A DNA stretch of 64,000 nt from an uncultured Fluviicola sp. (GTDB lineage: Bacteria; Bacteroidota; Bacteroidia; Flavobacteriales_D; Crocinitomicaceae): positions 1-64,000 of the forward strand of contig NZ_CABHOL010000022.1 in assembly GCF_902168135.1 (NCBI RefSeq), written 5' to 3'. The notes beneath the pieces were generated by a model. The model did not search any database. It was not told the origin of the DNA and saw only the letters and a program-made list of their open reading frames with translations. Of this stretch, positions 1 to 64,000 are shown piece by piece (the stretch's first letter is position 1; every line of letters begins with the position of its first letter). A program made the translations under genes and the position numbers.

Positions 1-193
1 CCCCTACTTTTTTGCCAGGTTTTTTTACGTTTCAAATCTAAAAAGAATATTTTGTGGTATCCCTAAAGTACTAATCGGAGGTATTTTAACAGAAATTGGC
101 TACCGTTCATTCTTAATAGATGGACTTTTAAATCGCCTCAATGACATTTAACTAAACAAATGAACATTTAACAAAACGTATAATTACTTCATA
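1..193. other. Non-coding left edge with a short direct repeat
   Basis: No convincing reading frame is seen before the first gene. The stretch is AT-rich and holds a direct repeat, TGACATTTAACTAAAC at 142-157 and TGAACATTTAACAAAAC at 161-177, just upstream of a promoter-like element at 194-201. Repeats in this position can be regulator binding sites, but nothing here identifies a regulator. Confidence 0.4.
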
Positions 194-201
194 TACATTT
201 G
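194..201 (+). promoter_or_regulatory. Bacteroidota -7 promoter element upstream of the metalloprotease
   Basis: TACATTTG matches TAnnTTTG exactly. It would start transcription near 207, giving a leader of about 85 nt to the ATG at 294. No clear -33 element is visible. Confidence 0.55.
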
Positions 202-293
202 TTTCGTGTGATTTTTAAAATGCGAATGGGCCCTCGGATTTGAAAGATACACATCATAAATAAATGATGTCCAATCTATTAAAGCTATTAAAC

Positions 294-2486
294 ATGCGCA
301 AAAATTTACTTTTAGGAGCTCTTGCTTTCACAGGGATCCTTACAACAGGAAAAGTCCTTGCACAGGAGCACTTTAGTTGTGGAATTGATAAACAGCGTCA
401 AAAACTGATTGCCAAAAATCCGCAGATAAAGGAAGATTATGAAAAACTGCTTCACCGCTACACAGAGAACCGTGTTATCAACGGGAAGTCAACAACCGTC
501 CGTATTATACCAATTGTATTCCATGTTGTTCACGAATATGGGGTAGAGAACATTTCAGACCAGCAGGTGCAGGATGCCGTTCGTATCCTGAATGAGGATT
601 TCGGAAAAAAGAACCAGGATACCATTGCTGTTGTTTCCCCTTTTGATACTATTATCGGGAATACACAGCTGGAATTTAGGTTGGCAACCCTGGATCCCTG
701 GGGAAATTGTACGAACGGGATCGAACACATTTACAATCACCAGACCGTTGCGGCAGACAGCTATTCGAAGCTGAACCAATGGGACCGTGAGAGATACCTG
801 AACATTTGGGTGATTGGTACCATGGATGATCCGGATGTGGCAGGTTTTGCACATTACCCGACAGATGTAACCGGAACAGGATTCTGGCTTGACGGAGTGG
901 TAATGGTGCACAGTTCAACCGGAAGCGTCGGAACGAGCATTCCATACCGCTCGCGGGCATTGACACATGAAGTTGGCCACTATTTGGGGTTGTCACATAC
1001 CTGGGGAAATAACAACGATCCGGGACTTGCTGCCAATTGTGATCTGGACGATGCTATTGGTGATACACCGAACTGCATAGGTTTGGACCACTGTGATTTA
1101 GCAGCCAATACCTGCGCCGAATCAACGAATCCGGGAAATTACTGGTCGTTTGATGTGATCGATAACACCCAAAATTATATGGATTATTCCTATTGCTCAG
1201 CCATGTTTACCAACGGTCAGTCCAATTTCATGAACAATGTGCTGGACCAGACAACAAGTGGGCGCAGTAACATGTATACGACAGAGAATTTGCAGTTTAC
1301 CGGTACATCCTCACTAACACCTGCAACTTGTATTCCTGCCGCTGACTTTTATGTGGACGTGAATGGAATAAGTCCGAATGTGGGATCAGGTGCTAATGCC
1401 ATGACTGCTTGTGCCGGAGATCCGATTGCATTTAAAGATGCTTCCTGGAAAGCAGGAGTTACTTCCTGGTCATGGAGTTTTCCGGGAGCAACACCTTCAT
1501 CTTCCACGGATCAGAATCCAACGGTTACCTACGCTTCTCCGGGTTGGTACAATGTAACTTTAACCGTTGCAAACAATGCCGGGTCGGACACAAAAACGAT
1601 GAATAACATGATCTATATCCAGGGCGACTGGGCAGAATACACAGGTCCGCGTATGGAAGATTTCAATCAGAACGGGAATTTCTGGATTACACACAACCCG
1701 GAAGGTAATTACGCTTCCTTTAACCGCGTTACTTCAGGCGGTAAATCAAATACAGCATGTTTCAAGCTGAATAATTTCAAAGATATCTCCGCTGCGCAAC
1801 AATTTACGGAAGATTGGTATTACAATGATCGTCTGGGAAATTCAAAGGATTACTTGATTTCACCTGCAATCGATTTGAGAAGCACTTCCAATATTACGAT
1901 TTCTTTTGATTACGCTTACGGAACAAAAGCTACGGCTACAGCTGATATTACGGAAAAATTGATCGTGTATTCTTCCCGTGATTGTGGAAAAACATGGATA
2001 CAGCGTCAAACACTTACCGGTAACAATTTGGTAACTGCAGGATATGTCGGGAATACAGATTTCACTCCGGATAATGAACTTGACTGGAAAACGGCAAGCT
2101 TCACTTACACACCGAATGCTTCGGATAACAAGACAAAGTTCAAATTCGAGTTCGTCGCTTCTGATTTCTCTTCCAACTTCTATTTTGATAATTTCAATAT
2201 TTCAGGAACTTTAGGAATTGAAGACAACGGATTATTATCAGCGATCTCACTGGCTCCGAACCCGGTTTCCAGCGGATCTGATCTTTCCGTTGAGATTGCA
2301 AATACCGAGGCAGGAATGAAATTAGTATTGATGGACTTAAAAGGTGCACTTATTTCAACAACAGATGTTCCGGCGTCTTCAGGTGTTCAAACAGTTCATA
2401 TTCCGATGAATGTTGCAAAAGGATGTTATATCCTGAATGCAGTTCAGGGAAGTGCGAAATCGACACACCGGGTAATCGTTCAGTAA
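294..2486 (+). CDS. Secreted M43-type zinc metalloprotease with PKD domain and T9SS sorting domain
   Basis: Predicted extracellular zinc endopeptidase of the pappalysin-like M43 family. The ORF opens at 264, but the ATG at 294 gives a compact signal peptide (MRKNLLLGALAF...VLAQ) and is preferred. The zinc site HEVGHYLGLSH fits HExxHxxGxxH and lies near residue 225 of the shorter form. Further along, the segment QNYMDYSYCSAMFT provides the Met-turn typical of metzincins. A PKD-like domain (WSWSFPGATPSSS...) spans roughly residues 350-440, followed by a beta-rich, MAM-like region. The last 90 residues (LAPNPVSSGSDLSV...KSTHRVIVQ) form a type A T9SS sorting domain, so the protein should cross the outer membrane by T9SS and be anchored or released at the surface. 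It is transcribed alone, with a hairpin after the stop. Family assignment is firm; substrate is unknown. Confidence 0.9.
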   Translation: MRKNLLLGALAFTGILTTGKVLAQEHFSCGIDKQRQKLIAKNPQIKEDYEKLLHRYTENRVINGKSTTVRIIPIVFHVVHEYGVENISDQQVQDAVRILNEDFGKKNQDTIAVVSPFDTIIGNTQLEFRLATLDPWGNCTNGIEHIYNHQTVAADSYSKLNQWDRERYLNIWVIGTMDDPDVAGFAHYPTDVTGTGFWLDGVVMVHSSTGSVGTSIPYRSRALTHEVGHYLGLSHTWGNNNDPGLAANCDLDDAIGDTPNCIGLDHCDLAANTCAESTNPGNYWSFDVIDNTQNYMDYSYCSAMFTNGQSNFMNNVLDQTTSGRSNMYTTENLQFTGTSSLTPATCIPAADFYVDVNGISPNVGSGANAMTACAGDPIAFKDASWKAGVTSWSWSFPGATPSSSTDQNPTVTYASPGWYNVTLTVANNAGSDTKTMNNMIYIQGDWAEYTGPRMEDFNQNGNFWITHNPEGNYASFNRVTSGGKSNTACFKLNNFKDISAAQQFTEDWYYNDRLGNSKDYLISPAIDLRSTSNITISFDYAYGTKATATADITEKLIVYSSRDCGKTWIQRQTLTGNNLVTAGYVGNTDFTPDNELDWKTASFTYTPNASDNKTKFKFEFVASDFSSNFYFDNFNISGTLGIEDNGLLSAISLAPNPVSSGSDLSVEIANTEAGMKLVLMDLKGALISTTDVPASSGVQTVHIPMNVAKGCYILNAVQGSAKSTHRVIVQ

Positions 2487-2498
2487 TTAGCAATTATA

Positions 2499-2539
2499 AA
2501 TTATCAAGGGTGGATCTGCTTAGATTGCCCTTGATAATT
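2499..2539 (+). terminator. Hairpin after the metalloprotease gene
   Basis: AATTATCAAGGG (2499-2510) pairs perfectly with CCCTTGATAATT (2528-2539) around a 17-nt loop. It starts 13 nt after the stop codon. There is no clean T tract, so it may be a 3' stabilising hairpin rather than an efficient terminator. Related ATTATCAA/TTGATAAT sequence recurs near 57930-57995. Confidence 0.5.
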
Positions 2540-2552
2540 AAATCATTAATAA

Positions 2553-4250
<1,698 letters not shown>

Positions 4251-4269
4251 TTAAAATAGTGATAATGGG

Positions 4270-4300
4270 AACGCCGGTCTATTCCAGATCGGCGTTTTTT
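4270..4300 (+). terminator. Rho-independent terminator of the ABC-F gene
   Basis: ACGCCGGTCT - ATTCC - AGATCGGCGT forms a 10-bp stem with one G-U pair, followed by six T's. It begins 20 nt after the stop codon. Confidence 0.85.
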
Positions 4301-4341
4301 ATTCCTTTCAAATTGGTAGTTTTTTGGAGAAATGTTTAAAA

Positions 4342-4372
4342 CTCCCCCTTCGGAGGGGATAAAGGGGGGAGG
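4342..4372. repeat. G/C-rich palindromic repeat between ABC-F and FkbM genes
   Basis: CTCCCCCTTCGGAGGGGATAAAGGGGGGAG can form either a CCCCCT-TCGG-AGGGG tetraloop hairpin or a longer CTCCCCC...GGGGGGAG stem. Its base composition stands out from the AT-rich surroundings, and it probably is an interspersed element. No second copy of this exact type was seen in the window. Confidence 0.5.
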
Positions 4373-4390
4373 ATTTTGACTGAATAAACG

Positions 4391-4398
4391 TAACTTCG
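4391..4398 (+). promoter_or_regulatory. Variant -7 promoter element for the FkbM gene
   Basis: TAACTTCG differs from TAnnTTTG by one base. The same variant occurs upstream of the TonB receptor at 57835-57842, and TAnnTTCG also occurs before cmk and lpdA. It lies 14 nt before the ATG at 4413. Confidence 0.4.
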
Positions 4399-4412
4399 AA
4401 CCAAATCAGAAT

Positions 4413-5306
4413 ATGTCAATTCCTGAAAAATCTTTTTTCGCTCGTCATAAGCTCATTTCCGCATTGCGCGATTGGGATGTAAAAGGAATTCGCCGGCTCT
4501 CCGTGTCATTACCTAAACTCTTGCTTCCAGATCCTAAATCTGTAGGAAAACATGTGCTGAAAACCATTCACGGAGTTAAAATGATGATTGATCCATCTTT
4601 GGATACAGGTGTCGAACTTTCACTTTTTGAGACGGGGACCTATGAAAAAGGAACCATTCAGTTACTGGAAAAATATTTAAAACCGGGAGCTTCATTTTTA
4701 GACATCGGTGCAAATATCGGTTTGATGTCCGTTATCGCTTCTAAAATGGTAAGAGAAGGAGGAATCGTTTATGCGGTAGAAGCGAATCCGGGCACTGTTG
4801 AGATCCTGCAGACCAATATCGATTTGAACAAGTGCAAAAATATCGAATTGCTTCCGATTGCACTTTCGGATACTCAGGGGACAGCATTGCTGTTTGAAAA
4901 TTGGGAAGTAAACCGTGGCGGGGCATCCTTGATTTCTCAAAGCGACAATCAAAAAGGGGTGGAGGTCAAAATGGAACGCTTAGATGATCTTTTTGACGAA
5001 CAGATGAAAATCGACCTGGTAAAGATTGATGTAGAAGGATTTGAACCCCAGGTAATTCGCGGAGGAATGAATTGGTTCAAAAAGCAATTGCCGGTTTTTA
5101 TCATTGAAGTTTCCGAAAAACGCGAAAAAGAAATCGGTCCGAGTCCGGCTGAAATATGGAAACTGGTCCAAACCATCGGGGATTACCGATTTTATAAGCA
5201 AAAGGGTACCAAGGAGCGAAGAGGGAAATTGGTAGAGATCAAAACAGAGGAAGAACTTCCAAAACACGATAATATTATTTGTGTTCCGCTGAAACGCATC
5301 AAGTGA
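4413..5306 (+). CDS. FkbM family SAM-dependent methyltransferase
   Basis: Predicted class I O-methyltransferase of the FkbM family, whose members methylate hydroxyls on sugars or secondary metabolites. At 297 aa it has the usual size. The SAM-binding motif I is FLDIGANIGLMSVIAS (about residue 93), and the family motif VKIDVEGFEPQVIRGG lies near residue 205, followed by FIIEVSE. There is no signal peptide or membrane segment, so it should be cytosolic. It stands alone, with no glycosyltransferase or polysaccharide locus next to it, so the acceptor cannot be guessed. The ATG start is 14 nt after a promoter-like TAACTTCG. Confidence 0.85.
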   Translation: MSIPEKSFFARHKLISALRDWDVKGIRRLSVSLPKLLLPDPKSVGKHVLKTIHGVKMMIDPSLDTGVELSLFETGTYEKGTIQLLEKYLKPGASFLDIGANIGLMSVIASKMVREGGIVYAVEANPGTVEILQTNIDLNKCKNIELLPIALSDTQGTALLFENWEVNRGGASLISQSDNQKGVEVKMERLDDLFDEQMKIDLVKIDVEGFEPQVIRGGMNWFKKQLPVFIIEVSEKREKEIGPSPAEIWKLVQTIGDYRFYKQKGTKERRGKLVEIKTEEELPKHDNIICVPLKRIK

Positions 5307-5340
5307 TTGATTAAAAATTTTTGAATAACGCTGAAATGGG

Positions 5341-5361
5341 TTGCCCATTTTGAATGGGCAA
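5341..5361 (+). terminator. Hairpin after the FkbM gene
   Basis: TTGCCCATT - TTG - AATGGGCAA is a perfect 9-bp hairpin 35 nt after the stop. There is no strong T tract on either side, so its efficiency as a terminator is uncertain. The remaining sequence up to 5545 shows no gene. Confidence 0.5.
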
Positions 5362-5545
5362 TCAGTTTGGAAAGCATTCCTAAAAAACTCATGTCAAACA
5401 GTTGTAAGAAAAGATGATAAATTTTCTGCTGGTTTCACCGGATAGAACTCATTAAAAAACAGCGTTTCTTCTATTTCAATCTTCTTTTACCTCGGAAATT
5501 TTACGATCGGGCATAACTGTAGGTAAGTATTCGATTAAGTATTAG

Positions 5546-8500
5546 TTAATATTTAACGATTGTTTTAGTTAGTATTAATTGATTAGAATGATCCAATAAG
5601 TTTATAAAATAATACCCGCTTTCAATGAGAGAAAGATCCATCTCATAAGTCTCATTTTCATTGATTTCCATTGTTTGAATAATTTGCCCGTTTAATTGAA
5701 CGAGGGTGATTTTATAGTATTGCTTCTCTTTAGAGAATAAATGAACTCGTGTAAAGTCATTGGCTGGATTTGGATAGATATCCAACTGAACCAGTTCTTG
5801 AAACTCATCTAATCCTAAACATTCCTCGATGTTGATTGTAATGATTGTGTCAAGTTGGGCACAAATAGGGTTGTTTACAACTAACGTAAGTAAAAACGAA
5901 CCTGTTGTATCTGAAATCCAATTGAAATTGGAAGAATCCTGTGTTTCGAAATTTGATAAATTCCAATAATGATTTGTGCTGAATAATTCATTGTTTACTG
6001 AACCAACTATTACACTCCCAACACAGGAAGGGTTGGGTGAAAGGGTATACTCTATTTCAGTAGGACATTCAAATAGAGTATTGATAGTTTGGTTTGTCGT
6101 GATTTCAGGGTTGAAATCAAAAAAAATGTCGGCCTTGTTCAGAATTTGAGTACCATATGGCAAACCTTCGTTTAATTTAATGCGATAATTGATGAATCCA
6201 TGACTTCCAGGTTCGTCTGTTGTACTATCCGGTAAATGAATGTTGTCAAACAGAAAGCTAATTCGTCCATTTTGGTTCCCGTTGATTACAACTGGATGGC
6301 TGTTGCTTAAAGGGGTTAATGTCGACCAATCTAAATGTTGATCTAATTGGTCTATGATTTCTATTTTACTCGCAGTATCAGTTCCTGTATTTTGAAAATA
6401 AATCGTGTATTCCATCCAATCTGAATCTAGCGGAATATATCCGGGAGATTCAATTCCTGTTGGAGTAACTGTCTTGATATTTGGATCAAAAGCGCACGTA
6501 TGAATCGGCTGAACAGAATCTCGGGTAGTTAATAATTCAATTCCGGCAATAGGATCTATAATTGATACTGTTAATCGAGAGGTCATTGTATCACCCTGGA
6601 AACTATAATCAGGCATTAACGCCTGGACATGGATTACGTGGGAGTTAAAATAAAGAAGACTATCGTAATGCCAGTAAAGATGTTGACCTATAATCGAATC
6701 AGGAATGACATTGGAAGCCATATAGTTTACAGGAGTAGGTAATTCCAATTCAATAATTCCGGATGGGACGGTGGTCCCGACATTTTTGACCTTTATCCAA
6801 TAATTTGAAACAGTGTTGCATTCCGCAAGTCCGCCATTTAATGAGGCACTGATTTCATGCACGGTATCGTTCTGTGAAAAACCGAAATCCAGATTTGAGT
6901 AGTTTAGATTGAGTGAATCCAAGTAAAGGTGGTATTGAGCAGAATCTGTGGATAAACTCCAGTGAGGAATAGTGTTTGGTTGTATGAGATAAATTCCTGC
7001 TGAGTCAGTTAAGTGAAGGATATAATTTCCGTTGGCATAGGAAAAAGTGAAATCACTTTGAGGATTTGAGAAAACGAATACATCATTGATCCCAACATCT
7101 GTTGAATCAAATAATCCGTTCTGATTCAAATCTGCAAAGATTCGTCCGGATGAATTGGATTGATTGATAAAATTATTCTCGTAGAAGATGATTTTAGATC
7201 CTAAGTCATTAACAACGACAAAGACATCTTTATCTCCGTCATTATCTATATCCATAGGATAAGTAATGGATTGGAGGTGATTCCCGCCAATGGCTTGTAA
7301 CGGTCCGAAGTTTCCGGAGCCCGTATTTTCAGACCAAACCGTAAGCGTCGATCCATTGTAGGCAGAATATAGAATATCCAAATCACCATCCAAATCTAAA
7401 TCAACAGGAGTGATAGATCTTATGATAGAAGTAGGTTGAAGACTGATAACATGAGGGGAACTAAAGGTCAGATTCCCCAGATTTTCCAACCAGTTAATTT
7501 GAGAAGTGAAGCTGTTTCCAATCAAAATATCCAAGTCTGCATCTCCATCCAGGTCCGCTACTTCCATGCATGGGATTTGACCATTTAGAGTAACAAGATC
7601 TACACTTTGAGCGAATTGATTGCTCCCAAGATTGCGCAGCCAGGATATTTGGTTTGAACCAACCACGATGTCTTTGAGCCCATCGTTGTCCATATCTGAA
7701 ATTGCAATGGTTTTTACATTTGTTACATAATTTACCAATTGGGATGAGCCGAATACGCCGCCGCCTTGGTTTACAAATTTTCGGATCCAGCCTTCGTGTT
7801 CATGAGAAGTAATAATATCCAAATCACCGTCATTGTCCGAATCAACTAGTTCTGCATCAAATAGTTGGTTGTCTATCAGGCTTGCAGATGTAGGTTGAGA
7901 AAGCCCATGTACAGTAAATGTTTCATTGCCATTATTTTCCAACCAGTAGATAACAACCAGGTTGTTACCATTCGTATAGGAATGATAGGTTGAATAAGCC
8001 AGAATATCCGTATCACCATCATTATCGATATCACCCGCTCTTACAATAGGAGTACCACCTTCGTTAGAATAAGCAAATTGGCTGTAAAGTATTTTCTGAA
8101 AATCAAAAGTTCTGTCTCCTGTGTTCTTGAAATAGGATATTCTGCCATCGCTTGAACCACTTATTAAATCAGGTAAACCGTCATTATTTACATCAACTTC
8201 GCACAGACCTCCAACAGAAGCCAGCGAACCGGAAATTAACTTTTGAGGTTCAAAGGTCGTGTCTGCAATGTTTTTATAGTAAGCAAGTTTGTGGTCCAGA
8301 CTGCTTCCCGAAACAAAATCAGTATCACCATCATTGTCCAGATCGGCAAAATTCAGAGATAAATTACCTTGGGTCGAGGTTGTGATAGTAAATATATCTG
8401 TAAAATTACCGAGTGAATCCTTTCTTGTCCAATAGGAGCCTACATATCCCGTTGCTCCGAAAGTATTGATAGCCTGAGACCAGATCAAATCCTGATCACC

Positions 8501-9382
8501 GTCTGAATCCATGTCCCTGAATGCAACGTAAACACAGCCTGTAAAGCTGTTCTCTATGATTGTTGGGGCTGAGAAGGTACCGGAACCAGTATTGATGAAT
8601 TGTTTTATACCATCACCACATGCAATCAACAGATCCGGGTCCGAATCACTGTCAATATCGAAAGAGTTGATGTAGCGTGTAGCATATGCCTGATTTGAGA
8701 TAAGTTGTGGAGTAGAAAAAGTGATTCCTCCTTGATTAACCACTTTGGTTAGGTTCGTGTTATTACCAAAGCCATAAATGATATCCAAATCTAAATCTCC
8801 ATCAATATCAACGATATGCAATTTAGCAGCAAGACTGCTGCTTGTTGTGAATAAGTTTGTTGGACTATCGAATACCAGACTGCCTTGGTTTAATATCACT
8901 TTAACCAGACCAACGGATGAGATAACGATATCGGAAAAGCCATTGTTATCCAAATCTGTCAGGTATATTTCATTCAGATTGGATATACCTGTATTTATTA
9001 TTTGTTGTGGTCCGAAATCGCAAGATCCCAGATTTTCATAATAGGCAATTTTGTTATCATTACTCGATGCAGAAACCAGATCCATATCCCCATCATTATC
9101 CAAATCATCATATTTAAGGGAAACTGGTCCATCCACTCCAGCTGTAATTAAATGTCTTCCGGATGGTAAAAAAGTGGAGTTGCCAAAATTTTCAAATAAT
9201 ACGATTTCATCGGATATGAATGATGCAGAAGCGATATCCACATCGCCATCATTATCCAAATCCACACTTACAACTGAAGATATTCCCAGGGTAGAATGAG
9301 TGATGTCTTTTTCTACTCCAAATTGGGCAGAAGTATAGAAAGTGAACAGGATTTGAACTAGTAGGAACAATTTGATTTTCAT
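5546..9382 (-). CDS. Giant secreted VCBS/FG-GAP repeat protein with DUF11-like domain and T9SS sorting domain
   Basis: A 1278-aa secreted protein. The N-terminus MKIKLFLLVQILFTFYTSAQ is a signal peptide. Residues about 25-735 are a long run of VCBS/FG-GAP repeats built on DxDNDGDxD, which usually bind calcium and fold as beta-propellers. Next comes an SdrD-B-like segment (FADLNQNGLFDSTDVGIND), then DUF11/DUF7619-type sheets (YTIYFQNTGTDTASKI...NKADIFFDFNPEI) near residues 960-1110. A short Ig- or PKD-like stretch follows, and the final 80 residues (LDIYPNPANDFTRV...) are a type A T9SS sorting domain. It is probably a surface or released adhesion or binding protein; no catalytic motif is visible. 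The gene is single and its start lies 121 bp from the divergent htpG start at 9504. Its base composition is more AT-rich than the neighbours. Confidence 0.87.
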   Translation of the reverse strand: MKIKLFLLVQILFTFYTSAQFGVEKDITHSTLGISSVVSVDLDNDGDVDIASASFISDEIVLFENFGNSTFLPSGRHLITAGVDGPVSLKYDDLDNDGDMDLVSASSNDNKIAYYENLGSCDFGPQQIINTGISNLNEIYLTDLDNNGFSDIVISSVGLVKVILNQGSLVFDSPTNLFTTSSSLAAKLHIVDIDGDLDLDIIYGFGNNTNLTKVVNQGGITFSTPQLISNQAYATRYINSFDIDSDSDPDLLIACGDGIKQFINTGSGTFSAPTIIENSFTGCVYVAFRDMDSDGDQDLIWSQAINTFGATGYVGSYWTRKDSLGNFTDIFTITTSTQGNLSLNFADLDNDGDTDFVSGSSLDHKLAYYKNIADTTFEPQKLISGSLASVGGLCEVDVNNDGLPDLISGSSDGRISYFKNTGDRTFDFQKILYSQFAYSNEGGTPIVRAGDIDNDGDTDILAYSTYHSYTNGNNLVVIYWLENNGNETFTVHGLSQPTSASLIDNQLFDAELVDSDNDGDLDIITSHEHEGWIRKFVNQGGGVFGSSQLVNYVTNVKTIAISDMDNDGLKDIVVGSNQISWLRNLGSNQFAQSVDLVTLNGQIPCMEVADLDGDADLDILIGNSFTSQINWLENLGNLTFSSPHVISLQPTSIIRSITPVDLDLDGDLDILYSAYNGSTLTVWSENTGSGNFGPLQAIGGNHLQSITYPMDIDNDGDKDVFVVVNDLGSKIIFYENNFINQSNSSGRIFADLNQNGLFDSTDVGINDVFVFSNPQSDFTFSYANGNYILHLTDSAGIYLIQPNTIPHWSLSTDSAQYHLYLDSLNLNYSNLDFGFSQNDTVHEISASLNGGLAECNTVSNYWIKVKNVGTTVPSGIIELELPTPVNYMASNVIPDSIIGQHLYWHYDSLLYFNSHVIHVQALMPDYSFQGDTMTSRLTVSIIDPIAGIELLTTRDSVQPIHTCAFDPNIKTVTPTGIESPGYIPLDSDWMEYTIYFQNTGTDTASKIEIIDQLDQHLDWSTLTPLSNSHPVVINGNQNGRISFLFDNIHLPDSTTDEPGSHGFINYRIKLNEGLPYGTQILNKADIFFDFNPEITTNQTINTLFECPTEIEYTLSPNPSCVGSVIVGSVNNELFSTNHYWNLSNFETQDSSNFNWISDTTGSFLLTLVVNNPICAQLDTIITINIEECLGLDEFQELVQLDIYPNPANDFTRVHLFSKEKQYYKITLVQLNGQIIQTMEINENETYEMDLSLIESGYYFINLLDHSNQLILTKTIVKY

Positions 9383-9461
9383 GGTGGCGTTGTTTTGGGT
9401 AAAGTTAAAAAATATTTTTAATGGTCTTGTGAACAGCTGTCATTTTGTCATAAAATCTCAC

Positions 9462-9478
9462 TTGGCACAAACCTTGAC
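9462..9478 (+). promoter_or_regulatory. Sigma-54-like or heat-shock-like promoter of htpG
   Basis: TTGGCAC-AAACC-TTGAC sits 25 nt before the htpG ATG. It matches the -24 half (TGGCAC) and spacing of sigma-54 promoters, but the -12 half reads TTGAC where TTGCA/T is expected. No TAnnTTTG element is present near this gene, unlike most others in the window, so htpG probably uses a different promoter class. Confidence 0.4.
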
Positions 9479-9503
9479 AATACAAACCCAAATTTCAAAA
9501 AGT

Positions 9504-11393
9504 ATGAAAACAGGACAAATACATGTTTCAACGGAAAATATCTTTCCGATCATTAAAAAATTCTTGTATTCCGACCATGAGATTTTCTTACGTGAGTTGG
9601 TTTCAAATGCCGTAGATGCAAGTCAGAAATTGAAAGTGCTTGCTTCAACAGGTGAATATAAAGGAGAGTTGGGTGACCTGAAAGTGGAAGTACTTTTGGA
9701 TAAAGAAGCCAAAACACTAACAATCCGTGATAACGGAATCGGGATGACAGCCGATGAAATTGATAAATACATCAACCAAATTGCATTTTCCGGTGCGGAA
9801 GAGTTTGTAAAACAATACGAAGGAAAAGACGGGGCTGAAAGCATCATCGGGCACTTCGGTTTAGGATTCTATTCGGCATTTATGGTTGCTGAAAAAGTAC
9901 AGATCCGCACCTTGTCCCGTCATGAAGGCTCACAAGCAGTTCAATGGGAAAGTAACGGTTCTCCGGAATTTACTCTGTCTGAGATCGAAAAAGATACACG
10001 CGGAACAGATATCGTATTGTTTATCAATGAAGAATCCGTTGAGTTTTTGGAGAAATCGCGCATCCAGGGAATTTTGGATAAATACTGTAAATTCCTTCCG
10101 ATCCCGGTTTTCTTCGGTACAAAAGTAGAATACATCGACTCGCCGGAAGGGGAAAAAGACGAAGACGGAAAAGTAAAACGCGTTTCTGTAGACGTTCCGA
10201 ACCAGGTCAATAATCCGAAACCGGCATGGACTTCAGCTCCGGTCGATTTGAAAGAGGAAGATTACAACGCTTTCTACCGGGAATTATACCCGATGTCTTT
10301 CGAGGATCCATTGTTCCACATTCACCTGAATGTTGATTATCCGTTCAATTTAACGGGAATTCTATACTTCCCTAAGATTAAGGAAAATGTAGAGGTTCAG
10401 CGAAATAAGATCAATTTGTACTCCAACCAGGTGTTCATTACTGATTCGGTTGCGGAGATTGTTCCTGAATTTCTGACCCTGCTTCATGGTGTCATCGATT
10501 CACCGGATATTCCTTTGAACGTTTCCCGTTCATACCTTCAAAGTGACGGGAACGTGAAGAAAATCTCAGCACACATCACCAAAAAAGTAGCTGATAAGCT
10601 GGCAGAGATGTTCAAGAAAGACCGTGCGGATTTTGAAGCAAAATGGGACGATTTGAAGATCTTTGTGGAATATGGAATGCTGTCTGATGAAAAGTTTGCG
10701 GAAAAAGCAAAAAGCTTTGCCCTGATCAAAAATACAGATGGGAAGTACTTCACAATTGATGAGTTTAAAGAGCAGATAGCACCGCTTCAAACAGATAAGA
10801 ACGAAAAAGTAATCGCGCTTTATACACATAGCTCTGAGGAACATTTTTCCTTTGTGAAACAAGCTAAAGATCGTGGCTACCAGGTTGCAGTCATCGATGG
10901 ACCGTTAGCTCCTCACTGGATTTCAAAAATCGAACAAACCGTTGAGAATTTCAGTTTTGCACGTGTAGATGCGGACACTTTGGACCAATTGATCCAAAAA
11001 GAAGGTGAACTGCCTGCAAAATTGACAGAAGAACAGCAGTCGGTGTTGAAACCATTGTTTGAATCGGCTGTAGACCAACAAAAATTCAAAGTGGAATTCA
11101 AGTCTATGAGCGAATCCGACGCTCCGATTATTGTTACACAGCCGGAATTTATTCGAAGAATGATGGAACAGCAAAAATACGGAGGCGGAGGTTTCTTCGG
11201 AGCTTTCCCTGAAACATACAACCTGGTTGTGAACGCGAACCATCAGAAAGTAGAATCACTTTTGAATCTTTCGGACGACACCGAGAAATCGACCAAGGTA
11301 AAACAGCTTACAGATCTTGCTTTGCTTGCGCAGGGTATGCTGAAAGGAGAAGAATTAAATAAATTTATTGAGAGAAGCATCTCATTCGTATAA
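9504..11393 (+). CDS. htpG: Chaperone protein HtpG (Hsp90)
   Basis: ATP-dependent Hsp90-family chaperone, cytosolic and dimeric. The ORF opens at 9372, but the first 44 residues overlap the divergent gene and look non-coding; ATG 9504 (MKTGQIHVSTENIFPIIKKF) gives 629 aa, the family length. The GHKL ATPase domain shows the N-box ELVSNAVDAS, DNGIGM and GHFGLGFYSAF. The middle domain has the conserved PLNVSRSYLQSD. The C-terminal dimerisation part ends near SISFV. The usual acidic eukaryotic linker is short here (GEKDEDGKVK). A J-domain gene follows 54 bp downstream, which fits a shared role in protein folding. The promoter region is atypical for the window and may reflect heat-shock control. 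Confidence 0.97.
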   Translation: MKTGQIHVSTENIFPIIKKFLYSDHEIFLRELVSNAVDASQKLKVLASTGEYKGELGDLKVEVLLDKEAKTLTIRDNGIGMTADEIDKYINQIAFSGAEEFVKQYEGKDGAESIIGHFGLGFYSAFMVAEKVQIRTLSRHEGSQAVQWESNGSPEFTLSEIEKDTRGTDIVLFINEESVEFLEKSRIQGILDKYCKFLPIPVFFGTKVEYIDSPEGEKDEDGKVKRVSVDVPNQVNNPKPAWTSAPVDLKEEDYNAFYRELYPMSFEDPLFHIHLNVDYPFNLTGILYFPKIKENVEVQRNKINLYSNQVFITDSVAEIVPEFLTLLHGVIDSPDIPLNVSRSYLQSDGNVKKISAHITKKVADKLAEMFKKDRADFEAKWDDLKIFVEYGMLSDEKFAEKAKSFALIKNTDGKYFTIDEFKEQIAPLQTDKNEKVIALYTHSSEEHFSFVKQAKDRGYQVAVIDGPLAPHWISKIEQTVENFSFARVDADTLDQLIQKEGELPAKLTEEQQSVLKPLFESAVDQQKFKVEFKSMSESDAPIIVTQPEFIRRMMEQQKYGGGGFFGAFPETYNLVVNANHQKVESLLNLSDDTEKSTKVKQLTDLALLAQGMLKGEELNKFIERSISFV

Positions 11394-11398
11394 TGAAC

Positions 11399-11443
11399 AA
11401 TCCCCGTCGGGAGTTTGATTTCTGGACGGGGATTTTATTTTTG
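11399..11443 (+). terminator. htpG terminator whose T-tract overlaps the next promoter
   Basis: AATCCCCGTC (11399-11408) pairs perfectly with GACGGGGATT (11425-11434), a 10-bp stem followed by TTATTTTTG. The T-rich tail is at the same time the TATTTTTG -7 element of the next gene. Confidence 0.75.
11436..11443 (+). promoter_or_regulatory. -7 element four bases before the GTG of the J-domain gene
   Basis: TATTTTTG fits TAnnTTTG and is followed by TAGC and then GTG at 11448. The arrangement predicts a leaderless transcript and was used to choose the start codon of the following gene. Confidence 0.55.
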
Positions 11444-11447
11444 TAGC

Positions 11448-12224
11448 GTGTATAGTATCATTTTTGCCATTTTAGGATTTGTTTTAACCAGGAGTTTTTT
11501 CGGAGCGATTGCCGGTTTCGTCATCGGGGGGATTGTACAGCAATTTTTTGTAAAACCCAATCCGAACGGACAAGGCGGCCAGAATGGCGGAGGATCTCGT
11601 CAATCATTCCAGGATATTTTTGACTATTACACGCAGCAAACGCAACGCTACGATTTTCCGACCCAATTGCTGGCGCTTTCCGCTTACATGATGAAAAGTG
11701 ACGGAAAAGTGGTGAAATCGGAATTGAACTTCGTAAAATCCTTTTTGGCACAGCAATTCGGGGATCAGTTCAATACCTCTCATTTACAAACGCTCAAACA
11801 CTTTTTGGATGCACCAAGCATTCCGATTGACCAAATCTGTTCGGATATCCGGATGCGTGCACAGGTTGAGATCCGTATCCAGCTTCTGCATTACTTGTTC
11901 GGGATTGCCCAGTCTGACGGACAAGTCTCCGACCAGGAAATCAAAACCCTTCAATACCTGGCAAACCTGCTGCAGGTACCACCGATGGATTTCAGGTCCG
12001 TTCAGGGAATGTTTAGGCAAAACCTGAATGCCGATTACGAAATTTTAGGGATAGAAGAGTCCGCATCAGATGAAGAAGTGAAGAAAGCCTATCGTCAAAT
12101 GGCAGTGCGCTATCACCCGGATAAAGTAGCTTCTTTGGGTGAAGAATACCAGAAGGGGGCGAAGGAGAAATTCCAACGCATCCAGGAAGCTTACGACAAT
12201 ATTAAAAAAGCCAGAGGTCTCTAA
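11448..12224 (+). CDS. Membrane-anchored TerB/J-domain co-chaperone (DjlA-like)
   Basis: A DjlA-like co-chaperone of about 258 aa that should stimulate DnaK from the inner membrane. The N-terminus is a hydrophobic, glycine-rich anchor (YSIIFAILGFVL...GAIAGFVIGGIV). A TerB-like helical domain spans about residues 60-180 (KSDGKVVKSELNFVKSF...SDGQVSDQEIKTLQYL). The C-terminal J domain (about 193-258) has the essential HPD in RYHPDK. The ORF track begins at a TTG (11415), but that codon is inside the htpG terminator hairpin. GTG 11448 lies exactly four bases after a -7 element, as for priA and cmk here, and is preferred. Family is clear; the start is less certain. Confidence 0.85.
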   Translation: MYSIIFAILGFVLTRSFFGAIAGFVIGGIVQQFFVKPNPNGQGGQNGGGSRQSFQDIFDYYTQQTQRYDFPTQLLALSAYMMKSDGKVVKSELNFVKSFLAQQFGDQFNTSHLQTLKHFLDAPSIPIDQICSDIRMRAQVEIRIQLLHYLFGIAQSDGQVSDQEIKTLQYLANLLQVPPMDFRSVQGMFRQNLNADYEILGIEESASDEEVKKAYRQMAVRYHPDKVASLGEEYQKGAKEKFQRIQEAYDNIKKARGL

Positions 12225-12364
12225 ATCAAAATGATCCGGCTATAACGTTGTAGTTTTTTCCAGGTTAGCGATATATTAATCGAAGGTTAAAAAAAATAAA
12301 AACCGACACCACCATGTGAGATTATTTACGTCTATTTGCTGATAGCGTTAAATAACTCAGGCCT

Positions 12365-15300
12365 ATGCCGACAACAAACTACTCTCGAAACCTCGTTTTC
12401 ATCCTGTTCTTATTTTTTATAGGAACAACTCCTTTATTTGGTCAGGAAAAATACGCAAAGGCAGGGATGATTGCTACAGCAAATAATCTGACATCTTTTC
12501 CTGCTTCAGAATTAAAGAGCCTGGATGAATGGAGAAAATACAATGATCCCAAATACTATTCCCACCCTGATTTCGGAAGACTTCCTAAAAATACTCCGTG
12601 TGAGAATTGTGTAGAAGTACTTGAAAAACGGACAGTCGATGAGCGTTATTTCATCAATCTCAATGATACGAAAGAGTTTTTCATGCAAAGGGCTTTGGGA
12701 GACCTTCATTATTCGGTAAACGGAGAATGGGTCACCATTGATCCTTCATTGCACCCGGTTTCGGCTACAAGATATGAATCAGCTTATTTACCGGATCAGC
12801 CCGCAATTGATTTTGCTGCCGGGCGAACAGAATTGAAAAATGCTAACGGTACACTTCGTTTTAATAATTGGAAATTAATTGTTGTCCAAAATGGAATGGA
12901 AGTCAATCAGTACAGTGCCAATTGGTCTGATTACACGGTTGGGGAAGATGGCGCAATGATACATCATGTTTTCCCGGGAATCGATGCGGAAATGATCGTT
13001 CAAAGAGGAGCAATTAAAACCAGCTTCATCGTTAAATCGAATGAATTCGGAGCATTTGACCATTTGGTTTTTCGCGAAGAATTAGAGAGCACATCGCCGA
13101 TTCATGCTGAATTCTCGAATGGAACACATACCCGCGGTATCGGAAGTTTGAAATTAATGGACGGAACAACAGAGGTTGCTATTATGGATGAGGCTAAATT
13201 ATTTGCAAAGGGCGGACCGAAGAGCCTTGCCCGTTCAGCAGAATATGTCATTCATTCCAATTTGGTTGATTTGATTGTTGATTACGACTGGATTAATGAT
13301 AACATTGCTTCATACGAATTGGTTGTAGATCCAACAGTGGGAGCAAGTGGTCTTTTGGGCCAGGTTTCGATCACCGGATCAAGATACAACGCATCGTGCA
13401 ACTTTACCAATTCCTGTGATTACAACCTCACATTTTCAAGTCCTGCAAATGCAACGATTTCAGATGTGAATTTCTCCTTTGTTTATTCTGCGAACGGAAC
13501 AACATGCTGGCTTCAGGATGGAGCCACAAGAATAGGTCTGGGAGGTTGTAACAGCCCGTCTGCAGCCGGTTATTATTGGTTTTGCAACGGTATTGGAGGC
13601 GGAACCTGTACGGCAACAAACCAAACAATCTTTTCGGATATTTCTGCTTGTTTGCCTGCACCAAGCTGCACTCCTCAGAGTATGACTTTTGTTTTGAAGT
13701 TTTATCGTTCTTGCTGGGGAGCATCGGGGTGTTCCAATACGTGCATTGGCGCCGCTTCGCCATTTACGGTAAATGTGATCGGTAGAACGCTGGAATATGC
13801 AAATCCGACAACTCCGATCACGCTTTCGGCAACAACCGTTTGCCAGGGAGGATCAATTACTGCTTCTACATCCGGATCCGGAGGTGTTCCGGGATATACC
13901 TACAACTGGAGTTTTAGCCCTTCAGGCACTCCAAGCGTTGGAAGTGGTGCAAGTGCCAGCATTACATTCCCTACTGCAGGAACAATTACGCTTTATTCTA
14001 TTGTAACGGATGCCTGCGGAAACCAGGTTACGAACAGCAGAACGGTAACAGTAACAGCAGGAACACCGCCTACAATTACTGCTGGCGGCCCTACAGCTTT
14101 TTGTGCAGGCGGATCTGTAGTTTTGACATCTTCATCAGCGACTGGAAATACCTGGTCAACCGGGGCAACAACACCATCCATTACGGTTACAACTGCAGGT
14201 TCTTATACCGTAACTGTTTTAAGTGGTTCTTGTTCCGCAACTTCTGCTGCAACAATAGTTACTGTGAATCCGACTCCCGCAACACCGACAATTACAGCAA
14301 ATGGCCCAACTACTTTTTGTACCGGAGGTTCGGTTACATTAACTTCTTCTTCCGCAACGGGTAATACCTGGTCTACAGGTGCGACAACTCAATCTGTAAC
14401 AGTTTCCACAAGCGGTACTTATACTTTGACAGTTTCAGCAAGCGGTTGTACTTCAGCTTCAGCTTCTTCAACAGTAACAGTGAACCCGCTTCCGGTAGTA
14501 CCGACAATTACAGCAGGTGGTCCGACAACTTTTTGTTCGGGAGGATCCGTAGTGTTGACGTCATCTGCTGCAACAGGAAATACCTGGTCAAACGGAGCAG
14601 CGACCCAATCAATTACGGTTACTTCCAGTGGTTCGTATACCGTTACATTTATGGATGCAAATGGTTGTTCTGCGACATCCGCTTCCACCGCTGTTACAGT
14701 TAATCCAACTCCGGCAATACCAACGATAACAGCCGGTGGTCCGACTTCTTTTTGTGCAGGCGGTTCTGTAGTTTTGACGTCTTCTGCTTCGACTGGAAAT
14801 ACCTGGTCGACCGGAGCAACCACACAATCCATTACAGTTACAGCAAGCGGTTCTTACACGGTGACAGTTTCCAGTGGATCATGTTCTTCGGTATCTGCTG
14901 CAACAACGGTTACAGTAAATCCACTTCCGCCGGTACCCACAATTACAGCTAGCGGTCCCACGACTTTCTGTTCAGGTAGCTCGGTAACTTTAACTTCATC
15001 TTCTGCAACCGGAAATACCTGGTCAACCGGAGCTACAACCCAGTCAATCATGGTTACAACCAGCGGTTCCTATACAGTTGCTGTTTCCAACGGCTCCTGT
15101 TCCTCTACATCTGCTGCAACAACAGTTACGGTAAATCCAACACCGACGGTTCCAACAATTGCAGGAAGCGGACCGAGTTCATTTTGTGCAGGAGGATCCA
15201 TTACTTTAACTTCTTCATCACCAACCGGAAATACCTGGTCGACAGGGGCAACAACCCCGTCAATCACAGTTTCTGCAAGTGGTTCATATACTGTCACAGT

Positions 15301-17032
15301 TTCCAGCGGATCATGTACTTCAACTTCTTCACCTTTTGTGATTACTGTTAATCCGCTTCCACCTGTTCCAGCAATCACAGCCAGCGGACCAACGACATTT
15401 TGTGCAGGGAGTTCTGTTACTTTGACTTCTTCTTCCGTAACTGGTAATACCTGGTCTACAGGAGCAACGACTCAATCCATTACGGTTTCAACAGCAGGGT
15501 CCTATTCAGTAACAGTCTCAAACGGTACTTGTTCATCGACTTCATTATCTGAGATTGTTACGGTTAATCCGCTTCCACCGGTACCAACAATCACTGCCAG
15601 TGGACCAACGACATTCTGTGCAGGTGGTTCCGTTACATTAACATCTTCAGCGGCAACAGGAAATACCTGGTGGGTCGGAGCGTACTCACAGTCGGTTACT
15701 GTCAGCACCGGAGGAACTTATACGGTTACTGTTTCTGAGTTAGGATGTACTTCAACATCTGCGCCTATTTCTGTTACCGTAAATCCTTTACCAACCGTTA
15801 CAGCATCGAATAATGGGCCTTTGTGTGTAAATCAACCATTGAATTTGACAGCAAACGGAACACCGGGTGGAACTTATTCCTGGACCGGACCGAATTCATT
15901 TGCTTCAACTGCTCAAAATCCGGGAATTGCATCGATAACCAATGCTGACTTTGGTGTTTACACCGTAACAATTACCCTTAATTCATGTACAGCTACCGCC
16001 ACCACGAATGTAGCTTCGAATACCGGAGTTTCCACAGCTATTTTGCCTGCCGGACCTTTCTGTGCGAATGATATGGCTGTCACTCTTTCTTCGGTAAGTC
16101 CGGGAGGAAACTGGTCGGGAACAGGAATTGTAAATGCATCAACCGGCTTATTTGATCCGGGTGTTTCCGGACCGGGCTCGTTTGTTATTACATATGATAT
16201 CCCGGGGGGATGTTCAGGAGCATCAAACGCAACCATTGTTGTAGATCCTGCTCCGGCAACCAATTTTACCGCAGATAATTTATCTGGCTGTGCGGATTTG
16301 CAGGTTACTTTTACCAATCAAACTCCATCGACAGCCAGTGCTCAATGGGTTTTTGGAAATGGTCAGACATCTGCATCTGTTTTAAACGCCTCCACTGCAT
16401 ATAATTCTCCGGGATGTTTTACGGTGTCATTAACAGTAACGGATTTGAACGGGTGTTCTGCAACTTCAACGAAGGCCGATTTTATATGCATCAACCCAAG
16501 TGCAGATGCATCTTTTACAGCTTCTCCTTACGAAACGACGGTTACACATCCTGAAATCCATTTTATCAATACTTCATCCAATGCTACGGGGTATAGCTGG
16601 AGTTTTGGTGATGGAGGAAATTCGGCTGCTGTTTCTCCGACTCATGAGTACGATGAGGTTGCAAGTAATTATTCCGTGAGACTGATTGCAACGAATGCAT
16701 TCGGATGTCCGGATACAGCTTATGCCATTGTACGAGTATTGGATGAGGTGATTTATTACATTCCAAATTCATTTACTCCGAATGGAGATGAGCATAACAA
16801 TACTTTCCAGCCTGTATTTACTTCCGGATTTGACCCCTATAGTTTCAGATTATTGATCTTTAATAAATGGGGAGAAACCATCTTTGAATCAAAAGATGCC
16901 AAAGTAGGGTGGGATGGTACTTACAACGGAGTAATGGTTCCGGAAGGAATGTACGTCTGGACAGTGACATTCAAAGACCCGAATACAGATAAAAAGTATA
17001 CGGAAAACGGCCACATGACACTTATAAAATAG
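12365..17032 (+). CDS. 1555-aa T9SS type B secreted protein with Ig-like repeats and PKD domain
   Basis: A very large surface protein. It starts with a signal peptide (LVFILFLFFIGTTPLFGQ). Residues about 30-480 form a unique N-terminal region of unknown fold, rich in beta structure. From about residue 565 to 1140 there are eight near-identical Ig-like repeats of 72-73 residues, each beginning like PTITAGGPTTFC and containing TGNTWSTGATTQSITV and GSYTVTV. Two divergent Ig-like units and a PKD domain (GYSWSFGDGGNSAAVSPTHEY) follow. The last 90 residues (YYIPNSFTPNGDEHNNTF...NKWGETIFES...GMYVWTVTF) are the gliding-motility-associated type B sorting domain. The Cys pair in each repeat (FC...SC) could form a disulphide. 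It probably acts as an adhesin or a long surface stalk. A related protein is encoded at 51817-54933. Confidence 0.88.
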   Translation: MPTTNYSRNLVFILFLFFIGTTPLFGQEKYAKAGMIATANNLTSFPASELKSLDEWRKYNDPKYYSHPDFGRLPKNTPCENCVEVLEKRTVDERYFINLNDTKEFFMQRALGDLHYSVNGEWVTIDPSLHPVSATRYESAYLPDQPAIDFAAGRTELKNANGTLRFNNWKLIVVQNGMEVNQYSANWSDYTVGEDGAMIHHVFPGIDAEMIVQRGAIKTSFIVKSNEFGAFDHLVFREELESTSPIHAEFSNGTHTRGIGSLKLMDGTTEVAIMDEAKLFAKGGPKSLARSAEYVIHSNLVDLIVDYDWINDNIASYELVVDPTVGASGLLGQVSITGSRYNASCNFTNSCDYNLTFSSPANATISDVNFSFVYSANGTTCWLQDGATRIGLGGCNSPSAAGYYWFCNGIGGGTCTATNQTIFSDISACLPAPSCTPQSMTFVLKFYRSCWGASGCSNTCIGAASPFTVNVIGRTLEYANPTTPITLSATTVCQGGSITASTSGSGGVPGYTYNWSFSPSGTPSVGSGASASITFPTAGTITLYSIVTDACGNQVTNSRTVTVTAGTPPTITAGGPTAFCAGGSVVLTSSSATGNTWSTGATTPSITVTTAGSYTVTVLSGSCSATSAATIVTVNPTPATPTITANGPTTFCTGGSVTLTSSSATGNTWSTGATTQSVTVSTSGTYTLTVSASGCTSASASSTVTVNPLPVVPTITAGGPTTFCSGGSVVLTSSAATGNTWSNGAATQSITVTSSGSYTVTFMDANGCSATSASTAVTVNPTPAIPTITAGGPTSFCAGGSVVLTSSASTGNTWSTGATTQSITVTASGSYTVTVSSGSCSSVSAATTVTVNPLPPVPTITASGPTTFCSGSSVTLTSSSATGNTWSTGATTQSIMVTTSGSYTVAVSNGSCSSTSAATTVTVNPTPTVPTIAGSGPSSFCAGGSITLTSSSPTGNTWSTGATTPSITVSASGSYTVTVSSGSCTSTSSPFVITVNPLPPVPAITASGPTTFCAGSSVTLTSSSVTGNTWSTGATTQSITVSTAGSYSVTVSNGTCSSTSLSEIVTVNPLPPVPTITASGPTTFCAGGSVTLTSSAATGNTWWVGAYSQSVTVSTGGTYTVTVSELGCTSTSAPISVTVNPLPTVTASNNGPLCVNQPLNLTANGTPGGTYSWTGPNSFASTAQNPGIASITNADFGVYTVTITLNSCTATATTNVASNTGVSTAILPAGPFCANDMAVTLSSVSPGGNWSGTGIVNASTGLFDPGVSGPGSFVITYDIPGGCSGASNATIVVDPAPATNFTADNLSGCADLQVTFTNQTPSTASAQWVFGNGQTSASVLNASTAYNSPGCFTVSLTVTDLNGCSATSTKADFICINPSADASFTASPYETTVTHPEIHFINTSSNATGYSWSFGDGGNSAAVSPTHEYDEVASNYSVRLIATNAFGCPDTAYAIVRVLDEVIYYIPNSFTPNGDEHNNTFQPVFTSGFDPYSFRLLIFNKWGETIFESKDAKVGWDGTYNGVMVPEGMYVWTVTFKDPNTDKKYTENGHMTLIK
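14066..15795 (+). repeat. Eight tandem coding repeats of about 216 bp
   Basis: Repeat units start near 14066, 14285, 14501, 14720, 14933, 15152, 15365 and 15584. Each unit encodes an Ig-like domain with the stretch GGAAATACCTGGTC or a close variant. The units are similar at the DNA level, so unequal recombination could change their number. Confidence 0.8.
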
Positions 17033-17051
17033 ATTAAGCGTTCAATTGTTC

Positions 17052-17099
17052 AAAAGGTTCAAAAATTAAATGCGGGTGATTTTCTTGAACCTTTTACTT
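17052..17099. terminator. Bidirectional hairpin between convergent genes
   Basis: AAAAGGTTCAA (17052-17062) pairs with TTGAACCTTTT (17085-17095), with T-rich tails on both strands. It lies between the type B secreted protein (+) and the RsmI-like gene (-). Confidence 0.65.
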
Positions 17100-17124
17100 T
17101 TTCAGCAGTTGAACTTGGGGTAAT

Positions 17125-17835
17125 TTATAATTTCCCCAGGGCGAACATCGTAGGTTGTTTACTTAAGTCGTAAGCGTTTTCTCTCCAGTCTTTGATCGTT
17201 CTTGTTTGGACACGTTCATTAAATAAGGTCAGGTTTGATGCTACACAAAGCAGCGTGTCATCTGCCAGTATGTTCAATAGATCTTCAAATACGTGCATGG
17301 TTCTGAACGGAGTGTCCATGAATAATTGTGTTTCACCGCTTCTCTTAACACGTTGTTCCAGGTCTTTCAATTTACGGATGCGTTCCTTTTGTTCTTTCGG
17401 CAGGTACCCGTGGAATGAGAATTGTTGTCCGTTAAAGCCGCTTCCGATCAGTGTCAAAAGAATAGAGCTTGGTCCAACAGTAGGGCAGACATGGATTTCA
17501 TTCTCGTGAGCAAGGGCAACCAATACAGCTCCCGGATCTGCAATTCCTGCACAACCTGCTTCGCTGATAATCCCAACACTTTTACCTGCTTTTAGGGTTT
17601 TGATCAAATGGTAAACCTCTGTTGCAGCAGTTGCTTTATTCAATACAAAGAATTCTGATTCGTCTATCGGGAAGCTGCGGTCTATTTTACGCAGTAACCG
17701 ACGTGCAGACTTAACATCTTCAACAGCAAATACCCGAAGTTCACTGGCAATTTCAGCTACTTTTTGAGGAATAATGTCTTCTGTTGATTCTCCTCCAAGT
17801 GTATTGGGAATAAGGTATAAATTGCCTGCGCTCAT
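17125..17835 (-). CDS. RsmI-like SAM-dependent methyltransferase
   Basis: Tetrapyrrole-methylase-fold methyltransferase of the RsmI group (COG0313-like), 236 aa. The N-terminus NLYLIPNTLGG corresponds to the LYLVPTPIGN strand of RsmI. SAM-site features are GISEAGCAGIADPG (about residues 93-106) and PTVGPSSILLTLIGSGF (about 118-135). True RsmI 2'-O-methylates C1402 of 16S rRNA; this shorter, divergent form is common in Bacteroidota as a second paralogue, so I give no symbol and leave the substrate open. Its start overlaps the stop of the upstream phosphatase gene (TAATG), so the two are translationally coupled. It ends in a convergent intergenic region. Confidence 0.8.
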   Translation of the reverse strand: MSAGNLYLIPNTLGGESTEDIIPQKVAEIASELRVFAVEDVKSARRLLRKIDRSFPIDESEFFVLNKATAATEVYHLIKTLKAGKSVGIISEAGCAGIADPGAVLVALAHENEIHVCPTVGPSSILLTLIGSGFNGQQFSFHGYLPKEQKERIRKLKDLEQRVKRSGETQLFMDTPFRTMHVFEDLLNILADDTLLCVASNLTLFNERVQTRTIKDWRENAYDLSKQPTMFALGKL

Positions 17836-18302
17836 TAATTTTGTATTAAACGGTTGTTCTTTAAAAATGCGTTTGTTGCCTGGTCCAATAATTCAATGAC
17901 TTCTTTGAAATTCAGGTCGTTCCCATAATATGGGTCCGGAACCTCCATGTCCTGGTTTGGATATAATTCATTCAAAAAAAGTCTCACCTTCTCTTTATCC
18001 TGCTCATTTCTGGCCAGGCGTAAGATGTTTTTCTCGTTACTTTTATCCATTGCAAAGATAATGTCATATTTGTCAAAATCAGCAACGGTAAACTGACGTG
18101 CCCGTAATTCATCGATTGAAACTCCATATTCGAGTGAAAGTCTTCTCATCCGATGATCCGGCTTTTCTCCCACGTGGTAGTTTGCTGTTCCTGCAGAATC
18201 AACCTCCATGGATAAATTGTATTGTTTCACCTTGTGGCGAAGCCATCCGTCTGCCATCGGAGAACGGCATATATTTCCCAAACAAACCATTAAAATCCGC
18301 AT
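17835..18302 (-). CDS. Low-molecular-weight protein-tyrosine phosphatase
   Basis: Cytosolic LMW-PTP family phosphatase, 155 aa. The P-loop CLGNICRSP fits CxxxxxR(S/T) with nucleophile Cys7 and Arg13. The general-acid motif DPYYG lies near residue 116. The ORF track begins at 18356, but the product from ATG 18302 starts MRILMVCLGN as in the family, and a -7 element at 18356-18363 would overlap the longer form. Substrates are unknown; in bacteria these enzymes often act on tyrosine kinases of capsule synthesis or on other phosphoproteins. It shares a TAATG junction with the RsmI-like gene downstream. Confidence 0.9.
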   Translation of the reverse strand: MRILMVCLGNICRSPMADGWLRHKVKQYNLSMEVDSAGTANYHVGEKPDHRMRRLSLEYGVSIDELRARQFTVADFDKYDIIFAMDKSNEKNILRLARNEQDKEKVRLFLNELYPNQDMEVPDPYYGNDLNFKEVIELLDQATNAFLKNNRLIQN

Positions 18303-18355
18303 AAATTCAATCTTTTTTGAGGTGTAACGCTTGTGCAGAAGCTTCAGCGAAGGCA

Positions 18356-18363
18356 CAAAGTTA
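18356..18363 (-). promoter_or_regulatory. -7 element for the phosphatase/RsmI-like operon
   Basis: Read on the minus strand it is TAACTTTG, an exact TAnnTTTG match. It predicts a leader of about 48 nt before the ATG at 18302. Confidence 0.6.
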
Positions 18364-18515
18364 CTTTTTTAACTTCATTCTGCGAAATCTTCATTGATTC
18401 ACACAATTTGTTAGTTTAAACAAACCGTTTATTCATTTAACATTTTTTGATTCCAACGAACACAACTATGTGTATCTTATAATCGTTATATTCATGTAAA
18501 TCAATAGTAAAGACC

Positions 18516-19385
18516 ATGAGACAGTTAAAGATTGTAAAGCAAGTTACAAATCGGGAGACCGCCTCTCTCGATAAATACCTTCAGGAAATTGGTCGCGTTG
18601 AATTAATTACTGCCGACGAAGAGGTAGAATTAGCTAAACGAATAAAGGCAGGGGACAAAAGAGCGTTGGAACGTTTAACAAAAGCTAATTTAAGATTCGT
18701 AGTATCTGTTTCCAAACAGTACCAAAATCAAGGATTGTCACTTCCCGATTTAATCAATGAAGGAAATTTAGGTTTGATCAAAGCAGCCGAACGTTTTGAT
18801 GAAACCAGAGGATTTAAATTCATCTCTTATGCGGTTTGGTGGATTCGTCAGTCGATTTTGCAGGCTCTTGCCGAGCAGGCTCGTATTGTGCGGCTTCCAT
18901 TAAACAAAATAGGAACAATTAATAAGATCAACAGAGCATACAGCGAATTGGAACAACTCTATGAGCGCCCGCCTTCAGCAGATGAATTGGCTGAGTACCT
19001 GGAGTGTTCTGTAGAAGATGTACGTCAGTCACTGGCAAATACCGCAAGACATTTGTCGATGGATGCCCCATTGGTAGACGGAGATGAGAGCTCGTCAAGC
19101 ATGTACGATGTGTTGCCGAATGATTCTCTTCCAAGCCCGGAAAATGAATTGACCAAAGAGTCATTGCGCAGAGAGATCGAACGTTCGCTTTCTTCCCTCT
19201 CAGGTAGAGAAGGAGATGTTGTAAGACTTTATTACGGACTAAACGGAAAACATCCGCTTACTTTGGAAGAGATCGGAGATTTATTCGATCTGACCAGAGA
19301 GCGTGTAAGACAAATAAAAGAAAAGGCAATTCGACGCCTGAAGCATACATCCCGAAGCCGGATGCTTAAATCATACCTTGGTTAA
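18516..19385 (+). CDS. rpoD: Primary RNA polymerase sigma factor RpoD/SigA, short Bacteroidota form
   Basis: Primary sigma-70 factor of 289 aa. It lacks region 1.1 and the non-conserved region, as is normal for Bacteroidota. Region 1.2 is about residues 15-50 ([22 protein letters not shown]). Region 2 includes [20 protein letters not shown] and the -10 recognition helix [17 protein letters not shown] (about 60-125). Region 3 follows ([19 protein letters not shown]...). Region 4 ends with the helix-turn-helix [28 protein letters not shown]. This is the factor expected to read the TAnnTTTG promoters found across the window. It converges with priA, and the two genes share the bases TTAA at their ends. 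No TAnnTTTG element was found immediately upstream. Confidence 0.96.
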
Positions 19386-21865
19386 GCGGGATCTACGTCA
19401 GTAATTAGTCGAATAGGTTTGAAATGGGGAACGCTGAAAAATTGATCCGTCAGCTCATGTAAGCGTTCCTTTACTTTCTTTTGTGGAGCATCCTGCTCAA
19501 TTTTTAAAACAATTTCTTTCAAATAAAAGTTCTGGATCCTCGCAATAACCGGGGATTCAGGACCTAAAACGCGCTCGTGGAACTGTTCTTTCAATAGTTT
19601 TGCTAAATGCTGTGCACCTGTCTCCACCAAGTCTCTGTCCCGGTGCTTTAGGGTAAAGCGAATCAATTTATAGAACGGTGGATAATGGTAATTCCTGCGT
19701 TCAACTACTTCATTAACAGCAAATGAATCGTAATCGTGTTCCATTACTTTTTGGATTACCCAGTGATCCGGATTCCCGGTTTGGATAATTACCTTCCCAC
19801 GTTTGTTTCTACGGCCGGATCTGCCTGCAACCTGTGTCATTAATTGAAAAGCACGCTCAAATGCCCTGAAATCGGTTTTGTTGAGCATTAGATCGGCGTC
19901 CAGTATCCCAACCAGTCCTACGTGATCAAAATCCAGGCCTTTTGCCACCATTTGCGTACCGATTAACACATCGATTTCCCGGTTTTCAAAGCCTTGTATC
20001 AATTCCAGGTGACTGTTTTTATTACGGGTAGTATCCAGATCCATTCTGCCGATTCTTACATCGGGAAGGATCAATGACAGATCATCTTCAATTTTTTCGG
20101 TCCCGAATCCCAGCATTTTTAGGCGATTGCTTCCGCAGGCAGGGCAAGTCCCGATGGGATTGGTAGTGTAGCTGCAGTGATGGCACTTGAGCAGGTTGGA
20201 ATGTTTGTGGTAATTTAAGGTCGTATCGCAGTTGATGCAACTCGGGCTGAAACCACAAATTTCGCAAGTCCATATCGGAGTGTAACCTCTCCGGTTTTGA
20301 AAAAGAATAACTTGTTCCTTGTTCTTTAATGTTTCAATAATGTTTTCGAGCAGGAATTTTGAAAAATGTCCGTTTAAGCTTTTTTGCCGGCGTTCCTCTT
20401 TCATATCTGCACACAAAATTTCAGGAAGCTGAACTTGTGAAAAGCGTTCCGTAAGGAGCACATGTCCGTATTTTCCATCTCGTGTATTTTGATAGCTCTC
20501 AATGGAAGGAGTCGCAGATCCCAGCAGGGTTTTTGTTTTGAAGAAATGGGCCAATACGATTGCCATGTCTCTTGCATTGTAGCGCGGAGAAGGATCTTGT
20601 TGCTTGTAGGAAGATTCGTGTTCTTCATCCACAATTACCAAGCCCAGATCCCGGAAAGGAAGGAAGATAGAAGAACGTGCTCCAACTACCAACCGGAATT
20701 GTTTCGGATCGTTTTGAAGTACCTTATTCCAAATCTCGACACGTTCATTGGAGTTGAATTTTGAGTGATAAACTCCGATCTTCTCACCAAAATAGGCCGA
20801 TAGCCGCTGGATTAATTGGGTTGTCAGTGCAATTTCAGGAACCAGGAATAAGACTTGTTTTCCCTGGTCCAATACTTTCCGGATCAATTCGATGTAAATC
20901 TCGGTTTTCCCTGATCCGGTAATTCCCTGAAGCAGGATCGTATCTTTCTGGTGAAAACTTGTCTCTATCTCATGCAGTGCTTTGGATTGAGCGGCGCTCA
21001 AGTCCGGGAATGCGAATTTGCTTTGATCAATTGAATTTATCCGTGATATTTCAAGACGCTCTGTGCGTAGAATGCCCTGTTTTTCCAAGGTATTTATTGC
21101 CGACAGGGAACAACCTTGTTCTTCCAATGATCTCCGAAGGATAGGAGTGACTTCCCCTGCGTGAAAACCACCCAGCTGGAGTATTTTTAAAAGGACCTGT
21201 TCTTGTTTTTGGGTTGTTTTTTTTAGGGCAAGTTGTTCGAATAATTCGTTTAAAACAGCATCCGAACGGTACTCTTCCTGGAGTACAACAAATAATCCGG
21301 TTTTTGGTGTGAACTTATTGGAAACTTCTTCCAGAGTCAGGACAACGTTCTTTTCAAGAAGTATTTTGATCAGCGGTTGTATTGTTTTAATTCCGATGAT
21401 TTCGGAAATTTCCCTCAGATCGAGTGTTTCTTTGATCTGAAGTGCTTCAACAACCAGGTATTCACGATCGGATAAGTGGGAACTTTCTCCGTTAAAATCC
21501 GGATGAATGACAATTTTTGTTTCGCTTGCCAATTTGAAATTAGCCGGAAGCGCTGCGTTCATCACGTCACCAATCGGAGCCATGTAATACTCGGACATCC
21601 ATTTCCAAAATGCGTATTGTTTTTTGGTAATGATGGGTGTTTCATCCAGGATGTGCTCGATGTATTTTGCCTGGTACAGGCGAGGGGCGTCCTGGTGTAT
21701 TTTCGTGATAATTCCGGTATAGAGCTTCCCTTTTCCAAAAGGAACGATTACCCGCAGGTATTCTTGGATTTGGTCATTCATTTCGAATGGAACTCTATAA
21801 GTAAACTCCTGGCTTAAAGGAATGGGTAAGATGATATCAACGAAAAGAGTAACACGCTCGCTCAT
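19382..21865 (-). CDS. priA: Primosomal protein N' (replication restart helicase PriA)
   Basis: 827-aa DEAH-type 3'-5' DNA helicase that restarts stalled replication forks. It has the N-terminal 3'-end-binding domain (residues 1-105), a winged-helix region, and Walker [10 protein letters not shown] (314-322). Walker B is DEEH (413-416), with the GSATPS motif III at 449-454. The two-zinc cluster uses eight cysteines at 534, 537, 543, 546, 561, 564, 574 and 577. Helicase motifs V and VI appear as [17 protein letters not shown] and QVAGRSGR. All expected features are present and the length is slightly above the E. coli 732 aa, normal for Bacteroidota. ATG 21865 is four bases after a -7 element, so the mRNA is probably leaderless. 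Confidence 0.96.
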
Positions 21866-21869
21866 GAAA

Positions 21870-21877
21870 CAAATTTA
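21870..21877 (-). promoter_or_regulatory. -7 element four bases before the priA ATG
   Basis: On the minus strand the order is TAAATTTG-TTTC-ATG. The spacing predicts transcription starting at or next to the A of the start codon. Confidence 0.6.
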
Positions 21878-21971
21878 GTGAACTAAAAACAAATAAAGGT
21901 GTTTGTTTCAACTATAAAAAAATAGTTTTTTCCGGTAAATGGTGGATAATCTTATACCTTATCCTAAAATG

Positions 21972-22003
21972 AAAAAATCCCGTCTATCTAATGATAAACG
22001 GGA
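21972..22003 (-). terminator. Rho-independent terminator of the lipoprotein gene
   Basis: On the minus strand TCCCGTTTATC - ATTA - GATAGACGGGA forms an 11-bp stem with one wobble pair, followed by six T's. It ends the gene at 22029 and lies upstream of priA. Confidence 0.85.
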
Positions 22004-22028
22004 CTTCTTAAGTTTCAGTTTTAATAGC

Positions 22029-23162
22029 TTATTGACAAGCCCAGGATTCTCCATTATTGATGTCGGACTGGAAATCACTGCAGAACATTAAAAGTCCTGT
22101 TATTGGTCCGATGCACAATTCTCTTGTCGACAAAAGATCAAGAGCTCTGGTACTTGCTGTACTGAATTTTTCGAGTTTGTTGGTCATTCTTGAGGTGAAA
22201 ATACCAATTACCGGACCACCGTCAGGACGCGTCAAATTCGTAAATGTAGGCTTGTTTTGTGCTAATGAAGAGCTTGGTTGGTTCACCAATATGTATTTGC
22301 TTAATTCGGAAGATCCTCCTGTCATGAGTAATCGGATGGAAATCAACTTTCTTCTGGTAATGGTCGGATCGTTCGTACAATTGTTTTTGAGCAACGTATA
22401 GAACGTTTCTCCGTTAGCAGGAAAAGTAGAGGTTGAAGATGTAAGCTGATCCCCGTTGTATTCTCCCACTTTCCAGATAAATGATTTTCTAACCGGAACC
22501 CCATTGAAATACTCATCAAAAAACACCTGCATACGCGTATCCACTACTTTGGCATTTCCATTATTTGATTTTAAGGTCACCGAATTGTATTCTTTTACGT
22601 TATTAACCATTTTAACAAAGGAATAACTCCCGGCAGCAGAAGGCTGAGCGATAGACATTGCCGAAACCAGTTTGGTTTGGGCATTTACTACAATTTCTCC
22701 CCCGTTGATGGTTGCAATTAATCGGTAAGTTACATCATCTTTTAACGCCGTCATTGGATTTGGGTCATTTGTAGAAGGCTGATTGTTGATGTTGAAAGGT
22801 TCTGTCTTGAAATAATATACCTTTTGGTTCGGACTATAAAAAGCCCCCGGGACTTTATTCGTCAAAACCGTATCTCTCAATACCCAGGATCTGATTTTGG
22901 TTGATGTCCATTCTTCAATTTTAATTTCAGCCTCCTGAAAATAGTTCGAATCTTCAATCTGAGCAACTTCCAATGCATTGTTTGAACCTCCAAAAGTACG
23001 GGTAAGCTTTACATAATGTAAAGAGTCACTTTTGTCCAATAATCCGAATAGAACAGGAGTTTCCACATGTTCTCCGGCAAAATCAATATCGTCTTCACAG
23101 GAAGCGATCAATACCAAAGAGGCTAAAATAATGGAGCAAAGTGAAAATTGGAGAAATTTCAT
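22029..23162 (-). CDS. Lipoprotein, DUF4249-like
   Basis: 377-aa lipoprotein with a signal peptide ending in the lipobox LIASC (mature N-terminal Cys near residue 22), followed by acidic residues EDDIDF. The mature part is beta-rich, with strands resembling DUF4249 proteins of Bacteroidota, which usually sit next to TonB-dependent receptors; no such receptor is adjacent here. No catalytic motif is seen. It is a single-gene unit with its own promoter (TATTTTTG on the minus strand) and a strong terminator. The DUF4249 link is a guess from overall pattern; lipoprotein status is clear. Confidence 0.75.
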   Translation of the reverse strand: MKFLQFSLCSIILASLVLIASCEDDIDFAGEHVETPVLFGLLDKSDSLHYVKLTRTFGGSNNALEVAQIEDSNYFQEAEIKIEEWTSTKIRSWVLRDTVLTNKVPGAFYSPNQKVYYFKTEPFNINNQPSTNDPNPMTALKDDVTYRLIATINGGEIVVNAQTKLVSAMSIAQPSAAGSYSFVKMVNNVKEYNSVTLKSNNGNAKVVDTRMQVFFDEYFNGVPVRKSFIWKVGEYNGDQLTSSTSTFPANGETFYTLLKNNCTNDPTITRRKLISIRLLMTGGSSELSKYILVNQPSSSLAQNKPTFTNLTRPDGGPVIGIFTSRMTNKLEKFSTASTRALDLLSTRELCIGPITGLLMFCSDFQSDINNGESWACQ

Positions 23163-23179
23163 ATGTATACAATTTGTCT

Positions 23180-23187
23180 CAAAAATA
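23180..23187 (-). promoter_or_regulatory. -7 element for the DUF4249-like lipoprotein
   Basis: TATTTTTG on the minus strand, 17 nt before the ATG at 23162. Confidence 0.55.
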
Positions 23188-23241
23188 CAATTTTAATTCA
23201 TAGGATGAAAGTGATTAAAATCAACAGAAGCTACTGTTAAA

Positions 23242-24309
23242 TCAATCCTTTACGCGATTAAATCTCATTGCCCGAAGCATCCAGTTGGGAAGAAAGGCTC
23301 CCGGTTTTTTATTTTTCAGATGAATGTACCATCCCAATTTTTTCATGACAGGAACTTTGTGAGTTTCCACAAATTCAATCCAGGTGCCGTCGGGATCTTC
23401 AATATAGCTGAATCGACCACCCGCTTCACCCATGTCAAATGTTTTTCCTGAATCAACGGTAAACGGAAAGCCCAATGCTTCACATTCTTTTTGCAAATCA
23501 TCCATTCCCTGAACATCGAAGCACAAATGAATGAATCCCCAATCTCCCCAGAAACGGTCCTTAAAAATCGATTTTGAATCTGTTCGGTCAACAGCCTGGA
23601 CCAGTTCTATTTGAGTTGGTCCCAATAATTTAGCAAAAGGCCCTTTGCGGTCCTCGGTATGCTGAAGCAATACTCTCCTTACTTGATGATTTCCGTTGGG
23701 AATGTTATTAAAAGCATCAAAAGTGTCTGTTACATCGTAAACAATCTTGTCGTATCCCAAAATAGTCTGGTAAAGCGGTAAAGCCTTTTCTATAGAGCTT
23801 ACACCGATCATTGAACCTGCAACTCCACCGGTTTTACCCTCGAATTTGGTATCCATGAACCATCCGGAACCTTCAACGATATCAAATAGATTACCATTCG
23901 GGTCTTCTACCAAAAAGTGATAACTGCCATTAGGTAATTGCTGTGGCTCAGATAATACTTTTGCTCCTTTTTTAGTCAAAAATGCGTGCGTAGCTTTTAC
24001 ATCTTTTGATTTGATGCGGCAGGCATATAGTCCAAAATCACCCAAAATGACCGGCTCCTTGCTTTTTTCAGTTGGACGGGAAGTAAACTGCCAGATCTCG
24101 AATCCACCGCCACTTTCCATAGAAAGTGCAAGTGTTGCGGTTCTTGAATGAATGACACCTCCGGTGTATCTCGTCATCAACGGAGCTTCAGCCGCCTCTT
24201 CAAAAATTCGTACGTCTACACCAAAGTGTTCTCTATACCATTTCCAGATTGATTGAACGTTGGGAACACCAATTCCCATTTGCTGAATACCACAGATGAT
24301 TTTTGCCAT
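23242..24309 (-). CDS. VOC-superfamily protein with tandem glyoxalase-fold units
   Basis: 355-aa cytosolic protein of the vicinal-oxygen-chelate superfamily, with four beta-alpha-beta-beta-beta units making two VOC domains. Domain 1 spans about residues 5-150 (QMGIGVPNVQSIWKWYREHFGV...FLVEDPNGNLFDIVEG). Domain 2 spans about 160-330 (SMIGVSSIEKALPLYQTILGYDKIV...FSYIEDPDGTWIEFVET). Possible metal ligands are the His of FIHLCFDV and the Glu of WIEFVE, both in the last unit; the first domain lacks the usual His. It could be a dioxygenase, isomerase or lyase, and the substrate cannot be predicted. It is monocistronic, with a leader of about 80 nt. Confidence 0.8.
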   Translation of the reverse strand: MAKIICGIQQMGIGVPNVQSIWKWYREHFGVDVRIFEEAAEAPLMTRYTGGVIHSRTATLALSMESGGGFEIWQFTSRPTEKSKEPVILGDFGLYACRIKSKDVKATHAFLTKKGAKVLSEPQQLPNGSYHFLVEDPNGNLFDIVEGSGWFMDTKFEGKTGGVAGSMIGVSSIEKALPLYQTILGYDKIVYDVTDTFDAFNNIPNGNHQVRRVLLQHTEDRKGPFAKLLGPTQIELVQAVDRTDSKSIFKDRFWGDWGFIHLCFDVQGMDDLQKECEALGFPFTVDSGKTFDMGEAGGRFSYIEDPDGTWIEFVETHKVPVMKKLGWYIHLKNKKPGAFLPNWMLRAMRFNRVKD

Positions 24310-24397
24310 TTTTTACTTTTTTGCATCCTGATCCGTTACTTGCCAGACCAGAAATTGAATTTGGTGCGGCGCCTGTGCCATAGCTTCTGCGCCGGGA

Positions 24398-24405
24398 CAA
24401 AGATA
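24398..24405 (-). promoter_or_regulatory. -7 element for the VOC protein gene
   Basis: TATCTTTG on the minus strand, 88 nt before the ATG at 24309. The intervening leader shows no recognised element. Confidence 0.5.
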
Positions 24406-24417
24406 CTAGGAATCTCG

Positions 24418-24465
24418 AAAGTTCAAATATTCAAATAGTTTTCACTTAAGCAACTTTTGAACTTT
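24418..24465 (-). terminator. Hairpin after the patatin gene
   Basis: AAAGTTCAAA (24418-24427) pairs with TTTGAACTTT (24456-24465) across a 28-nt loop. It lies between the patatin gene and the VOC promoter, is similar in type to the hairpin at 17052, and has only a weak T tract. Confidence 0.4.
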
Positions 24466-24493
24466 TTACCGCTTGAATCTTTTGAACTTGTTT

Positions 24494-26782
24494 CTAACGG
24501 AAAGCTCGTTCGTGGAAAATAATAAAGCCGTAGGTGAACTGGAATGCCAATGGTGTCTTTTGCTTCGGGAAATAATTCAACGAAGCCCTGATTGGTCCTA
24601 ATGGTGAATGGTATATAGCAGACAAAGAGGCAACCTGAGATTCTCCTTTAAACGGTTTCGAGTAGCCGAATGTGCCATCATCGTTTTGGGTAATGGAAAT
24701 GAACGGCTGGTACCAATAACCATCCACGCGTATATCAATGTTCTTCCGAAGAGAGAAAATTACATTCAACCCACCTCCAATATACTGGGGAGACCGGTAT
24801 TCGGCAAAGAAATAGGTTTGTAGATCCGGCAGCGGCTGAAATGCGTTCATGTTTAGAAGAGTTGCCGTGTAATTCTTGAGCAGAGAAAGGTTCGTGATAC
24901 TTGCCAGTCCATGAATACCAAATGAAAAATACCTGGTGCTCAAAGGAAAGCTTTGAATTTCCCCGCGAATATTGAACCAGTGGTGTCCGTTCCTGTAATC
25001 GTAATTTTCCAATGAAGTGGATCCTGCAACACTGTGTTCCTTGGCAGCACTGTAAATGGCTTTAAATTGAGCAAGCGTTCCGGATGATGCCCACTGTTTC
25101 CTGTTCAGGGAATTGTGTTCCAAAATCATTACCAGGGAATTTCCATATAAAATGGTTTTGTCTGTAGTGTCTTTATTGGTAAATTCGGAACTTTGATAGT
25201 AGCGGTCCTGTGTTTCGAAATGCCTGTAATCGAATCCGAATTTGGAGTTGTTGAATAGGGGTAATTTGATTCCTCCTCCCACGTAGGCCTCATTTTGGAC
25301 CAGGAAGGATGGTTTTTCATCATCGAAGAAAGTGGTGAAGCTTTTGAAATAATCCCAACGGTTAATAACTCCATAGAAACTTGCCGAAATCGGATAGTAG
25401 GAAGGAAAATGCAGGTCCACATTTGCTCTTCCCGAATTATAGAATTTTCCGAAATAACCTCCTGCCTGGATGGTACTGGCAAAACGGTCCAAACGCATGT
25501 AGTTTAATTGTATGAAACCGGTGTTGATGGCACGCGTACTGATAATTCCTCCCAGATCTATGCGGAATGGTTTGGCTTCGGTGACTTTGATGTTCAAAGC
25601 ATAGGTCGAATCTTTTTTTACATCAAGTGTAGGGAACAAATACTTGATTTGCGGGGTAGCGTAAGTTCTGAAATAACGACGCTTAAAACGTATTCCTGAT
25701 AAGGTTTCACTTTTCTTGTTTTTAAGAATGGATTTTCTCACATAGCTTTCATCCAGTCCGTATTTATTCGTTGTATTTACTTCAGATATAACAAGCGGAT
25801 GGACACTGGCTTTGAAATCGGATCTTCTTTTGTTTAATTCTTCCGTTGAAACACGCAAATCAAGCATACTCTTGATGCTGTCCATCATGGCAAGTGTCGA
25901 TTTGTAACCTGCATTGATGGCTTCGTCTACATCATCAAAGTCAAAGGTGCTGATTTCCGATTTCGGTTCAATAATGATTCCTGATTCACAGGGGATTTTG
26001 AACGAAGTATGTGTTACGAGCATGTTTGTCAGCTGACTGATCAAATCATCTTCCCGCGGTGGAGCCGCATTATACGACACGTTACTTCCGATGATGAAAT
26101 CAACCGGGAAATTGTTGTACATGACATCAGACGGGAAGTTATTGTAAAGTCCGCCGTCAAAGTAAAGTACACCATTGATGCGAATAGGATTTACATAAAA
26201 AGGAAAGGTCATGGATGCTCTTACGGCCTCATTCAGCTGCCCGTTCGAAAATACAACACCTTTTTTAGCGACAATGTCACTGGCAACGCAGCGGAAAGGA
26301 ACAAAAAGGCTGTCAAAATTGTATTGGGAAGAAGCACCGCTGGCTCCAAAGAGGCGAAGCATTTCAAAATCGAGTAATTCCGGACGAATAAAGTTTGTAG
26401 GAAGTGATTTGCTGAAAATACTGTCGAGGGAAAAAGGAAAACTGATACCTGATGCATTTTCATTGTCTTCACGCAGCAGGAATTCATAGCGTTGTTCGAT
26501 TGCTCCCTTTGACATCAGCTGAAACTTGTTGCTTAAGACATAGTCTTCAATTTCCTGGGGAGAATACCCGCTGGCATACATAGCACCGACTAATGCTCCC
26601 GAAGAAGTTCCCGTAATATAGTTGATCGGGATATTGTTTTCTTCCAATGCTTTCAGTACACCAATGTGAGCAAAACCAGATGCGCCACCACCACTCAATA
26701 CGATTCCAACCCCTTGAGATTGAACGAATAAAGGGGTGAAGCTTAGAAATAAGATTATAGTTAGTTGTCTTGCTAATTGCAT
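24494..26782 (-). CDS. Patatin-like phospholipase fused to an outer-membrane beta-barrel
   Basis: 762-aa protein of the patatin/Omp85 type (type Vd, PlpD-like). A signal peptide (MQLARQLTIILFLSFTPLFVQSQ) is followed by a patatin domain. It has the oxyanion motif GGGASG (31-36), nucleophile Ser60 in GTSSG and catalytic Asp208 in DGGLYNNFP. A linker or POTRA-like region follows (about 310-400), and the last 360 residues are a 16-strand-type barrel with many aromatic beta strands. PlpD-type proteins insert in the outer membrane; the lipase domain may be exposed or periplasmic. The track starts at a TTG (26791), but ATG 26782 fits the signal peptide better. The -7 element is only six bases upstream. 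Confidence 0.88.
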   Translation of the reverse strand: MQLARQLTIILFLSFTPLFVQSQGVGIVLSGGGASGFAHIGVLKALEENNIPINYITGTSSGALVGAMYASGYSPQEIEDYVLSNKFQLMSKGAIEQRYEFLLREDNENASGISFPFSLDSIFSKSLPTNFIRPELLDFEMLRLFGASGASSQYNFDSLFVPFRCVASDIVAKKGVVFSNGQLNEAVRASMTFPFYVNPIRINGVLYFDGGLYNNFPSDVMYNNFPVDFIIGSNVSYNAAPPREDDLISQLTNMLVTHTSFKIPCESGIIIEPKSEISTFDFDDVDEAINAGYKSTLAMMDSIKSMLDLRVSTEELNKRRSDFKASVHPLVISEVNTTNKYGLDESYVRKSILKNKKSETLSGIRFKRRYFRTYATPQIKYLFPTLDVKKDSTYALNIKVTEAKPFRIDLGGIISTRAINTGFIQLNYMRLDRFASTIQAGGYFGKFYNSGRANVDLHFPSYYPISASFYGVINRWDYFKSFTTFFDDEKPSFLVQNEAYVGGGIKLPLFNNSKFGFDYRHFETQDRYYQSSEFTNKDTTDKTILYGNSLVMILEHNSLNRKQWASSGTLAQFKAIYSAAKEHSVAGSTSLENYDYRNGHHWFNIRGEIQSFPLSTRYFSFGIHGLASITNLSLLKNYTATLLNMNAFQPLPDLQTYFFAEYRSPQYIGGGLNVIFSLRKNIDIRVDGYWYQPFISITQNDDGTFGYSKPFKGESQVASLSAIYHSPLGPIRASLNYFPKQKTPLAFQFTYGFIIFHERAFR

Positions 26783-26788
26783 TAAAGT

Positions 26789-26796
26789 CAAAAGTA
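26789..26796 (-). promoter_or_regulatory. -7 element for the patatin gene
   Basis: On the minus strand TACTTTTG-ACTTTA-ATG. The leader would be zero to two bases. Confidence 0.55.
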
Positions 26797-26869
26797 ATTT
26801 TTTTTTACCTAAACGCCTCTTCTTTTGCTTTATTTCTCTACTATTTAGAAAATCTCGTTGGTTTTGTAG

Positions 26870-26877
26870 TACTTTTG
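26870..26877 (+). promoter_or_regulatory. -7 element for the THUMP methyltransferase
   Basis: TACTTTTG fits TAnnTTTG; the ATG at 26906 follows after 28 bases. Confidence 0.6.
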
Positions 26878-26905
26878 CCGGCGTATCAATAATTGAACTT
26901 GCTTT

Positions 26906-28051
26906 ATGAATATTGTCCTGAAAACATTTTATGGTTTGGAAGATGTACTCGCTGATGAGTTAAAGGAACTTGGTTTTCCGGATAGTACAAAACTGAATAG
27001 GGCTGTTCAGATTGAGGGAGAATGGAAAGATGTTTATTTTTTGAACCTGCATGTGCGTTGTGCCATTTCGGTATTGGTCGAACTGCGCAAGTTTCCGGTT
27101 AAAACAGAGAAAGATCTTTATAATGAGGCGAAAAAAATCAATTGGTCATCTTTGTTTGATGTCCGAAAAACATTTGCGGTAAAAGGGGCCGTTCATTCAA
27201 CTATTTTTAACCATTCTCAATTCCCTTTTTTGCTTATTAAGGATGCAATTGTAGACCATTTCAGGGATGTGAAAGGTGAAAGACCCGATATCAATGTGAA
27301 ATCACCGCAAATTGTAGTGGATTTATACGTACGTGAGAATGAGGGGGTGATTTCCATAAACACAAGCGGTCTGCCTTTGTTTCAAAGAGGTTATCGCCAG
27401 TCAACGGGAGATGCGCCGCTCAATGAAGTAGTTGCTGCTGCACTTTTGCGCATGAGCGAGTGGGATAAGAAAACAACTTTGATTGATCCGTTTTGCGGGT
27501 CAGGGACTATTTTGATCGAAGCCGCTTTATTGGCGGCAGGAATTCCTTCAAATATTGAAAGAACTCATTACGCATTTAAGAATATGGCCAATTTTGACGC
27601 TGACTTGTGGGAGGAAATCCATTCCGGTGCCAATAAATTGGTAAAAGAACTGCCATGTACACTCATCGGAGGAGATATTGATTCACAAATGGTGATGAAA
27701 ACCAGAAGGAACCTGCGTGGATTTTCTTTTGGAAGGTTTATCGAAGTCCACAATGCTTCTGTAGATGAGTTTCCTTTTCCGGAGGGACCAGCCGTTATGA
27801 TCACCAATCCGCCTTATGGAGAACGTTTGGAAACGGATGTGGAAGATCTTTACGGAACTTTGGGAAGTATCATGAAACACCGTTTGATGGGATATTCCTG
27901 TTTTGTGATCTCTTCCAGCGAAGCAGGGTTCAAATACCTGGCTTTAAGACCGAATAAAAAATACAAACTCTTCAACGGGGACCTGGAATGTTCTTTCAGA
28001 AAGTATTCGATTTACGAAGGTTCCAAAAAGAGCGAAAAGACCGAAGCTTAA
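26906..28051 (+). CDS. THUMP-domain 23S rRNA/tRNA guanine-N2 methyltransferase (RlmL N-terminal type)
   Basis: 381-aa class I SAM-dependent RNA methyltransferase, cytosolic. An N-terminal ferredoxin-like plus THUMP region (about residues 1-160) should bind RNA. The C-terminal Rossmann domain has motif I LIDPFCGSGTILIEAALL (about 193) and the catalytic motif IV NPPYGER (about 299), which fits N2-methylation of guanine. It resembles the first half of E. coli RlmL (m2G2445 of 23S rRNA); the RlmK half is absent, as is usual in Bacteroidota. The 3' end overlaps the 3' end of the convergent T9SS gene by four bases. Confidence 0.88.
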   Translation: MNIVLKTFYGLEDVLADELKELGFPDSTKLNRAVQIEGEWKDVYFLNLHVRCAISVLVELRKFPVKTEKDLYNEAKKINWSSLFDVRKTFAVKGAVHSTIFNHSQFPFLLIKDAIVDHFRDVKGERPDINVKSPQIVVDLYVRENEGVISINTSGLPLFQRGYRQSTGDAPLNEVVAAALLRMSEWDKKTTLIDPFCGSGTILIEAALLAAGIPSNIERTHYAFKNMANFDADLWEEIHSGANKLVKELPCTLIGGDIDSQMVMKTRRNLRGFSFGRFIEVHNASVDEFPFPEGPAVMITNPPYGERLETDVEDLYGTLGSIMKHRLMGYSCFVISSSEAGFKYLALRPNKKYKLFNGDLECSFRKYSIYEGSKKSEKTEA

Positions 28052-29100
28052 GGTGTAACGATAATACGTTCAGAGATCGTTTCTTCATTATCAAAGTATA
28101 CGAATGTGTAGACTCCGATTGGTAGTGAAGAAACGATGATCTCGTTATTCTTAACAAAATCACTTAGGTTAATCTCTCTTCCTGAAGTATCATATAATTT
28201 GGATTCAAGCAGCGTTTTATAATCTCCGGTGATCCGGATCGTCCCATTTGAAGGATTTGGGAAAATGGTCAGCTCATTAGTGCTTTTCGGTTTTATGGAA
28301 CGGATATCATGAAAACGCGTAGTTCCGTTAAAATCTGTCTGTGATAAGCGGTAATAGCTCGTAACATCCAAATATGCATCGTAATCATAGATTTTATAGC
28401 GTAAAGGTTCCGTACTGGTTCCTGCTCCCTTCATGTAAGAGATCGGTTCGAAATGAATTCCGTCCAGACTGCGTTCAACGGTGAAGAAATCATTGTTTAA
28501 TTCTGTTTCTGTCCACCATTCGCATGCAACGGCTCTGTTCTCCAATGAAACCTGGAAAGCGGTTAGCTCTACCGGAAGAGCACTCATACAGTTTACGCAG
28601 GCAGATCCGCTGAAAGAAGTAGTGTAAGTGATAATTTCATCAGCTCTGTTCGCTCTTCCGGAAACTCTTATTGTACCGGGACCAGCCAGGGTATAACTGT
28701 CATTCAGCGTTGAATTGGCACCACCTTGCTGAAAAAGTTTGGAACCACCCGGAATATCCACTTTAACGACATCACAAGTCTGGCAATTTCCATCTGCTCC
28801 CTGAGATGTGCTGCAACCAGGTCTGTCTCTCATGGTAGCGCTGACTGTATAGGTACACCCGGCAGGAACGGTAATATCAACCTGCATGGGAAGATACCCG
28901 GAGCTGCAATTTCCGGTAGTTCCTGAACCGCAATTGGGACCGCCTAAACTGGTTAAGTTGCATCCGGCGATGCATCCGCATCCTGCTCCGGTAACACCAA
29001 TCGCCCCGGATGGACATTGTGCAAATGAGTTTAATGAATACGCAAGAAAAAGAAAGGTAATTCCTGTTAGTTTTTGAAGTGTTGTTGTAGTTTTTTTCAT
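28048..29100 (-). CDS. Small T9SS-secreted protein, type A sorting domain
   Basis: 350-aa secreted protein of unknown function. The track begins at 29142, but ATG 29100 (MKKTTTTLQKLTGITFLFLAYSLNSFAQ) gives a normal signal peptide, and a -7 element at 29140-29147 would otherwise lie in the gene. The mature N-terminal part (to about residue 170) is rich in Cys and Gly (CGCIAGCN, CNLTSLGGPNCGSG), which suggests disulphides. The following segment (VELTAFQVSLENRAVACEWWTETELNNDFFTVERS) is the common linker found before T9SS domains. The end (LTIFPNPSNGTIRITG...ISERIIVTP) is a type A sorting domain. Confidence 0.8.
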   Translation of the reverse strand: MKKTTTTLQKLTGITFLFLAYSLNSFAQCPSGAIGVTGAGCGCIAGCNLTSLGGPNCGSGTTGNCSSGYLPMQVDITVPAGCTYTVSATMRDRPGCSTSQGADGNCQTCDVVKVDIPGGSKLFQQGGANSTLNDSYTLAGPGTIRVSGRANRADEIITYTTSFSGSACVNCMSALPVELTAFQVSLENRAVACEWWTETELNNDFFTVERSLDGIHFEPISYMKGAGTSTEPLRYKIYDYDAYLDVTSYYRLSQTDFNGTTRFHDIRSIKPKSTNELTIFPNPSNGTIRITGDYKTLLESKLYDTSGREINLSDFVKNNEIIVSSLPIGVYTFVYFDNEETISERIIVTP

Positions 29101-29139
29101 AGTACCTGGGAAAAGTAAATTCATTCCATTGGAACAGGA

Positions 29140-29147
29140 CAAATTTA
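29140..29147 (-). promoter_or_regulatory. -7 element for the small T9SS protein
   Basis: TAAATTTG on the minus strand, 39 bases before ATG 29100. Confidence 0.55.
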
Positions 29148-29327
29148 TTCCAGGTGTTTAGTAATTTGTTTATGAGTAAGTTATGGTTCGGATAAGTTAT
29201 GAATTTTACTAAATTGATTTTGTTTAATTCAATTTGAAGAGAATGTTATAGCTTACGATGCTGATCGTTCCTGATTGCTTTTTCATTCTTTCATCAGAAG
29301 TACTGAGTCTAAAAAAGTACCGGGTGC

Positions 29328-29363
29328 AAAAAAAATAGGGGCACGATTGATCGCACCCCTATT
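29328..29363 (-). terminator. Citrate synthase terminator, palindromic
   Basis: AATAGGGGCACGATTGATCGCACCCCTATT is a 30-bp near-palindrome; on the minus strand the two off-centre mismatches become G-U pairs, and eight T's follow. It resembles the interspersed palindromes at 41470, 47190, 51770 and 60702. The rest of 29148-29327 shows no gene. Confidence 0.85.
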
Positions 29364-29385
29364 CCTTTTGATATGTTTGATTAAA

Positions 29386-30675
29386 TTATCCTCTTTTATC
29401 GATTTCCACGTAATCTCTTGAGACTTTACCTGTATAGATTTGTCTTGGACGACCGATCGGTTCGCCACCTTCAGACATTTCTTTCCATTGTGCAATCCAT
29501 CCCGGAAGACGTCCTAATGCGAACATTACAGTGAACATTTCAGAAGGGATTCCAAGGGCTTTGTAGATAATTCCGGAGTAGAAGTCTACGTTCGGGTACA
29601 AACTTCTTGATTTGAAGTATTCGTCTTCCAAAGCAACTTTTTCCAATTTCTTAGCAATATCCAGTAACGGGTCATTGATTTTCAATTTCTCCAAGACATC
29701 ATCTGCTGCTTTCTTGATGATAGTAGCTCGCGGATCGAAGTTTTTGTAAACACGGTGTCCGAATCCCATTAAGCGGAACGGATCATCTTTGTCTTTTGCT
29801 TTTAACACCCATTTGTCAACATCACCGCCATCATTGTGGATTTTCTCCAACATCTCAATAACTGCCTGGTTAGCTCCACCGTGAAGTGGTCCCCAAAGTG
29901 CAGAAATACCTGCGGAAATAGATGCGTACAAGTTTGCCTGTGATGAACCAACGATACGAACTGTAGATGTAGAACAGTTTTGTTCGTGGTCAGCATGAAG
30001 GATCAATAATTTGTTCAACGCGTCAACAACTACCGGATCCACTTTGTAATCTTCAGTAGGCATTGCGAACATCATGTAAAGGAAGTTCTTTACGTAATCG
30101 TATTCGTTCTTAGGGTACATGAACGGGTGGCGCATCGAATTTTTGTAAGACCACGCAGCCAATGTTGGCAATTTAGCTAACAAACGTAAGATCGTTCTAT
30201 TCTTTTTCTCAGCACTTCTGTTCGGATCCAATGATTCCGGATAGAACGTAGAAAGAGAACAAACCATTGCAGATAAAACTCCCATTGGGTGTGCTTGTGC
30301 CGGATAAGCTTCAAAGAATTGCTTCATATCTTCATGCACCAAAGTATGCTTTGTAATGCTTGAAATGAAATCGTCTAATTGAGCCTTAGTTGGCAAATCT
30401 CCATAAATCAATAAGTAAGCAACTTCAATAAAACTTGCTTTTTCTGCTAATTGCTCGATCGGATAACCACGGTAATGAAGGATTCCTTCTTCACCGTCTA
30501 AGAAAGTAATGGCGCTGGTAGTAGCACCCGTATTTTTGTAACCTACGTCTAAAGTTACGTAGCCTGTTTCCTGGCGAAGTTTTGAAATGTCAATAGCCAA
30601 TTCATTTTCAGTACCTTGTACAATCGGAAATTCATATACTTTTCCGTCTAATTCGATTTTCGCAATTTTGCTCAT
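29386..30675 (-). CDS. gltA: Type II citrate synthase
   Basis: 429-aa cytosolic enzyme condensing acetyl-CoA and oxaloacetate to citrate, the entry step of the TCA cycle. Motifs include LHADHEQNCSTSTVR, SALWGPLHGGANQ (catalytic His), MGFGHRVYKNFDPRA (second catalytic His), and the Asp of NVDFYSGIIYKALGI. The N-terminal beta-sheet domain (IELDGKVYEFPIVQGTEN) marks the hexameric, NADH-sensitive Gram-negative type. It is a single gene with a strong palindromic terminator. No exact TAnnTTTG element was found within 100 bp of the ATG. Confidence 0.97.
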   Translation of the reverse strand: MSKIAKIELDGKVYEFPIVQGTENELAIDISKLRQETGYVTLDVGYKNTGATTSAITFLDGEEGILHYRGYPIEQLAEKASFIEVAYLLIYGDLPTKAQLDDFISSITKHTLVHEDMKQFFEAYPAQAHPMGVLSAMVCSLSTFYPESLDPNRSAEKKNRTILRLLAKLPTLAAWSYKNSMRHPFMYPKNEYDYVKNFLYMMFAMPTEDYKVDPVVVDALNKLLILHADHEQNCSTSTVRIVGSSQANLYASISAGISALWGPLHGGANQAVIEMLEKIHNDGGDVDKWVLKAKDKDDPFRLMGFGHRVYKNFDPRATIIKKAADDVLEKLKINDPLLDIAKKLEKVALEDEYFKSRSLYPNVDFYSGIIYKALGIPSEMFTVMFALGRLPGWIAQWKEMSEGGEPIGRPRQIYTGKVSRDYVEIDKRG

Positions 30676-30848
30676 GATGATCTATAAGAGTATTATCTAA
30701 CAATTTTAATAGCCGCACTAAATTAATAAAGAATTAAATACAACAATCCTCCCTTTACAATCTTTTTTTGCAAAATAACTATAGGTTATCCGAATACTGA
30801 AAAAAGCAGGGATTAACAGCTTGAATATGTGTGCGTGCCAAAAATAAT

Positions 30849-31133
30849 TCAATTGGTCATTGCACCCGAAAGAACAGTCAATTTATTCCAACTGATGAAA
30901 AAATAAGCGGTATTTAGAAAACCTGCCAGGGAGTAGGTTATTCGGATGCGGGATGGTTTTTGTAAACGGTAAACAGAGTGTATCAAAACGGCACAATTGA
31001 TTGTTCCGACAGGAATGGTAAGCAGCCCCAAAGACCATTCACTCCAATTGGAGCTATCCCCGTATTTGACTACTTGAATAGCTCCGATATTCAGGAGTGT
31101 CCAGCTAACGGATCGAATAATCGCAATCCGCAA
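30849..31133 (-). CDS. Small hydrophobic membrane protein candidate
   Basis: 94-aa ORF with up to three hydrophobic segments (about residues 3-20, 33-55 and 64-82). It starts at a TTG only three bases after the stop of the dipeptidyl peptidase gene, so it would be the second gene of that operon. There is no internal ATG until the last residues, so the start codon is doubtful, but the spacing and the membrane-like composition support a real gene. No family is recognised. The 172 bp between it and citrate synthase hold no other ORF. Confidence 0.4.
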   Translation of the reverse strand: MRIAIIRSVSWTLLNIGAIQVVKYGDSSNWSEWSLGLLTIPVGTINCAVLIHSVYRLQKPSRIRITYSLAGFLNTAYFFISWNKLTVLSGAMTN

Positions 31134-31136
31134 GAG

Positions 31137-33299
31137 TTATAAATTTTTCAATGTATAATCCAGCATCATCGTATACAAGTGGTTTCTTGTATTCCCACCG
31201 TAAATTCCGTGATTTTTATTCGGATAAATGAAAAGATCAAACTGCTTGTTGGCCTTCACCAGGGCAGTTATGAATTCCATGGTGTTTTGGTAATGGACGT
31301 TATCATCTGCAGAACCGTGAATCAGTAAGAACTTCCCTTTTAATTTATCGGCATGATTTACCGGGGAGTTGTCATCATATCCCGCTGCATTTTCCTGCGG
31401 AGTCCTCATGAAGCGTTCCGTGTATATATTGTCGTAATTTCTCCAGTTCGTAACAGGCGCTACTGCAATTCCCATCTTGAAGACATCCGCTCCTTTTGTC
31501 ATGGCAAGTGAAGTCATGAATCCCCCGTAGCTCCAGCCCATAATCCCGATCCTGTTCGGATCTACATAAGATTCTTTCTGAAGGTTCTTAGCAACGGCAA
31601 TCAGGTCTTCTGTTTCCAGTTTTCCAAGCTGCAGATAAGTCGACTTTTTGAACTTGGCTCCACGGAACTGTGTTCCACGCGTATCGACACAAAATACGAT
31701 GTATCCTTTGCGTGTTAATAATTCGTGGTAAAGGTAATTTGCTCCGTCATAATCGTTGGTAACCATATTACTTCCGGGCCCACAGTATACATTGAAATAA
31801 ACCGGGTATTTTTTATTCGGATCGAAGTTTGCGGGCTTCATAATCCAGGCGTTTAGTTTTCCGTCAGCACCATCTACCTGGATAAATTCCTTCTGACTTA
31901 GATTCATTCCGTTCAATTTGTTCTGAAGTTCCATATTTGCTTCAAGTACCTGGATTTCTTTTCCGGTGTGGTCACACAACGCGTAAGTAGGTACAGTATT
32001 TGCACTGGAACTTGTGCGGATGAAATAGTTGAATCCCGGAGCGTACTCAGCATCATGGTAACCGGTTGCTTTTGAAAGCATTTTCTTATCTGTTCCTTTC
32101 TGGTTAATGGAATACAGGGTTTTATTGATTGCCCCGTTTTCAGAAGAGGAATAGAAAACCGTTCCTTTCTTTTCATCGATCCCGTATAAGTCTATTACAT
32201 CCCAGTTTCCGGAAGTAACCTGGCTTAATTTTCCGTCGAAAGTCAAATGATAAATGTGGTTGTAACCGTCCTTTTCAGAAGTGCGGAGCATAGAATTGCC
32301 GTCTTTTAAAAGGATCACGTTATCGGCGTCCAGGTACGTGTCGGATTGTTCTTCATAGAAAACGTGGTCTGCCGGGTTTTCAGGGTTCGTAACCAGATGG
32401 TATTTCACCTGGCTCTGATGGCGATTTAAAGTAGAAACAAATACTTCATTCTTAATAGGTGACCACTGGAAACGCGGCAAATATTCATACGTTCCTAAAT
32501 TGACATTTTTTATCGCAGCGGTTTCTGCGTTAGCAATATGGAAAGTTACTTTTGAATTGTCTTCACCTGCTTTCGGGTATTTGAAAGTATATTCATCCGG
32601 GTATAGTTTTCCGTACATCGCCATTTGAAATTGTTTCACGTTTGTTTCATCAAAACGCATAAAAGCGAGGTATTTTGAATCCGGAGACCATTCGAAGCCT
32701 TGTGTAATGGCAAATTCTTCTTCGTAAACCCAGTCTGTTGTACCGTTGATAATACTGTTTTGTTTTCCGTCGGAAGTTATCTGTTTGTTCGTCTTATTAA
32801 CAAGGTCATAAACAAACAGGTTGTTTCCTGCTACATAACCGAGTTTTGTTTCGTCCGGAGAGAAAGTTCCTAAAGTTTGAGGAGTTTCTGTATTGCTTAC
32901 CTTATGAGTTTCTTTTGTTTGAATGTTGTAGACATAGTAAGTGGTAGCATAACTGTGTCGGTAGATAGAAGCTGTATTCGACTGAAACAATAACCATTTT
33001 CCGCTTTTACTTAACTTAACATCATCGAATTCCAATGCTTTCCCGTCGAATTGGATTCCGGAAAGGTTAACGAGAACCGTTCCGGCACCTTTGTAATCCT
33101 TGAACTGGTATTTTTTTAATAAAAGCTGACCGTTTTCTTCAACGATTTTGGTGAATGACTGTCCATCGCTTAAAGCAGTGAAACCTTCCACGCGGTTCGG
33201 ATAGAACTCACCCGATTTCCAAATACTTTCTACCGATAGGTTTTGAGCATAGCCGAATGAGAGGATGCAGATAAAGGAAAAGAATAATTTAAGTTTCAT
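31137..33299 (-). CDS. S9 family dipeptidyl peptidase IV
   Basis: 720-aa secreted serine peptidase that removes X-Pro (or X-Ala) dipeptides. A signal peptide (MKLKLFFSFICILSFGYAQ) leads into an eight-bladed beta-propeller (about 30-480), which includes the double-Glu motif WVYEEEFA that binds the substrate N-terminus. The alpha/beta-hydrolase domain has nucleophile Ser590 in GWSYGGF, Asp665 in GSADDNVH and His697 in NKNHGIYGG. It is likely periplasmic and feeds peptide catabolism. It has its own promoter, and a small hydrophobic ORF follows three bases after its stop. Confidence 0.94.
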   Translation of the reverse strand: MKLKLFFSFICILSFGYAQNLSVESIWKSGEFYPNRVEGFTALSDGQSFTKIVEENGQLLLKKYQFKDYKGAGTVLVNLSGIQFDGKALEFDDVKLSKSGKWLLFQSNTASIYRHSYATTYYVYNIQTKETHKVSNTETPQTLGTFSPDETKLGYVAGNNLFVYDLVNKTNKQITSDGKQNSIINGTTDWVYEEEFAITQGFEWSPDSKYLAFMRFDETNVKQFQMAMYGKLYPDEYTFKYPKAGEDNSKVTFHIANAETAAIKNVNLGTYEYLPRFQWSPIKNEVFVSTLNRHQSQVKYHLVTNPENPADHVFYEEQSDTYLDADNVILLKDGNSMLRTSEKDGYNHIYHLTFDGKLSQVTSGNWDVIDLYGIDEKKGTVFYSSSENGAINKTLYSINQKGTDKKMLSKATGYHDAEYAPGFNYFIRTSSSANTVPTYALCDHTGKEIQVLEANMELQNKLNGMNLSQKEFIQVDGADGKLNAWIMKPANFDPNKKYPVYFNVYCGPGSNMVTNDYDGANYLYHELLTRKGYIVFCVDTRGTQFRGAKFKKSTYLQLGKLETEDLIAVAKNLQKESYVDPNRIGIMGWSYGGFMTSLAMTKGADVFKMGIAVAPVTNWRNYDNIYTERFMRTPQENAAGYDDNSPVNHADKLKGKFLLIHGSADDNVHYQNTMEFITALVKANKQFDLFIYPNKNHGIYGGNTRNHLYTMMLDYTLKNL

Positions 33300-33315
33300 A
33301 CAAATTGTGTTTTGG

Positions 33316-33323
33316 CAAAAATA
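33316..33323 (-). promoter_or_regulatory. -7 element for the dipeptidyl peptidase gene
   Basis: TATTTTTG on the minus strand, 16 bases before the ATG at 33299. Confidence 0.6.
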
Positions 33324-33474
33324 ACCAAAAACTGTTCCTAAGGGAGTGAATTATTGATGAGTGGTGTAAAATAGTTAACAGCTTGTTTAATATGGGTTTG
33401 ATTGATGGTTGACTAAGTGTATAACCTTAGTTGATTGTTAACAATTATGTAATGTAAGAATGAATTATTTGCCT

Positions 33475-33482
33475 TAACTTTG
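33475..33482 (+). promoter_or_regulatory. -7 element of the nucleic-acid scavenging operon
   Basis: TAACTTTG fits TAnnTTTG. Transcription would start near 33488, inside the perfect palindrome CGGAAATTTCCG (33486-33497). The leader to the ATG at 33703 would be about 215 nt. Confidence 0.6.
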
Positions 33483-33485
33483 CGT

Positions 33486-33702
33486 CGGAAATTTCCGGGT
33501 GTTCTCCTTGATGCTGTGATTTAATGCAGACTGAAACCATCTGGAAATACAATATTTGGTATAATGAAATAGAAATGAAACGCTTCCATAATAGCAAAGA
33601 CTTCTCCCGAAGTACTTGGTGTTATTTTCCGGCTGACAGGCCGGGTGGATTTGTTATACCTGGATACCGTACTTTATCTATAATTCAAATAATCAGTAAG
33701 TT
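33486..33702 (+). promoter_or_regulatory. Long structured 5' leader of the scavenging operon
   Basis: About 215 nt without a convincing gene. It begins with the palindrome CGGAAATTTCCG and later holds the hairpin ACTTC-TCCC-GAAGT (33600-33613) and a CCGG...CCGG stem (33629-33644). A 60-codon ORF (33524-33706) runs through it and stops on ATGA at the first gene. I could not match it to TPP, cobalamin, SAM or purine riboswitches. The part 33324-33474 shows no feature. Confidence 0.4.
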
Positions 33703-34749
33703 ATGAAAAAAGCATTACTATTTTTAGGGATGTTATCTTCTGTTGCGTATGCACAGGATTGCTCGAAAATCTTCATTTCAGAGTACGTTGAAGGTTGGTC
33801 AAATAATAAAGCATTGGAGATTTACAATCCAACGAACCAAAGTGTTGACTTAAGCCAGTATTTTGTGGCGCGTTATTCTAACGGATCTTCATCAGCTACA
33901 AATGCAAACGCAGTTCAGTTGAGCGGCAATATTGCGCCATATGGTGTTTTTGTTGCGGTATTGGATAAAAGAGATCCTAACGGAACAGGTCAGGAAGCAC
34001 CAATCTGGGATTCTTTGGAAGTGCGCGGAGATGGTTTCTTTAGCCCGGTATACAATACCAGTAATGCATTTTATTGGAATGGGAACGATGCTGTTTTGTT
34101 AGCGAAAGGAACATTGACAGGACCTTCTACCAATTCGATTACAACAGCAACTGGCTTCCAGATTGTTGATGTATTTGGAAAAATCGGTGAGAACCCTGCG
34201 AATGAAACAGGATCTTCTGCAAATAATGACGGAGCCTGGTCTTCAGGATTTCCTTACAATACAGGAGTTGGTGTTCAATTGACAAGTGATCATTCTTTGA
34301 TTCGTAAATCAACAGTTCTAAAAGGAGTAACAACGAACCCTACATTCTTCAACCCACTAGGTGAATGGGATTCTATTCCTGCAGTAACTTATGTATACGA
34401 TGAGAACGGGAACCCTATCTCAGGTGCAAATGGACCTATTTTGTTTGGTAACTGGTTCTCTTTGGGATCACATGATTGCGGTTGTAATCCGTTATCTGTT
34501 GGTGATCAAACGATCGAGGATGTATTGGTTTACCCGAATCCAACTAACGAAGGGGTGACTTTCATTAAGAATGCACAAGGAGTGAAAGAGGTAACAGTTG
34601 TAAACACATTGGGGCAGCACGTTAATCGTTTCTCAAACAATGCTTCTGCAGTTATGTCCGTAAATTTAGGATCTGATAAAGGAGTTTATTTACTTCGTAT
34701 CGTTCACGAGAACGGTTCAGTTTCAACGAAGAGGGTAATTTTTAAATAA
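33703..34749 (+). CDS. Lamin-tail-domain protein with T9SS sorting domain
   Basis: 348-aa secreted protein, first gene of the scavenging operon. It has a signal peptide (MKKALLFLGMLSSVAYAQ), then a lamin-tail (LTD) beta-sandwich at about residues 20-145. The core is IFISEYVEGWSNNKALEIYNPT with AVQLSGNIAPYGVFVAVL. The rest resembles other secreted LTD proteins found with extracellular nucleases. The C-terminus (DVLVYPNPTNEGVTF...STKRVIFK) is a type A sorting domain. LTD domains occur next to or fused with nucleases and may bind nucleic acid, which suits its position in front of a TonB receptor and an endonuclease. No catalytic residues are seen. Confidence 0.85.
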   Translation: MKKALLFLGMLSSVAYAQDCSKIFISEYVEGWSNNKALEIYNPTNQSVDLSQYFVARYSNGSSSATNANAVQLSGNIAPYGVFVAVLDKRDPNGTGQEAPIWDSLEVRGDGFFSPVYNTSNAFYWNGNDAVLLAKGTLTGPSTNSITTATGFQIVDVFGKIGENPANETGSSANNDGAWSSGFPYNTGVGVQLTSDHSLIRKSTVLKGVTTNPTFFNPLGEWDSIPAVTYVYDENGNPISGANGPILFGNWFSLGSHDCGCNPLSVGDQTIEDVLVYPNPTNEGVTFIKNAQGVKEVTVVNTLGQHVNRFSNNASAVMSVNLGSDKGVYLLRIVHENGSVSTKRVIFK

Positions 34750-34761
34750 TTATTTTATAAC

Positions 34762-34785
34762 AAGGTCGGATTTTTATCCGACCTT
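34762..34785 (+). terminator. Attenuator-like hairpin inside the operon
   Basis: AAGGTCGGA - TTTTTA - TCCGACCTT is a perfect 9-bp hairpin followed by ATTTATTTG, between the first two genes. The weak T tract suggests partial termination or a processing site, which would lower expression of the downstream genes relative to the LTD protein. Confidence 0.55.
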
Positions 34786-34800
34786 ATTTATTTGAAAAAT

Positions 34801-37518
34801 ATGTTGCGATTTATTACAACATTGGTCATACTATTCCCGATAGTTTGCTTTGCTCAAACATCGGTGGTAAGAGGAACCGTAAAAGATAAAGTATCAGAAG
34901 AGTATATTCCCGGAGCTTATGTCAGCCTGGGGACTTTCAAAGCTATTTCTGACGATAACGGAAATTATGAATTCAAAAACGTGCCTTACGGATCTTATAA
35001 ATTGACCGTTGGAGCATTTGATTTTGATACCCTTCAGTTAACAGTCGTTATTAAATCGGAGGAAACAGTCATTAATCCTGAATTGGGCGGAAGCACGGAA
35101 ATTGAAGAAATTCGTGTCATTGCAAATATTTCAATGGACCGTAAAACACCGATTGCTATTACCAAAATATCTGCCGAACAAATAGCCGAAGAATTGGGTT
35201 CCCGTGACCTTCCTATGCTTTTAAATGCTACACCCGGAGTCTATGCGACTCAAACAGGTGGTGGTGACGGTGATTCAAGGATTACTGTTCGTGGATTTGA
35301 TCAGCGAAATGTCGGTGTTTTGATTGACGGTGTTCCGGTGAATGATATGGAGAACGGAGCTGTATACTGGTCAAATTGGTTCGGATTGGATGCCATTACC
35401 AACCAGGTACAAATCCAGCGTGGATTGGGAGCTACTAAGCTTTCAATGCCTTCAGTGGGTGGATCCATGAATATTGTAACGAACGGAATGCACAATCGCA
35501 AAGGTTTCTCATTCAAACAAGAATACGGAACCGGAAACTTTTTGCGTACGTCACTTTCTTACAACTCCGGAAGAACCAAAAAAGGATGGGGATTCAACTT
35601 CTCAGGATCTTACAAACAAGGAGATGGCTGGGTGGAAGGAACCAATACGCAGGGTGCTTTCTATTACGGGAAAATTCAAAAGTTAATCAAGAAACATTTG
35701 GTAAGTTTATCAGCTTTCGGTGCTCCGCAAAAACACGGACAGCGTTCATTCTACCAACCGATCCAGTATTGGGATTCACAAACAGCAGCCGATTTAGGTG
35801 TTCCGATCAACCAAAACGCAATTATCGACAGAGGTATTCGTTTTAATCAACATTGGGGGTATATTACAAATGCTGATGGGGAGAAAGAACGTAAAAATGA
35901 GCGTTTAAATTACTACCATAAACCGCAAATCACTTTAAAGGATTTTTGGCAGGTGAATAAAAAATTGTCTATCTCCAATATCGGCTATATGTCTATCGGT
36001 AGAGGCGGAGGAACACGTTTGGCAAACTCTGCCGGAACACTTTACACCCAGGACGGACATGTAGATTGGGATGCAATTGTTCAGGCTAACCGGGTAGATC
36101 AATTATTTGGCGGACCAAATGTGGACCTTGCTTATTCACCTACGGAGTTAAAGTCTACTCAAGTTCAGATCGCATCGGTAAATAATCATTTCTGGTTAGG
36201 CTACTTGGGTCAGTTCCAGTACGAATTGAATACAAAATGGTCCGTTTCCGGAGGAATTGATTACCGCTATTACAAAGGAAGCCATTACCAGGAAATTACG
36301 GATCTTTTAGGTGGGGATTATTATGTAAATACAAGTAATTTCAATGATCCGAACCCGATGAAGCGCAAAGGAGATAAAATTGCACTGAACACTTACAACA
36401 ATGATCGTGATGGATTGGTACAGTGGGGTGGAGTTTTTGGTTCCGTGGAATACAGCGGGAACAGATGGACAGCCTTTTTAAATCTTTCCGGAGTAGTGAA
36501 TGCTTACAAAGGAGTTGATTATTTCCAGCGTAAAGTATTGGATTTGGGAGATACGGTTCTTAGAATCGGTGCGAACGATACGATTAATTACAATGGAAAT
36601 ACTTATACGGCATCTTCTCCGGGTCTGGAAGACTATGCTACTGATTGGAAAACAATTCCCGGAGGAACAATCAAAGGTGGTGTGAGCTATATTCTGAATG
36701 AAAATTCAAAACTGTTTGCCAATTTGGGTTATTTGTCCCGTACACCGCAGTTCAGCAATGTTATTGATAATAACACAAATACTTTCTTCCGTGAGATCAA
36801 GAATGAAATCATCCAGGCGGTTGAATTGGGTTATAGTTTCTCTAATAAGTATTTCGGAGTAAATGTAAACGGGTACTTTACCAATTGGAAAAATAAACCG
36901 TTCCCTTATGGTATTGCTATCCCTGATCCGAATGACCCAACTGCAAGTATTTATTTGAACATTAACGGAATGGATGCTATTCATTACGGGGGTGAGTTGG
37001 ATGTTGCTTACAACATCTTCAAAAACCTAACTGCCGAGGCAATGATATCTCTGGGTGATTGGACATGGAACTCTTCTGAGACTTTTTATGTGCCGGAATT
37101 GGATTATTCCTTTACATTTGATGCAAAAGGAGTACATGTAGGTGATGCAGCCCAGACAATGATGAATTTCAGTTTGAGATATGAACCGATCAAAAAATTG
37201 TACTTCAAGATTCAATACCAATGGTTTGACCGCTATTACGCAGCATTTAATCCGTTCTTTTTGCAGGGAGCAGATGCTAGAAGAGAAGCATGGAAATTAC
37301 CTTCTTATGGTTTAATGAATGGATTTGCAGGATATTCTGTGAATATCAAAAAAGTGAATGTTTTCTTCAATGCAATGGTCTCGAATATTTTGAACTCGAA
37401 ATTCATGGCGGATGCAACAGATAGTTATTATGCTCCAAACAATTCAGATGCTCAGTCCGCTTCAGTCGTATTTGGACAGGGGTTGAGATTTAACCTGACT
37501 TTGGGAGTTAATTTTTAA
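34801..37518 (+). CDS. TonB-dependent outer-membrane receptor
   Basis: 905-aa receptor for energised uptake across the outer membrane. After a signal peptide ending in CFAQ come a carboxypeptidase-regulatory-like domain (VVRGTVKDKVSEEYIPGAYVSL, about residues 20-100), a plug domain (ISAEQIAEELGSRDLPMLLNATPGVY... DSRITVRGFDQRNVGVLIDGVPV), and a 22-strand barrel ending in LRFNLTLGVNF with a terminal Phe. The track starts at a TTG (34792); ATG 34801 is three codons later and is taken here, though the longer form has a slightly better signal peptide. No SusD-like partner is present, so this is not a polysaccharide locus. The gene order suggests it imports products of nuclease or nucleotidase action, or a phosphate ester, but the ligand is not proven. 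Confidence 0.92.
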   Translation: MLRFITTLVILFPIVCFAQTSVVRGTVKDKVSEEYIPGAYVSLGTFKAISDDNGNYEFKNVPYGSYKLTVGAFDFDTLQLTVVIKSEETVINPELGGSTEIEEIRVIANISMDRKTPIAITKISAEQIAEELGSRDLPMLLNATPGVYATQTGGGDGDSRITVRGFDQRNVGVLIDGVPVNDMENGAVYWSNWFGLDAITNQVQIQRGLGATKLSMPSVGGSMNIVTNGMHNRKGFSFKQEYGTGNFLRTSLSYNSGRTKKGWGFNFSGSYKQGDGWVEGTNTQGAFYYGKIQKLIKKHLVSLSAFGAPQKHGQRSFYQPIQYWDSQTAADLGVPINQNAIIDRGIRFNQHWGYITNADGEKERKNERLNYYHKPQITLKDFWQVNKKLSISNIGYMSIGRGGGTRLANSAGTLYTQDGHVDWDAIVQANRVDQLFGGPNVDLAYSPTELKSTQVQIASVNNHFWLGYLGQFQYELNTKWSVSGGIDYRYYKGSHYQEITDLLGGDYYVNTSNFNDPNPMKRKGDKIALNTYNNDRDGLVQWGGVFGSVEYSGNRWTAFLNLSGVVNAYKGVDYFQRKVLDLGDTVLRIGANDTINYNGNTYTASSPGLEDYATDWKTIPGGTIKGGVSYILNENSKLFANLGYLSRTPQFSNVIDNNTNTFFREIKNEIIQAVELGYSFSNKYFGVNVNGYFTNWKNKPFPYGIAIPDPNDPTASIYLNINGMDAIHYGGELDVAYNIFKNLTAEAMISLGDWTWNSSETFYVPELDYSFTFDAKGVHVGDAAQTMMNFSLRYEPIKKLYFKIQYQWFDRYYAAFNPFFLQGADARREAWKLPSYGLMNGFAGYSVNIKKVNVFFNAMVSNILNSKFMADATDSYYAPNNSDAQSASVVFGQGLRFNLTLGVNF

Positions 37519-37536
37519 TACGGAAAAACAACAGCA

Positions 37537-39822
37537 ATGAATAAATTTTGGATGTTAGCTTGTGTATGTTTGGCTTCACTTTCTGTGAATGCTCAGGCGA
37601 CGATTGCAGATGCACGTAATTTTGCAATCGGACAAACAGTTACAATTAAAGGAGTTGTAACAAACGGTAGTGAGTTGGGACCGATTCGCTACGTGCAGGA
37701 TGGTACGGCAGCACTTCCTGCTTATGGTACAACTTTAAACAGCGTTCTTCGCGGAGATTCCATCACCGTAACCGGAACATTGTATGATTACAGCGGGTTA
37801 TTGGAAATTTCTCCTACGACCAGCTTTACGAATCACGGAGCGGTAACATTGCCGAACCCATTGCCGGTTCCGCTTTCAGCAATCAACGAAATGATCGAAT
37901 CCCAATTGGTTCGTGTGGATAACGTAACATTTACAACTACAGGGTCTTTTGCATCCGGTAACAGTACGGTACAGATTTCGGACGGAACAACAACTATGGA
38001 TGTTCGTATCAACGGAACTACTAATATTGATGGTACTGCTATTCCTACAGGACCTGTTTCAATCATCGCTTTGGTTGGTCAGTTCAACGCAAACTACCAG
38101 TTGGTTCCAAGAGCATTGAATGATATTTTTGCTTACGTACCTCCTGCTAAAGAAATCAATGTGACAATCGGCGGAACAACTTACCTTACAGGAAGCCAGT
38201 TTGCTGTTGGTACAACAGCTTCAACTACTGTAACAATTGAGAATACAGGTGCGGGTAACTTAACGGTTTCCGGTGCATCCTTTTCAGGAGCTAATGCAGC
38301 AGATTATTCTACAACTTTCACTAACGCAGTCATTGCAGGCGGAACTTCAAGTACACTTACTGTGAACTTCACTGCCGGTGGAACAGGATCTCGTTTGGGA
38401 GCTTTAACTATTGCTTCGGATGATTCGGATGAAAGTGCTTATGTAATTAACTTATATGGTATCGGTACGGATAACCTGGCTACTGAGCCTGCAGCAAATC
38501 CAACCAACCTTACATTCCCTACAAATAAGCCGTATACATTCAGCGGCTCTTTTACACCGAGTGCAAATACTGAAAACTACCTGGTTGTTTATACAAAGAA
38601 TGGTACACCGGTTTCCGGAGCTCCGGTTGACGGAACAACATATAAAAGAGGAGATGTTGTTGGAAACGGACAAGTTGCTTACGTAGGACCTGCAGTGAAT
38701 TTCTCACCACGCCACGTGATCGCTAATGAAACTTATAACATTGCTGTTTTCTCATTCAACGGTCCTGCAACATTTGAAAACTACAAGACAACTGCTCCGC
38801 TTACAGGAACGATTACTTCCCAGGGAGAGCAAATTGGTAATTACTACAATACAATCGATCACTCAAGCCCAACATTCCTGACTTCTTTGACTTCTTTGAT
38901 CAATCCGCATACTGTTATTTCATATACGAACTACAAATCAACAGTGATGGCTCAGTTTGAAGTGAGAGATACAACACTTGGAAGATCCTATGTGGTTTGT
39001 TCATATACGGGTGAGCGCAAGGTTTTTGACGATCCGTTCGATTGGACCGCTGTTGGATATTCCCGTGAGCACACGTATTCTCATTCCTGGATGCCAACTT
39101 ACCCGGCAGACGGAAATCCTGCTAAGCCTGAATATTCTGATCAGCACAATTTGTATCCTGTAAACCAAAATCAGGCAAACTCTCCAAGAAGTAATTTACC
39201 GATGAATGAAATTACCGGAAGCGTAGTATTCAATTACATGAACGGAAGCGTTGGTTACAATGGTTCACAATTGGTTTACGAACCAAGAGACGAGCAAAAA
39301 GGAAACGCGGCCAGAGCGATGTTTTACATGGCAACTGCTTATAACGGAATTTCCGGAAACAACTGGCAATTGCCAACCAACCAGGATCAGCAAATTTTGA
39401 AAACATGGCACAATGCCGATTTGCCGGATAATTATGAAATTGCTCGTAACGAGTACATCTTCTCGCAGCAGGGGAACAGAAACCCTTATGTAGACAGCGT
39501 TCATTTCACTTGTTATGTAAACTTCTCCAATATGTCTTATATCGCTGCAGGATGTGGTGATTTGGGAATCAACGAGCAATTATTGCAACAAAACTTAGTG
39601 GTGTTCCCGGTACCTGCTCAAACAGAAATGTTCGTACAAGTAAACGGAACACAAATCACAGATTATAAAATTGTTTCAATCTCAGGTCAGTTAATCGAAA
39701 ATAAGTCTAACTTAACAGCTGATGTATTGAAATTGAATACAACTGAATACAAAGCAGGAACTTATTTGATTGAAGTAGAGACTCCGTTCGGAAAAGCTAC
39801 GAAATCATTCATTATTGAATAA
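37537..39822 (+). CDS. T9SS-secreted endonuclease I family nuclease
   Basis: 761-aa extracellular nuclease. A signal peptide (MNKFWMLACVCLASLSVNAQ) precedes an OB-fold domain (about 20-200; IADARNFAIGQTVTIKGVV), a choice-of-anchor-D-like beta domain (about 205-310), and an FN3-like segment. The EndA/NucM nuclease domain spans about 430-680. It shows REHTYSHSW (about 509), DQHNLYPVNQNQANSPRSNLP split around residue 535, and the family motifs EQKGNAARAMFYMAT and QQGNRNPYVD. The end (VVFPVPAQTEMFVQV...ATKSFIIE) is a type A sorting domain. Family enzymes cut DNA and RNA non-specifically and need a divalent metal. It lies 18 bp after the TonB receptor and one base before the next gene, so it is clearly co-transcribed. 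Confidence 0.92.
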   Translation: MNKFWMLACVCLASLSVNAQATIADARNFAIGQTVTIKGVVTNGSELGPIRYVQDGTAALPAYGTTLNSVLRGDSITVTGTLYDYSGLLEISPTTSFTNHGAVTLPNPLPVPLSAINEMIESQLVRVDNVTFTTTGSFASGNSTVQISDGTTTMDVRINGTTNIDGTAIPTGPVSIIALVGQFNANYQLVPRALNDIFAYVPPAKEINVTIGGTTYLTGSQFAVGTTASTTVTIENTGAGNLTVSGASFSGANAADYSTTFTNAVIAGGTSSTLTVNFTAGGTGSRLGALTIASDDSDESAYVINLYGIGTDNLATEPAANPTNLTFPTNKPYTFSGSFTPSANTENYLVVYTKNGTPVSGAPVDGTTYKRGDVVGNGQVAYVGPAVNFSPRHVIANETYNIAVFSFNGPATFENYKTTAPLTGTITSQGEQIGNYYNTIDHSSPTFLTSLTSLINPHTVISYTNYKSTVMAQFEVRDTTLGRSYVVCSYTGERKVFDDPFDWTAVGYSREHTYSHSWMPTYPADGNPAKPEYSDQHNLYPVNQNQANSPRSNLPMNEITGSVVFNYMNGSVGYNGSQLVYEPRDEQKGNAARAMFYMATAYNGISGNNWQLPTNQDQQILKTWHNADLPDNYEIARNEYIFSQQGNRNPYVDSVHFTCYVNFSNMSYIAAGCGDLGINEQLLQQNLVVFPVPAQTEMFVQVNGTQITDYKIVSISGQLIENKSNLTADVLKLNTTEYKAGTYLIEVETPFGKATKSFIIE

Positions 39823-39823
39823 T

Positions 39824-40534
39824 ATGAAGAAACAAGTTTTTCTTTTTTTTCTAATAATAGGAGCAGGTCTTACGGCCTGCTCTTATCATTTACAGGTAAC
39901 AGGATCAAAACAGAATGTAGACGATTCAGGTAAGTCATCTGTCGAAATGGATTCTTTAATTGCGCCCTACAGAAGGGAAATGATGAAAGAATTCGGTCAG
40001 GTGATCGGTGAAGCTGAAACAGACCTGGTTACCGGGAGGCCGAATTCTACGCTGGGTTTTTGGTTGTGTGACAAATTGATCCAGCACGCAAAAGACAGTT
40101 CGTTTTTTCGAAATGAACCTGTCGTGGCATTTATCAATATCGGAGGTTTGAGAGCTGATCTTCCGAAAGGAAAAATCACAGTAGGAGATATTTACAAAGT
40201 TATGCCTTTTGATAACCGCATGGTGTTTTTAAAGCTTTCATTGGATAAGATCCCCGAAATGGAAGCTTATTTGAAGGAAAAAGGCGGGGAACCGATCGGC
40301 GGATTCAAACTGGAGAAAGGGAAATTGGTGTTTCCGGATAACCTGGCGAAAGAGAAAAATTATTTCTGGGTCGTTACTTCAGATTTTTTGGCGAACGGCG
40401 GCGATAATATGTTCTTCTTTAACAAACCTTTGCAGCGGTTTGATACGAACACCCTCTTCAGGGACTTCATTATCGAAGCTGTTAAAAAAGAGCAAAAAAT
40501 TGTATTTTATCCCGAAGAAAGAATAAATTGGTAA
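39824..40534 (+). CDS. 5'-nucleotidase C-terminal-domain lipoprotein
   Basis: 236-aa lipoprotein equal to the C-terminal substrate-binding domain of UshA-type 5'-nucleotidases. The signal peptide ends in the lipobox LTAC. Domain landmarks are NSTLGFWLCDKLI, VAFINIGGLRADLPKG and ITVGDIYKVMPFDN, with NYFWVVTSDFLANGGDNMFFF near the end. The metallophosphatase half is missing and is encoded by the next gene, one base away. The track starts at a TTG (39815) overlapping the nuclease stop; ATG 39824 is the better start. It likely binds the nucleoside or base part of nucleotides at a membrane surface. Confidence 0.88.
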   Translation: MKKQVFLFFLIIGAGLTACSYHLQVTGSKQNVDDSGKSSVEMDSLIAPYRREMMKEFGQVIGEAETDLVTGRPNSTLGFWLCDKLIQHAKDSSFFRNEPVVAFINIGGLRADLPKGKITVGDIYKVMPFDNRMVFLKLSLDKIPEMEAYLKEKGGEPIGGFKLEKGKLVFPDNLAKEKNYFWVVTSDFLANGGDNMFFFNKPLQRFDTNTLFRDFIIEAVKKEQKIVFYPEERINW

Positions 40535-40535
40535 G

Positions 40536-41453
40536 ATGGAAAGAAGATTATTTTTACAGCAAACAGGGGTGGTTGCAGGTGCTGCGATGGTTGCTCCTTC
40601 ACTGATCAGCGCAAAGAAAAAGCCCAACAAATTAGTGATCCTCCATACTAACGATACCCATTCCAATATTGATCCTTTCCCGGTTAATCATCCGAAATTT
40701 CCGAACATGGGTGGAGTTTCCAGAAGAGCCAGCCTGATCCAATCCATTCGCAACCAGGAAGAAAATGTACTGCTGCTCGATGCGGGGGATATTTTCCAGG
40801 GTACACCTTACTTCAACAAGTTTAAAGGAGTATTGGAAATGAAAACCATGGCAGCGATGAATTATGACATTGTGACGCTAGGTAATCACGATTTTGATAT
40901 TGGGATGGAAGCTTATAAAAGTGCTTTGTCGCATGCTTCTTTCCAGGTAGTAAACGCTAATTACGAATTGAGCTCAACTCCATTGGAAGAAGTTGTAAAA
41001 CCATATACCATCATCCGAAAAGCCGGATTTAAGATCGGTGTTTTTGGAGTTGGGGTAGATCTCCAGGGATTGGTGCCCAATGAGAACTGGAAAGGATTAA
41101 CTTACCAGGACCCCATTGCTGCAGCTCAAAAGCAAGCAGATGCTTTGCGTAAAGAGGGTTGTGATGTAGTGATTTGCTTGTCTCATTTGGGATACGAATA
41201 CAAAACAAACCAGGTTTCGGACAAAGTATTGGCAGCATCTACCCACGGCATCAATGTCATTATTGGCGGTCATACACATACATTCCTGGAAGATATGCAG
41301 GAATTCAAAAATAAAGAAGGAAAAGCGGTTTTTGTAAATCAGGTTGGTTACGGTGGTTTAAAGCTTGGCCGGATCGATATCGAATTATGCCCGGATTCGG
41401 GCAAATTCACCATTGCATCGATCAATCAGTTGCTGGACCAGGATATCGTTTAA
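40536..41453 (+). CDS. 5'-nucleotidase metallophosphatase-domain protein with twin-arginine-like signal
   Basis: 305-aa calcineurin-like metallophosphoesterase equal to the N-terminal catalytic half of UshA-type 5'-nucleotidase. The N-terminus MERRLFLQQTGVVAGAAMVA resembles a Tat signal. Metal-binding motifs are HTNDTHS, DAGD, GNHDFD, SHLGY and GGHTHTF, covering all ligands of the two-metal site. It begins one base after the C-terminal-domain gene. The two products probably act together to dephosphorylate extracellular or periplasmic nucleotides, releasing nucleoside and phosphate. It is the last gene of the operon, followed by a strong palindromic terminator. Confidence 0.9.
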   Translation: MERRLFLQQTGVVAGAAMVAPSLISAKKKPNKLVILHTNDTHSNIDPFPVNHPKFPNMGGVSRRASLIQSIRNQEENVLLLDAGDIFQGTPYFNKFKGVLEMKTMAAMNYDIVTLGNHDFDIGMEAYKSALSHASFQVVNANYELSSTPLEEVVKPYTIIRKAGFKIGVFGVGVDLQGLVPNENWKGLTYQDPIAAAQKQADALRKEGCDVVICLSHLGYEYKTNQVSDKVLAASTHGINVIIGGHTHTFLEDMQEFKNKEGKAVFVNQVGYGGLKLGRIDIELCPDSGKFTIASINQLLDQDIV

Positions 41454-41469
41454 AATAAAAGGATAATGT

Positions 41470-41502
41470 GTGGGCGCGCGATTAATCGCGCGCCCACGTT
41501 TT
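41470..41502 (+). terminator. Palindromic terminator/repeat ending the scavenging operon
   Basis: GTGGGCGCGCGATTAATCGCGCGCCCAC is a perfect 28-bp palindrome followed by GTTTT. It belongs with the CGCG-containing palindromes at 47190, 51770 and 60702. Confidence 0.8.
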
Positions 41503-41507
41503 ACTAG

Positions 41508-42689
41508 TTATTCCGGAATCTCTTCCAATTGATCCTTGGATAACTTCATTAGTGCAATTCGATCAAAACTTCCCATAATTTTTGCCTGAATCAGAATATT
41601 CAGTTCTCCGGCTTCGGTTTGAATGAAATCACAAGCAGTAACCGGAATGTTTTTTCCAAGGTACTTTTTCCCGGCTAAAGCTCCGCTCGACTTATCATAA
41701 AGACTCAATAACAACTGATTGCTTCTGGTAGAGGACAAAAATGCTTTATAAGATGTACCGCCAATTGAAAGTTCTTTAATAAGTACCGGCTTTTGTGCAT
41801 CCAGTTCGGAATGTCCCTGAGCAGAAATCGATTCGGTAATATCGATTGTTGCCGGATTCAGAGCTGCGTTGGCATTGTAGTAAATGTTATCGTAAGAAAA
41901 GCGCGCCAGTGAGAATTGGTTTCCGCCTGAAGGCGAAATAGCAGCCAGACCACCGTTAAAACCAGCCCCGTTGTAAACTCCTGCAAAGTTGAGGTTCTGG
42001 TCCAGGAAGATCAGGGAAAAACTGTAGTTGTAAAAACCGTTCATGACTATGTAATTGTTCTCCGGAGTAGAACTTACGAAAAATGGCATGCGTTTCCCGT
42101 TAAATGTAATGTGATCTACGATACGGTCTTCAACATCCGTGAAAATATCCAGGTCTGCTGATTGAACGATTGAACTCAAATCCAAAGTCAATTGATGGAT
42201 TCCAGTCTGCATACTCAGGCGGTTGTAATTTTGAATATAAATATTTTGCCCGGAATTGTAGGCGTAAGTCGGATAGAGAATATCCGTAAAAGCAGCTACT
42301 TCGGTTGTGGACTGAGTATTTTCATCAATTTTCAGGACGTAGGTAAACAATCCGACAGCATCCATGCAAACCAAATAGTTCACTCCGTTACTTTTGATCA
42401 GGCTCGGAACTGCATTGACATAGTTTTCCGGTAATTCGTAATTCCATACAAACTCTCCTTTAGCATCCACTTTCATCAAATGAATTCGCCAGCCGTCGTA
42501 GGCACTCATTACTAAGTATCCGTCATTTGCAGCAGAAGTGGTCATGCTCAAAGGATGGAAATGTTTATTCCCGTTCTGATCATCGTAGATCTTGATAAAA
42601 GGGACTTCTTCTTCTTTCACTTTCTTTTTACAGCTTGAAAATCCGATTCCCAGCCCTAAAAAGATCATTGAATAAATAATTAGTTTCAT
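41508..42689 (-). CDS. Lipoprotein of the DUF1800/DUF1501 operon
   Basis: 393-aa lipoprotein with lipobox FSSC followed by a Lys-rich stretch (CKKKVKEEE). The mature part looks like a beta-propeller or repeated beta-sheet protein (VWNYELPENYVNAVPSL, GNQFSLARFSY), with no catalytic motif. It is the fourth and last gene of a minus-strand operon, 11 bp after the barrel protein gene. I do not recognise the family. It shares its 3' side with the strong palindrome that ends the convergent scavenging operon. Confidence 0.75.
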   Translation of the reverse strand: MKLIIYSMIFLGLGIGFSSCKKKVKEEEVPFIKIYDDQNGNKHFHPLSMTTSAANDGYLVMSAYDGWRIHLMKVDAKGEFVWNYELPENYVNAVPSLIKSNGVNYLVCMDAVGLFTYVLKIDENTQSTTEVAAFTDILYPTYAYNSGQNIYIQNYNRLSMQTGIHQLTLDLSSIVQSADLDIFTDVEDRIVDHITFNGKRMPFFVSSTPENNYIVMNGFYNYSFSLIFLDQNLNFAGVYNGAGFNGGLAAISPSGGNQFSLARFSYDNIYYNANAALNPATIDITESISAQGHSELDAQKPVLIKELSIGGTSYKAFLSSTRSNQLLLSLYDKSSGALAGKKYLGKNIPVTACDFIQTEAGELNILIQAKIMGSFDRIALMKLSKDQLEEIPE

Positions 42690-42700
42690 ACGAATTCGGA

Positions 42701-43567
42701 TTAATGTCTGCTTTTTCTAAGAATTCCCAGTGAAATGGAGTTGTCTATCGGGAACATTACGCTTAATTGAATGTCGAGGTTCATAAACTTCAGCTGGTCC
42801 GGAACGTCCAGGTACTGCATGCTTAAACCGGTAAAATCAGCGTACCGGTTTTGGTCGCTGACCATGGAACGGAAGCCGTAGCGGAAGTTGCTTTCCAGGC
42901 TGATGGCGAAGTAATTGGCGAAATAGGTGAACCCGACTCCAGCTGTCAGTCCGAAATTAGCTTTAAGTAAATGTTCTGTAAAATCCGTTTCACCGGTTCT
43001 GTCAGCTGTTTTTTTATCTACTTCTTCATTGATGGTATAATCGTAGAAGATTGTTTTTTTTGCCTGGTGCCTGAAATTGGCATAGATTCCTCCCTGGATG
43101 TAAGGCGAGAATTGTGAAACGGTAAAATCCCAGCGTACCAGTAAGGGGAGGTTCACAGCCGAAACTTTTTGCTGATGCATCATTTCCAGTGCGAAATCCG
43201 CTCCGTTTACCGTATCCGACCAGGAATAGGCCGTGCGGTAATTGTAGCTGCTGTTTTGGTAAGCCGGCTGAAAAACAATTGCCAGCTTCTTTTTGAAGGA
43301 ATAGGAGAAATACAGACCGAATTGGGAACCTTTGTTCTTAAATAATCCCTGGTAGTCTTTTTCCGAATTCGCGTTTTCCTGGGAAGATTGCGGAGTTGTT
43401 ACCAGGAGGCTGTAATCCTTTACTACTTTAGCAGCGCTGAAATTCATTCCACCGGTAATGCCGAGATAAATCCGGTTGTTTCGGTGAACAGTGTATTTTG
43501 TTTGTGCCATCCCCTGAAAAGTAAGCAGGATGGTTAGTGAAAGAAATAAAATTCTGTTTAACATCAT
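42701..43567 (-). CDS. Outer-membrane beta-barrel protein, PorT-like
   Basis: 288-aa protein with a signal peptide (MMLNRILFLSLTILLTFQGMAQ) and alternating amphipathic strands typical of an 8- to 10-strand PorT/OmpW-type barrel (IYLGITGGMNFSAAKV, FGLYFSYSFKKKLAIVFQPAYQ, FGLTAGVGFTYFANYFAISLE). The name PorT-like refers to the fold family only; the T9SS component PorT is not implied. Its start overlaps the stop of the DUF1501 gene (TAATG), so it is translationally coupled to it. It may be an anchor or partner for the secreted DUF1501 protein. Confidence 0.8.
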   Translation of the reverse strand: MMLNRILFLSLTILLTFQGMAQTKYTVHRNNRIYLGITGGMNFSAAKVVKDYSLLVTTPQSSQENANSEKDYQGLFKNKGSQFGLYFSYSFKKKLAIVFQPAYQNSSYNYRTAYSWSDTVNGADFALEMMHQQKVSAVNLPLLVRWDFTVSQFSPYIQGGIYANFRHQAKKTIFYDYTINEEVDKKTADRTGETDFTEHLLKANFGLTAGVGFTYFANYFAISLESNFRYGFRSMVSDQNRYADFTGLSMQYLDVPDQLKFMNLDIQLSVMFPIDNSISLGILRKSRH

Positions 43568-45213
43568 TATTTGGAAAGGATTACTTTTTCAGTTAGGACA
43601 ACACTGTCATTTGCAATTAAAGTCACAAAGTAAGTTCCGTCGGCATAGCGGGATAAGTTAAAATCAACCGCGTGTTCTCCGGGAACGGTAGGTGCATCAG
43701 TAATGTGTCCGATGGATCTGCCGGAAATATCCTTGACCTCAATGTGGACCTTGGTTTCCTTTTTCAGAACATATGAGATACTGATACTTGAATTGGAGGG
43801 GTTCGGATAGCATTTGAGCCACAAATTTTCTTTGAAAAGCTCAGTAACACTGAGTTCCTTACAGCGAACATAATCCACACGACTGGAAACGAAATTCTCG
43901 AATTTAATGTGCTCGATAGCCGCATCAGGAGCACCGAACCAATCTTTGACCACAGAGGTGAAAACCTGCCTGTAATCATGCTGCAAAGGAATGTTTCCGT
44001 TTTGCAGGTTTGATAAATCGGGATTGTCTCCATAGACACCCGGATTCAGGCAAGTACCGTAAATAAGCATCGGAGCTGCATTTCCGTGGTCGGTTCCATA
44101 ACTTGCATTGGAAGCTACGCGGCGCCCGAATTCGGAGAAAGTCATGGTCAGAACCCGGTCAGCAAGTCCTAAGTTTGTCAAATCATCGTAAAATGCTTTT
44201 ACAGCCGATGAAATATGGTACATCAAAGCCGCGTGTGAGCCCATGGTCGTGTTATTAGTGACAACCTGGTTGGCATGTGTGTCGAATCCACCGATCCTGC
44301 AAAGGAATATCTTCGTTCCGATTCCTCCGCTGATCAAACGGGAAATAATTTTCAATTGTGGAGCCAAAGGGTTGTTTAACGAACCGCTCGGAGCGATATA
44401 CGGATATAAATCCGGGTAAACTGTTCCGGAGTTCGTTCCGGCATCGTAAACATCTCTCAAACGCTCTGCATAGTTGTTAGACTGTCTTTCGATCTGCATG
44501 ATGTATTCAATCTCATCACCCGCATGCGTAGGAGGGAAGTTGGTAGGTTCTTCGGCCCCAACGCTGTTTATCAGGTTGTAGAACGCATCCGGGTTTTGAA
44601 TGGAAAGCCCGGCCGGAATTCCCTGGTTCCTGTGGAATGCCAGAGAAACCCCGGTTCCCATTTCAAGTGCCAGCGGATCCGGAACAGTGGTATTCGGATA
44701 ACCTGTCGGATAATCCGGATAATAATGCTCAAAATAACGACCCATCCAGCCGGAGTTGAAGTAGTCGTCGTAATTTCCACCCATATACCAGACATCTCTG
44801 CTTCGGAAATGTGAACCATTCATGTTTTCATAAGAAACATTTTGAACGATTGCCATATTCCCGGCATCATACATGGCTTTCGAACCAACCATATCCGGGT
44901 GAAGCCCCACCTGTTTATTGGCAGGTAAATTGGGGTCCAGAGTGATGTAATGACGTGTTCCGCTTTGAGGAATGGCAATATTCGGTCTCAAATTGTAATA
45001 ATTGCCGTATTGGTTGATCGGAATGACCATGTTCAACCCGTCATTTCCACCGTGCATTTGGATCAGCACCAGGATTTTGTCGTTCAGACTGGATTTAGCC
45101 ATGTTCTCCAAAATACCGTCCGGCTGGACTAAATTCAATGCAATACCATTAAATTTTAAGAGCATTCCTGTTCCCAGCAGAGATGAAATGCGTACGAAGT
45201 CTCTTCTATCCAT
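43567..45213 (-). CDS. DUF1501 family secreted protein with Tat-like N-terminus and T9SS sorting domain
   Basis: 548-aa DUF1501 protein; the family is distantly related to alkaline phosphatases/sulfatases and its role is unknown. The N-terminus MDRRDFVRISSLLGTG has the twin-arginine pattern RRDFVR. The core includes LVLIQMHGGNDGLN-type sequence (ILVLIQMHGGNDGLNMVIP), NGSHFRSRDVWYMG, CRIGGFDTHANQV and MTFSEFGRRVASN followed by GTDHGNAAPM; these are the conserved DUF1501 motifs with candidate metal-binding Asp and His. From about residue 467 (LKCYPNPSNSSISISY...VLTEKVILSK) it carries a type A sorting domain. It forms an operon with DUF1800 upstream (12 bp) and a barrel protein downstream. Confidence 0.9.
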   Translation of the reverse strand: MDRRDFVRISSLLGTGMLLKFNGIALNLVQPDGILENMAKSSLNDKILVLIQMHGGNDGLNMVIPINQYGNYYNLRPNIAIPQSGTRHYITLDPNLPANKQVGLHPDMVGSKAMYDAGNMAIVQNVSYENMNGSHFRSRDVWYMGGNYDDYFNSGWMGRYFEHYYPDYPTGYPNTTVPDPLALEMGTGVSLAFHRNQGIPAGLSIQNPDAFYNLINSVGAEEPTNFPPTHAGDEIEYIMQIERQSNNYAERLRDVYDAGTNSGTVYPDLYPYIAPSGSLNNPLAPQLKIISRLISGGIGTKIFLCRIGGFDTHANQVVTNNTTMGSHAALMYHISSAVKAFYDDLTNLGLADRVLTMTFSEFGRRVASNASYGTDHGNAAPMLIYGTCLNPGVYGDNPDLSNLQNGNIPLQHDYRQVFTSVVKDWFGAPDAAIEHIKFENFVSSRVDYVRCKELSVTELFKENLWLKCYPNPSNSSISISYVLKKETKVHIEVKDISGRSIGHITDAPTVPGEHAVDFNLSRYADGTYFVTLIANDSVVLTEKVILSK

Positions 45214-45225
45214 AGGGCGTAGTTT

Positions 45226-46863
45226 TTAAAATAATTGGTATTCCGGTGTCTGCATCATTGCCATGAAAAGGGATTCCAACTGCAAACGCACGTTGACATC
45301 GCTGCTCGTATTCACATAATTATTCCATTCGGCTGTCCAGTTTGCGGCCGGAAGCTGATCGAGTAAAACAGTATCTCTGAAATAATTAAAGCGGGTTGTA
45401 TCAATGGTGATGGGGAAAAGCCAGTCAACCAATTCCTGGACAAGAATAGTTGCATCCCCCGGATTGGAACAATTTGTTTCAACAAATTCCACCACATCGA
45501 GTTTCAATAGATTTCCACCCATACCGGTAAATCCGGTGATTAATAACTCGGAGAATTTGTAGCGGTTTGCCAGGTAATTGGATGAGATCCAAAACCGGTG
45601 ATATCCCGGGAATTGGTAATATGGTTCGTAGCCTGCTACGTCGTAAGGTTCAAAAAACTGAAGTCCCTGGAGGTCCAATTGTCCGATAAGCTGACCATAC
45701 ATTTCATAATGTGCTGTCAATTGGGTTGTTTTGTCCGGGACCGTTAAATTGAACAAACGCATCGTTCCGATAATCAGATCCATCGGTGATTTAATGATCG
45801 CACCGATATTGTTGTCTTCCGTGATCGGCGTATCCAGGTCGTAAAAATGTTCGCTTTGGAACAAAACTTCAAGTACGGAGGTAATAGTATAGTTGTTGCT
45901 GACCAAAGTTGCTGCCAGTGGTTCAATAATATCCGTTTCGATTTCTGCTGTTATATCGTAGTAAACGAATTCCCGGTAAATCCTTCTGCAAATGTGTTTT
46001 GCGGTATGCGGAGAATCGAAAACCATATTAACGATATCGTCTAATTCGGTATAAACTGCAGCTACGGCCGCATTCGTTCCGGTAACACTTCCTGTTTGGA
46101 TGACCTGATTATTGAATGCACTTGAGAACTGCTTGGATGTAACATCGTGCTGGGAGGAAGTCGTTGCCGAACCCTTTACTTTTCCGGTTGGAATATTCGT
46201 CACCGGGTCGATGGTTTGAAAAGAAGGATCAATTCCCCATCCTGTCAATGCTTTGGTCAATGCCTGAACATCCTGCTCGGTGAAGTTGGTATAATTCCCC
46301 AGGCTTAATTCTTCACCTTTGCCTACGGTATATAGCTCCAGGAACTCACGTGCGAAATTTTCCTGCGGAACACCTTTGATATTCAGGTTCCCATCCAGGT
46401 GAAGGAGCATGGCGTTATCGATTACAAGTGCTTTCGTAAGGTCTTTGTAATTCCCCAAAGCATAGTAGCGTAGTAAACGCAGGTAATCAATCGCAAACTG
46501 CGGATTATTCTCAATCCGGGTCATGATCATCGGGAAATGTGTATGGTAGAACCAAATCATCCTTTCGGTGAGATTTGCCCCGCCGGCCCGCATGTTTTCC
46601 ATCCACCAGCTGCGGGTATAATCCGCCAGGTTTGTACTGGTTGGACTTACCGTATTGGGGAAAATCCAGTCGGTTCCGCTTGAAGGATCAACGGGAAAGG
46701 GAGGGACAGGCTGAGTTTGGATAAGCGCGTTGACAGCAGCTTGTGCCGTCATCCCTGCAAAACTGGTAATATCCTGCAGTTTTGGTCCCATAGTAGCACG
46801 ACGCAGTAAATGCGCGGCTCTTTGAGTGCCTAAAGCTCCTGCAATCGGATTGAGTGAAGCCAT
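45226..46863 (-). CDS. DUF1800 family protein
   Basis: 545-aa DUF1800 protein, first gene of the operon. Typical motifs are AAHLLRRATMGP near the N-terminus, RMIWFYHTHFP, ENFAREFLELYTVG, DVQALTKALTGW and HTAKHICRRIYREFV. No signal peptide is visible, although its DUF1501 partner is exported; the N-terminus MASLNPIAGALGTQRAAHLL is not hydrophobic enough. No sorting domain is present. DUF1800 and DUF1501 genes are adjacent in many phyla, which implies joint function, but the activity is unknown. Confidence 0.9.
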   Translation of the reverse strand: MASLNPIAGALGTQRAAHLLRRATMGPKLQDITSFAGMTAQAAVNALIQTQPVPPFPVDPSSGTDWIFPNTVSPTSTNLADYTRSWWMENMRAGGANLTERMIWFYHTHFPMIMTRIENNPQFAIDYLRLLRYYALGNYKDLTKALVIDNAMLLHLDGNLNIKGVPQENFAREFLELYTVGKGEELSLGNYTNFTEQDVQALTKALTGWGIDPSFQTIDPVTNIPTGKVKGSATTSSQHDVTSKQFSSAFNNQVIQTGSVTGTNAAVAAVYTELDDIVNMVFDSPHTAKHICRRIYREFVYYDITAEIETDIIEPLAATLVSNNYTITSVLEVLFQSEHFYDLDTPITEDNNIGAIIKSPMDLIIGTMRLFNLTVPDKTTQLTAHYEMYGQLIGQLDLQGLQFFEPYDVAGYEPYYQFPGYHRFWISSNYLANRYKFSELLITGFTGMGGNLLKLDVVEFVETNCSNPGDATILVQELVDWLFPITIDTTRFNYFRDTVLLDQLPAANWTAEWNNYVNTSSDVNVRLQLESLFMAMMQTPEYQLF

Positions 46864-46895
46864 AAGTAACTAGTTGTGTTCGTTATTTATAAAAT

Positions 46896-46903
46896 CAAAA
46901 GTA
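46896..46903 (-). promoter_or_regulatory. -7 element for the DUF1800 operon
   Basis: TACTTTTG on the minus strand, 32 bases before the ATG at 46863. The rest of the 375-bp gap (46904-47189) holds only a GTG-initiated ORF that I reject, and the palindrome at 47190. Confidence 0.55.
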
Positions 46904-47189
46904 CTAAGTCAATAACTTCAGTTAGACTTATCAGGAGAGAAGAGAGAATCAGTTCTGTGTGTTTTAGAGAAACCAAGGTAGAATTTTTGTTTTACATTTT
47001 CAATAAAATTCAAAGATCAGGTTCAATTTTATCACCAACGAACTTAGTTCTTTCCGGCTTGGTTGTTTTTTGTAGTAAGGGAAAAGAAGCTGTTGAACGA
47101 ATTCGCTAGTTGGTATTATTTTTTCATGGAATGAATAAATAAAGGGTTCGGCTGAATATTTTTTGACGGAATTTGATAGAGGTATAAAA

Positions 47190-47223
47190 CAGGTAGGGCC
47201 GCGGTTAATCGCGGCCCTACCTG
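47190..47223 (-). repeat. Palindromic repeat with GTAG heads, terminator of lpdA
   Basis: CAGGTAGGGCCGCG-GTTAAT-CGCGGCCCTACCTG is a 14-bp perfect inverted repeat, with TTTT on the minus-strand side and TTTTT on the plus side. The GTAG...CTAC ends resemble REP sequences moved by RAYT transposases. It lies 16 bp after the lpdA stop. Confidence 0.8.
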
Positions 47224-47238
47224 TTTTTGGTTTATTTT

Positions 47239-48630
47239 TTACAAATGGATCACTTCACCGTATGCCGCAGCAGCAGCTTCCATCACTGCTTCAGACATGG
47301 TTGGATGCGGGTGAACCGTTTTGATCAATTCTTCACCGGTTACTTCCAGTTTACGGATAGCAACGATCTCAGCGATCATTTCGGTCACGTTAGCTCCGAT
47401 CATGTGAGCTCCTAATAATTCACCGTATTTCGCATCGAAGATCAATTTTACGAAACCGTCTTTCGCGCCTGCAGCAGATGCTTTACCGGATGCAGAGAAC
47501 GGGAATTTACCCACTTTGATTTCCATTCCAGCTTCTTTTGCTGCTTTTTCTGTTATACCAACAGATGCAACTTCAGGAGAGCAGTAGGTACATCCCGGGA
47601 TATTTCCGTAATCCAATGGCTCCGGATGGTGGCCTGCAATTTTCTCCACACAGATAATTCCTTCCGCAGAAGCAACATGTGCCAACGCAGCTGTAGGAAT
47701 AACATCTCCGATTGCGAAGTAACCAGGGATATTTGTCTGGTAGAAATCGTTTACAAGGATTCTTCCTTTGTCAACAACGATTCCCAATTCTTCCAATCCG
47801 ATGTTTTCAATATTTGCCTGGATACCAACTGCAGAAAGAACTACATCACATTCGATCTTTTCTTCTCCTTTAGCTGTTTTCACAGTAACCACACATCCTT
47901 TTCCGGAAGTGTCTACTGATTCAACAGATGCATTTGTCATAATGTTGATTCCTGCTTTTTTGAAGGATTTCTCCAATTGCTTGGATACTTCTTCGTCTTC
48001 GATAGGAACTACATTCGGTAAATATTCTACGATAGTAACTTCTGTTCCGATTGCATTGTAGAAATAAGCAAATTCCACACCGATAGCTCCCGAACCAACA
48101 ACAACCATTTTCTTAGGTTGCGTTTTCATGCTCATTGCTTCGCGGTAACCGATGATCTTAGATCCGTCTTGCGGTAAGTTCGGTAATTGGCGGGAACGGG
48201 CTCCGGTTGCAATGATGATTCCTTTATCCGCAGTATATTCAGTTACTTTCCCGTCTTCTCCGGTAACAGCTACTTTTTTTCCTGCTTTCAGAACGCCGGT
48301 TCCCTTAATCACATCAATCTTGTTCTTCTTCATCAGGAATTGGATTCCCTGGCTCATTCCGTTGGCAACACCTCTGGAACGATCAACCATTCCTCCGAAA
48401 TCTGCTTTTGAATCCTTCACGGTAATTCCGTAATCAGACGCATGTTGAATGTATTCGAACACATTCGCACTTTTTAATAATGCTTTTGTTGGAATACATC
48501 CCCAGTTCAAACAGATTCCACCCAATGAATCACGCTCTACAACTGCAGTTTTCAAACCTAATTGCGATGCGCGAATAGCGGCAACATATCCGCCGGGACC
48601 ACTCCCAATAACTATGATATCGTAATTCAT
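47239..48630 (-). CDS. lpdA: Dihydrolipoyl dehydrogenase
   Basis: 463-aa FAD-dependent E3 subunit that reoxidises dihydrolipoamide in pyruvate, 2-oxoglutarate and similar dehydrogenase complexes. The FAD-binding motif is IVIGSGPGGYVAAIRA, the redox disulphide is Cys40/Cys45 in GICLNWGCIPTKAL, the NAD motif is VVVGSGAIGVEFAYFYNAIG, and the catalytic His-Glu pair is in HPHPTMSEAVMEA. The track starts at a TTG (48642); ATG 48630 (MNYDIIVIG) matches the family. No E1 or E2 genes are nearby, so it probably serves several complexes. Confidence 0.96.
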   Translation of the reverse strand: MNYDIIVIGSGPGGYVAAIRASQLGLKTAVVERDSLGGICLNWGCIPTKALLKSANVFEYIQHASDYGITVKDSKADFGGMVDRSRGVANGMSQGIQFLMKKNKIDVIKGTGVLKAGKKVAVTGEDGKVTEYTADKGIIIATGARSRQLPNLPQDGSKIIGYREAMSMKTQPKKMVVVGSGAIGVEFAYFYNAIGTEVTIVEYLPNVVPIEDEEVSKQLEKSFKKAGINIMTNASVESVDTSGKGCVVTVKTAKGEEKIECDVVLSAVGIQANIENIGLEELGIVVDKGRILVNDFYQTNIPGYFAIGDVIPTAALAHVASAEGIICVEKIAGHHPEPLDYGNIPGCTYCSPEVASVGITEKAAKEAGMEIKVGKFPFSASGKASAAGAKDGFVKLIFDAKYGELLGAHMIGANVTEMIAEIVAIRKLEVTGEELIKTVHPHPTMSEAVMEAAAAAYGEVIHL

Positions 48631-48657
48631 TTCTTTTTTCAATAAAATGTAATGGGA

Positions 48658-48665
48658 CGAAATTA
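48658..48665 (-). promoter_or_regulatory. Variant -7 element for lpdA
   Basis: TAATTTCG on the minus strand, 27 bases before ATG 48630. It is one base off TAnnTTTG and shares the TTCG ending with three other candidate promoters here. Confidence 0.35.
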
Positions 48666-48743
48666 ATCAATTCTCAGGAATTGTGAACGAATCTACCTGC
48701 GAATTCACACAGATAATACTTATCGCTAAGATATGAACCTGTT

Positions 48744-48827
48744 TCTCCCGCAGATAGCGCCGATTACGCTGATTTTATGTAGTTGTTCCAGCAGTCTGTC
48801 GGCTTAATCAGCTAGATCTGTGGGAGA
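48744..48827. repeat. Imperfect long palindrome in the lpdA/M61 intergenic region
   Basis: TCTCCCGCAGATAGCGCCGATTACGCTGATT at the left is mirrored at the right by AATCAGCTAGATCTGTGGGAGA, giving an imperfect inverted repeat of about 84 bp. It looks like a decayed interspersed element and is distinct from the short CGCG palindromes. Confidence 0.55.
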
Positions 48828-48870
48828 TTTCTTTATTCTATCAAATACACGGTTTTCTTTGTGGATTTTC

Positions 48871-48878
48871 TAATTTTG
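48871..48878 (+). promoter_or_regulatory. -7 element for the M61 peptidase
   Basis: TAATTTTG, 15 bases before the ATG at 48894; it lies inside the longer ORF starting at 48861, supporting the later start. Confidence 0.6.
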
Positions 48879-48893
48879 ACGAAAATTCATCCA

Positions 48894-50603
48894 ATGGCTC
48901 AGTATCATATCGCTATCGAACAAGCAAACCAGCAATACATTCAATTCAAAGTAATTTTTGAAAATGTAGCACCGAATACGGTTATTCATTTGCCGAAATG
49001 GAGACCCGGAAGGTATGAACTAGGCAATTTTGCTAAGAATGTCAGAGGTTTTAAAGTTTTCAACGCGGAAGGAAAAGCGGTTGATTTTCGAAAAATTGAT
49101 CTTTCTTCCTGGGAAATTGGTGTTTCTGAGCCAACAACCATTCGAGTAGAGTACAGTTATTATGCCTCCGAATTAAATGCAGGATCAACATACCTCAATA
49201 AGCAGATGTTGTATGTCAACCCGGTGAACTGTTTTATTTACCAGGAAGGAAAAAAAGACGAAGCTTGTGAAGTGATACTCAACATTCCTTCAGATTGGAA
49301 TGTTGCGGGCTCGATGGAAAGAGAAGGAACTGTTTTGAGAGCAGCGGATTTTGACGAGCTTGCCGATTCACCGTTCATTTGTTCGGCAACTTTGCAATAC
49401 AATCAATACGAATCACATGGAACGATCTTCCATTTGTGGTTCCAGGGTGACTGCGCAGTAGATTGGTCACGTTTGATCAAAGATTTCAAAGCATTTACGG
49501 ATAAGCAGATCGAGAAATTCATAGAATTCCCGGTTCCGCATTACCATTTCCTGTTCCACATCCTGCCATACAAAGCGTATCATGGAGTGGAACACCAGAA
49601 ATCAACGGTGATTGCTCTCGGACCAACATATGACGTCTTTGGAGCACTTTATACGGAGCTATTGGGAGTTTCTTCCCATGAATTGTACCATACCTGGAAT
49701 GTGAAAGCCATCCGCCCGATTGAAATGTTCCCTTACGATTATCAAAAAGAGAATTTATCCAAATTGGGGTATCTGTGTGAAGGTGTAACAACATACATGG
49801 GAGATTTGATGCTTTACAAATCAGGTGTATTCACTTTGAATCAATATTTGCATGAATTCACCGGACAGCTTCAAAAGCATTTCGATAATTTCGGCCGTTT
49901 CCATTATTCCGTTGCAGATTCATCTTATGATACCTGGCTGGATGGTTATGTACCGGGTGCACCGGGCCGTAAAGTTTCCATTTATACGGAGGGTTGTTTG
50001 CTGGCATTTGTATGTGATGTAAAAATCCGCGAATACTCTGCAAACAAACATGGTTTGGACGAATTGATGAAGCGCTTGTATTTCAATTTCGCGCTAAATG
50101 GAAAAGGAGTCAGTGAAGAAGATTATTTAGGCTTATTGAAAGAACTGGCTGGTGACGGAACGGAAGAACTGATTAAAGATTATTTCTATGGGACAAGACC
50201 GTTTGAAGCCATTTTGACTGAAGCGCTTGAATCTATCGGGTTGGAACTGACTCATCAACCAAACCAGAAATACTCCGCCGGAAGAGTTGGGTTTAAAGCA
50301 GTGTCTCACGGAGCACATTTCCTGGTAGCGGCAATATATCCGGGATCGCCTGCTGACTTGGCGGGACTCATGATCAATGATGAGATCATCGGTGTGAATG
50401 AATTCAAAGTAAATGGTGATATCGACAATTGGCTGCAGTACCTGGATGATCAGAACAAACGGTTAACAGTGATACGTCAGGGAAAAATACTCGAATTGCC
50501 GTTACCGGAAGTTCAGCGAAGCTTCTATTTGGAATATGGTGTGAGTGTTATTGAAAATCCGAATAATGCTCAGAAAAAAGCATTTGAACATTGGAAAGCT
50601 TAA
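48894..50603 (+). CDS. M61 family (glycyl aminopeptidase-like) peptidase with PDZ domain
   Basis: 569-aa zinc metallopeptidase of family M61. From ATG 48894 the protein starts MAQYHIAIEQ, as in the family; the 11 extra codons of the ORF overlap a promoter element. An N-terminal beta domain (HLPKWRPGRYELGNFAKNV) is followed by the catalytic site HELYHTWNVKAIRP (about residues 262-275) and the third ligand in LCEGVTTYMGDLML. A PDZ domain lies near 465-550 (AIYPGSPADLAGLMINDEIIGVN). No signal peptide is seen, so it is probably cytosolic. It cleaves Gly- or Ala-rich N-termini in known relatives. Transcribed alone. Confidence 0.9.
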   Translation: MAQYHIAIEQANQQYIQFKVIFENVAPNTVIHLPKWRPGRYELGNFAKNVRGFKVFNAEGKAVDFRKIDLSSWEIGVSEPTTIRVEYSYYASELNAGSTYLNKQMLYVNPVNCFIYQEGKKDEACEVILNIPSDWNVAGSMEREGTVLRAADFDELADSPFICSATLQYNQYESHGTIFHLWFQGDCAVDWSRLIKDFKAFTDKQIEKFIEFPVPHYHFLFHILPYKAYHGVEHQKSTVIALGPTYDVFGALYTELLGVSSHELYHTWNVKAIRPIEMFPYDYQKENLSKLGYLCEGVTTYMGDLMLYKSGVFTLNQYLHEFTGQLQKHFDNFGRFHYSVADSSYDTWLDGYVPGAPGRKVSIYTEGCLLAFVCDVKIREYSANKHGLDELMKRLYFNFALNGKGVSEEDYLGLLKELAGDGTEELIKDYFYGTRPFEAILTEALESIGLELTHQPNQKYSAGRVGFKAVSHGAHFLVAAIYPGSPADLAGLMINDEIIGVNEFKVNGDIDNWLQYLDDQNKRLTVIRQGKILELPLPEVQRSFYLEYGVSVIENPNNAQKKAFEHWKA

Positions 50604-50763
50604 GAGCGAAGTTTTCAAAATCAGGTGAATAAATTTTCTGTCTGAAAGGTAATCTCGCAAAGTTGCTGAGCTTCGTGTTTTCTGAATTTTTCCGCGATTA
50701 AAACGCTTACCAATTAGTTGCCGGCGAATATAAATTCCGCCCGATTAAGGGATTTCTATTGAT

Positions 50764-50771
50764 TAGTTTTG
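50764..50771 (+). promoter_or_regulatory. -7 element for the unknown secreted protein
   Basis: TAGTTTTG, 16 bases before the ATG at 50788. Confidence 0.55.
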
Positions 50772-50787
50772 TCAAAAATTTTACAAA

Positions 50788-51747
50788 ATGATCAATCAAA
50801 ATGGCTTTAAAATAGCACTAATAGGTGCTGTTCTTATTTTTTCGAATTCAGTAAGCGCACAATTCAAATTTTCAAGAGTCAATGTAGCTGACGGTGTTAA
50901 AACGGTAGTAAAATCGGGCGATAAAGTTGATCTGCGTATCAGTCCGGCAGGTAATGTTGAGCAAAACTTCGTAGTTGATTTGGATCTTGCAGCATTTAAG
51001 AAAGCATATAAGTATGATGTGATAATCGTTTCTTATTTGCGTAATGACAAGGCTAACTTTTCATACATCCATGAACTGGAGTCGGTACTTAACACGAAAA
51101 AATATGCGGGAAAGGGGATAGTACCTGTTTATGCGTACGACAATAAAAAATTCAAAGAAACAGATTACAGAACACTTGCAAAGGATTTGATCGAATACGA
51201 AGGTCCAACACCTGTTTCACGAAAAATTGCTGTATATGGTAGTTTTATCACGGGTGAAGAAGGATATTTTGATGCAAATGACATGTACCAGTTCAGAAAT
51301 AAGTATTCCGAAGGAGAACTTCTCGGTTTTATTGAGTTGAATACTATTTACAACAAGAAACAAATTGACGATTACAACGCTAAGAAAAAGGGTCAGGAGT
51401 ATGCAGATGCAGAAAGGCACGTTCAAAATTTGCAATACAATTTCAAAAGAAATGTATTGGAAAATGTGAATCAATACTTAGCTCCGGTTGTCGCAACTCC
51501 GATTTACGGGGCATTGGCAGATGGTTTGACAGAAGTTTGGGATTGGAAGGTAAAAGCAACCGAAGCTATTAAATCTCCTGAGAATGCAGATAAATACATT
51601 GCCGCGGTTGCAGAATTAGATAAAGACTATGAATTGCTGCAGACAATCGCTTCCAAGGATAAAAATATCCTAAAGACTTTGAATAAAGAAATTAAGACGA
51701 AGAAAACAACCCAGGAAAAGTGGGATTATCTCCAGACGAATAAATAG
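50788..51747 (+). CDS. Secreted protein of unknown function
   Basis: 319-aa protein with a signal peptide (FKIALIGAVLIFSNSVSAQ) and no sorting domain or lipobox, so probably periplasmic. The N-terminal half is beta-rich (FVVDLDLAAFKKAYKYDVIIVSYL). The C-terminal half is charged and helical (YNAKKKGQEYADAERHVQNLQYNFKRN, LNKEIKTKKTTQEKWDYL) and may form a coiled coil. I do not recognise a family. It is a single gene ending at a palindromic terminator and convergent with the type B T9SS gene. Confidence 0.75.
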   Translation: MINQNGFKIALIGAVLIFSNSVSAQFKFSRVNVADGVKTVVKSGDKVDLRISPAGNVEQNFVVDLDLAAFKKAYKYDVIIVSYLRNDKANFSYIHELESVLNTKKYAGKGIVPVYAYDNKKFKETDYRTLAKDLIEYEGPTPVSRKIAVYGSFITGEEGYFDANDMYQFRNKYSEGELLGFIELNTIYNKKQIDDYNAKKKGQEYADAERHVQNLQYNFKRNVLENVNQYLAPVVATPIYGALADGLTEVWDWKVKATEAIKSPENADKYIAAVAELDKDYELLQTIASKDKNILKTLNKEIKTKKTTQEKWDYLQTNK

Positions 51748-51769
51748 TTAATGATATCAAAAAATGTGC

Positions 51770-51802
51770 AGGGACGCGAAGCTTCGCGTCCCTTCCTGTT
51801 TT
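51770..51802 (+). terminator. Palindromic repeat acting as terminator
   Basis: AGGGACGCGAAGCTTCGCGTCCCT is a perfect 24-bp palindrome followed after CCTG by six T's. It shares the GGGACGCGA core with the element at 60702 and sits between convergent genes. Confidence 0.8.
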
Positions 51803-51816
51803 TTATAATAGATACT

Positions 51817-54800
51817 CTATCTCAATAAATGAATATGTCCGGTTTTCGTGTTTTTCTTGTCATTTCCGGATGATTTGAAGCGAACAGTCCAGGTATAAAT
51901 TCCGGCAGTGCATAGTTCACCGTTATAGGTTCCGTCCCAGCCATACTGTGTATCGTTGGATTCAAATAAAGTTTCTCCCCAGCGGTTGTAAATAGTCAGG
52001 GTGTAATTATACGGATCAAACCCTGAAGTAAATACCGGTGCGAATACGTTGTTGAATTCATCTCCGTCAGGTGTAAATGTGTTCGGAACATAGTAAACCA
52101 GCTCTTCCTGGATTGTTACGGAAAGTCTGGCTGTATCCGGACAGTTTCCGGCATTGTTTGCAACAAGTGTAATCACATAATTTCCGGCTTCTTCGGTATA
52201 AGTGTGGCTTGGGTTGAACAAATTGCTGGTAGCTCCGTCGCCAAAATCCCATGAATAAGCCGAAGCGTTAGAGGAAGTGTTGAATGTGTGGAATTCAGGA
52301 TTCATCAAACCATGAACCGGATTATTGACTGAAAACTGGGCATCAGCATTCGGTAAGGCACAAATGAAACCTGGAAAAGATGTTGTAGTCGAGCATCCTG
52401 ACTGGCTGGTAGAAGTAACAGTGATATCATAGCATCCTGCACCATTGAATGTGTGAGTGACACTATCCGGCTGATTTGAATTCGAAGAACCGTCACCAAA
52501 ATTCCATGTCACTGAACCTGATGGTATGCTTTCATCAATAATAGAAGCAGTAAAAGGTGCACAGCCGGTGGATTGCTGCGTAGAAATCTGGACTACAGGC
52601 ATTGGATTTACTACAATGGTTGTTGTTCCGGGGGTGGCACATCCTCCGCTAACAGTATAACTGATCGTGTGAGAACCAGCTCCCGCTTGCGAAGGTGAGA
52701 ATTCACCCGTGCCTGCATTCACAATTCCATTACCAGCCCATGTTCCTCCGGCAATACTTGCGTAAAGAATCTCATTTGTTCCAGCTTCACAGAAAGGGCC
52801 GGCAGCTGTTATAACAGGTACTTGACCGGAATTCACAATCACGTTGGTTGTTGCGGATGAGGTACAACCGTTTAATGTTGTTGTAACGGTATAGGTTCCG
52901 CCCGCACTAATGGTGGCTGTATTAGAAACATTTTGTGTGTTGGCACTGAATCCGTTCGGACCTGACCAGCTGTAGCTTGTTCCCGGAAGGCTTGTTGCCT
53001 GCAACTGCATCGTACTTCCTTCACATAAAGGACCGTTATTCGTAGCCGTAACTGTTGGTACCGGGTTGACGGTTAAAGTCATACTTGCGTTTGCAGAACA
53101 AGATCCTGTGGTTCCTGTAACGGTATAGGTTGTTGTAACCGTTGGATTTGCGGTGACAGTTGTTCCTGTGGTTGATGATAACCCTGCAGACGGACTCCAA
53201 CTGTAATTCGTCGCTCCGGAAGCAGTTAAGGTTGTGGACGCACCGTTGCAGATACTAGTGTTAGGAGATACTGAAACGACAACGGGAGTAACTGTAACGG
53301 TTACAGGTAAAGATGCCGTACAGCTTCCACTGGTTCCGGAAACCGTGTAAGTGGTAGTCGTTGTGGGGTTTGCAGTAACAGATGCACCGGTTGTTGAGGA
53401 TAAACCTGTGGACGGTGACCAGGAATAATTCGTTGCCCCACCTGCCGTCAAAATGGTTGAACCACCATTACAGATACTTGCATTCGGAGATACGGTTAAT
53501 GCAAGCGGGGTCACAGTAACGGTAACGGTTTGTGTCGAAGAACAACTTCCATTCGTTCCTGTAACGGTATAAGTTGTTGTCGTAGCCGGGCTCGCAGTTA
53601 CACTTGCTCCTGTTGAAGCCGATAACCCGGTTGCAGGTGACCAGGAATAATTTGTTGCACCACTCGCAGTGAGTGTGGTGGACGCACCGTTGCAAATACT
53701 TGCGTTGGGAGAAACAGTAAGGTTCAAAGGAGTAACGGTAACAGTTGTTGTTGCAGTTGCTGAACAGGAACCGTTAGTTCCGGTTACGGTATAAGTGGTC
53801 GTTGTTGTCGGATTTGCCGTAACCGTTGCACCTGTTGCAGCAGACAAACCGGTTGTGGGCGACCAGGTATAATTCGTTGCGCCGCTGGCCGTTAAAGTCG
53901 TGGAAGCTCCCGAACAAATCGTAGTACTTGGGGTTACGCCCACAGTTAACGGAGCAACCGTAACTGTAACTGTAGCATTACTCGTACAGCCAGCAGTTGT
54001 TCCTGTTACAGTATAAGTTGTAGTTGTTGCCGGACTTGCCGTTACTGTGGCACCGGTAGTTGAAGACAAACCTGTTGACGGTGACCAGGTGTAAGTTCCT
54101 GCACCGCTTGCAGTAAGGGTTGCACTTCCTCCGGTACAAATGGTTTGGGCGGCAGGTGGAGTAACTGTAGCGCTATTTACGGTAATAGTTGTAGAGGATG
54201 ATGCATTACAAGGAGCAACTCCTACGGAATAGTTAATGGTATGTGTTCCGATTCCGGCTGAAGCAGGGTTAAATACTCCGCTGGAAGAAACTCCCGGTCC
54301 TGACCAGGTTCCTCCCATATCTGCGGCAATTAACTGGGTTGTTCCGGAAGTCACACAAAACGGTCCTGCAGGTGTAATTGCAGGGTTTGGCGGGCCTGAT
54401 TGAGCACCGGTTGGACTCAGTGATAGTGTGAAATTGCTGGAACTTCCGCTCCAGTTCTCAACAAGGATCATGATTTCCTGACCGGCAGTAACCATCGGTG
54501 CCGGTACAGATGCACTGCACGGAAAAGAAGTTCCGAATTGGTTACAGCCGCTTGATGAACTGGCATAATTACAGCCTATCTCATTGATTGGGTTTTGAAT
54601 GGCTGTACAAGGAGATTGTCCGTTTGGAATATTGAAAACAGCCACATCCAGGAAACCTGAATTGGAGTTTCCGTCAATAAGCATGTTTAAAGGACCGGAT
54701 GTTGTAATGTGCAGAATGATGTATCCCATATTCGGTCCGAAGAAATCGAGACAGGAACTCACAACCGGTCCCGGATTAACAAAGGTAAATGGACCTGCGG

Positions 54801-54933
54801 TTCCCGAAGCACAAATAGATGTATTGGTGTTACACTGTGCATTTGCGGATTGAGTTCCGGTTGTTAGAAGGAAAAAAATAAAAAAGGAAAAAGGGAAGAG
54901 GAGAGTAACGAGTAGTGATTTAATGTATTTCAT
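51817..54933 (-). CDS. 1038-aa T9SS type B secreted protein with Ig-like repeats and PKD domains
   Basis: Surface protein related in plan to that at 12365-17032. ATG 54933 (MKYIKSLLVTLLFPFSFFIFFLLTTGTQSANAQ) gives the signal peptide; the track start at 54948 is a TTG. An N-terminal domain (about 40-200) looks like those of other gliding-motility-associated secreted proteins. Five Ig-like repeats of about 72 residues follow (SICNGASTTLTASGATNYSWSP...TTTTYTVTG). After these come further Ig-like units, two PKD domains (VTWNFGDGSSNSNQPDSVTHTF; YSWDFGDGATSNLFNPSHTY) and the type B sorting domain (YYVPNTFTPDGDEFNNVF...YNRWGETLFES). It overlaps the upstream small gene by 14 bp and is probably translated by coupling. 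Likely adhesin or matrix protein. Confidence 0.88.
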   Translation of the reverse strand: MKYIKSLLVTLLFPFSFFIFFLLTTGTQSANAQCNTNTSICASGTAGPFTFVNPGPVVSSCLDFFGPNMGYIILHITTSGPLNMLIDGNSNSGFLDVAVFNIPNGQSPCTAIQNPINEIGCNYASSSSGCNQFGTSFPCSASVPAPMVTAGQEIMILVENWSGSSSNFTLSLSPTGAQSGPPNPAITPAGPFCVTSGTTQLIAADMGGTWSGPGVSSSGVFNPASAGIGTHTINYSVGVAPCNASSSTTITVNSATVTPPAAQTICTGGSATLTASGAGTYTWSPSTGLSSTTGATVTASPATTTTYTVTGTTAGCTSNATVTVTVAPLTVGVTPSTTICSGASTTLTASGATNYTWSPTTGLSAATGATVTANPTTTTTYTVTGTNGSCSATATTTVTVTPLNLTVSPNASICNGASTTLTASGATNYSWSPATGLSASTGASVTASPATTTTYTVTGTNGSCSSTQTVTVTVTPLALTVSPNASICNGGSTILTAGGATNYSWSPSTGLSSTTGASVTANPTTTTTYTVSGTSGSCTASLPVTVTVTPVVVSVSPNTSICNGASTTLTASGATNYSWSPSAGLSSTTGTTVTANPTVTTTYTVTGTTGSCSANASMTLTVNPVPTVTATNNGPLCEGSTMQLQATSLPGTSYSWSGPNGFSANTQNVSNTATISAGGTYTVTTTLNGCTSSATTNVIVNSGQVPVITAAGPFCEAGTNEILYASIAGGTWAGNGIVNAGTGEFSPSQAGAGSHTISYTVSGGCATPGTTTIVVNPMPVVQISTQQSTGCAPFTASIIDESIPSGSVTWNFGDGSSNSNQPDSVTHTFNGAGCYDITVTSTSQSGCSTTTSFPGFICALPNADAQFSVNNPVHGLMNPEFHTFNTSSNASAYSWDFGDGATSNLFNPSHTYTEEAGNYVITLVANNAGNCPDTARLSVTIQEELVYYVPNTFTPDGDEFNNVFAPVFTSGFDPYNYTLTIYNRWGETLFESNDTQYGWDGTYNGELCTAGIYTWTVRFKSSGNDKKNTKTGHIHLLR
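53065..54150 (-). repeat. Five tandem coding repeats of about 216 bp
   Basis: Each unit encodes an Ig-like domain with the pattern SICNGASTTLTASGATNYSWSP. The units are alike at DNA level. The period matches that of the repeats at 14066-15795, but the sequences differ. Confidence 0.75.
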
Positions 54934-55354
54934 AGCCGTTGTATCCAAAATGTGAAACTAATTCGTTGATGATTACAGGTGTAAGCTGCTCATTGCAGTT
55001 GATGCGCACGGAAGTGAAGTCATCACTGAAATCAATGACATTTACATAGGAGTAGTGCGATTTTAAACGAAGATTTACCTTTTCTTCTCTTTGAGAATCA
55101 CCTAACGGACGGTAAGAAACAAAAGTGAAAGTAAAATTGTCCGGTTGATGTATGATACATGAAGGGTTATTTCCCGATTGATGAAGCAGCATGTCAACTT
55201 CAGAAGTAGACTGACCATTGGAGATCAATTGGGAACGAACCGAGTTCAAAGAATCAACGACGGATTGAGTTTGACCGAATGTTATAGTTGAAAAAACCAT
55301 AAGCGAAACGGAAAGAACATAGCGCAGCAGCTCTGCTTTAGTGTAGTAATACAT
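54920..55354 (-). CDS. Small secreted protein upstream of the type B T9SS gene
   Basis: 144-aa protein with a signal peptide (LLRYVLSVSLMVFSTITFGQ) and no known domain. The mature part has two predicted helices (VVDSLNSVRSQLISNGQSTSEVDMLL) and then beta strands (DNFTFTFVSYRPLG, NVIDFSDDFTSVRINC). Its last codons (GYEIH-stop) contain the ATG of the large type B protein, a 14-bp overlap, so the two are almost certainly co-expressed. It might be a chaperone, partner or accessory of that protein; this is inferred only from position. Confidence 0.75.
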   Translation of the reverse strand: MYYYTKAELLRYVLSVSLMVFSTITFGQTQSVVDSLNSVRSQLISNGQSTSEVDMLLHQSGNNPSCIIHQPDNFTFTFVSYRPLGDSQREEKVNLRLKSHYSYVNVIDFSDDFTSVRINCNEQLTPVIINELVSHFGYNGYEIH

Positions 55355-55421
55355 TATAAATTAGTTTCGTGTTCGAATATAGAACGAAACAATTGATTAG
55401 TGGTTGCCTAAATTGTTAATT

Positions 55422-55451
55422 AAAAAAGCGTGTTATTGTTAACACGCTTTT
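55422..55451 (-). terminator. Rho-independent terminator of the TonB receptor gene
   Basis: AAAAGCGTGTTA - TTGT - TAACACGCTTTT is a perfect 12-bp inverted repeat with A/T tails, working in either direction. It lies 12 bp after the receptor stop codon. Confidence 0.85.
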
Positions 55452-55462
55452 CGAAAATAAGG

Positions 55463-57805
55463 TTAGAATTTATAACTGACCCCTAAACTCGGAAGGAAAG
55501 GGAATTGATAGATCTTTGAATTGGTAACACGGTTTACATAGAAAATATTCTTTCTGTTGTATGCATTGGTTACTGCGGCAATGATTTCAAGCTCTGTTTT
55601 GTTTTTGAACTTAAACTGCTTTTTCACGGTGATATCTAATCGGTGATAAGTTGGAAGCCTTTTGGAGTTGAATTCTCCTAATAATACTCCAACACTGTTT
55701 GAGTTGCTTGTTGTGAAATCCGTTGTTACTCCATCTGTGAAAGATTCTGTTTGGTAATACCCTGAAGTTGGAGTGAATGGAAGTCCGGAACCAAAATTCC
55801 AGCGTACATTCAATTCCAGGTCTTTTTTCTTGCCGAAAGCATAAGATGCAACAAGGTTTACGTTGTGTCTTCTGTCAAATACCGGTGCATAAGTAACGAA
55901 TCCATCCCATCTGGTTGATTTACCGTAGGAATAAACTCCCCACAAGAACAATCTGTTCAATGTGTATTTCAGTAATACATCAACACCGTATGATTTTCCG
56001 CTTTCAATCAGGAAGTCCTTTTTGTAAACATCGTCTTCTTTCGAGAAATCAGAAATGTCTTCGTACAGTTTATTCACATTGATGTTACTTAACTGAGGGA
56101 AATATTTAAAATACCCTTCGATGTTCAGCATCAGGTTTTTAGCCAGGTCAAATTCCGTTCCTGCAATAGCATGCCAGGAATATTGGATTCCGTTTTTAGG
56201 ATTTTTCTCTTTTCCGCTTTCTGTAATGAAGTTTTGCTGAACGTTAGACGGAGCACTTAAGAGACCGTTAAACAAGTTCACGATATCCCTGTCTGAAGAA
56301 GCTGTTGTAAAGTTTTGTGAGTAACGTCCTCCGGATAATTTCACGCGGAAGAAATCAGTTGCGTTGTATTTAATACCCAAACGCGGTTCTAAGGAAATGG
56401 TGCTCAGACTCGCATAAGCCTGAACTCGTAATCCCGGTTGAACAACAAAGCGTTTGGTAACAAACTTATAGTTTGCATAAGCTCCGATCTCCACAGTGTT
56501 GTTTTCATCCTGGATTTTAGAAGCGATTTCATTATAAGTTAAGTAATCCGTTTTGAAGATATTGATCCCGATACCATAATCGATCTGGCCTTCGTTTTTC
56601 AGGAAGTAAGAGAAATCAAACCCAAGATCTGTTCCGAAAATGGAGCTGGTACGAGGTTGTGTACCTACTTCATTAAAGTTGGTTTTGTAGCTTGATGCTG
56701 TTAAATGTCCTTTGATAAAAGTTTTACCACCTCCCGGTAATAGAATCCATGATAATCCTCCTCCGGCCTGCTGGAAATCCAAAGCAGCAGATTCGTTGTA
56801 ATTTACTTTGTCTGTATTGCTGAATCCGAACACAGAAACTTTAGATCCCTGGCCTGTTGCGAAAGTCAGTTTTCCGTATAAGTCTGTAAAGTTGTATGGC
56901 AATCCGTTTCCGCTATTTACTCCACGGTATAAATCTTTGGAAGTATAATCCAGCAAGGAATGTTTTGCAGAGAAAATAAAAGATCCGGCTCCCGGTCTTC
57001 CTTCTTTGGCGCGGTACATTGGCCCTTCTACAACCAGTTTTGCAAGGAATGGAGATACGGAAACTTTTCCACCGAAATTCTTTTTATTTCCGTCACGGTA
57101 AGTAATATCCATAACAGATGAAATTCTTCCACCGTATTTTGAATCGAATCCTCCGGTATAAATGTCTACGTTCTTAACGAGTTCTGTCTCAAAAATAGAG
57201 AAGAAACCAATGGAGTGGAAAGGATTGTAAATAGTCATACCATCCAGTAATATTTTGTTTTGGATAGGCGTTCCACCCCGAACGTATAATTGTCCTCCCT
57301 GGTCACCTGTTGTAACAACTCCGGGAGTTACAGAGAAAGCAGCCGTAATATCATTTTCAGCCCCTACAGACGGGATTCTTTCCAATCCTTTCTTGTCTAA
57401 TTTGATTACAGACATCAGGACTTCTGTGGTTTTTGCTTTTGTTTCGGCAGAGATTTCAACCTCACCGATATCTGTCGCATCTTCTTCCAATAATTCAATT
57501 CTTAACTCGGTAATACCTCCTTTGGTGCTTACGACAATCTCTTTATTGTATTCTTTAAAGTCTGCCGATTGTACTTTTAAAAGATAAGTACCGATCGGAA
57601 CTTTAGGAATACTGAAGAAACCATTTACATCAGCGGCCGCCCCCAGGATAGACTGTGTCTTTTCAGTAGGGATCAATATTACTTTTTCAAACGGTACAAC
57701 TTCACTGTTTACGTTGTTGAATAAAAACCCGCGAACGGTATGGTCCTGGGAAAAAGAAATGATTGAAACGGTTAAGAATGCAAATAAGGAGAGTATTTGT
57801 TTCAT
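55463..57805 (-). CDS. TonB-dependent receptor with carboxypeptidase-regulatory-like domain
   Basis: 780-aa outer-membrane receptor. A signal peptide (MKQILSLFAFLTVSIISFSQ) precedes a carboxypeptidase-regulatory-like domain (about 22-105; HTVRGFLFNNVNSEVVPFEKVIL). The plug follows (about 125-230; IPSVGAENDITAAFSVTPGVV, GQLYVRGGTPIQNKILLDGM), and then a barrel ends in LPSLGVSYKF with a terminal Phe. No ligand-defining neighbour is present; the gene is monocistronic between its own promoter and terminator. Substrate could be a siderophore, vitamin or peptide. Confidence 0.9.
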   Translation of the reverse strand: MKQILSLFAFLTVSIISFSQDHTVRGFLFNNVNSEVVPFEKVILIPTEKTQSILGAAADVNGFFSIPKVPIGTYLLKVQSADFKEYNKEIVVSTKGGITELRIELLEEDATDIGEVEISAETKAKTTEVLMSVIKLDKKGLERIPSVGAENDITAAFSVTPGVVTTGDQGGQLYVRGGTPIQNKILLDGMTIYNPFHSIGFFSIFETELVKNVDIYTGGFDSKYGGRISSVMDITYRDGNKKNFGGKVSVSPFLAKLVVEGPMYRAKEGRPGAGSFIFSAKHSLLDYTSKDLYRGVNSGNGLPYNFTDLYGKLTFATGQGSKVSVFGFSNTDKVNYNESAALDFQQAGGGLSWILLPGGGKTFIKGHLTASSYKTNFNEVGTQPRTSSIFGTDLGFDFSYFLKNEGQIDYGIGINIFKTDYLTYNEIASKIQDENNTVEIGAYANYKFVTKRFVVQPGLRVQAYASLSTISLEPRLGIKYNATDFFRVKLSGGRYSQNFTTASSDRDIVNLFNGLLSAPSNVQQNFITESGKEKNPKNGIQYSWHAIAGTEFDLAKNLMLNIEGYFKYFPQLSNINVNKLYEDISDFSKEDDVYKKDFLIESGKSYGVDVLLKYTLNRLFLWGVYSYGKSTRWDGFVTYAPVFDRRHNVNLVASYAFGKKKDLELNVRWNFGSGLPFTPTSGYYQTESFTDGVTTDFTTSNSNSVGVLLGEFNSKRLPTYHRLDITVKKQFKFKNKTELEIIAAVTNAYNRKNIFYVNRVTNSKIYQFPFLPSLGVSYKF

Positions 57806-57834
57806 ATGTTTTATCCTGATTTTAAAGAAGTTTC

Positions 57835-57842
57835 CGAAGTTA
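57835..57842 (-). promoter_or_regulatory. Variant -7 element for the TonB receptor
   Basis: TAACTTCG on the minus strand, 29 bases before the ATG at 57805; identical to the element before the FkbM gene. Confidence 0.4.
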
Positions 57843-57995
57843 CATAATTAACACTAATTAACGAGTGAAAATTCCGAAAAATGATTAAACGTGCAGATTA
57901 TTGATTAAACGGCTTTTAAATCAAATTATCAATGATGATGCTTCAATTATCAAGATGGTTTCTTGCTTGATAATTGATAACTTGATCATTAATAA

Positions 57996-58799
57996 TTAAC
58001 TCTTGCGAAGCAAGAGTTTGGCTTTATCCCAATAAACATCCATTTCCTCCAGTGACATTTCAGTCATGTTTTTAGCATCCTGAGCTATCATTTCTTCCAT
58101 TTTCTGGAAGCGGGACTTGAATTTGCGATTGGTCGATTCCAATGCATCTTCCGGGTTGACATTGATGAATCGGGCATAGTTTACAAGAGAGAATATTACG
58201 TCCCCGAACTCGTCTTCGATCTTTTCCGGATCCATCGTCTGTTGTGCTTCATGCAATTCTGAAAATTCTTCGATTACTTTGTTTTTAACATCTTCAATAT
58301 CCGACCATTCAAAACCGATTCCTTTCACTTTTTCCTGGATGCGCATAGCTTTGATTAAAGCGGGAAGGGTATTCGGAACACCTTCCAGTACCGATTTTTT
58401 TCCTTCCTGTAATTTGATCTTTTCCCAGTTAGCCTTTACTTCTTCTTCCGAATCAGCTTTTACGTCTCCGTATATGTGCGGATGCCTGTGGATCAGCTTG
58501 TCACAAATCCCGTTAAGCACACTCGTTACATCAAAAGCTCCCAGTTCAGACCCGATTTTGGAATAGAAAACCATATGCAGGAACAGGTCGCCCAGTTCTC
58601 CCTGGATACCTGCCAGGTCGTTTGCCTGGATGGCATCTGCCAATTCATATGTTTCTTCAATGGTCAAATGCCGCAGCGATTGGATTGTTTGCTTTTTATC
58701 CCACGGACATTTCTCACGCAGATCGTCCATAATATTTAATAAGCGGGCAAAAGCTTCCAGTCTTGGGACTTGCTTTAAATTATTATTAGCTAATTCCAT
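57996..58799 (-). CDS. mazG: Nucleoside triphosphate pyrophosphohydrolase MazG
   Basis: 267-aa cytosolic enzyme that hydrolyses (d)NTPs to NMP and pyrophosphate, limiting aberrant nucleotides and possibly (p)ppGpp levels. It has two MazG domains: the first with CPWDKKQTIQSLRHLTIEETYELADAI and GELGDLFLHMVFYSKI, the second with EEFSELHEAQQT and DEFGDVIFSLVNYARF; the E-x-x-E/E-x-x-D ligands for magnesium are present. The track starts at an ATG (58814) that lies within the -7 element; ATG 58799 (MELANNN) is four bases after it and is chosen. It is divergent from the PagL-like gene with only 40 bp between the two starts. Confidence 0.94.
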   Translation of the reverse strand: MELANNNLKQVPRLEAFARLLNIMDDLREKCPWDKKQTIQSLRHLTIEETYELADAIQANDLAGIQGELGDLFLHMVFYSKIGSELGAFDVTSVLNGICDKLIHRHPHIYGDVKADSEEEVKANWEKIKLQEGKKSVLEGVPNTLPALIKAMRIQEKVKGIGFEWSDIEDVKNKVIEEFSELHEAQQTMDPEKIEDEFGDVIFSLVNYARFINVNPEDALESTNRKFKSRFQKMEEMIAQDAKNMTEMSLEEMDVYWDKAKLLLRKS

Positions 58800-58803
58800 A
58801 CTG

Positions 58804-58811
58804 CAAATGTA
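58804..58811 (-). promoter_or_regulatory. -7 element four bases before the mazG ATG
   Basis: On the minus strand TACATTTG-CAGT-ATG, predicting a leaderless mRNA. Confidence 0.6.
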
Positions 58812-58827
58812 CATAGAACAAAATTTG

Positions 58828-58835
58828 TAATTTTG
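58828..58835 (+). promoter_or_regulatory. -7 element four bases before the pagL-like ATG
   Basis: TAATTTTG-GATT-ATG, predicting a leaderless mRNA. It is 16 bp from the divergent mazG element. Confidence 0.6.
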
Positions 58836-58839
58836 GATT

Positions 58840-59946
58840 ATGAAAATTGCCTTGCTGTTTTTTTTACTGCCTGTTATCTGCTATTCCCAGGAAAGCCGGA
58901 TGGATGATTGGGCTTTCACATTGAAAGGAAAGTCTGGTTTTTTAGCTGCACACCGGGGTACTATGGGGCATCTTGCCAAAGACCGTTTGTTTGCCGGTGA
59001 ACTTTCTTTCAGCAAACGAATGAGATCCCAGAACTGGAGCGAAGAATACAAAAATCCTTATACGGGAGTAACGCTTTACGGATCGAACTTAGGGAATAAG
59101 GAAATTTTAGGCTATGGCTTTGGTGCGTACGGATTTATCGAGTTCCCTTGGTCGAGAAGCGAGAAACATGTTTTTACCTGTAAACTTGGAGCCGGTTTAG
59201 GCGGAGTAACAAAGGTTTACGATGTGACTAAAAATCCGAAAAATGTGCCGATGAGTACTTATTTGAATGCGGTTATCTGCCTGGGACTCCAGGGAAGATG
59301 GTATATAAAACCTCAACATGCATTGTTCTATAGTCTCGATATGACCCACTTTTCAAACGGATCAAGCAAAGTGCCTAATTTAGGAGTGAATATGCCCTTT
59401 ATAGGACTGGGATATGAGTATACCTTTAAGAAGAAAGAGTATACCGGTCTTGAATTGACCCAATTCGAACGGGTGCCGTTTTTTAAGAGCTGGAATGTTT
59501 CGATTGTGGGGATTGTTTCCGATAAACAGATTTTCCCTACGGGAGGAAGGCGCTATCCGGTTTATGCTCTGAGTGGAATGCTTTACAAACAGTTTAAACC
59601 GAAAGTGGGAATGGAAATTGCTTTGGATATCATTTCGAAACAGTCCATTACCTATTACAGGGAATATATTCCTAAAACACAATGGGATATTTTACAGGTA
59701 GGGGGATTCTTAGGATACAATATTCCATTGGATAAGTTTCGTTTTGTTATTGGAATGGGGGCGTACATCAAAGATCGTTACCAGCCTGATGCTATGTTCT
59801 ACCACCGGGTGGGAATGCGTTATCAATGCAAAAACGGATTATTGCTAAACCTGGTTCTGAAATCCCATTGGGCTAAAGCAGATTATATTGAATATGGTGT
59901 AGGATACACCTTTAATTATAAAACAAGATATCATGCGAAGAAGTAG
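58840..59946 (+). CDS. PagL-like acyloxyacyl hydrolase (lipid A 3-O-deacylase family)
   Basis: 368-aa outer-membrane protein. It has a signal peptide (MKIALLFFLLPVICYSQ) and a beta-barrel of the PagL type, extended at the C-terminus relative to the 150-190 aa of classical PagL. The family motif HFSNG...PNLG is present (His170 and Ser172 in THFSNGSSKVPNLGVN), which holds the catalytic His and Ser. The predicted reaction is removal of the 3-O-linked acyl chain of lipid A in the outer leaflet. The extra C-terminal half continues with barrel-like strands. Its 3' end overlaps the next gene by 14 bp, so it is co-translated with the GIN-domain lipoprotein. Confidence 0.82.
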   Translation: MKIALLFFLLPVICYSQESRMDDWAFTLKGKSGFLAAHRGTMGHLAKDRLFAGELSFSKRMRSQNWSEEYKNPYTGVTLYGSNLGNKEILGYGFGAYGFIEFPWSRSEKHVFTCKLGAGLGGVTKVYDVTKNPKNVPMSTYLNAVICLGLQGRWYIKPQHALFYSLDMTHFSNGSSKVPNLGVNMPFIGLGYEYTFKKKEYTGLELTQFERVPFFKSWNVSIVGIVSDKQIFPTGGRRYPVYALSGMLYKQFKPKVGMEIALDIISKQSITYYREYIPKTQWDILQVGGFLGYNIPLDKFRFVIGMGAYIKDRYQPDAMFYHRVGMRYQCKNGLLLNLVLKSHWAKADYIEYGVGYTFNYKTRYHAKK

Positions 59947-60676
59947 TTTGGTGCTTTTAATGGTAATGGGTTTTCTCGCTTTCTCTTGTAAAAAGCCTGA
60001 AAACAGAACTTGTTTCAAGTTTTTGGGATCGGAAACTACCAAAGAGATTTCATTGGCATCATTTGACCGCCTGGATTTGAGAGAGCATGTGGAATACGTA
60101 CTTATCCAGGATTCATTGGATAAAGTAGTTTTGAAAGGTGGTAAAAACCTGTTGAACCTGATAGAAACCAGGGTTGAGAACGGGGCTTTGATCATTGAGA
60201 ATAAGAATCGTTGCGGTTTCCTGAGAGATGCGAAAAAGGTAGTGGTTGCTGAGATCCATTTCACCAAACTGATTAATGTAAGGTTTATTGGAACGGAGCC
60301 TCTGAAAAGCCAGGGAAGTATTTATACGGATTACTTCACGTTTTACAGCAGGGATGGGGCAGGTGATGTTGAGTTGAATATCCACGCCATTCAACTCGAT
60401 GCAGAGGCTAATCACGGGTGGTGTAATTTTACTTTTACCGGCGTTGTGCAAAAAGCCCGCATTTGTGCAAAAAGCAATAGTTACTGTGATGTAAGTGGAC
60501 TGACAGTTACGGATTCTATTTATGTTGCTTCGGAAACTGTAGGAGATATTAAGATCAATGCTGATAACCTGGTGATTCATGGATACATTACTGAATCCGG
60601 GAATATCCTGTATAAAGGAACTCCGCTGGGGCAGGATGTACTGATCAATGGCACCGGTTCGGTGAAACCATTATAA
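59933..60676 (+). CDS. GIN-domain (DUF2807-like) lipoprotein
   Basis: 247-aa lipoprotein with lipobox AFSC (mature N-terminus CKKPENR). The mature domain is a right-handed beta-helix-like putative auto-transporter/adhesin head GIN domain, shown by repeated strands such as YTDYFTFYSRDGAGDVELNIHA and CDVSGLTVTDSIYVASETVGDIKIN. Its role is unknown. It overlaps the PagL-like gene by 14 bp and forms a two-gene operon with it, ended by a palindrome and a bidirectional terminator. Confidence 0.82.
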   Translation: MRRSSLVLLMVMGFLAFSCKKPENRTCFKFLGSETTKEISLASFDRLDLREHVEYVLIQDSLDKVVLKGGKNLLNLIETRVENGALIIENKNRCGFLRDAKKVVVAEIHFTKLINVRFIGTEPLKSQGSIYTDYFTFYSRDGAGDVELNIHAIQLDAEANHGWCNFTFTGVVQKARICAKSNSYCDVSGLTVTDSIYVASETVGDIKINADNLVIHGYITESGNILYKGTPLGQDVLINGTGSVKPL

Positions 60677-60701
60677 AGTGGGTATGCGATGCATTGAAAA
60701 A

Positions 60702-60729
60702 GTGGGGACGCGATGCTTCGCGTCCCTAC
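60702..60729. repeat. Palindromic repeat with CTAC end, next to a decayed copy
   Basis: GTGGGGACGCGA-TGCT-TCGCGTCCCTAC is a 12-bp inverted repeat with one wobble. A partial copy, AAGTGGGTATGCGATGC, precedes it at 60676-60692. It is the same type as the elements at 47190 and 51770. Confidence 0.75.
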
Positions 60730-60737
60730 AGGAAAAT

Positions 60738-60774
60738 AAAAAATGCCCTGACATTTATCGTCAGGGCATTTTTT
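60738..60774. terminator. Bidirectional rho-independent terminator
   Basis: AAAAAATGCCCTGAC - ATTTATC - GTCAGGGCATTTTTT is a perfect 15-bp inverted repeat between the convergent GIN lipoprotein and ACT-domain genes. Confidence 0.92.
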
Positions 60775-61435
60775 ATTTTCCTCTTTTCAATTGCATCAGC
60801 ACTTTAAAGGCTTTATCAACATGATCTTGTTTTACAATGATTGTAAACTCATTGGCAGTTGAAACGATCTCCACAATGTTCAGACCTTCCCAGGCCAAAT
60901 GTTTCAGGATGTAATAGTAAATACCATATACTTCCGAATTCACAGCAGGAAGTTTCACCGTAATGGAGGCCAAATCTCTTGTGTGAGACTTTAAACGCTC
61001 ATTGATCAGTAAGTTCTCCACGCGTGGTGAAATGCTTTGGGAGCAAATAACAGTTGTTTCAGTAACACCTCTGCAAATAGTATAGAAAATATCGGATTCC
61101 GAATTCACTAATTGAACCAGGTCGGCTTGCTTTAAGCGCAATGATTCTGTGTTTTCAAATGTAAAGTCTTCTAAGTTTGAGCGAACTAAGAAATCTCCTA
61201 ATTCACCGATGATGTTAGTGATTTTGATGTTAAGGCGGTGGTAAAGTCCCGGAGACATTCGTTTGATTGCCATGACAATCGCTCCTTCTTTTACTTCTTT
61301 TCCTAAAGCTTCTTCAATTTCCGGTTTGATCTTACGCGCAAGTGAAGAAATGTTAATCAGATCGTCTGTCATAGCTTCACGCAAAAACGGACTTCTTCCG
61401 ATTATTTCTTCTGTTATTTTTCCAATTGATAACAT
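60773..61435 (-). CDS. ACT-domain protein
   Basis: 220-aa cytosolic protein. The N-terminal half is helical (IIGRSPFLREAMTDDLINISSLARKIKPEIEEALGKEVKEGAIVMAIKRM) and looks like a small DNA- or protein-binding helical domain. The C-terminal part (about 145-215; ASITVKLPAVNSEVYGIYYYILKHLAWEGLNIVEIVSTANEFTIIVKQDHVDKAFKVL) is an ACT domain of the aspartate-kinase type. It may sense a small molecule, but no enzyme domain is attached. It is a single gene with its own promoter and a strong terminator. Confidence 0.75.
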   Translation of the reverse strand: MLSIGKITEEIIGRSPFLREAMTDDLINISSLARKIKPEIEEALGKEVKEGAIVMAIKRMSPGLYHRLNIKITNIIGELGDFLVRSNLEDFTFENTESLRLKQADLVQLVNSESDIFYTICRGVTETTVICSQSISPRVENLLINERLKSHTRDLASITVKLPAVNSEVYGIYYYILKHLAWEGLNIVEIVSTANEFTIIVKQDHVDKAFKVLMQLKRGK

Positions 61436-61460
61436 AATTTGGTTTGAATTAATAGGTGTG

Positions 61461-61468
61461 CAAATTTA
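61461..61468 (-). promoter_or_regulatory. -7 element for the ACT-domain gene
   Basis: TAAATTTG on the minus strand, 25 bases before the ATG at 61435. Confidence 0.6.
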
Positions 61469-61623
61469 AACAAAACGTTCCAGAAACAACTGTAAAACTG
61501 TTAGAAATTATACAGAATGAATAAACTATTGTTTTCAATGAAGAAAACTTAATATTTGATGAATATTCTATTTCTGTAAGATTATGTAGTGATTAAATCC
61601 CTAAACTTTAGTTATAGTTAGTA

Positions 61624-62325
61624 TTATGCACGCGTATGATTTTTAACAAGATTCAGCACATATTCCAGTTGTTCTGTTTCGCTCATTTCTGAGTTGTCAA
61701 CGACCAATGCGTCTTTTGCCTGGGTAAGCGGACTGATTGCCCGGGTACTGTCAATACGGTCTCTGTGTTTTAAGTTCTCAAGGATTTCGTCGATGCTGTT
61801 TGTTTCCCCTTTTGCCTGTAATTCCAGGAACCGTCTTTTAGCGCGTATTTCCGGTTTGGCAGTGATAAAAAGTTTTAATTCTGCGTTGGGGAAAACAACT
61901 GTTCCGATGTCTCTTCCATCCATCACAACGCCTCCGTTTTTGCCAAGGTTCTGCTGTTGCTGTACCAAAAATTCTCTTACTTCTTTGATTGCGGCAACTT
62001 CACTCACGATATTGGCAACTTCCAATTGCCTGATGGCATCGGAAACGTCTTCGTCATTTAAAAGCACCGGTCTGTTTCCCTTGGTGTCCGGTTTCCCGAA
62101 TTGGATGCGGATGTGAGGAAGGCTGCTGACAACGCAGCTCAGGTTGATTTTATGTGCTCCAAGTGCACAGCCGTTCTTTAATGCATAGAGTGCAACGCAG
62201 CGATACATAGCTCCCGAGTCGATAAAAGTATAGTTCATTTTTTTTGCCAGCGCTTTTGCCAGTGTACTTTTACCGCAGGAAGAAAATCCGTCAATTGCGA
62301 TTGTAATGTGTTGCGTTGATTGCAT
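61624..62325 (-). CDS. cmk: (d)CMP kinase
   Basis: 233-aa cytosolic kinase that phosphorylates CMP and dCMP using ATP. The P-loop is GFSSCGKST (residues 13-21). The nucleotide-binding region shows FIDSGAMYRCVALYAL, the substrate site DGRDIGTVVFPNA, and the lid has RAKRRFLELQAKGE and RDRIDSTRAISPL. The length is normal. In many Bacteroidota cmk is next to porQ; here a barrel-protein gene lies between them. The ATG at 62325 is four bases after TAAATTCG, so the transcript is likely leaderless. Confidence 0.95.
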   Translation of the reverse strand: MQSTQHITIAIDGFSSCGKSTLAKALAKKMNYTFIDSGAMYRCVALYALKNGCALGAHKINLSCVVSSLPHIRIQFGKPDTKGNRPVLLNDEDVSDAIRQLEVANIVSEVAAIKEVREFLVQQQQNLGKNGGVVMDGRDIGTVVFPNAELKLFITAKPEIRAKRRFLELQAKGETNSIDEILENLKHRDRIDSTRAISPLTQAKDALVVDNSEMSETEQLEYVLNLVKNHTRA

Positions 62326-62329
62326 AGTG

Positions 62330-62337
62330 CGAATTTA
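62330..62337 (-). promoter_or_regulatory. Variant -7 element four bases before the cmk ATG
   Basis: On the minus strand TAAATTCG-CACT-ATG. The conserved four-base spacing supports TAnnTTCG as a working variant. Confidence 0.5.
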
Positions 62338-62370
62338 ATTTAAATGGAAGAAACGGCAATTCATTTCAAC

Positions 62371-62399
62371 AAAAAAGGGCTCGTCATTGACGAACCCTT
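62371..62399 (-). terminator. Rho-independent terminator of the barrel-protein gene
   Basis: On the minus strand AAGGGTTCGTC - AAT - GACGAGCCCTT with one wobble pair and then TTTT. It lies 25 bp after the stop at 62425. Confidence 0.85.
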
Positions 62400-62424
62400 C
62401 ATATTTTTTAGATGAACTCTAGTA

Positions 62425-63162
62425 TTAGAATCTCCATCCTAAACGGAACATACCCATAACGTTGTTAGAGAATCCGCTTGATTTCATTTCATTACCTGTT
62501 ACTTCAGTAGTTACACCAGCAACTGTAGTTGAGAAAGAACCTTCTTTCATAGTGTAAGAATTAAATCCTAATCCTAATTCAACTCCTAAGTAGAAGTTCT
62601 CTGCGAAATAGTAATCAGTACCAGCAACGATACCAACACCGAAACCTGCAGTTTTTTGCTCTCCTTTTTCAGAGTAATCAGCAGCAACCCAAGTAGCACC
62701 GTCAGTCTGCTCACCTTCAGCAGTCATTTTACCCATACCGAAGTTGATATCCAAACCTGCGTAAGGAGACAATTTCTCAGTTCCTTTGAAGTGGTATTCT
62801 CCACCGATTCCGATAGTTGTTGTTCCCATACGAGTTACATAAGTACCAGCACCTCCTGAGTTGTCAATTTCGTTTTCGTAGAAATTGTTAGTAGTCTTGT
62901 TGCTGCTGAATCCTAAAGACAAACGAATTGCGATGTTCTCAGTAGCAAAGTAACGGAAACGTAATCCCGGAGCAACGATAGATGGAGTAGTACCACCGTT
63001 AGTTGTAGGATTCAAGTTTGTAGCAGAAGAGTTAGCGAACCCGAATGCAGCTAAACCAGCAACGTTTCCTTCCAATGACATTGGAGCTCCTTCAGTTGGT
63101 TTTTGTGCCATTACAGCAGTTGTTAAAATCATTCCACCTAAAAGTAAACTTAACTTTTTCAT
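62425..63162 (-). CDS. Outer-membrane beta-barrel protein
   Basis: 245-aa protein with a signal peptide (MKKLSLLLGGMILTTAVMAQ) and an 8-strand OmpA/OmpW-type barrel (VAPGLRFRYFATENIAIRLSLGFSSN, TTTIGIGGEYHF, LSPYAGLDINFGMG, NFYLGVELGLGFNSYTM) ending in FRLGWRF with a terminal Phe, the normal outer-membrane signal. ATG 63162 is used because the nine extra codons of the track ORF overlap the promoter region. The codon use is strongly biased and the terminator is good, which suggest a highly expressed porin-like protein. Specific function is unknown. Confidence 0.85.
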   Translation of the reverse strand: MKKLSLLLGGMILTTAVMAQKPTEGAPMSLEGNVAGLAAFGFANSSATNLNPTTNGGTTPSIVAPGLRFRYFATENIAIRLSLGFSSNKTTNNFYENEIDNSGGAGTYVTRMGTTTIGIGGEYHFKGTEKLSPYAGLDINFGMGKMTAEGEQTDGATWVAADYSEKGEQKTAGFGVGIVAGTDYYFAENFYLGVELGLGFNSYTMKEGSFSTTVAGVTTEVTGNEMKSSGFSNNVMGMFRLGWRF

Positions 63163-63186
63163 GTTATAAATTATTATTGGTTTGGG

Positions 63187-63194
63187 CAAATCTA
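63187..63194 (-). promoter_or_regulatory. -7 element for the barrel-protein gene
   Basis: TAGATTTG on the minus strand, 24 bases before ATG 63162. Confidence 0.6.
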
Positions 63195-63302
63195 CGTATT
63201 AAAAAGATTCAGGTTACAAAAACATGTTAACAAATTTCGGTGAATAACTCAATAAGAGGATTGTTTTGTTTGTGTAAACAATTGATTTAAAATGAGATGT
63301 GT

Positions 63303-64000
63303 TTATTTTTTAGAAAGCAAAAAATTTAGAGTCAGACCATGCTGACCGCCCGCAACCGAGTAGACATACCAGCCGTAATCTACACTGAAACGCTTGAATG
63401 CCATTCCGGCCCCAAAACTGAAACCTGCCAGCCCTCCGCGACCAACAATAGCTAATTCCTTTCTTCGCTGGTAATCAAAAGCAGTCCGGATCTGAAGCTT
63501 TTTCCCGATAAGGATTTCAAGCTGAAATTTGGCATGACGGGCAAGGTTATCGAAAAAGCCGGATTGTTTTACCTGGATGGTATCGCCGGTCAATGGGTCA
63601 ATACGTGGTTTTGCATTAGGATCTACATAGGAAAGGTTCCATTTCTGTAAATGCTGTGCAACCAAACTGATGCGGAAAGGCGCATGTCTTAATTTGTGAG
63701 AGATTCCTAACTGTACTTCTAACGGAAGCGGATTCTTCTCTGTCGTAAATCCTTTCCACTGCACTCCCAGGTTCTTAATAACACCCACGATATTGAGGTT
63801 TCTTGCAGAATCCCTGTAAAGTCCGGCAATATCCAAACTTGTTCCGAATGCAGTATATGAATCTAACTGGGAATACAAAATGTTTAAAGTTGCTCCCACT
63901 GACATCCGTTCATTAAATGTTCTTTGTGCACTTGCTCCCAGGATGAAATCTCCCGGAGTGAAAGTTCCGAGATCTGTTCCGTCGAAATCCGTGCGCTTCA
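63303..64000 (-). CDS. porQ: Type IX secretion system protein PorQ (5' end outside the window)
   Basis: The reading frame is open to the right edge of the window; the track ORF (from 63905) starts at an internal Met. About 231 codons are visible, out of roughly 340 for PorQ. The upstream frame reads TDFDGTDLGTFTPGDFILGASAQRTF just before the track ORF, which fits the PorQ barrel, as do MSVGATLNILYSQLDSY, ALNLNIVGVIKNLG-type sequence (NLNIVGVIKNLGVQWKGF) and the end GGQHGLTLNFLLSKK. PorQ is an outer-membrane barrel of the PorV/FadL-like group needed for T9SS attachment of cargo. Its presence near cmk is the common Bacteroidota arrangement and supports the call. Confidence 0.82.
   Translation of the reverse strand, partial: KRTDFDGTDLGTFTPGDFILGASAQRTFNERMSVGATLNILYSQLDSYTAFGTSLDIAGLYRDSARNLNIVGVIKNLGVQWKGFTTEKNPLPLEVQLGISHKLRHAPFRISLVAQHLQKWNLSYVDPNAKPRIDPLTGDTIQVKQSGFFDNLARHAKFQLEILIGKKLQIRTAFDYQRRKELAIVGRGGLAGFSFGAGMAFKRFSVDYGWYVYSVAGGQHGLTLNFLLSKK

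Follow-up and report, generated by a model that had tools for sequence, protein, structure and literature searches.

Results

The window, a stretch of 64,000 nucleotides from an uncultured Fluviicola sp. (contig NZ_CABHOL010000022.1, positions 1 to 64,000), carries five co-directional genes that an initial annotation had read as a complete operon for extracellular nucleic-acid scavenging. ORF translation and a Pfam scan recovered all five reading frames with the claimed domains, order and strand. The locus has the following features:

33434..33445, unstranded: operator-like palindrome ATTGTTAACAAT; in many Crocinitomicaceae loci its core TGTTAACA is located 39 bp 5' of the promoter box
33475..33482, + strand: putative promoter -7 box TAACTTTG, Bacteroidota type TAnnTTTG
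33484..33563, + strand: structured leader RNA R1, predicted P1 arms at about 33492-33501 and 33538-33547, conserved core UGUUCUCCUUGAUG ... CUGAAACC
33703..34749, + strand: lamin-tail domain (LTD) protein gene, 348 aa, with signal peptide, lamin-tail domain and T9SS sorting domain (CTD)
34762..34785, + strand: internal terminator-like hairpin between the LTD and receptor genes, -15.7 kcal/mol, z -5.4
34801..37518, + strand: TonB-dependent receptor (TBDR) gene, CarboxypepD_reg + plug + barrel, about 905 aa, type L clade
37537..39822, + strand: T9SS-exported nuclease gene, DUF5689 + choice-of-anchor D + Endonuclease I + T9SS CTD, 761 aa
39824..40534, + strand: 5_nucleotid_C lipoprotein gene, 5'-nucleotidase C-terminal (substrate-binding) domain alone, lipobox LTAC read from the sequence
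40536..41453, + strand: Metallophos protein gene, 5'-nucleotidase catalytic domain alone, Tat-like RRLFLQQ signal
41470..41497, unstranded: terminal hairpin, 12 bp stem, TTAA loop, -26.7 kcal/mol, possibly bidirectional

The gaps between the five genes are 51, 18, 1 and 1 bp, in order, and thus span the range of 1 to 51 bp given earlier. Also as claimed, the receptor lacks a SusD partner, with no SusD family detected in a Pfam scan of the five genes and both flanking genes. The earlier picture of one strong terminator, placed after the last gene, had to be revised, as another strong terminator-like hairpin separates gene 1 from gene 2. Among related loci, a hairpin with a T-run was found at the LTD-receptor junction in 63 of 120 cases, whereas the receptor-nuclease junction has one in 3 of 119. 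Because the hairpin 3' of the LTD gene is conserved, it probably causes partial termination, by which the LTD protein would be made in excess of the receptor. With a conserved terminator inside it, the unit was overstated as a complete five-gene operon.

Upstream of the LTD gene, the promoter box TAACTTTG could be aligned in 14 of 14 compared genus members, 216-231 nt before the LTD start. The operator-like palindrome is present as a single copy across the genome; as a candidate shared regulon site it was rejected, having one genome match, the same number as its control. An ORF upstream of the LTD gene that stops close to its start was also set aside, occurring in 36 of 102 loci, mostly Crocinitomicaceae, and encoding a peptide that is not conserved.

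The leader RNA R1 did not figure in the initial annotation. Across 32 leaders, the structure as a whole gave a covariation score of 0.70, compared with 0.27 in shuffles and at most 0.21 when it was slid, and stem P1 was 93% paired with compensatory changes at 9 of 9 pairs. The R1 of the window scores 72.9 bits with the covariance model, which also detects R1 5' of orthologues outside its training set, while comparison with Rfam gave no credible matches, short stretches included. The operon mRNA is predicted to start with a covarying structured RNA outside Rfam. R1 is nearly limited to Crocinitomicaceae, and second R1 sites are mostly located 5' of other T9SS-exported surface proteins. A nucleotide riboswitch is not our first choice for R1, since those surface proteins are without an evident nucleic-acid role.

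For the receptor, the ORF tool proposed a TTG start at 34792; the ATG at 34801 agrees with the signal peptide and is very probably the start used. The protein contains the Pfam domains PF13715 and PF07715 and is 98% identical to the receptor of one relative (G002). Its structural model (pLDDT 85.5) returned a generic TBDT fold in a fold search. A single-sequence search of the PDB gave no matches, and profile comparison with solved structures yielded general TBDTs only, the top match being the siderophore receptor XusA. As modeled, the receptor fold leaves the substrate undecided. The LTD protein, modeled at a pLDDT of 91.8, matches lamin Ig-like and T9SS CTD structures and bears a T9SS CTD with no lipobox. 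Both it and the nuclease are acidic overall (pI 5.0 and 4.8). The Endonuclease I domain (PF04231, 89.2 bits against a cut-off of 25) aligns with the Vibrio nuclease 1oup, and the nuclease gene holds the sole Endonuclease_1 and the sole DUF5689 domain of the genome. Both 5'-nucleotidase halves match solved 5'-nucleotidases, with the Metallophos motifs HTNDTH, DAGD, GNHDFD, SHLGY and GGHTH aligning. Nucleoside transporters of the CNT type, the only type looked for, are absent from the genome.

We collected related loci by the receptor alone, so that neighbor counts are unbiased by the choice of neighbors, and counted the 124 loci in which both neighbors were visible. An LTD T9SS protein is the immediate upstream neighbor of the receptor in 120 of these, the immediate downstream neighbor is a nuclease or DUF5689 protein in 119, and 115 have both. 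Such type L loci were found in Crocinitomicaceae, other Flavobacteriales, Saprospiraceae, Bacteroidales, Marinilabiliales and Salinivirgaceae. This comparison of gene order across Bacteroidota, which had been proposed as a check, showed the first three genes to be kept together over many genera and families; they form a real unit whose linkage exceeds chance. This part of the five-gene claim stood, while the 5'-nucleotidase pair, nearly confined to Crocinitomicaceae loci, is a family-level addition. At the third position, the catalytic domain is Endonuclease I in some loci and in others of the unrelated PLD type, recognizable by two HKD motifs, and in some loci DUF5689 is swapped for another N-terminal domain. 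Because unrelated nucleases are exchanged beside an unchanged LTD-receptor pair, there is strong evidence that this pair serves nucleic acids.

Across 47 loci from Crocinitomicaceae, the distances between LTD proteins were closely correlated with those between receptors (r 0.915), also after removal of two control genes (partial correlation 0.909), a value reached by none of 2000 permutations. The corresponding partial correlations were 0.38 for receptor and nuclease and 0.003 for receptor and 5_nucleotid_C protein; LTD and nuclease distances were correlated at 0.42, compared with 0.91 for LTD and receptor. Gene exchange between close relatives follows similar lines. Compared with two of them (G007 and G012), DNA similarity to the window runs unbroken as far as 33833, a position early within the LTD gene, then comes back at the nuclease stop, meaning that the whole LTD-receptor-nuclease block has been replaced. 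Compared with two others (G001 and G008), similarity breaks at the nuclease start and returns near the nuclease stop, so here the nuclease was replaced alone. Borders of the swapped cassettes are sharp and their flanks 77-83% identical. Since LTD protein and receptor diverge and move together, our data suggest that, in SusD's stead, the LTD protein is the strongest candidate for this receptor's partner at the surface.

A related receptor system, here called type C, was characterized in 30 loci. In 28 of them a DUF5689 protein comes after the receptor, which is partly a selection effect as many were found via DUF5689. A nuclease, usually Exo_endo_phos_3, lies at most four genes away in 28 of the 30 and was not part of the selection criteria. 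One type C partner has a DUF5689 + DUF5017 architecture, and in four Crocinitomicaceae genomes type C adjoins the same kind of 5'-nucleotidase pair (5NC-5N) as found in the window. By annotation, the type C run on the Aureibacter plasmid pAT2 comprises a carboxypeptidase-regulatory-like protein, a pair of DUF5689 proteins, one endonuclease and two genes of the endonuclease/exonuclease/phosphatase type. In the receptor tree, type L and type C each form a single clade with 100/100 support, the window receptor falling in type L and outside the type C clade, and the two types group away from generic receptors with moderate support (93/85). None of four related receptors outside both types adjoins a nuclease. 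Receptors of about 820 aa with 25-31% identity were assigned to another family, being without profile-recognizable DUF5689 or nuclease neighbors.

Among 155 Crocinitomicaceae genomes at least 90% complete, 121 carry type L, 20 type C and 14 neither. No genome carries both, compared with 15.6 expected by chance (hypergeometric 1.9e-16, phylogeny ignored), and both types occur within each of the genera g31, g32 and g35. The two systems are mutually exclusive, type C replacing the type L receptor found in the window.

Discussion

We consider it likely from gene content and comparative analysis that the locus is a TonB-dependent nucleic-acid scavenging system. This reading gains support because of the linkage of LTD protein, receptor and nuclease, the exchange of nucleases, the co-divergence of LTD protein and receptor, and the replacement by a related system. 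The earlier proposal of nucleic-acid scavenging with a receptor type of its own is thus strongly backed by comparison, except for the completeness of its five-gene set. Points that speak against the reading are the generic TBDT model of the receptor with the siderophore receptor XusA as its top profile match, the acidity of the LTD protein and the nuclease, the lack of a CNT nucleoside transporter, and the four related receptors outside types L and C that adjoin no nuclease. Based on its domains, the T9SS-exported DUF5689-Endonuclease I protein would cut extracellular DNA and/or RNA at the surface. The LTD protein may be held at the surface as a capture or lid protein for the receptor, in the place usually taken by SusD, as co-divergence and locus anatomy would indicate. 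Nucleic-acid fragments would then be brought across the outer membrane by the receptor using TonB energy. In Crocinitomicaceae, the split 5'-nucleotidase would dephosphorylate nucleotides to phosphate and nucleoside, probably in the periplasm, with a Tat-exported catalytic domain and a lipid-anchored substrate-binding domain.

The locus shares individual traits with several known systems. Like SusCD glycan loci and PusCD phosphate systems, it places a TonB-dependent receptor beside surface and periplasmic degrading enzymes (PMC8115612), and PUS loci contain periplasmic phosphoesterases (PMC8115612); however, it has neither SusD nor a CAZyme and carries a T9SS LTD protein instead. BtuB-BtuG (PMC10404256) and XusA-XusB likewise combine a TBDT with a dedicated non-SusD surface partner, comparable to the LTD protein that co-diverges with its receptor, although their partner is a lipoprotein whereas the candidate partner here is T9SS-sorted. 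LTD and Endonuclease I domains are also paired in the surface nucleases EndA1 and EndA2 of Flavobacterium johnsoniae (Fjoh_4721 and Fjoh_4723), which are induced by phosphate depletion (PMC8115612). Those are single fused proteins listed as orphan genes, whereas here the two domains are encoded by separate genes flanking the receptor. As in UshA-type 5'-nucleotidases, Metallophos and 5_nucleotid_C domains are both present with conserved motifs, but here each domain has a gene and an export signal of its own, and the C-terminal domain comes first. Taken by its gene content, the locus lies outside the SusCD family because SusD is absent, and outside the type C transformation pair because its receptor belongs to a separate clade. 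It seems to act like a nucleic-acid utilization locus with a new kind of receptor partner.

An experimentally studied counterpart of type C concerns natural transformation. In Riemerella anatipestifer, this process depends on two neighboring genes, neither of which is dispensable: RA0C_RS04915, encoding an outer-membrane CarboxypepD_reg protein, and RA0C_RS04920, encoding a DUF5689 + DUF5017 protein (PMC8459023), the DNA-channel role of RS04915 being a speculative model by its own authors (PMC8459023). Type C, which usually has a nuclease nearby, shares the architecture of this pair, a receptor adjoining a DUF5689 + DUF5017 protein, a likeness drawn from architecture and annotation, not from sequence. 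Further, loss of tonBA reduces Riemerella transformation without an iron defect (PMC8383284), and ComEC is encoded in the genome studied here, although as a competence marker it is near-universal and hence uninformative. The locus might accordingly be seen as mainly an outer-membrane DNA-uptake apparatus, or as serving transformation and nutrition together, the receptor passing long DNA while the nuclease trims DNA at the surface. We regard this as unlikely: the nuclease and 5'-nucleotidases suit feeding better, the type L clade is separate from type C, and the link to Riemerella is one of architecture rather than sequence. Unlike the Riemerella pair, the type L receptor also has an LTD partner, and its DUF5689 domain is fused to Endonuclease I with no separate DUF5689 + DUF5017 protein.

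The genes could also form an extracellular nuclease operon for turnover of matrix or biofilm DNA or for defense. In that case, the receptor would take up small products only (nucleotides, nucleosides, phosphate-rich pieces), and the LTD protein would serve adhesion and have no part in transport. Both the LTD protein and the nuclease are T9SS surface proteins, LTD domains are known from secreted nucleases such as ExeM, and 5'-nucleotidases suit the use of small products. An adhesin unrelated to transport is nevertheless hard to reconcile with an LTD protein that tracks the receptor (partial r 0.91) far more closely than the nuclease (0.42), which makes this explanation rather improbable. It is very unlikely that the ligand of the receptor is something unrelated, for example an iron-chelate or vitamin, and that its neighbors are there by regulation or chance. 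The siderophore receptor XusA is indeed the top profile match among solved structures and some related receptors have no nuclease neighbors, but both neighbors are kept in 115 of 124 loci over several orders, and unrelated nucleases alternate at the third position. Nucleic-acid scavenging thus remains our preferred reading.

The receptor of the window possibly belongs to a DNA-importing receptor family. Tentatively, and with rather less than even confidence, we propose that type L and type C constitute one Bacteroidota-wide family of TonB-dependent nucleic-acid transporters, in which nutritional versions are equipped with nucleases and nucleotidases while a nuclease-less version feeds natural transformation.

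Conclusions

In marine sediments, much turnover of extracellular DNA is credited to Bacteroidota (PMC8289736), and the way in which transforming DNA crosses their outer membrane has so far been a proposed model only (PMC8459023). We found no paper on a receptor importing nucleic-acid pieces across the outer membrane. The locus offers a widespread and testable candidate receptor for such import, together with a new kind of candidate receptor partner, a T9SS lamin-tail protein, and the replacement of two related systems by each other represents a natural experiment. If type L and type C are indeed one family, this would explain how DNA passes through the outer membrane in these bacteria and would tie the eating of DNA to its uptake.

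Results and discussion

The 5' end of the operon carries a leader RNA, R1, with strong covariation, together with two further features, and R1 has a second site in the same genome:

window 33434-33454, palindrome-containing motif ATTGTTAACAATTATGTAATG, shortly 5' of the promoter
window 33484-33563, structured RNA R1, at the 5' end of the operon
window 33524-33706, upstream ORF of 60 codons, overlapping the start codon (ATGA) of the lamin-tail domain (LTD) gene
G000:C54:44152-44228 (L283:5153-5229), second R1 site in the organism's own genome

A search of Rfam returned no match for R1. In Crocinitomicaceae, R1 is also found immediately 5' of genes for other T9SS-exported proteins (CHU_C, SprB repeats, PKD, LTD), and we consider it a candidate new cis-regulatory RNA. 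The ATTGTTAACAATTATGTAATG motif occurs once in the genome, its 39-bp spacing from the promoter is constant across many loci and it is possibly a dedicated activator site. ORFs of similar length ending close to the LTD start were seen in 36 of 102 loci, and the encoded peptide showed no conservation across these loci.

Variant loci were also observed. L181 (Bacteroidales UBA5342) is enlarged, with a 1104-aa LTD+DUF5689 protein followed by LTD, receptor and three consecutive Endonuclease I genes. In L186 (Marinilabiliales BM703), a type L receptor (7001-9862) precedes a 296-aa DUF5689 protein with a T9SS CTD, with neither a nuclease domain nor LTD, an arrangement resembling the transformation-type pair. 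In one gut member of the Bacteroidaceae (Phocaeicola massiliensis OY726028.1, L278:8001-12348), a related receptor (32% identity) has a DUF5017 lipoprotein as its downstream neighbour, and the stretch in view contains no nuclease. For the inner-membrane step that would come after the nucleotidase, no CNT-type nucleoside transporter (PF07662) was found in the organism's own genome.

Between close relatives, LTD, receptor and nuclease are swapped as a block with sharp edges (window 33833-39820 versus L044 and L046), while the nuclease is swapped alone, again with sharp edges, versus L032 and L033 (window 37560-39824). The flanks of the swapped segments are ca. 80% identical between the window and these relatives. 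Phages or bacteriocins using the receptor may possibly select for such replacement.
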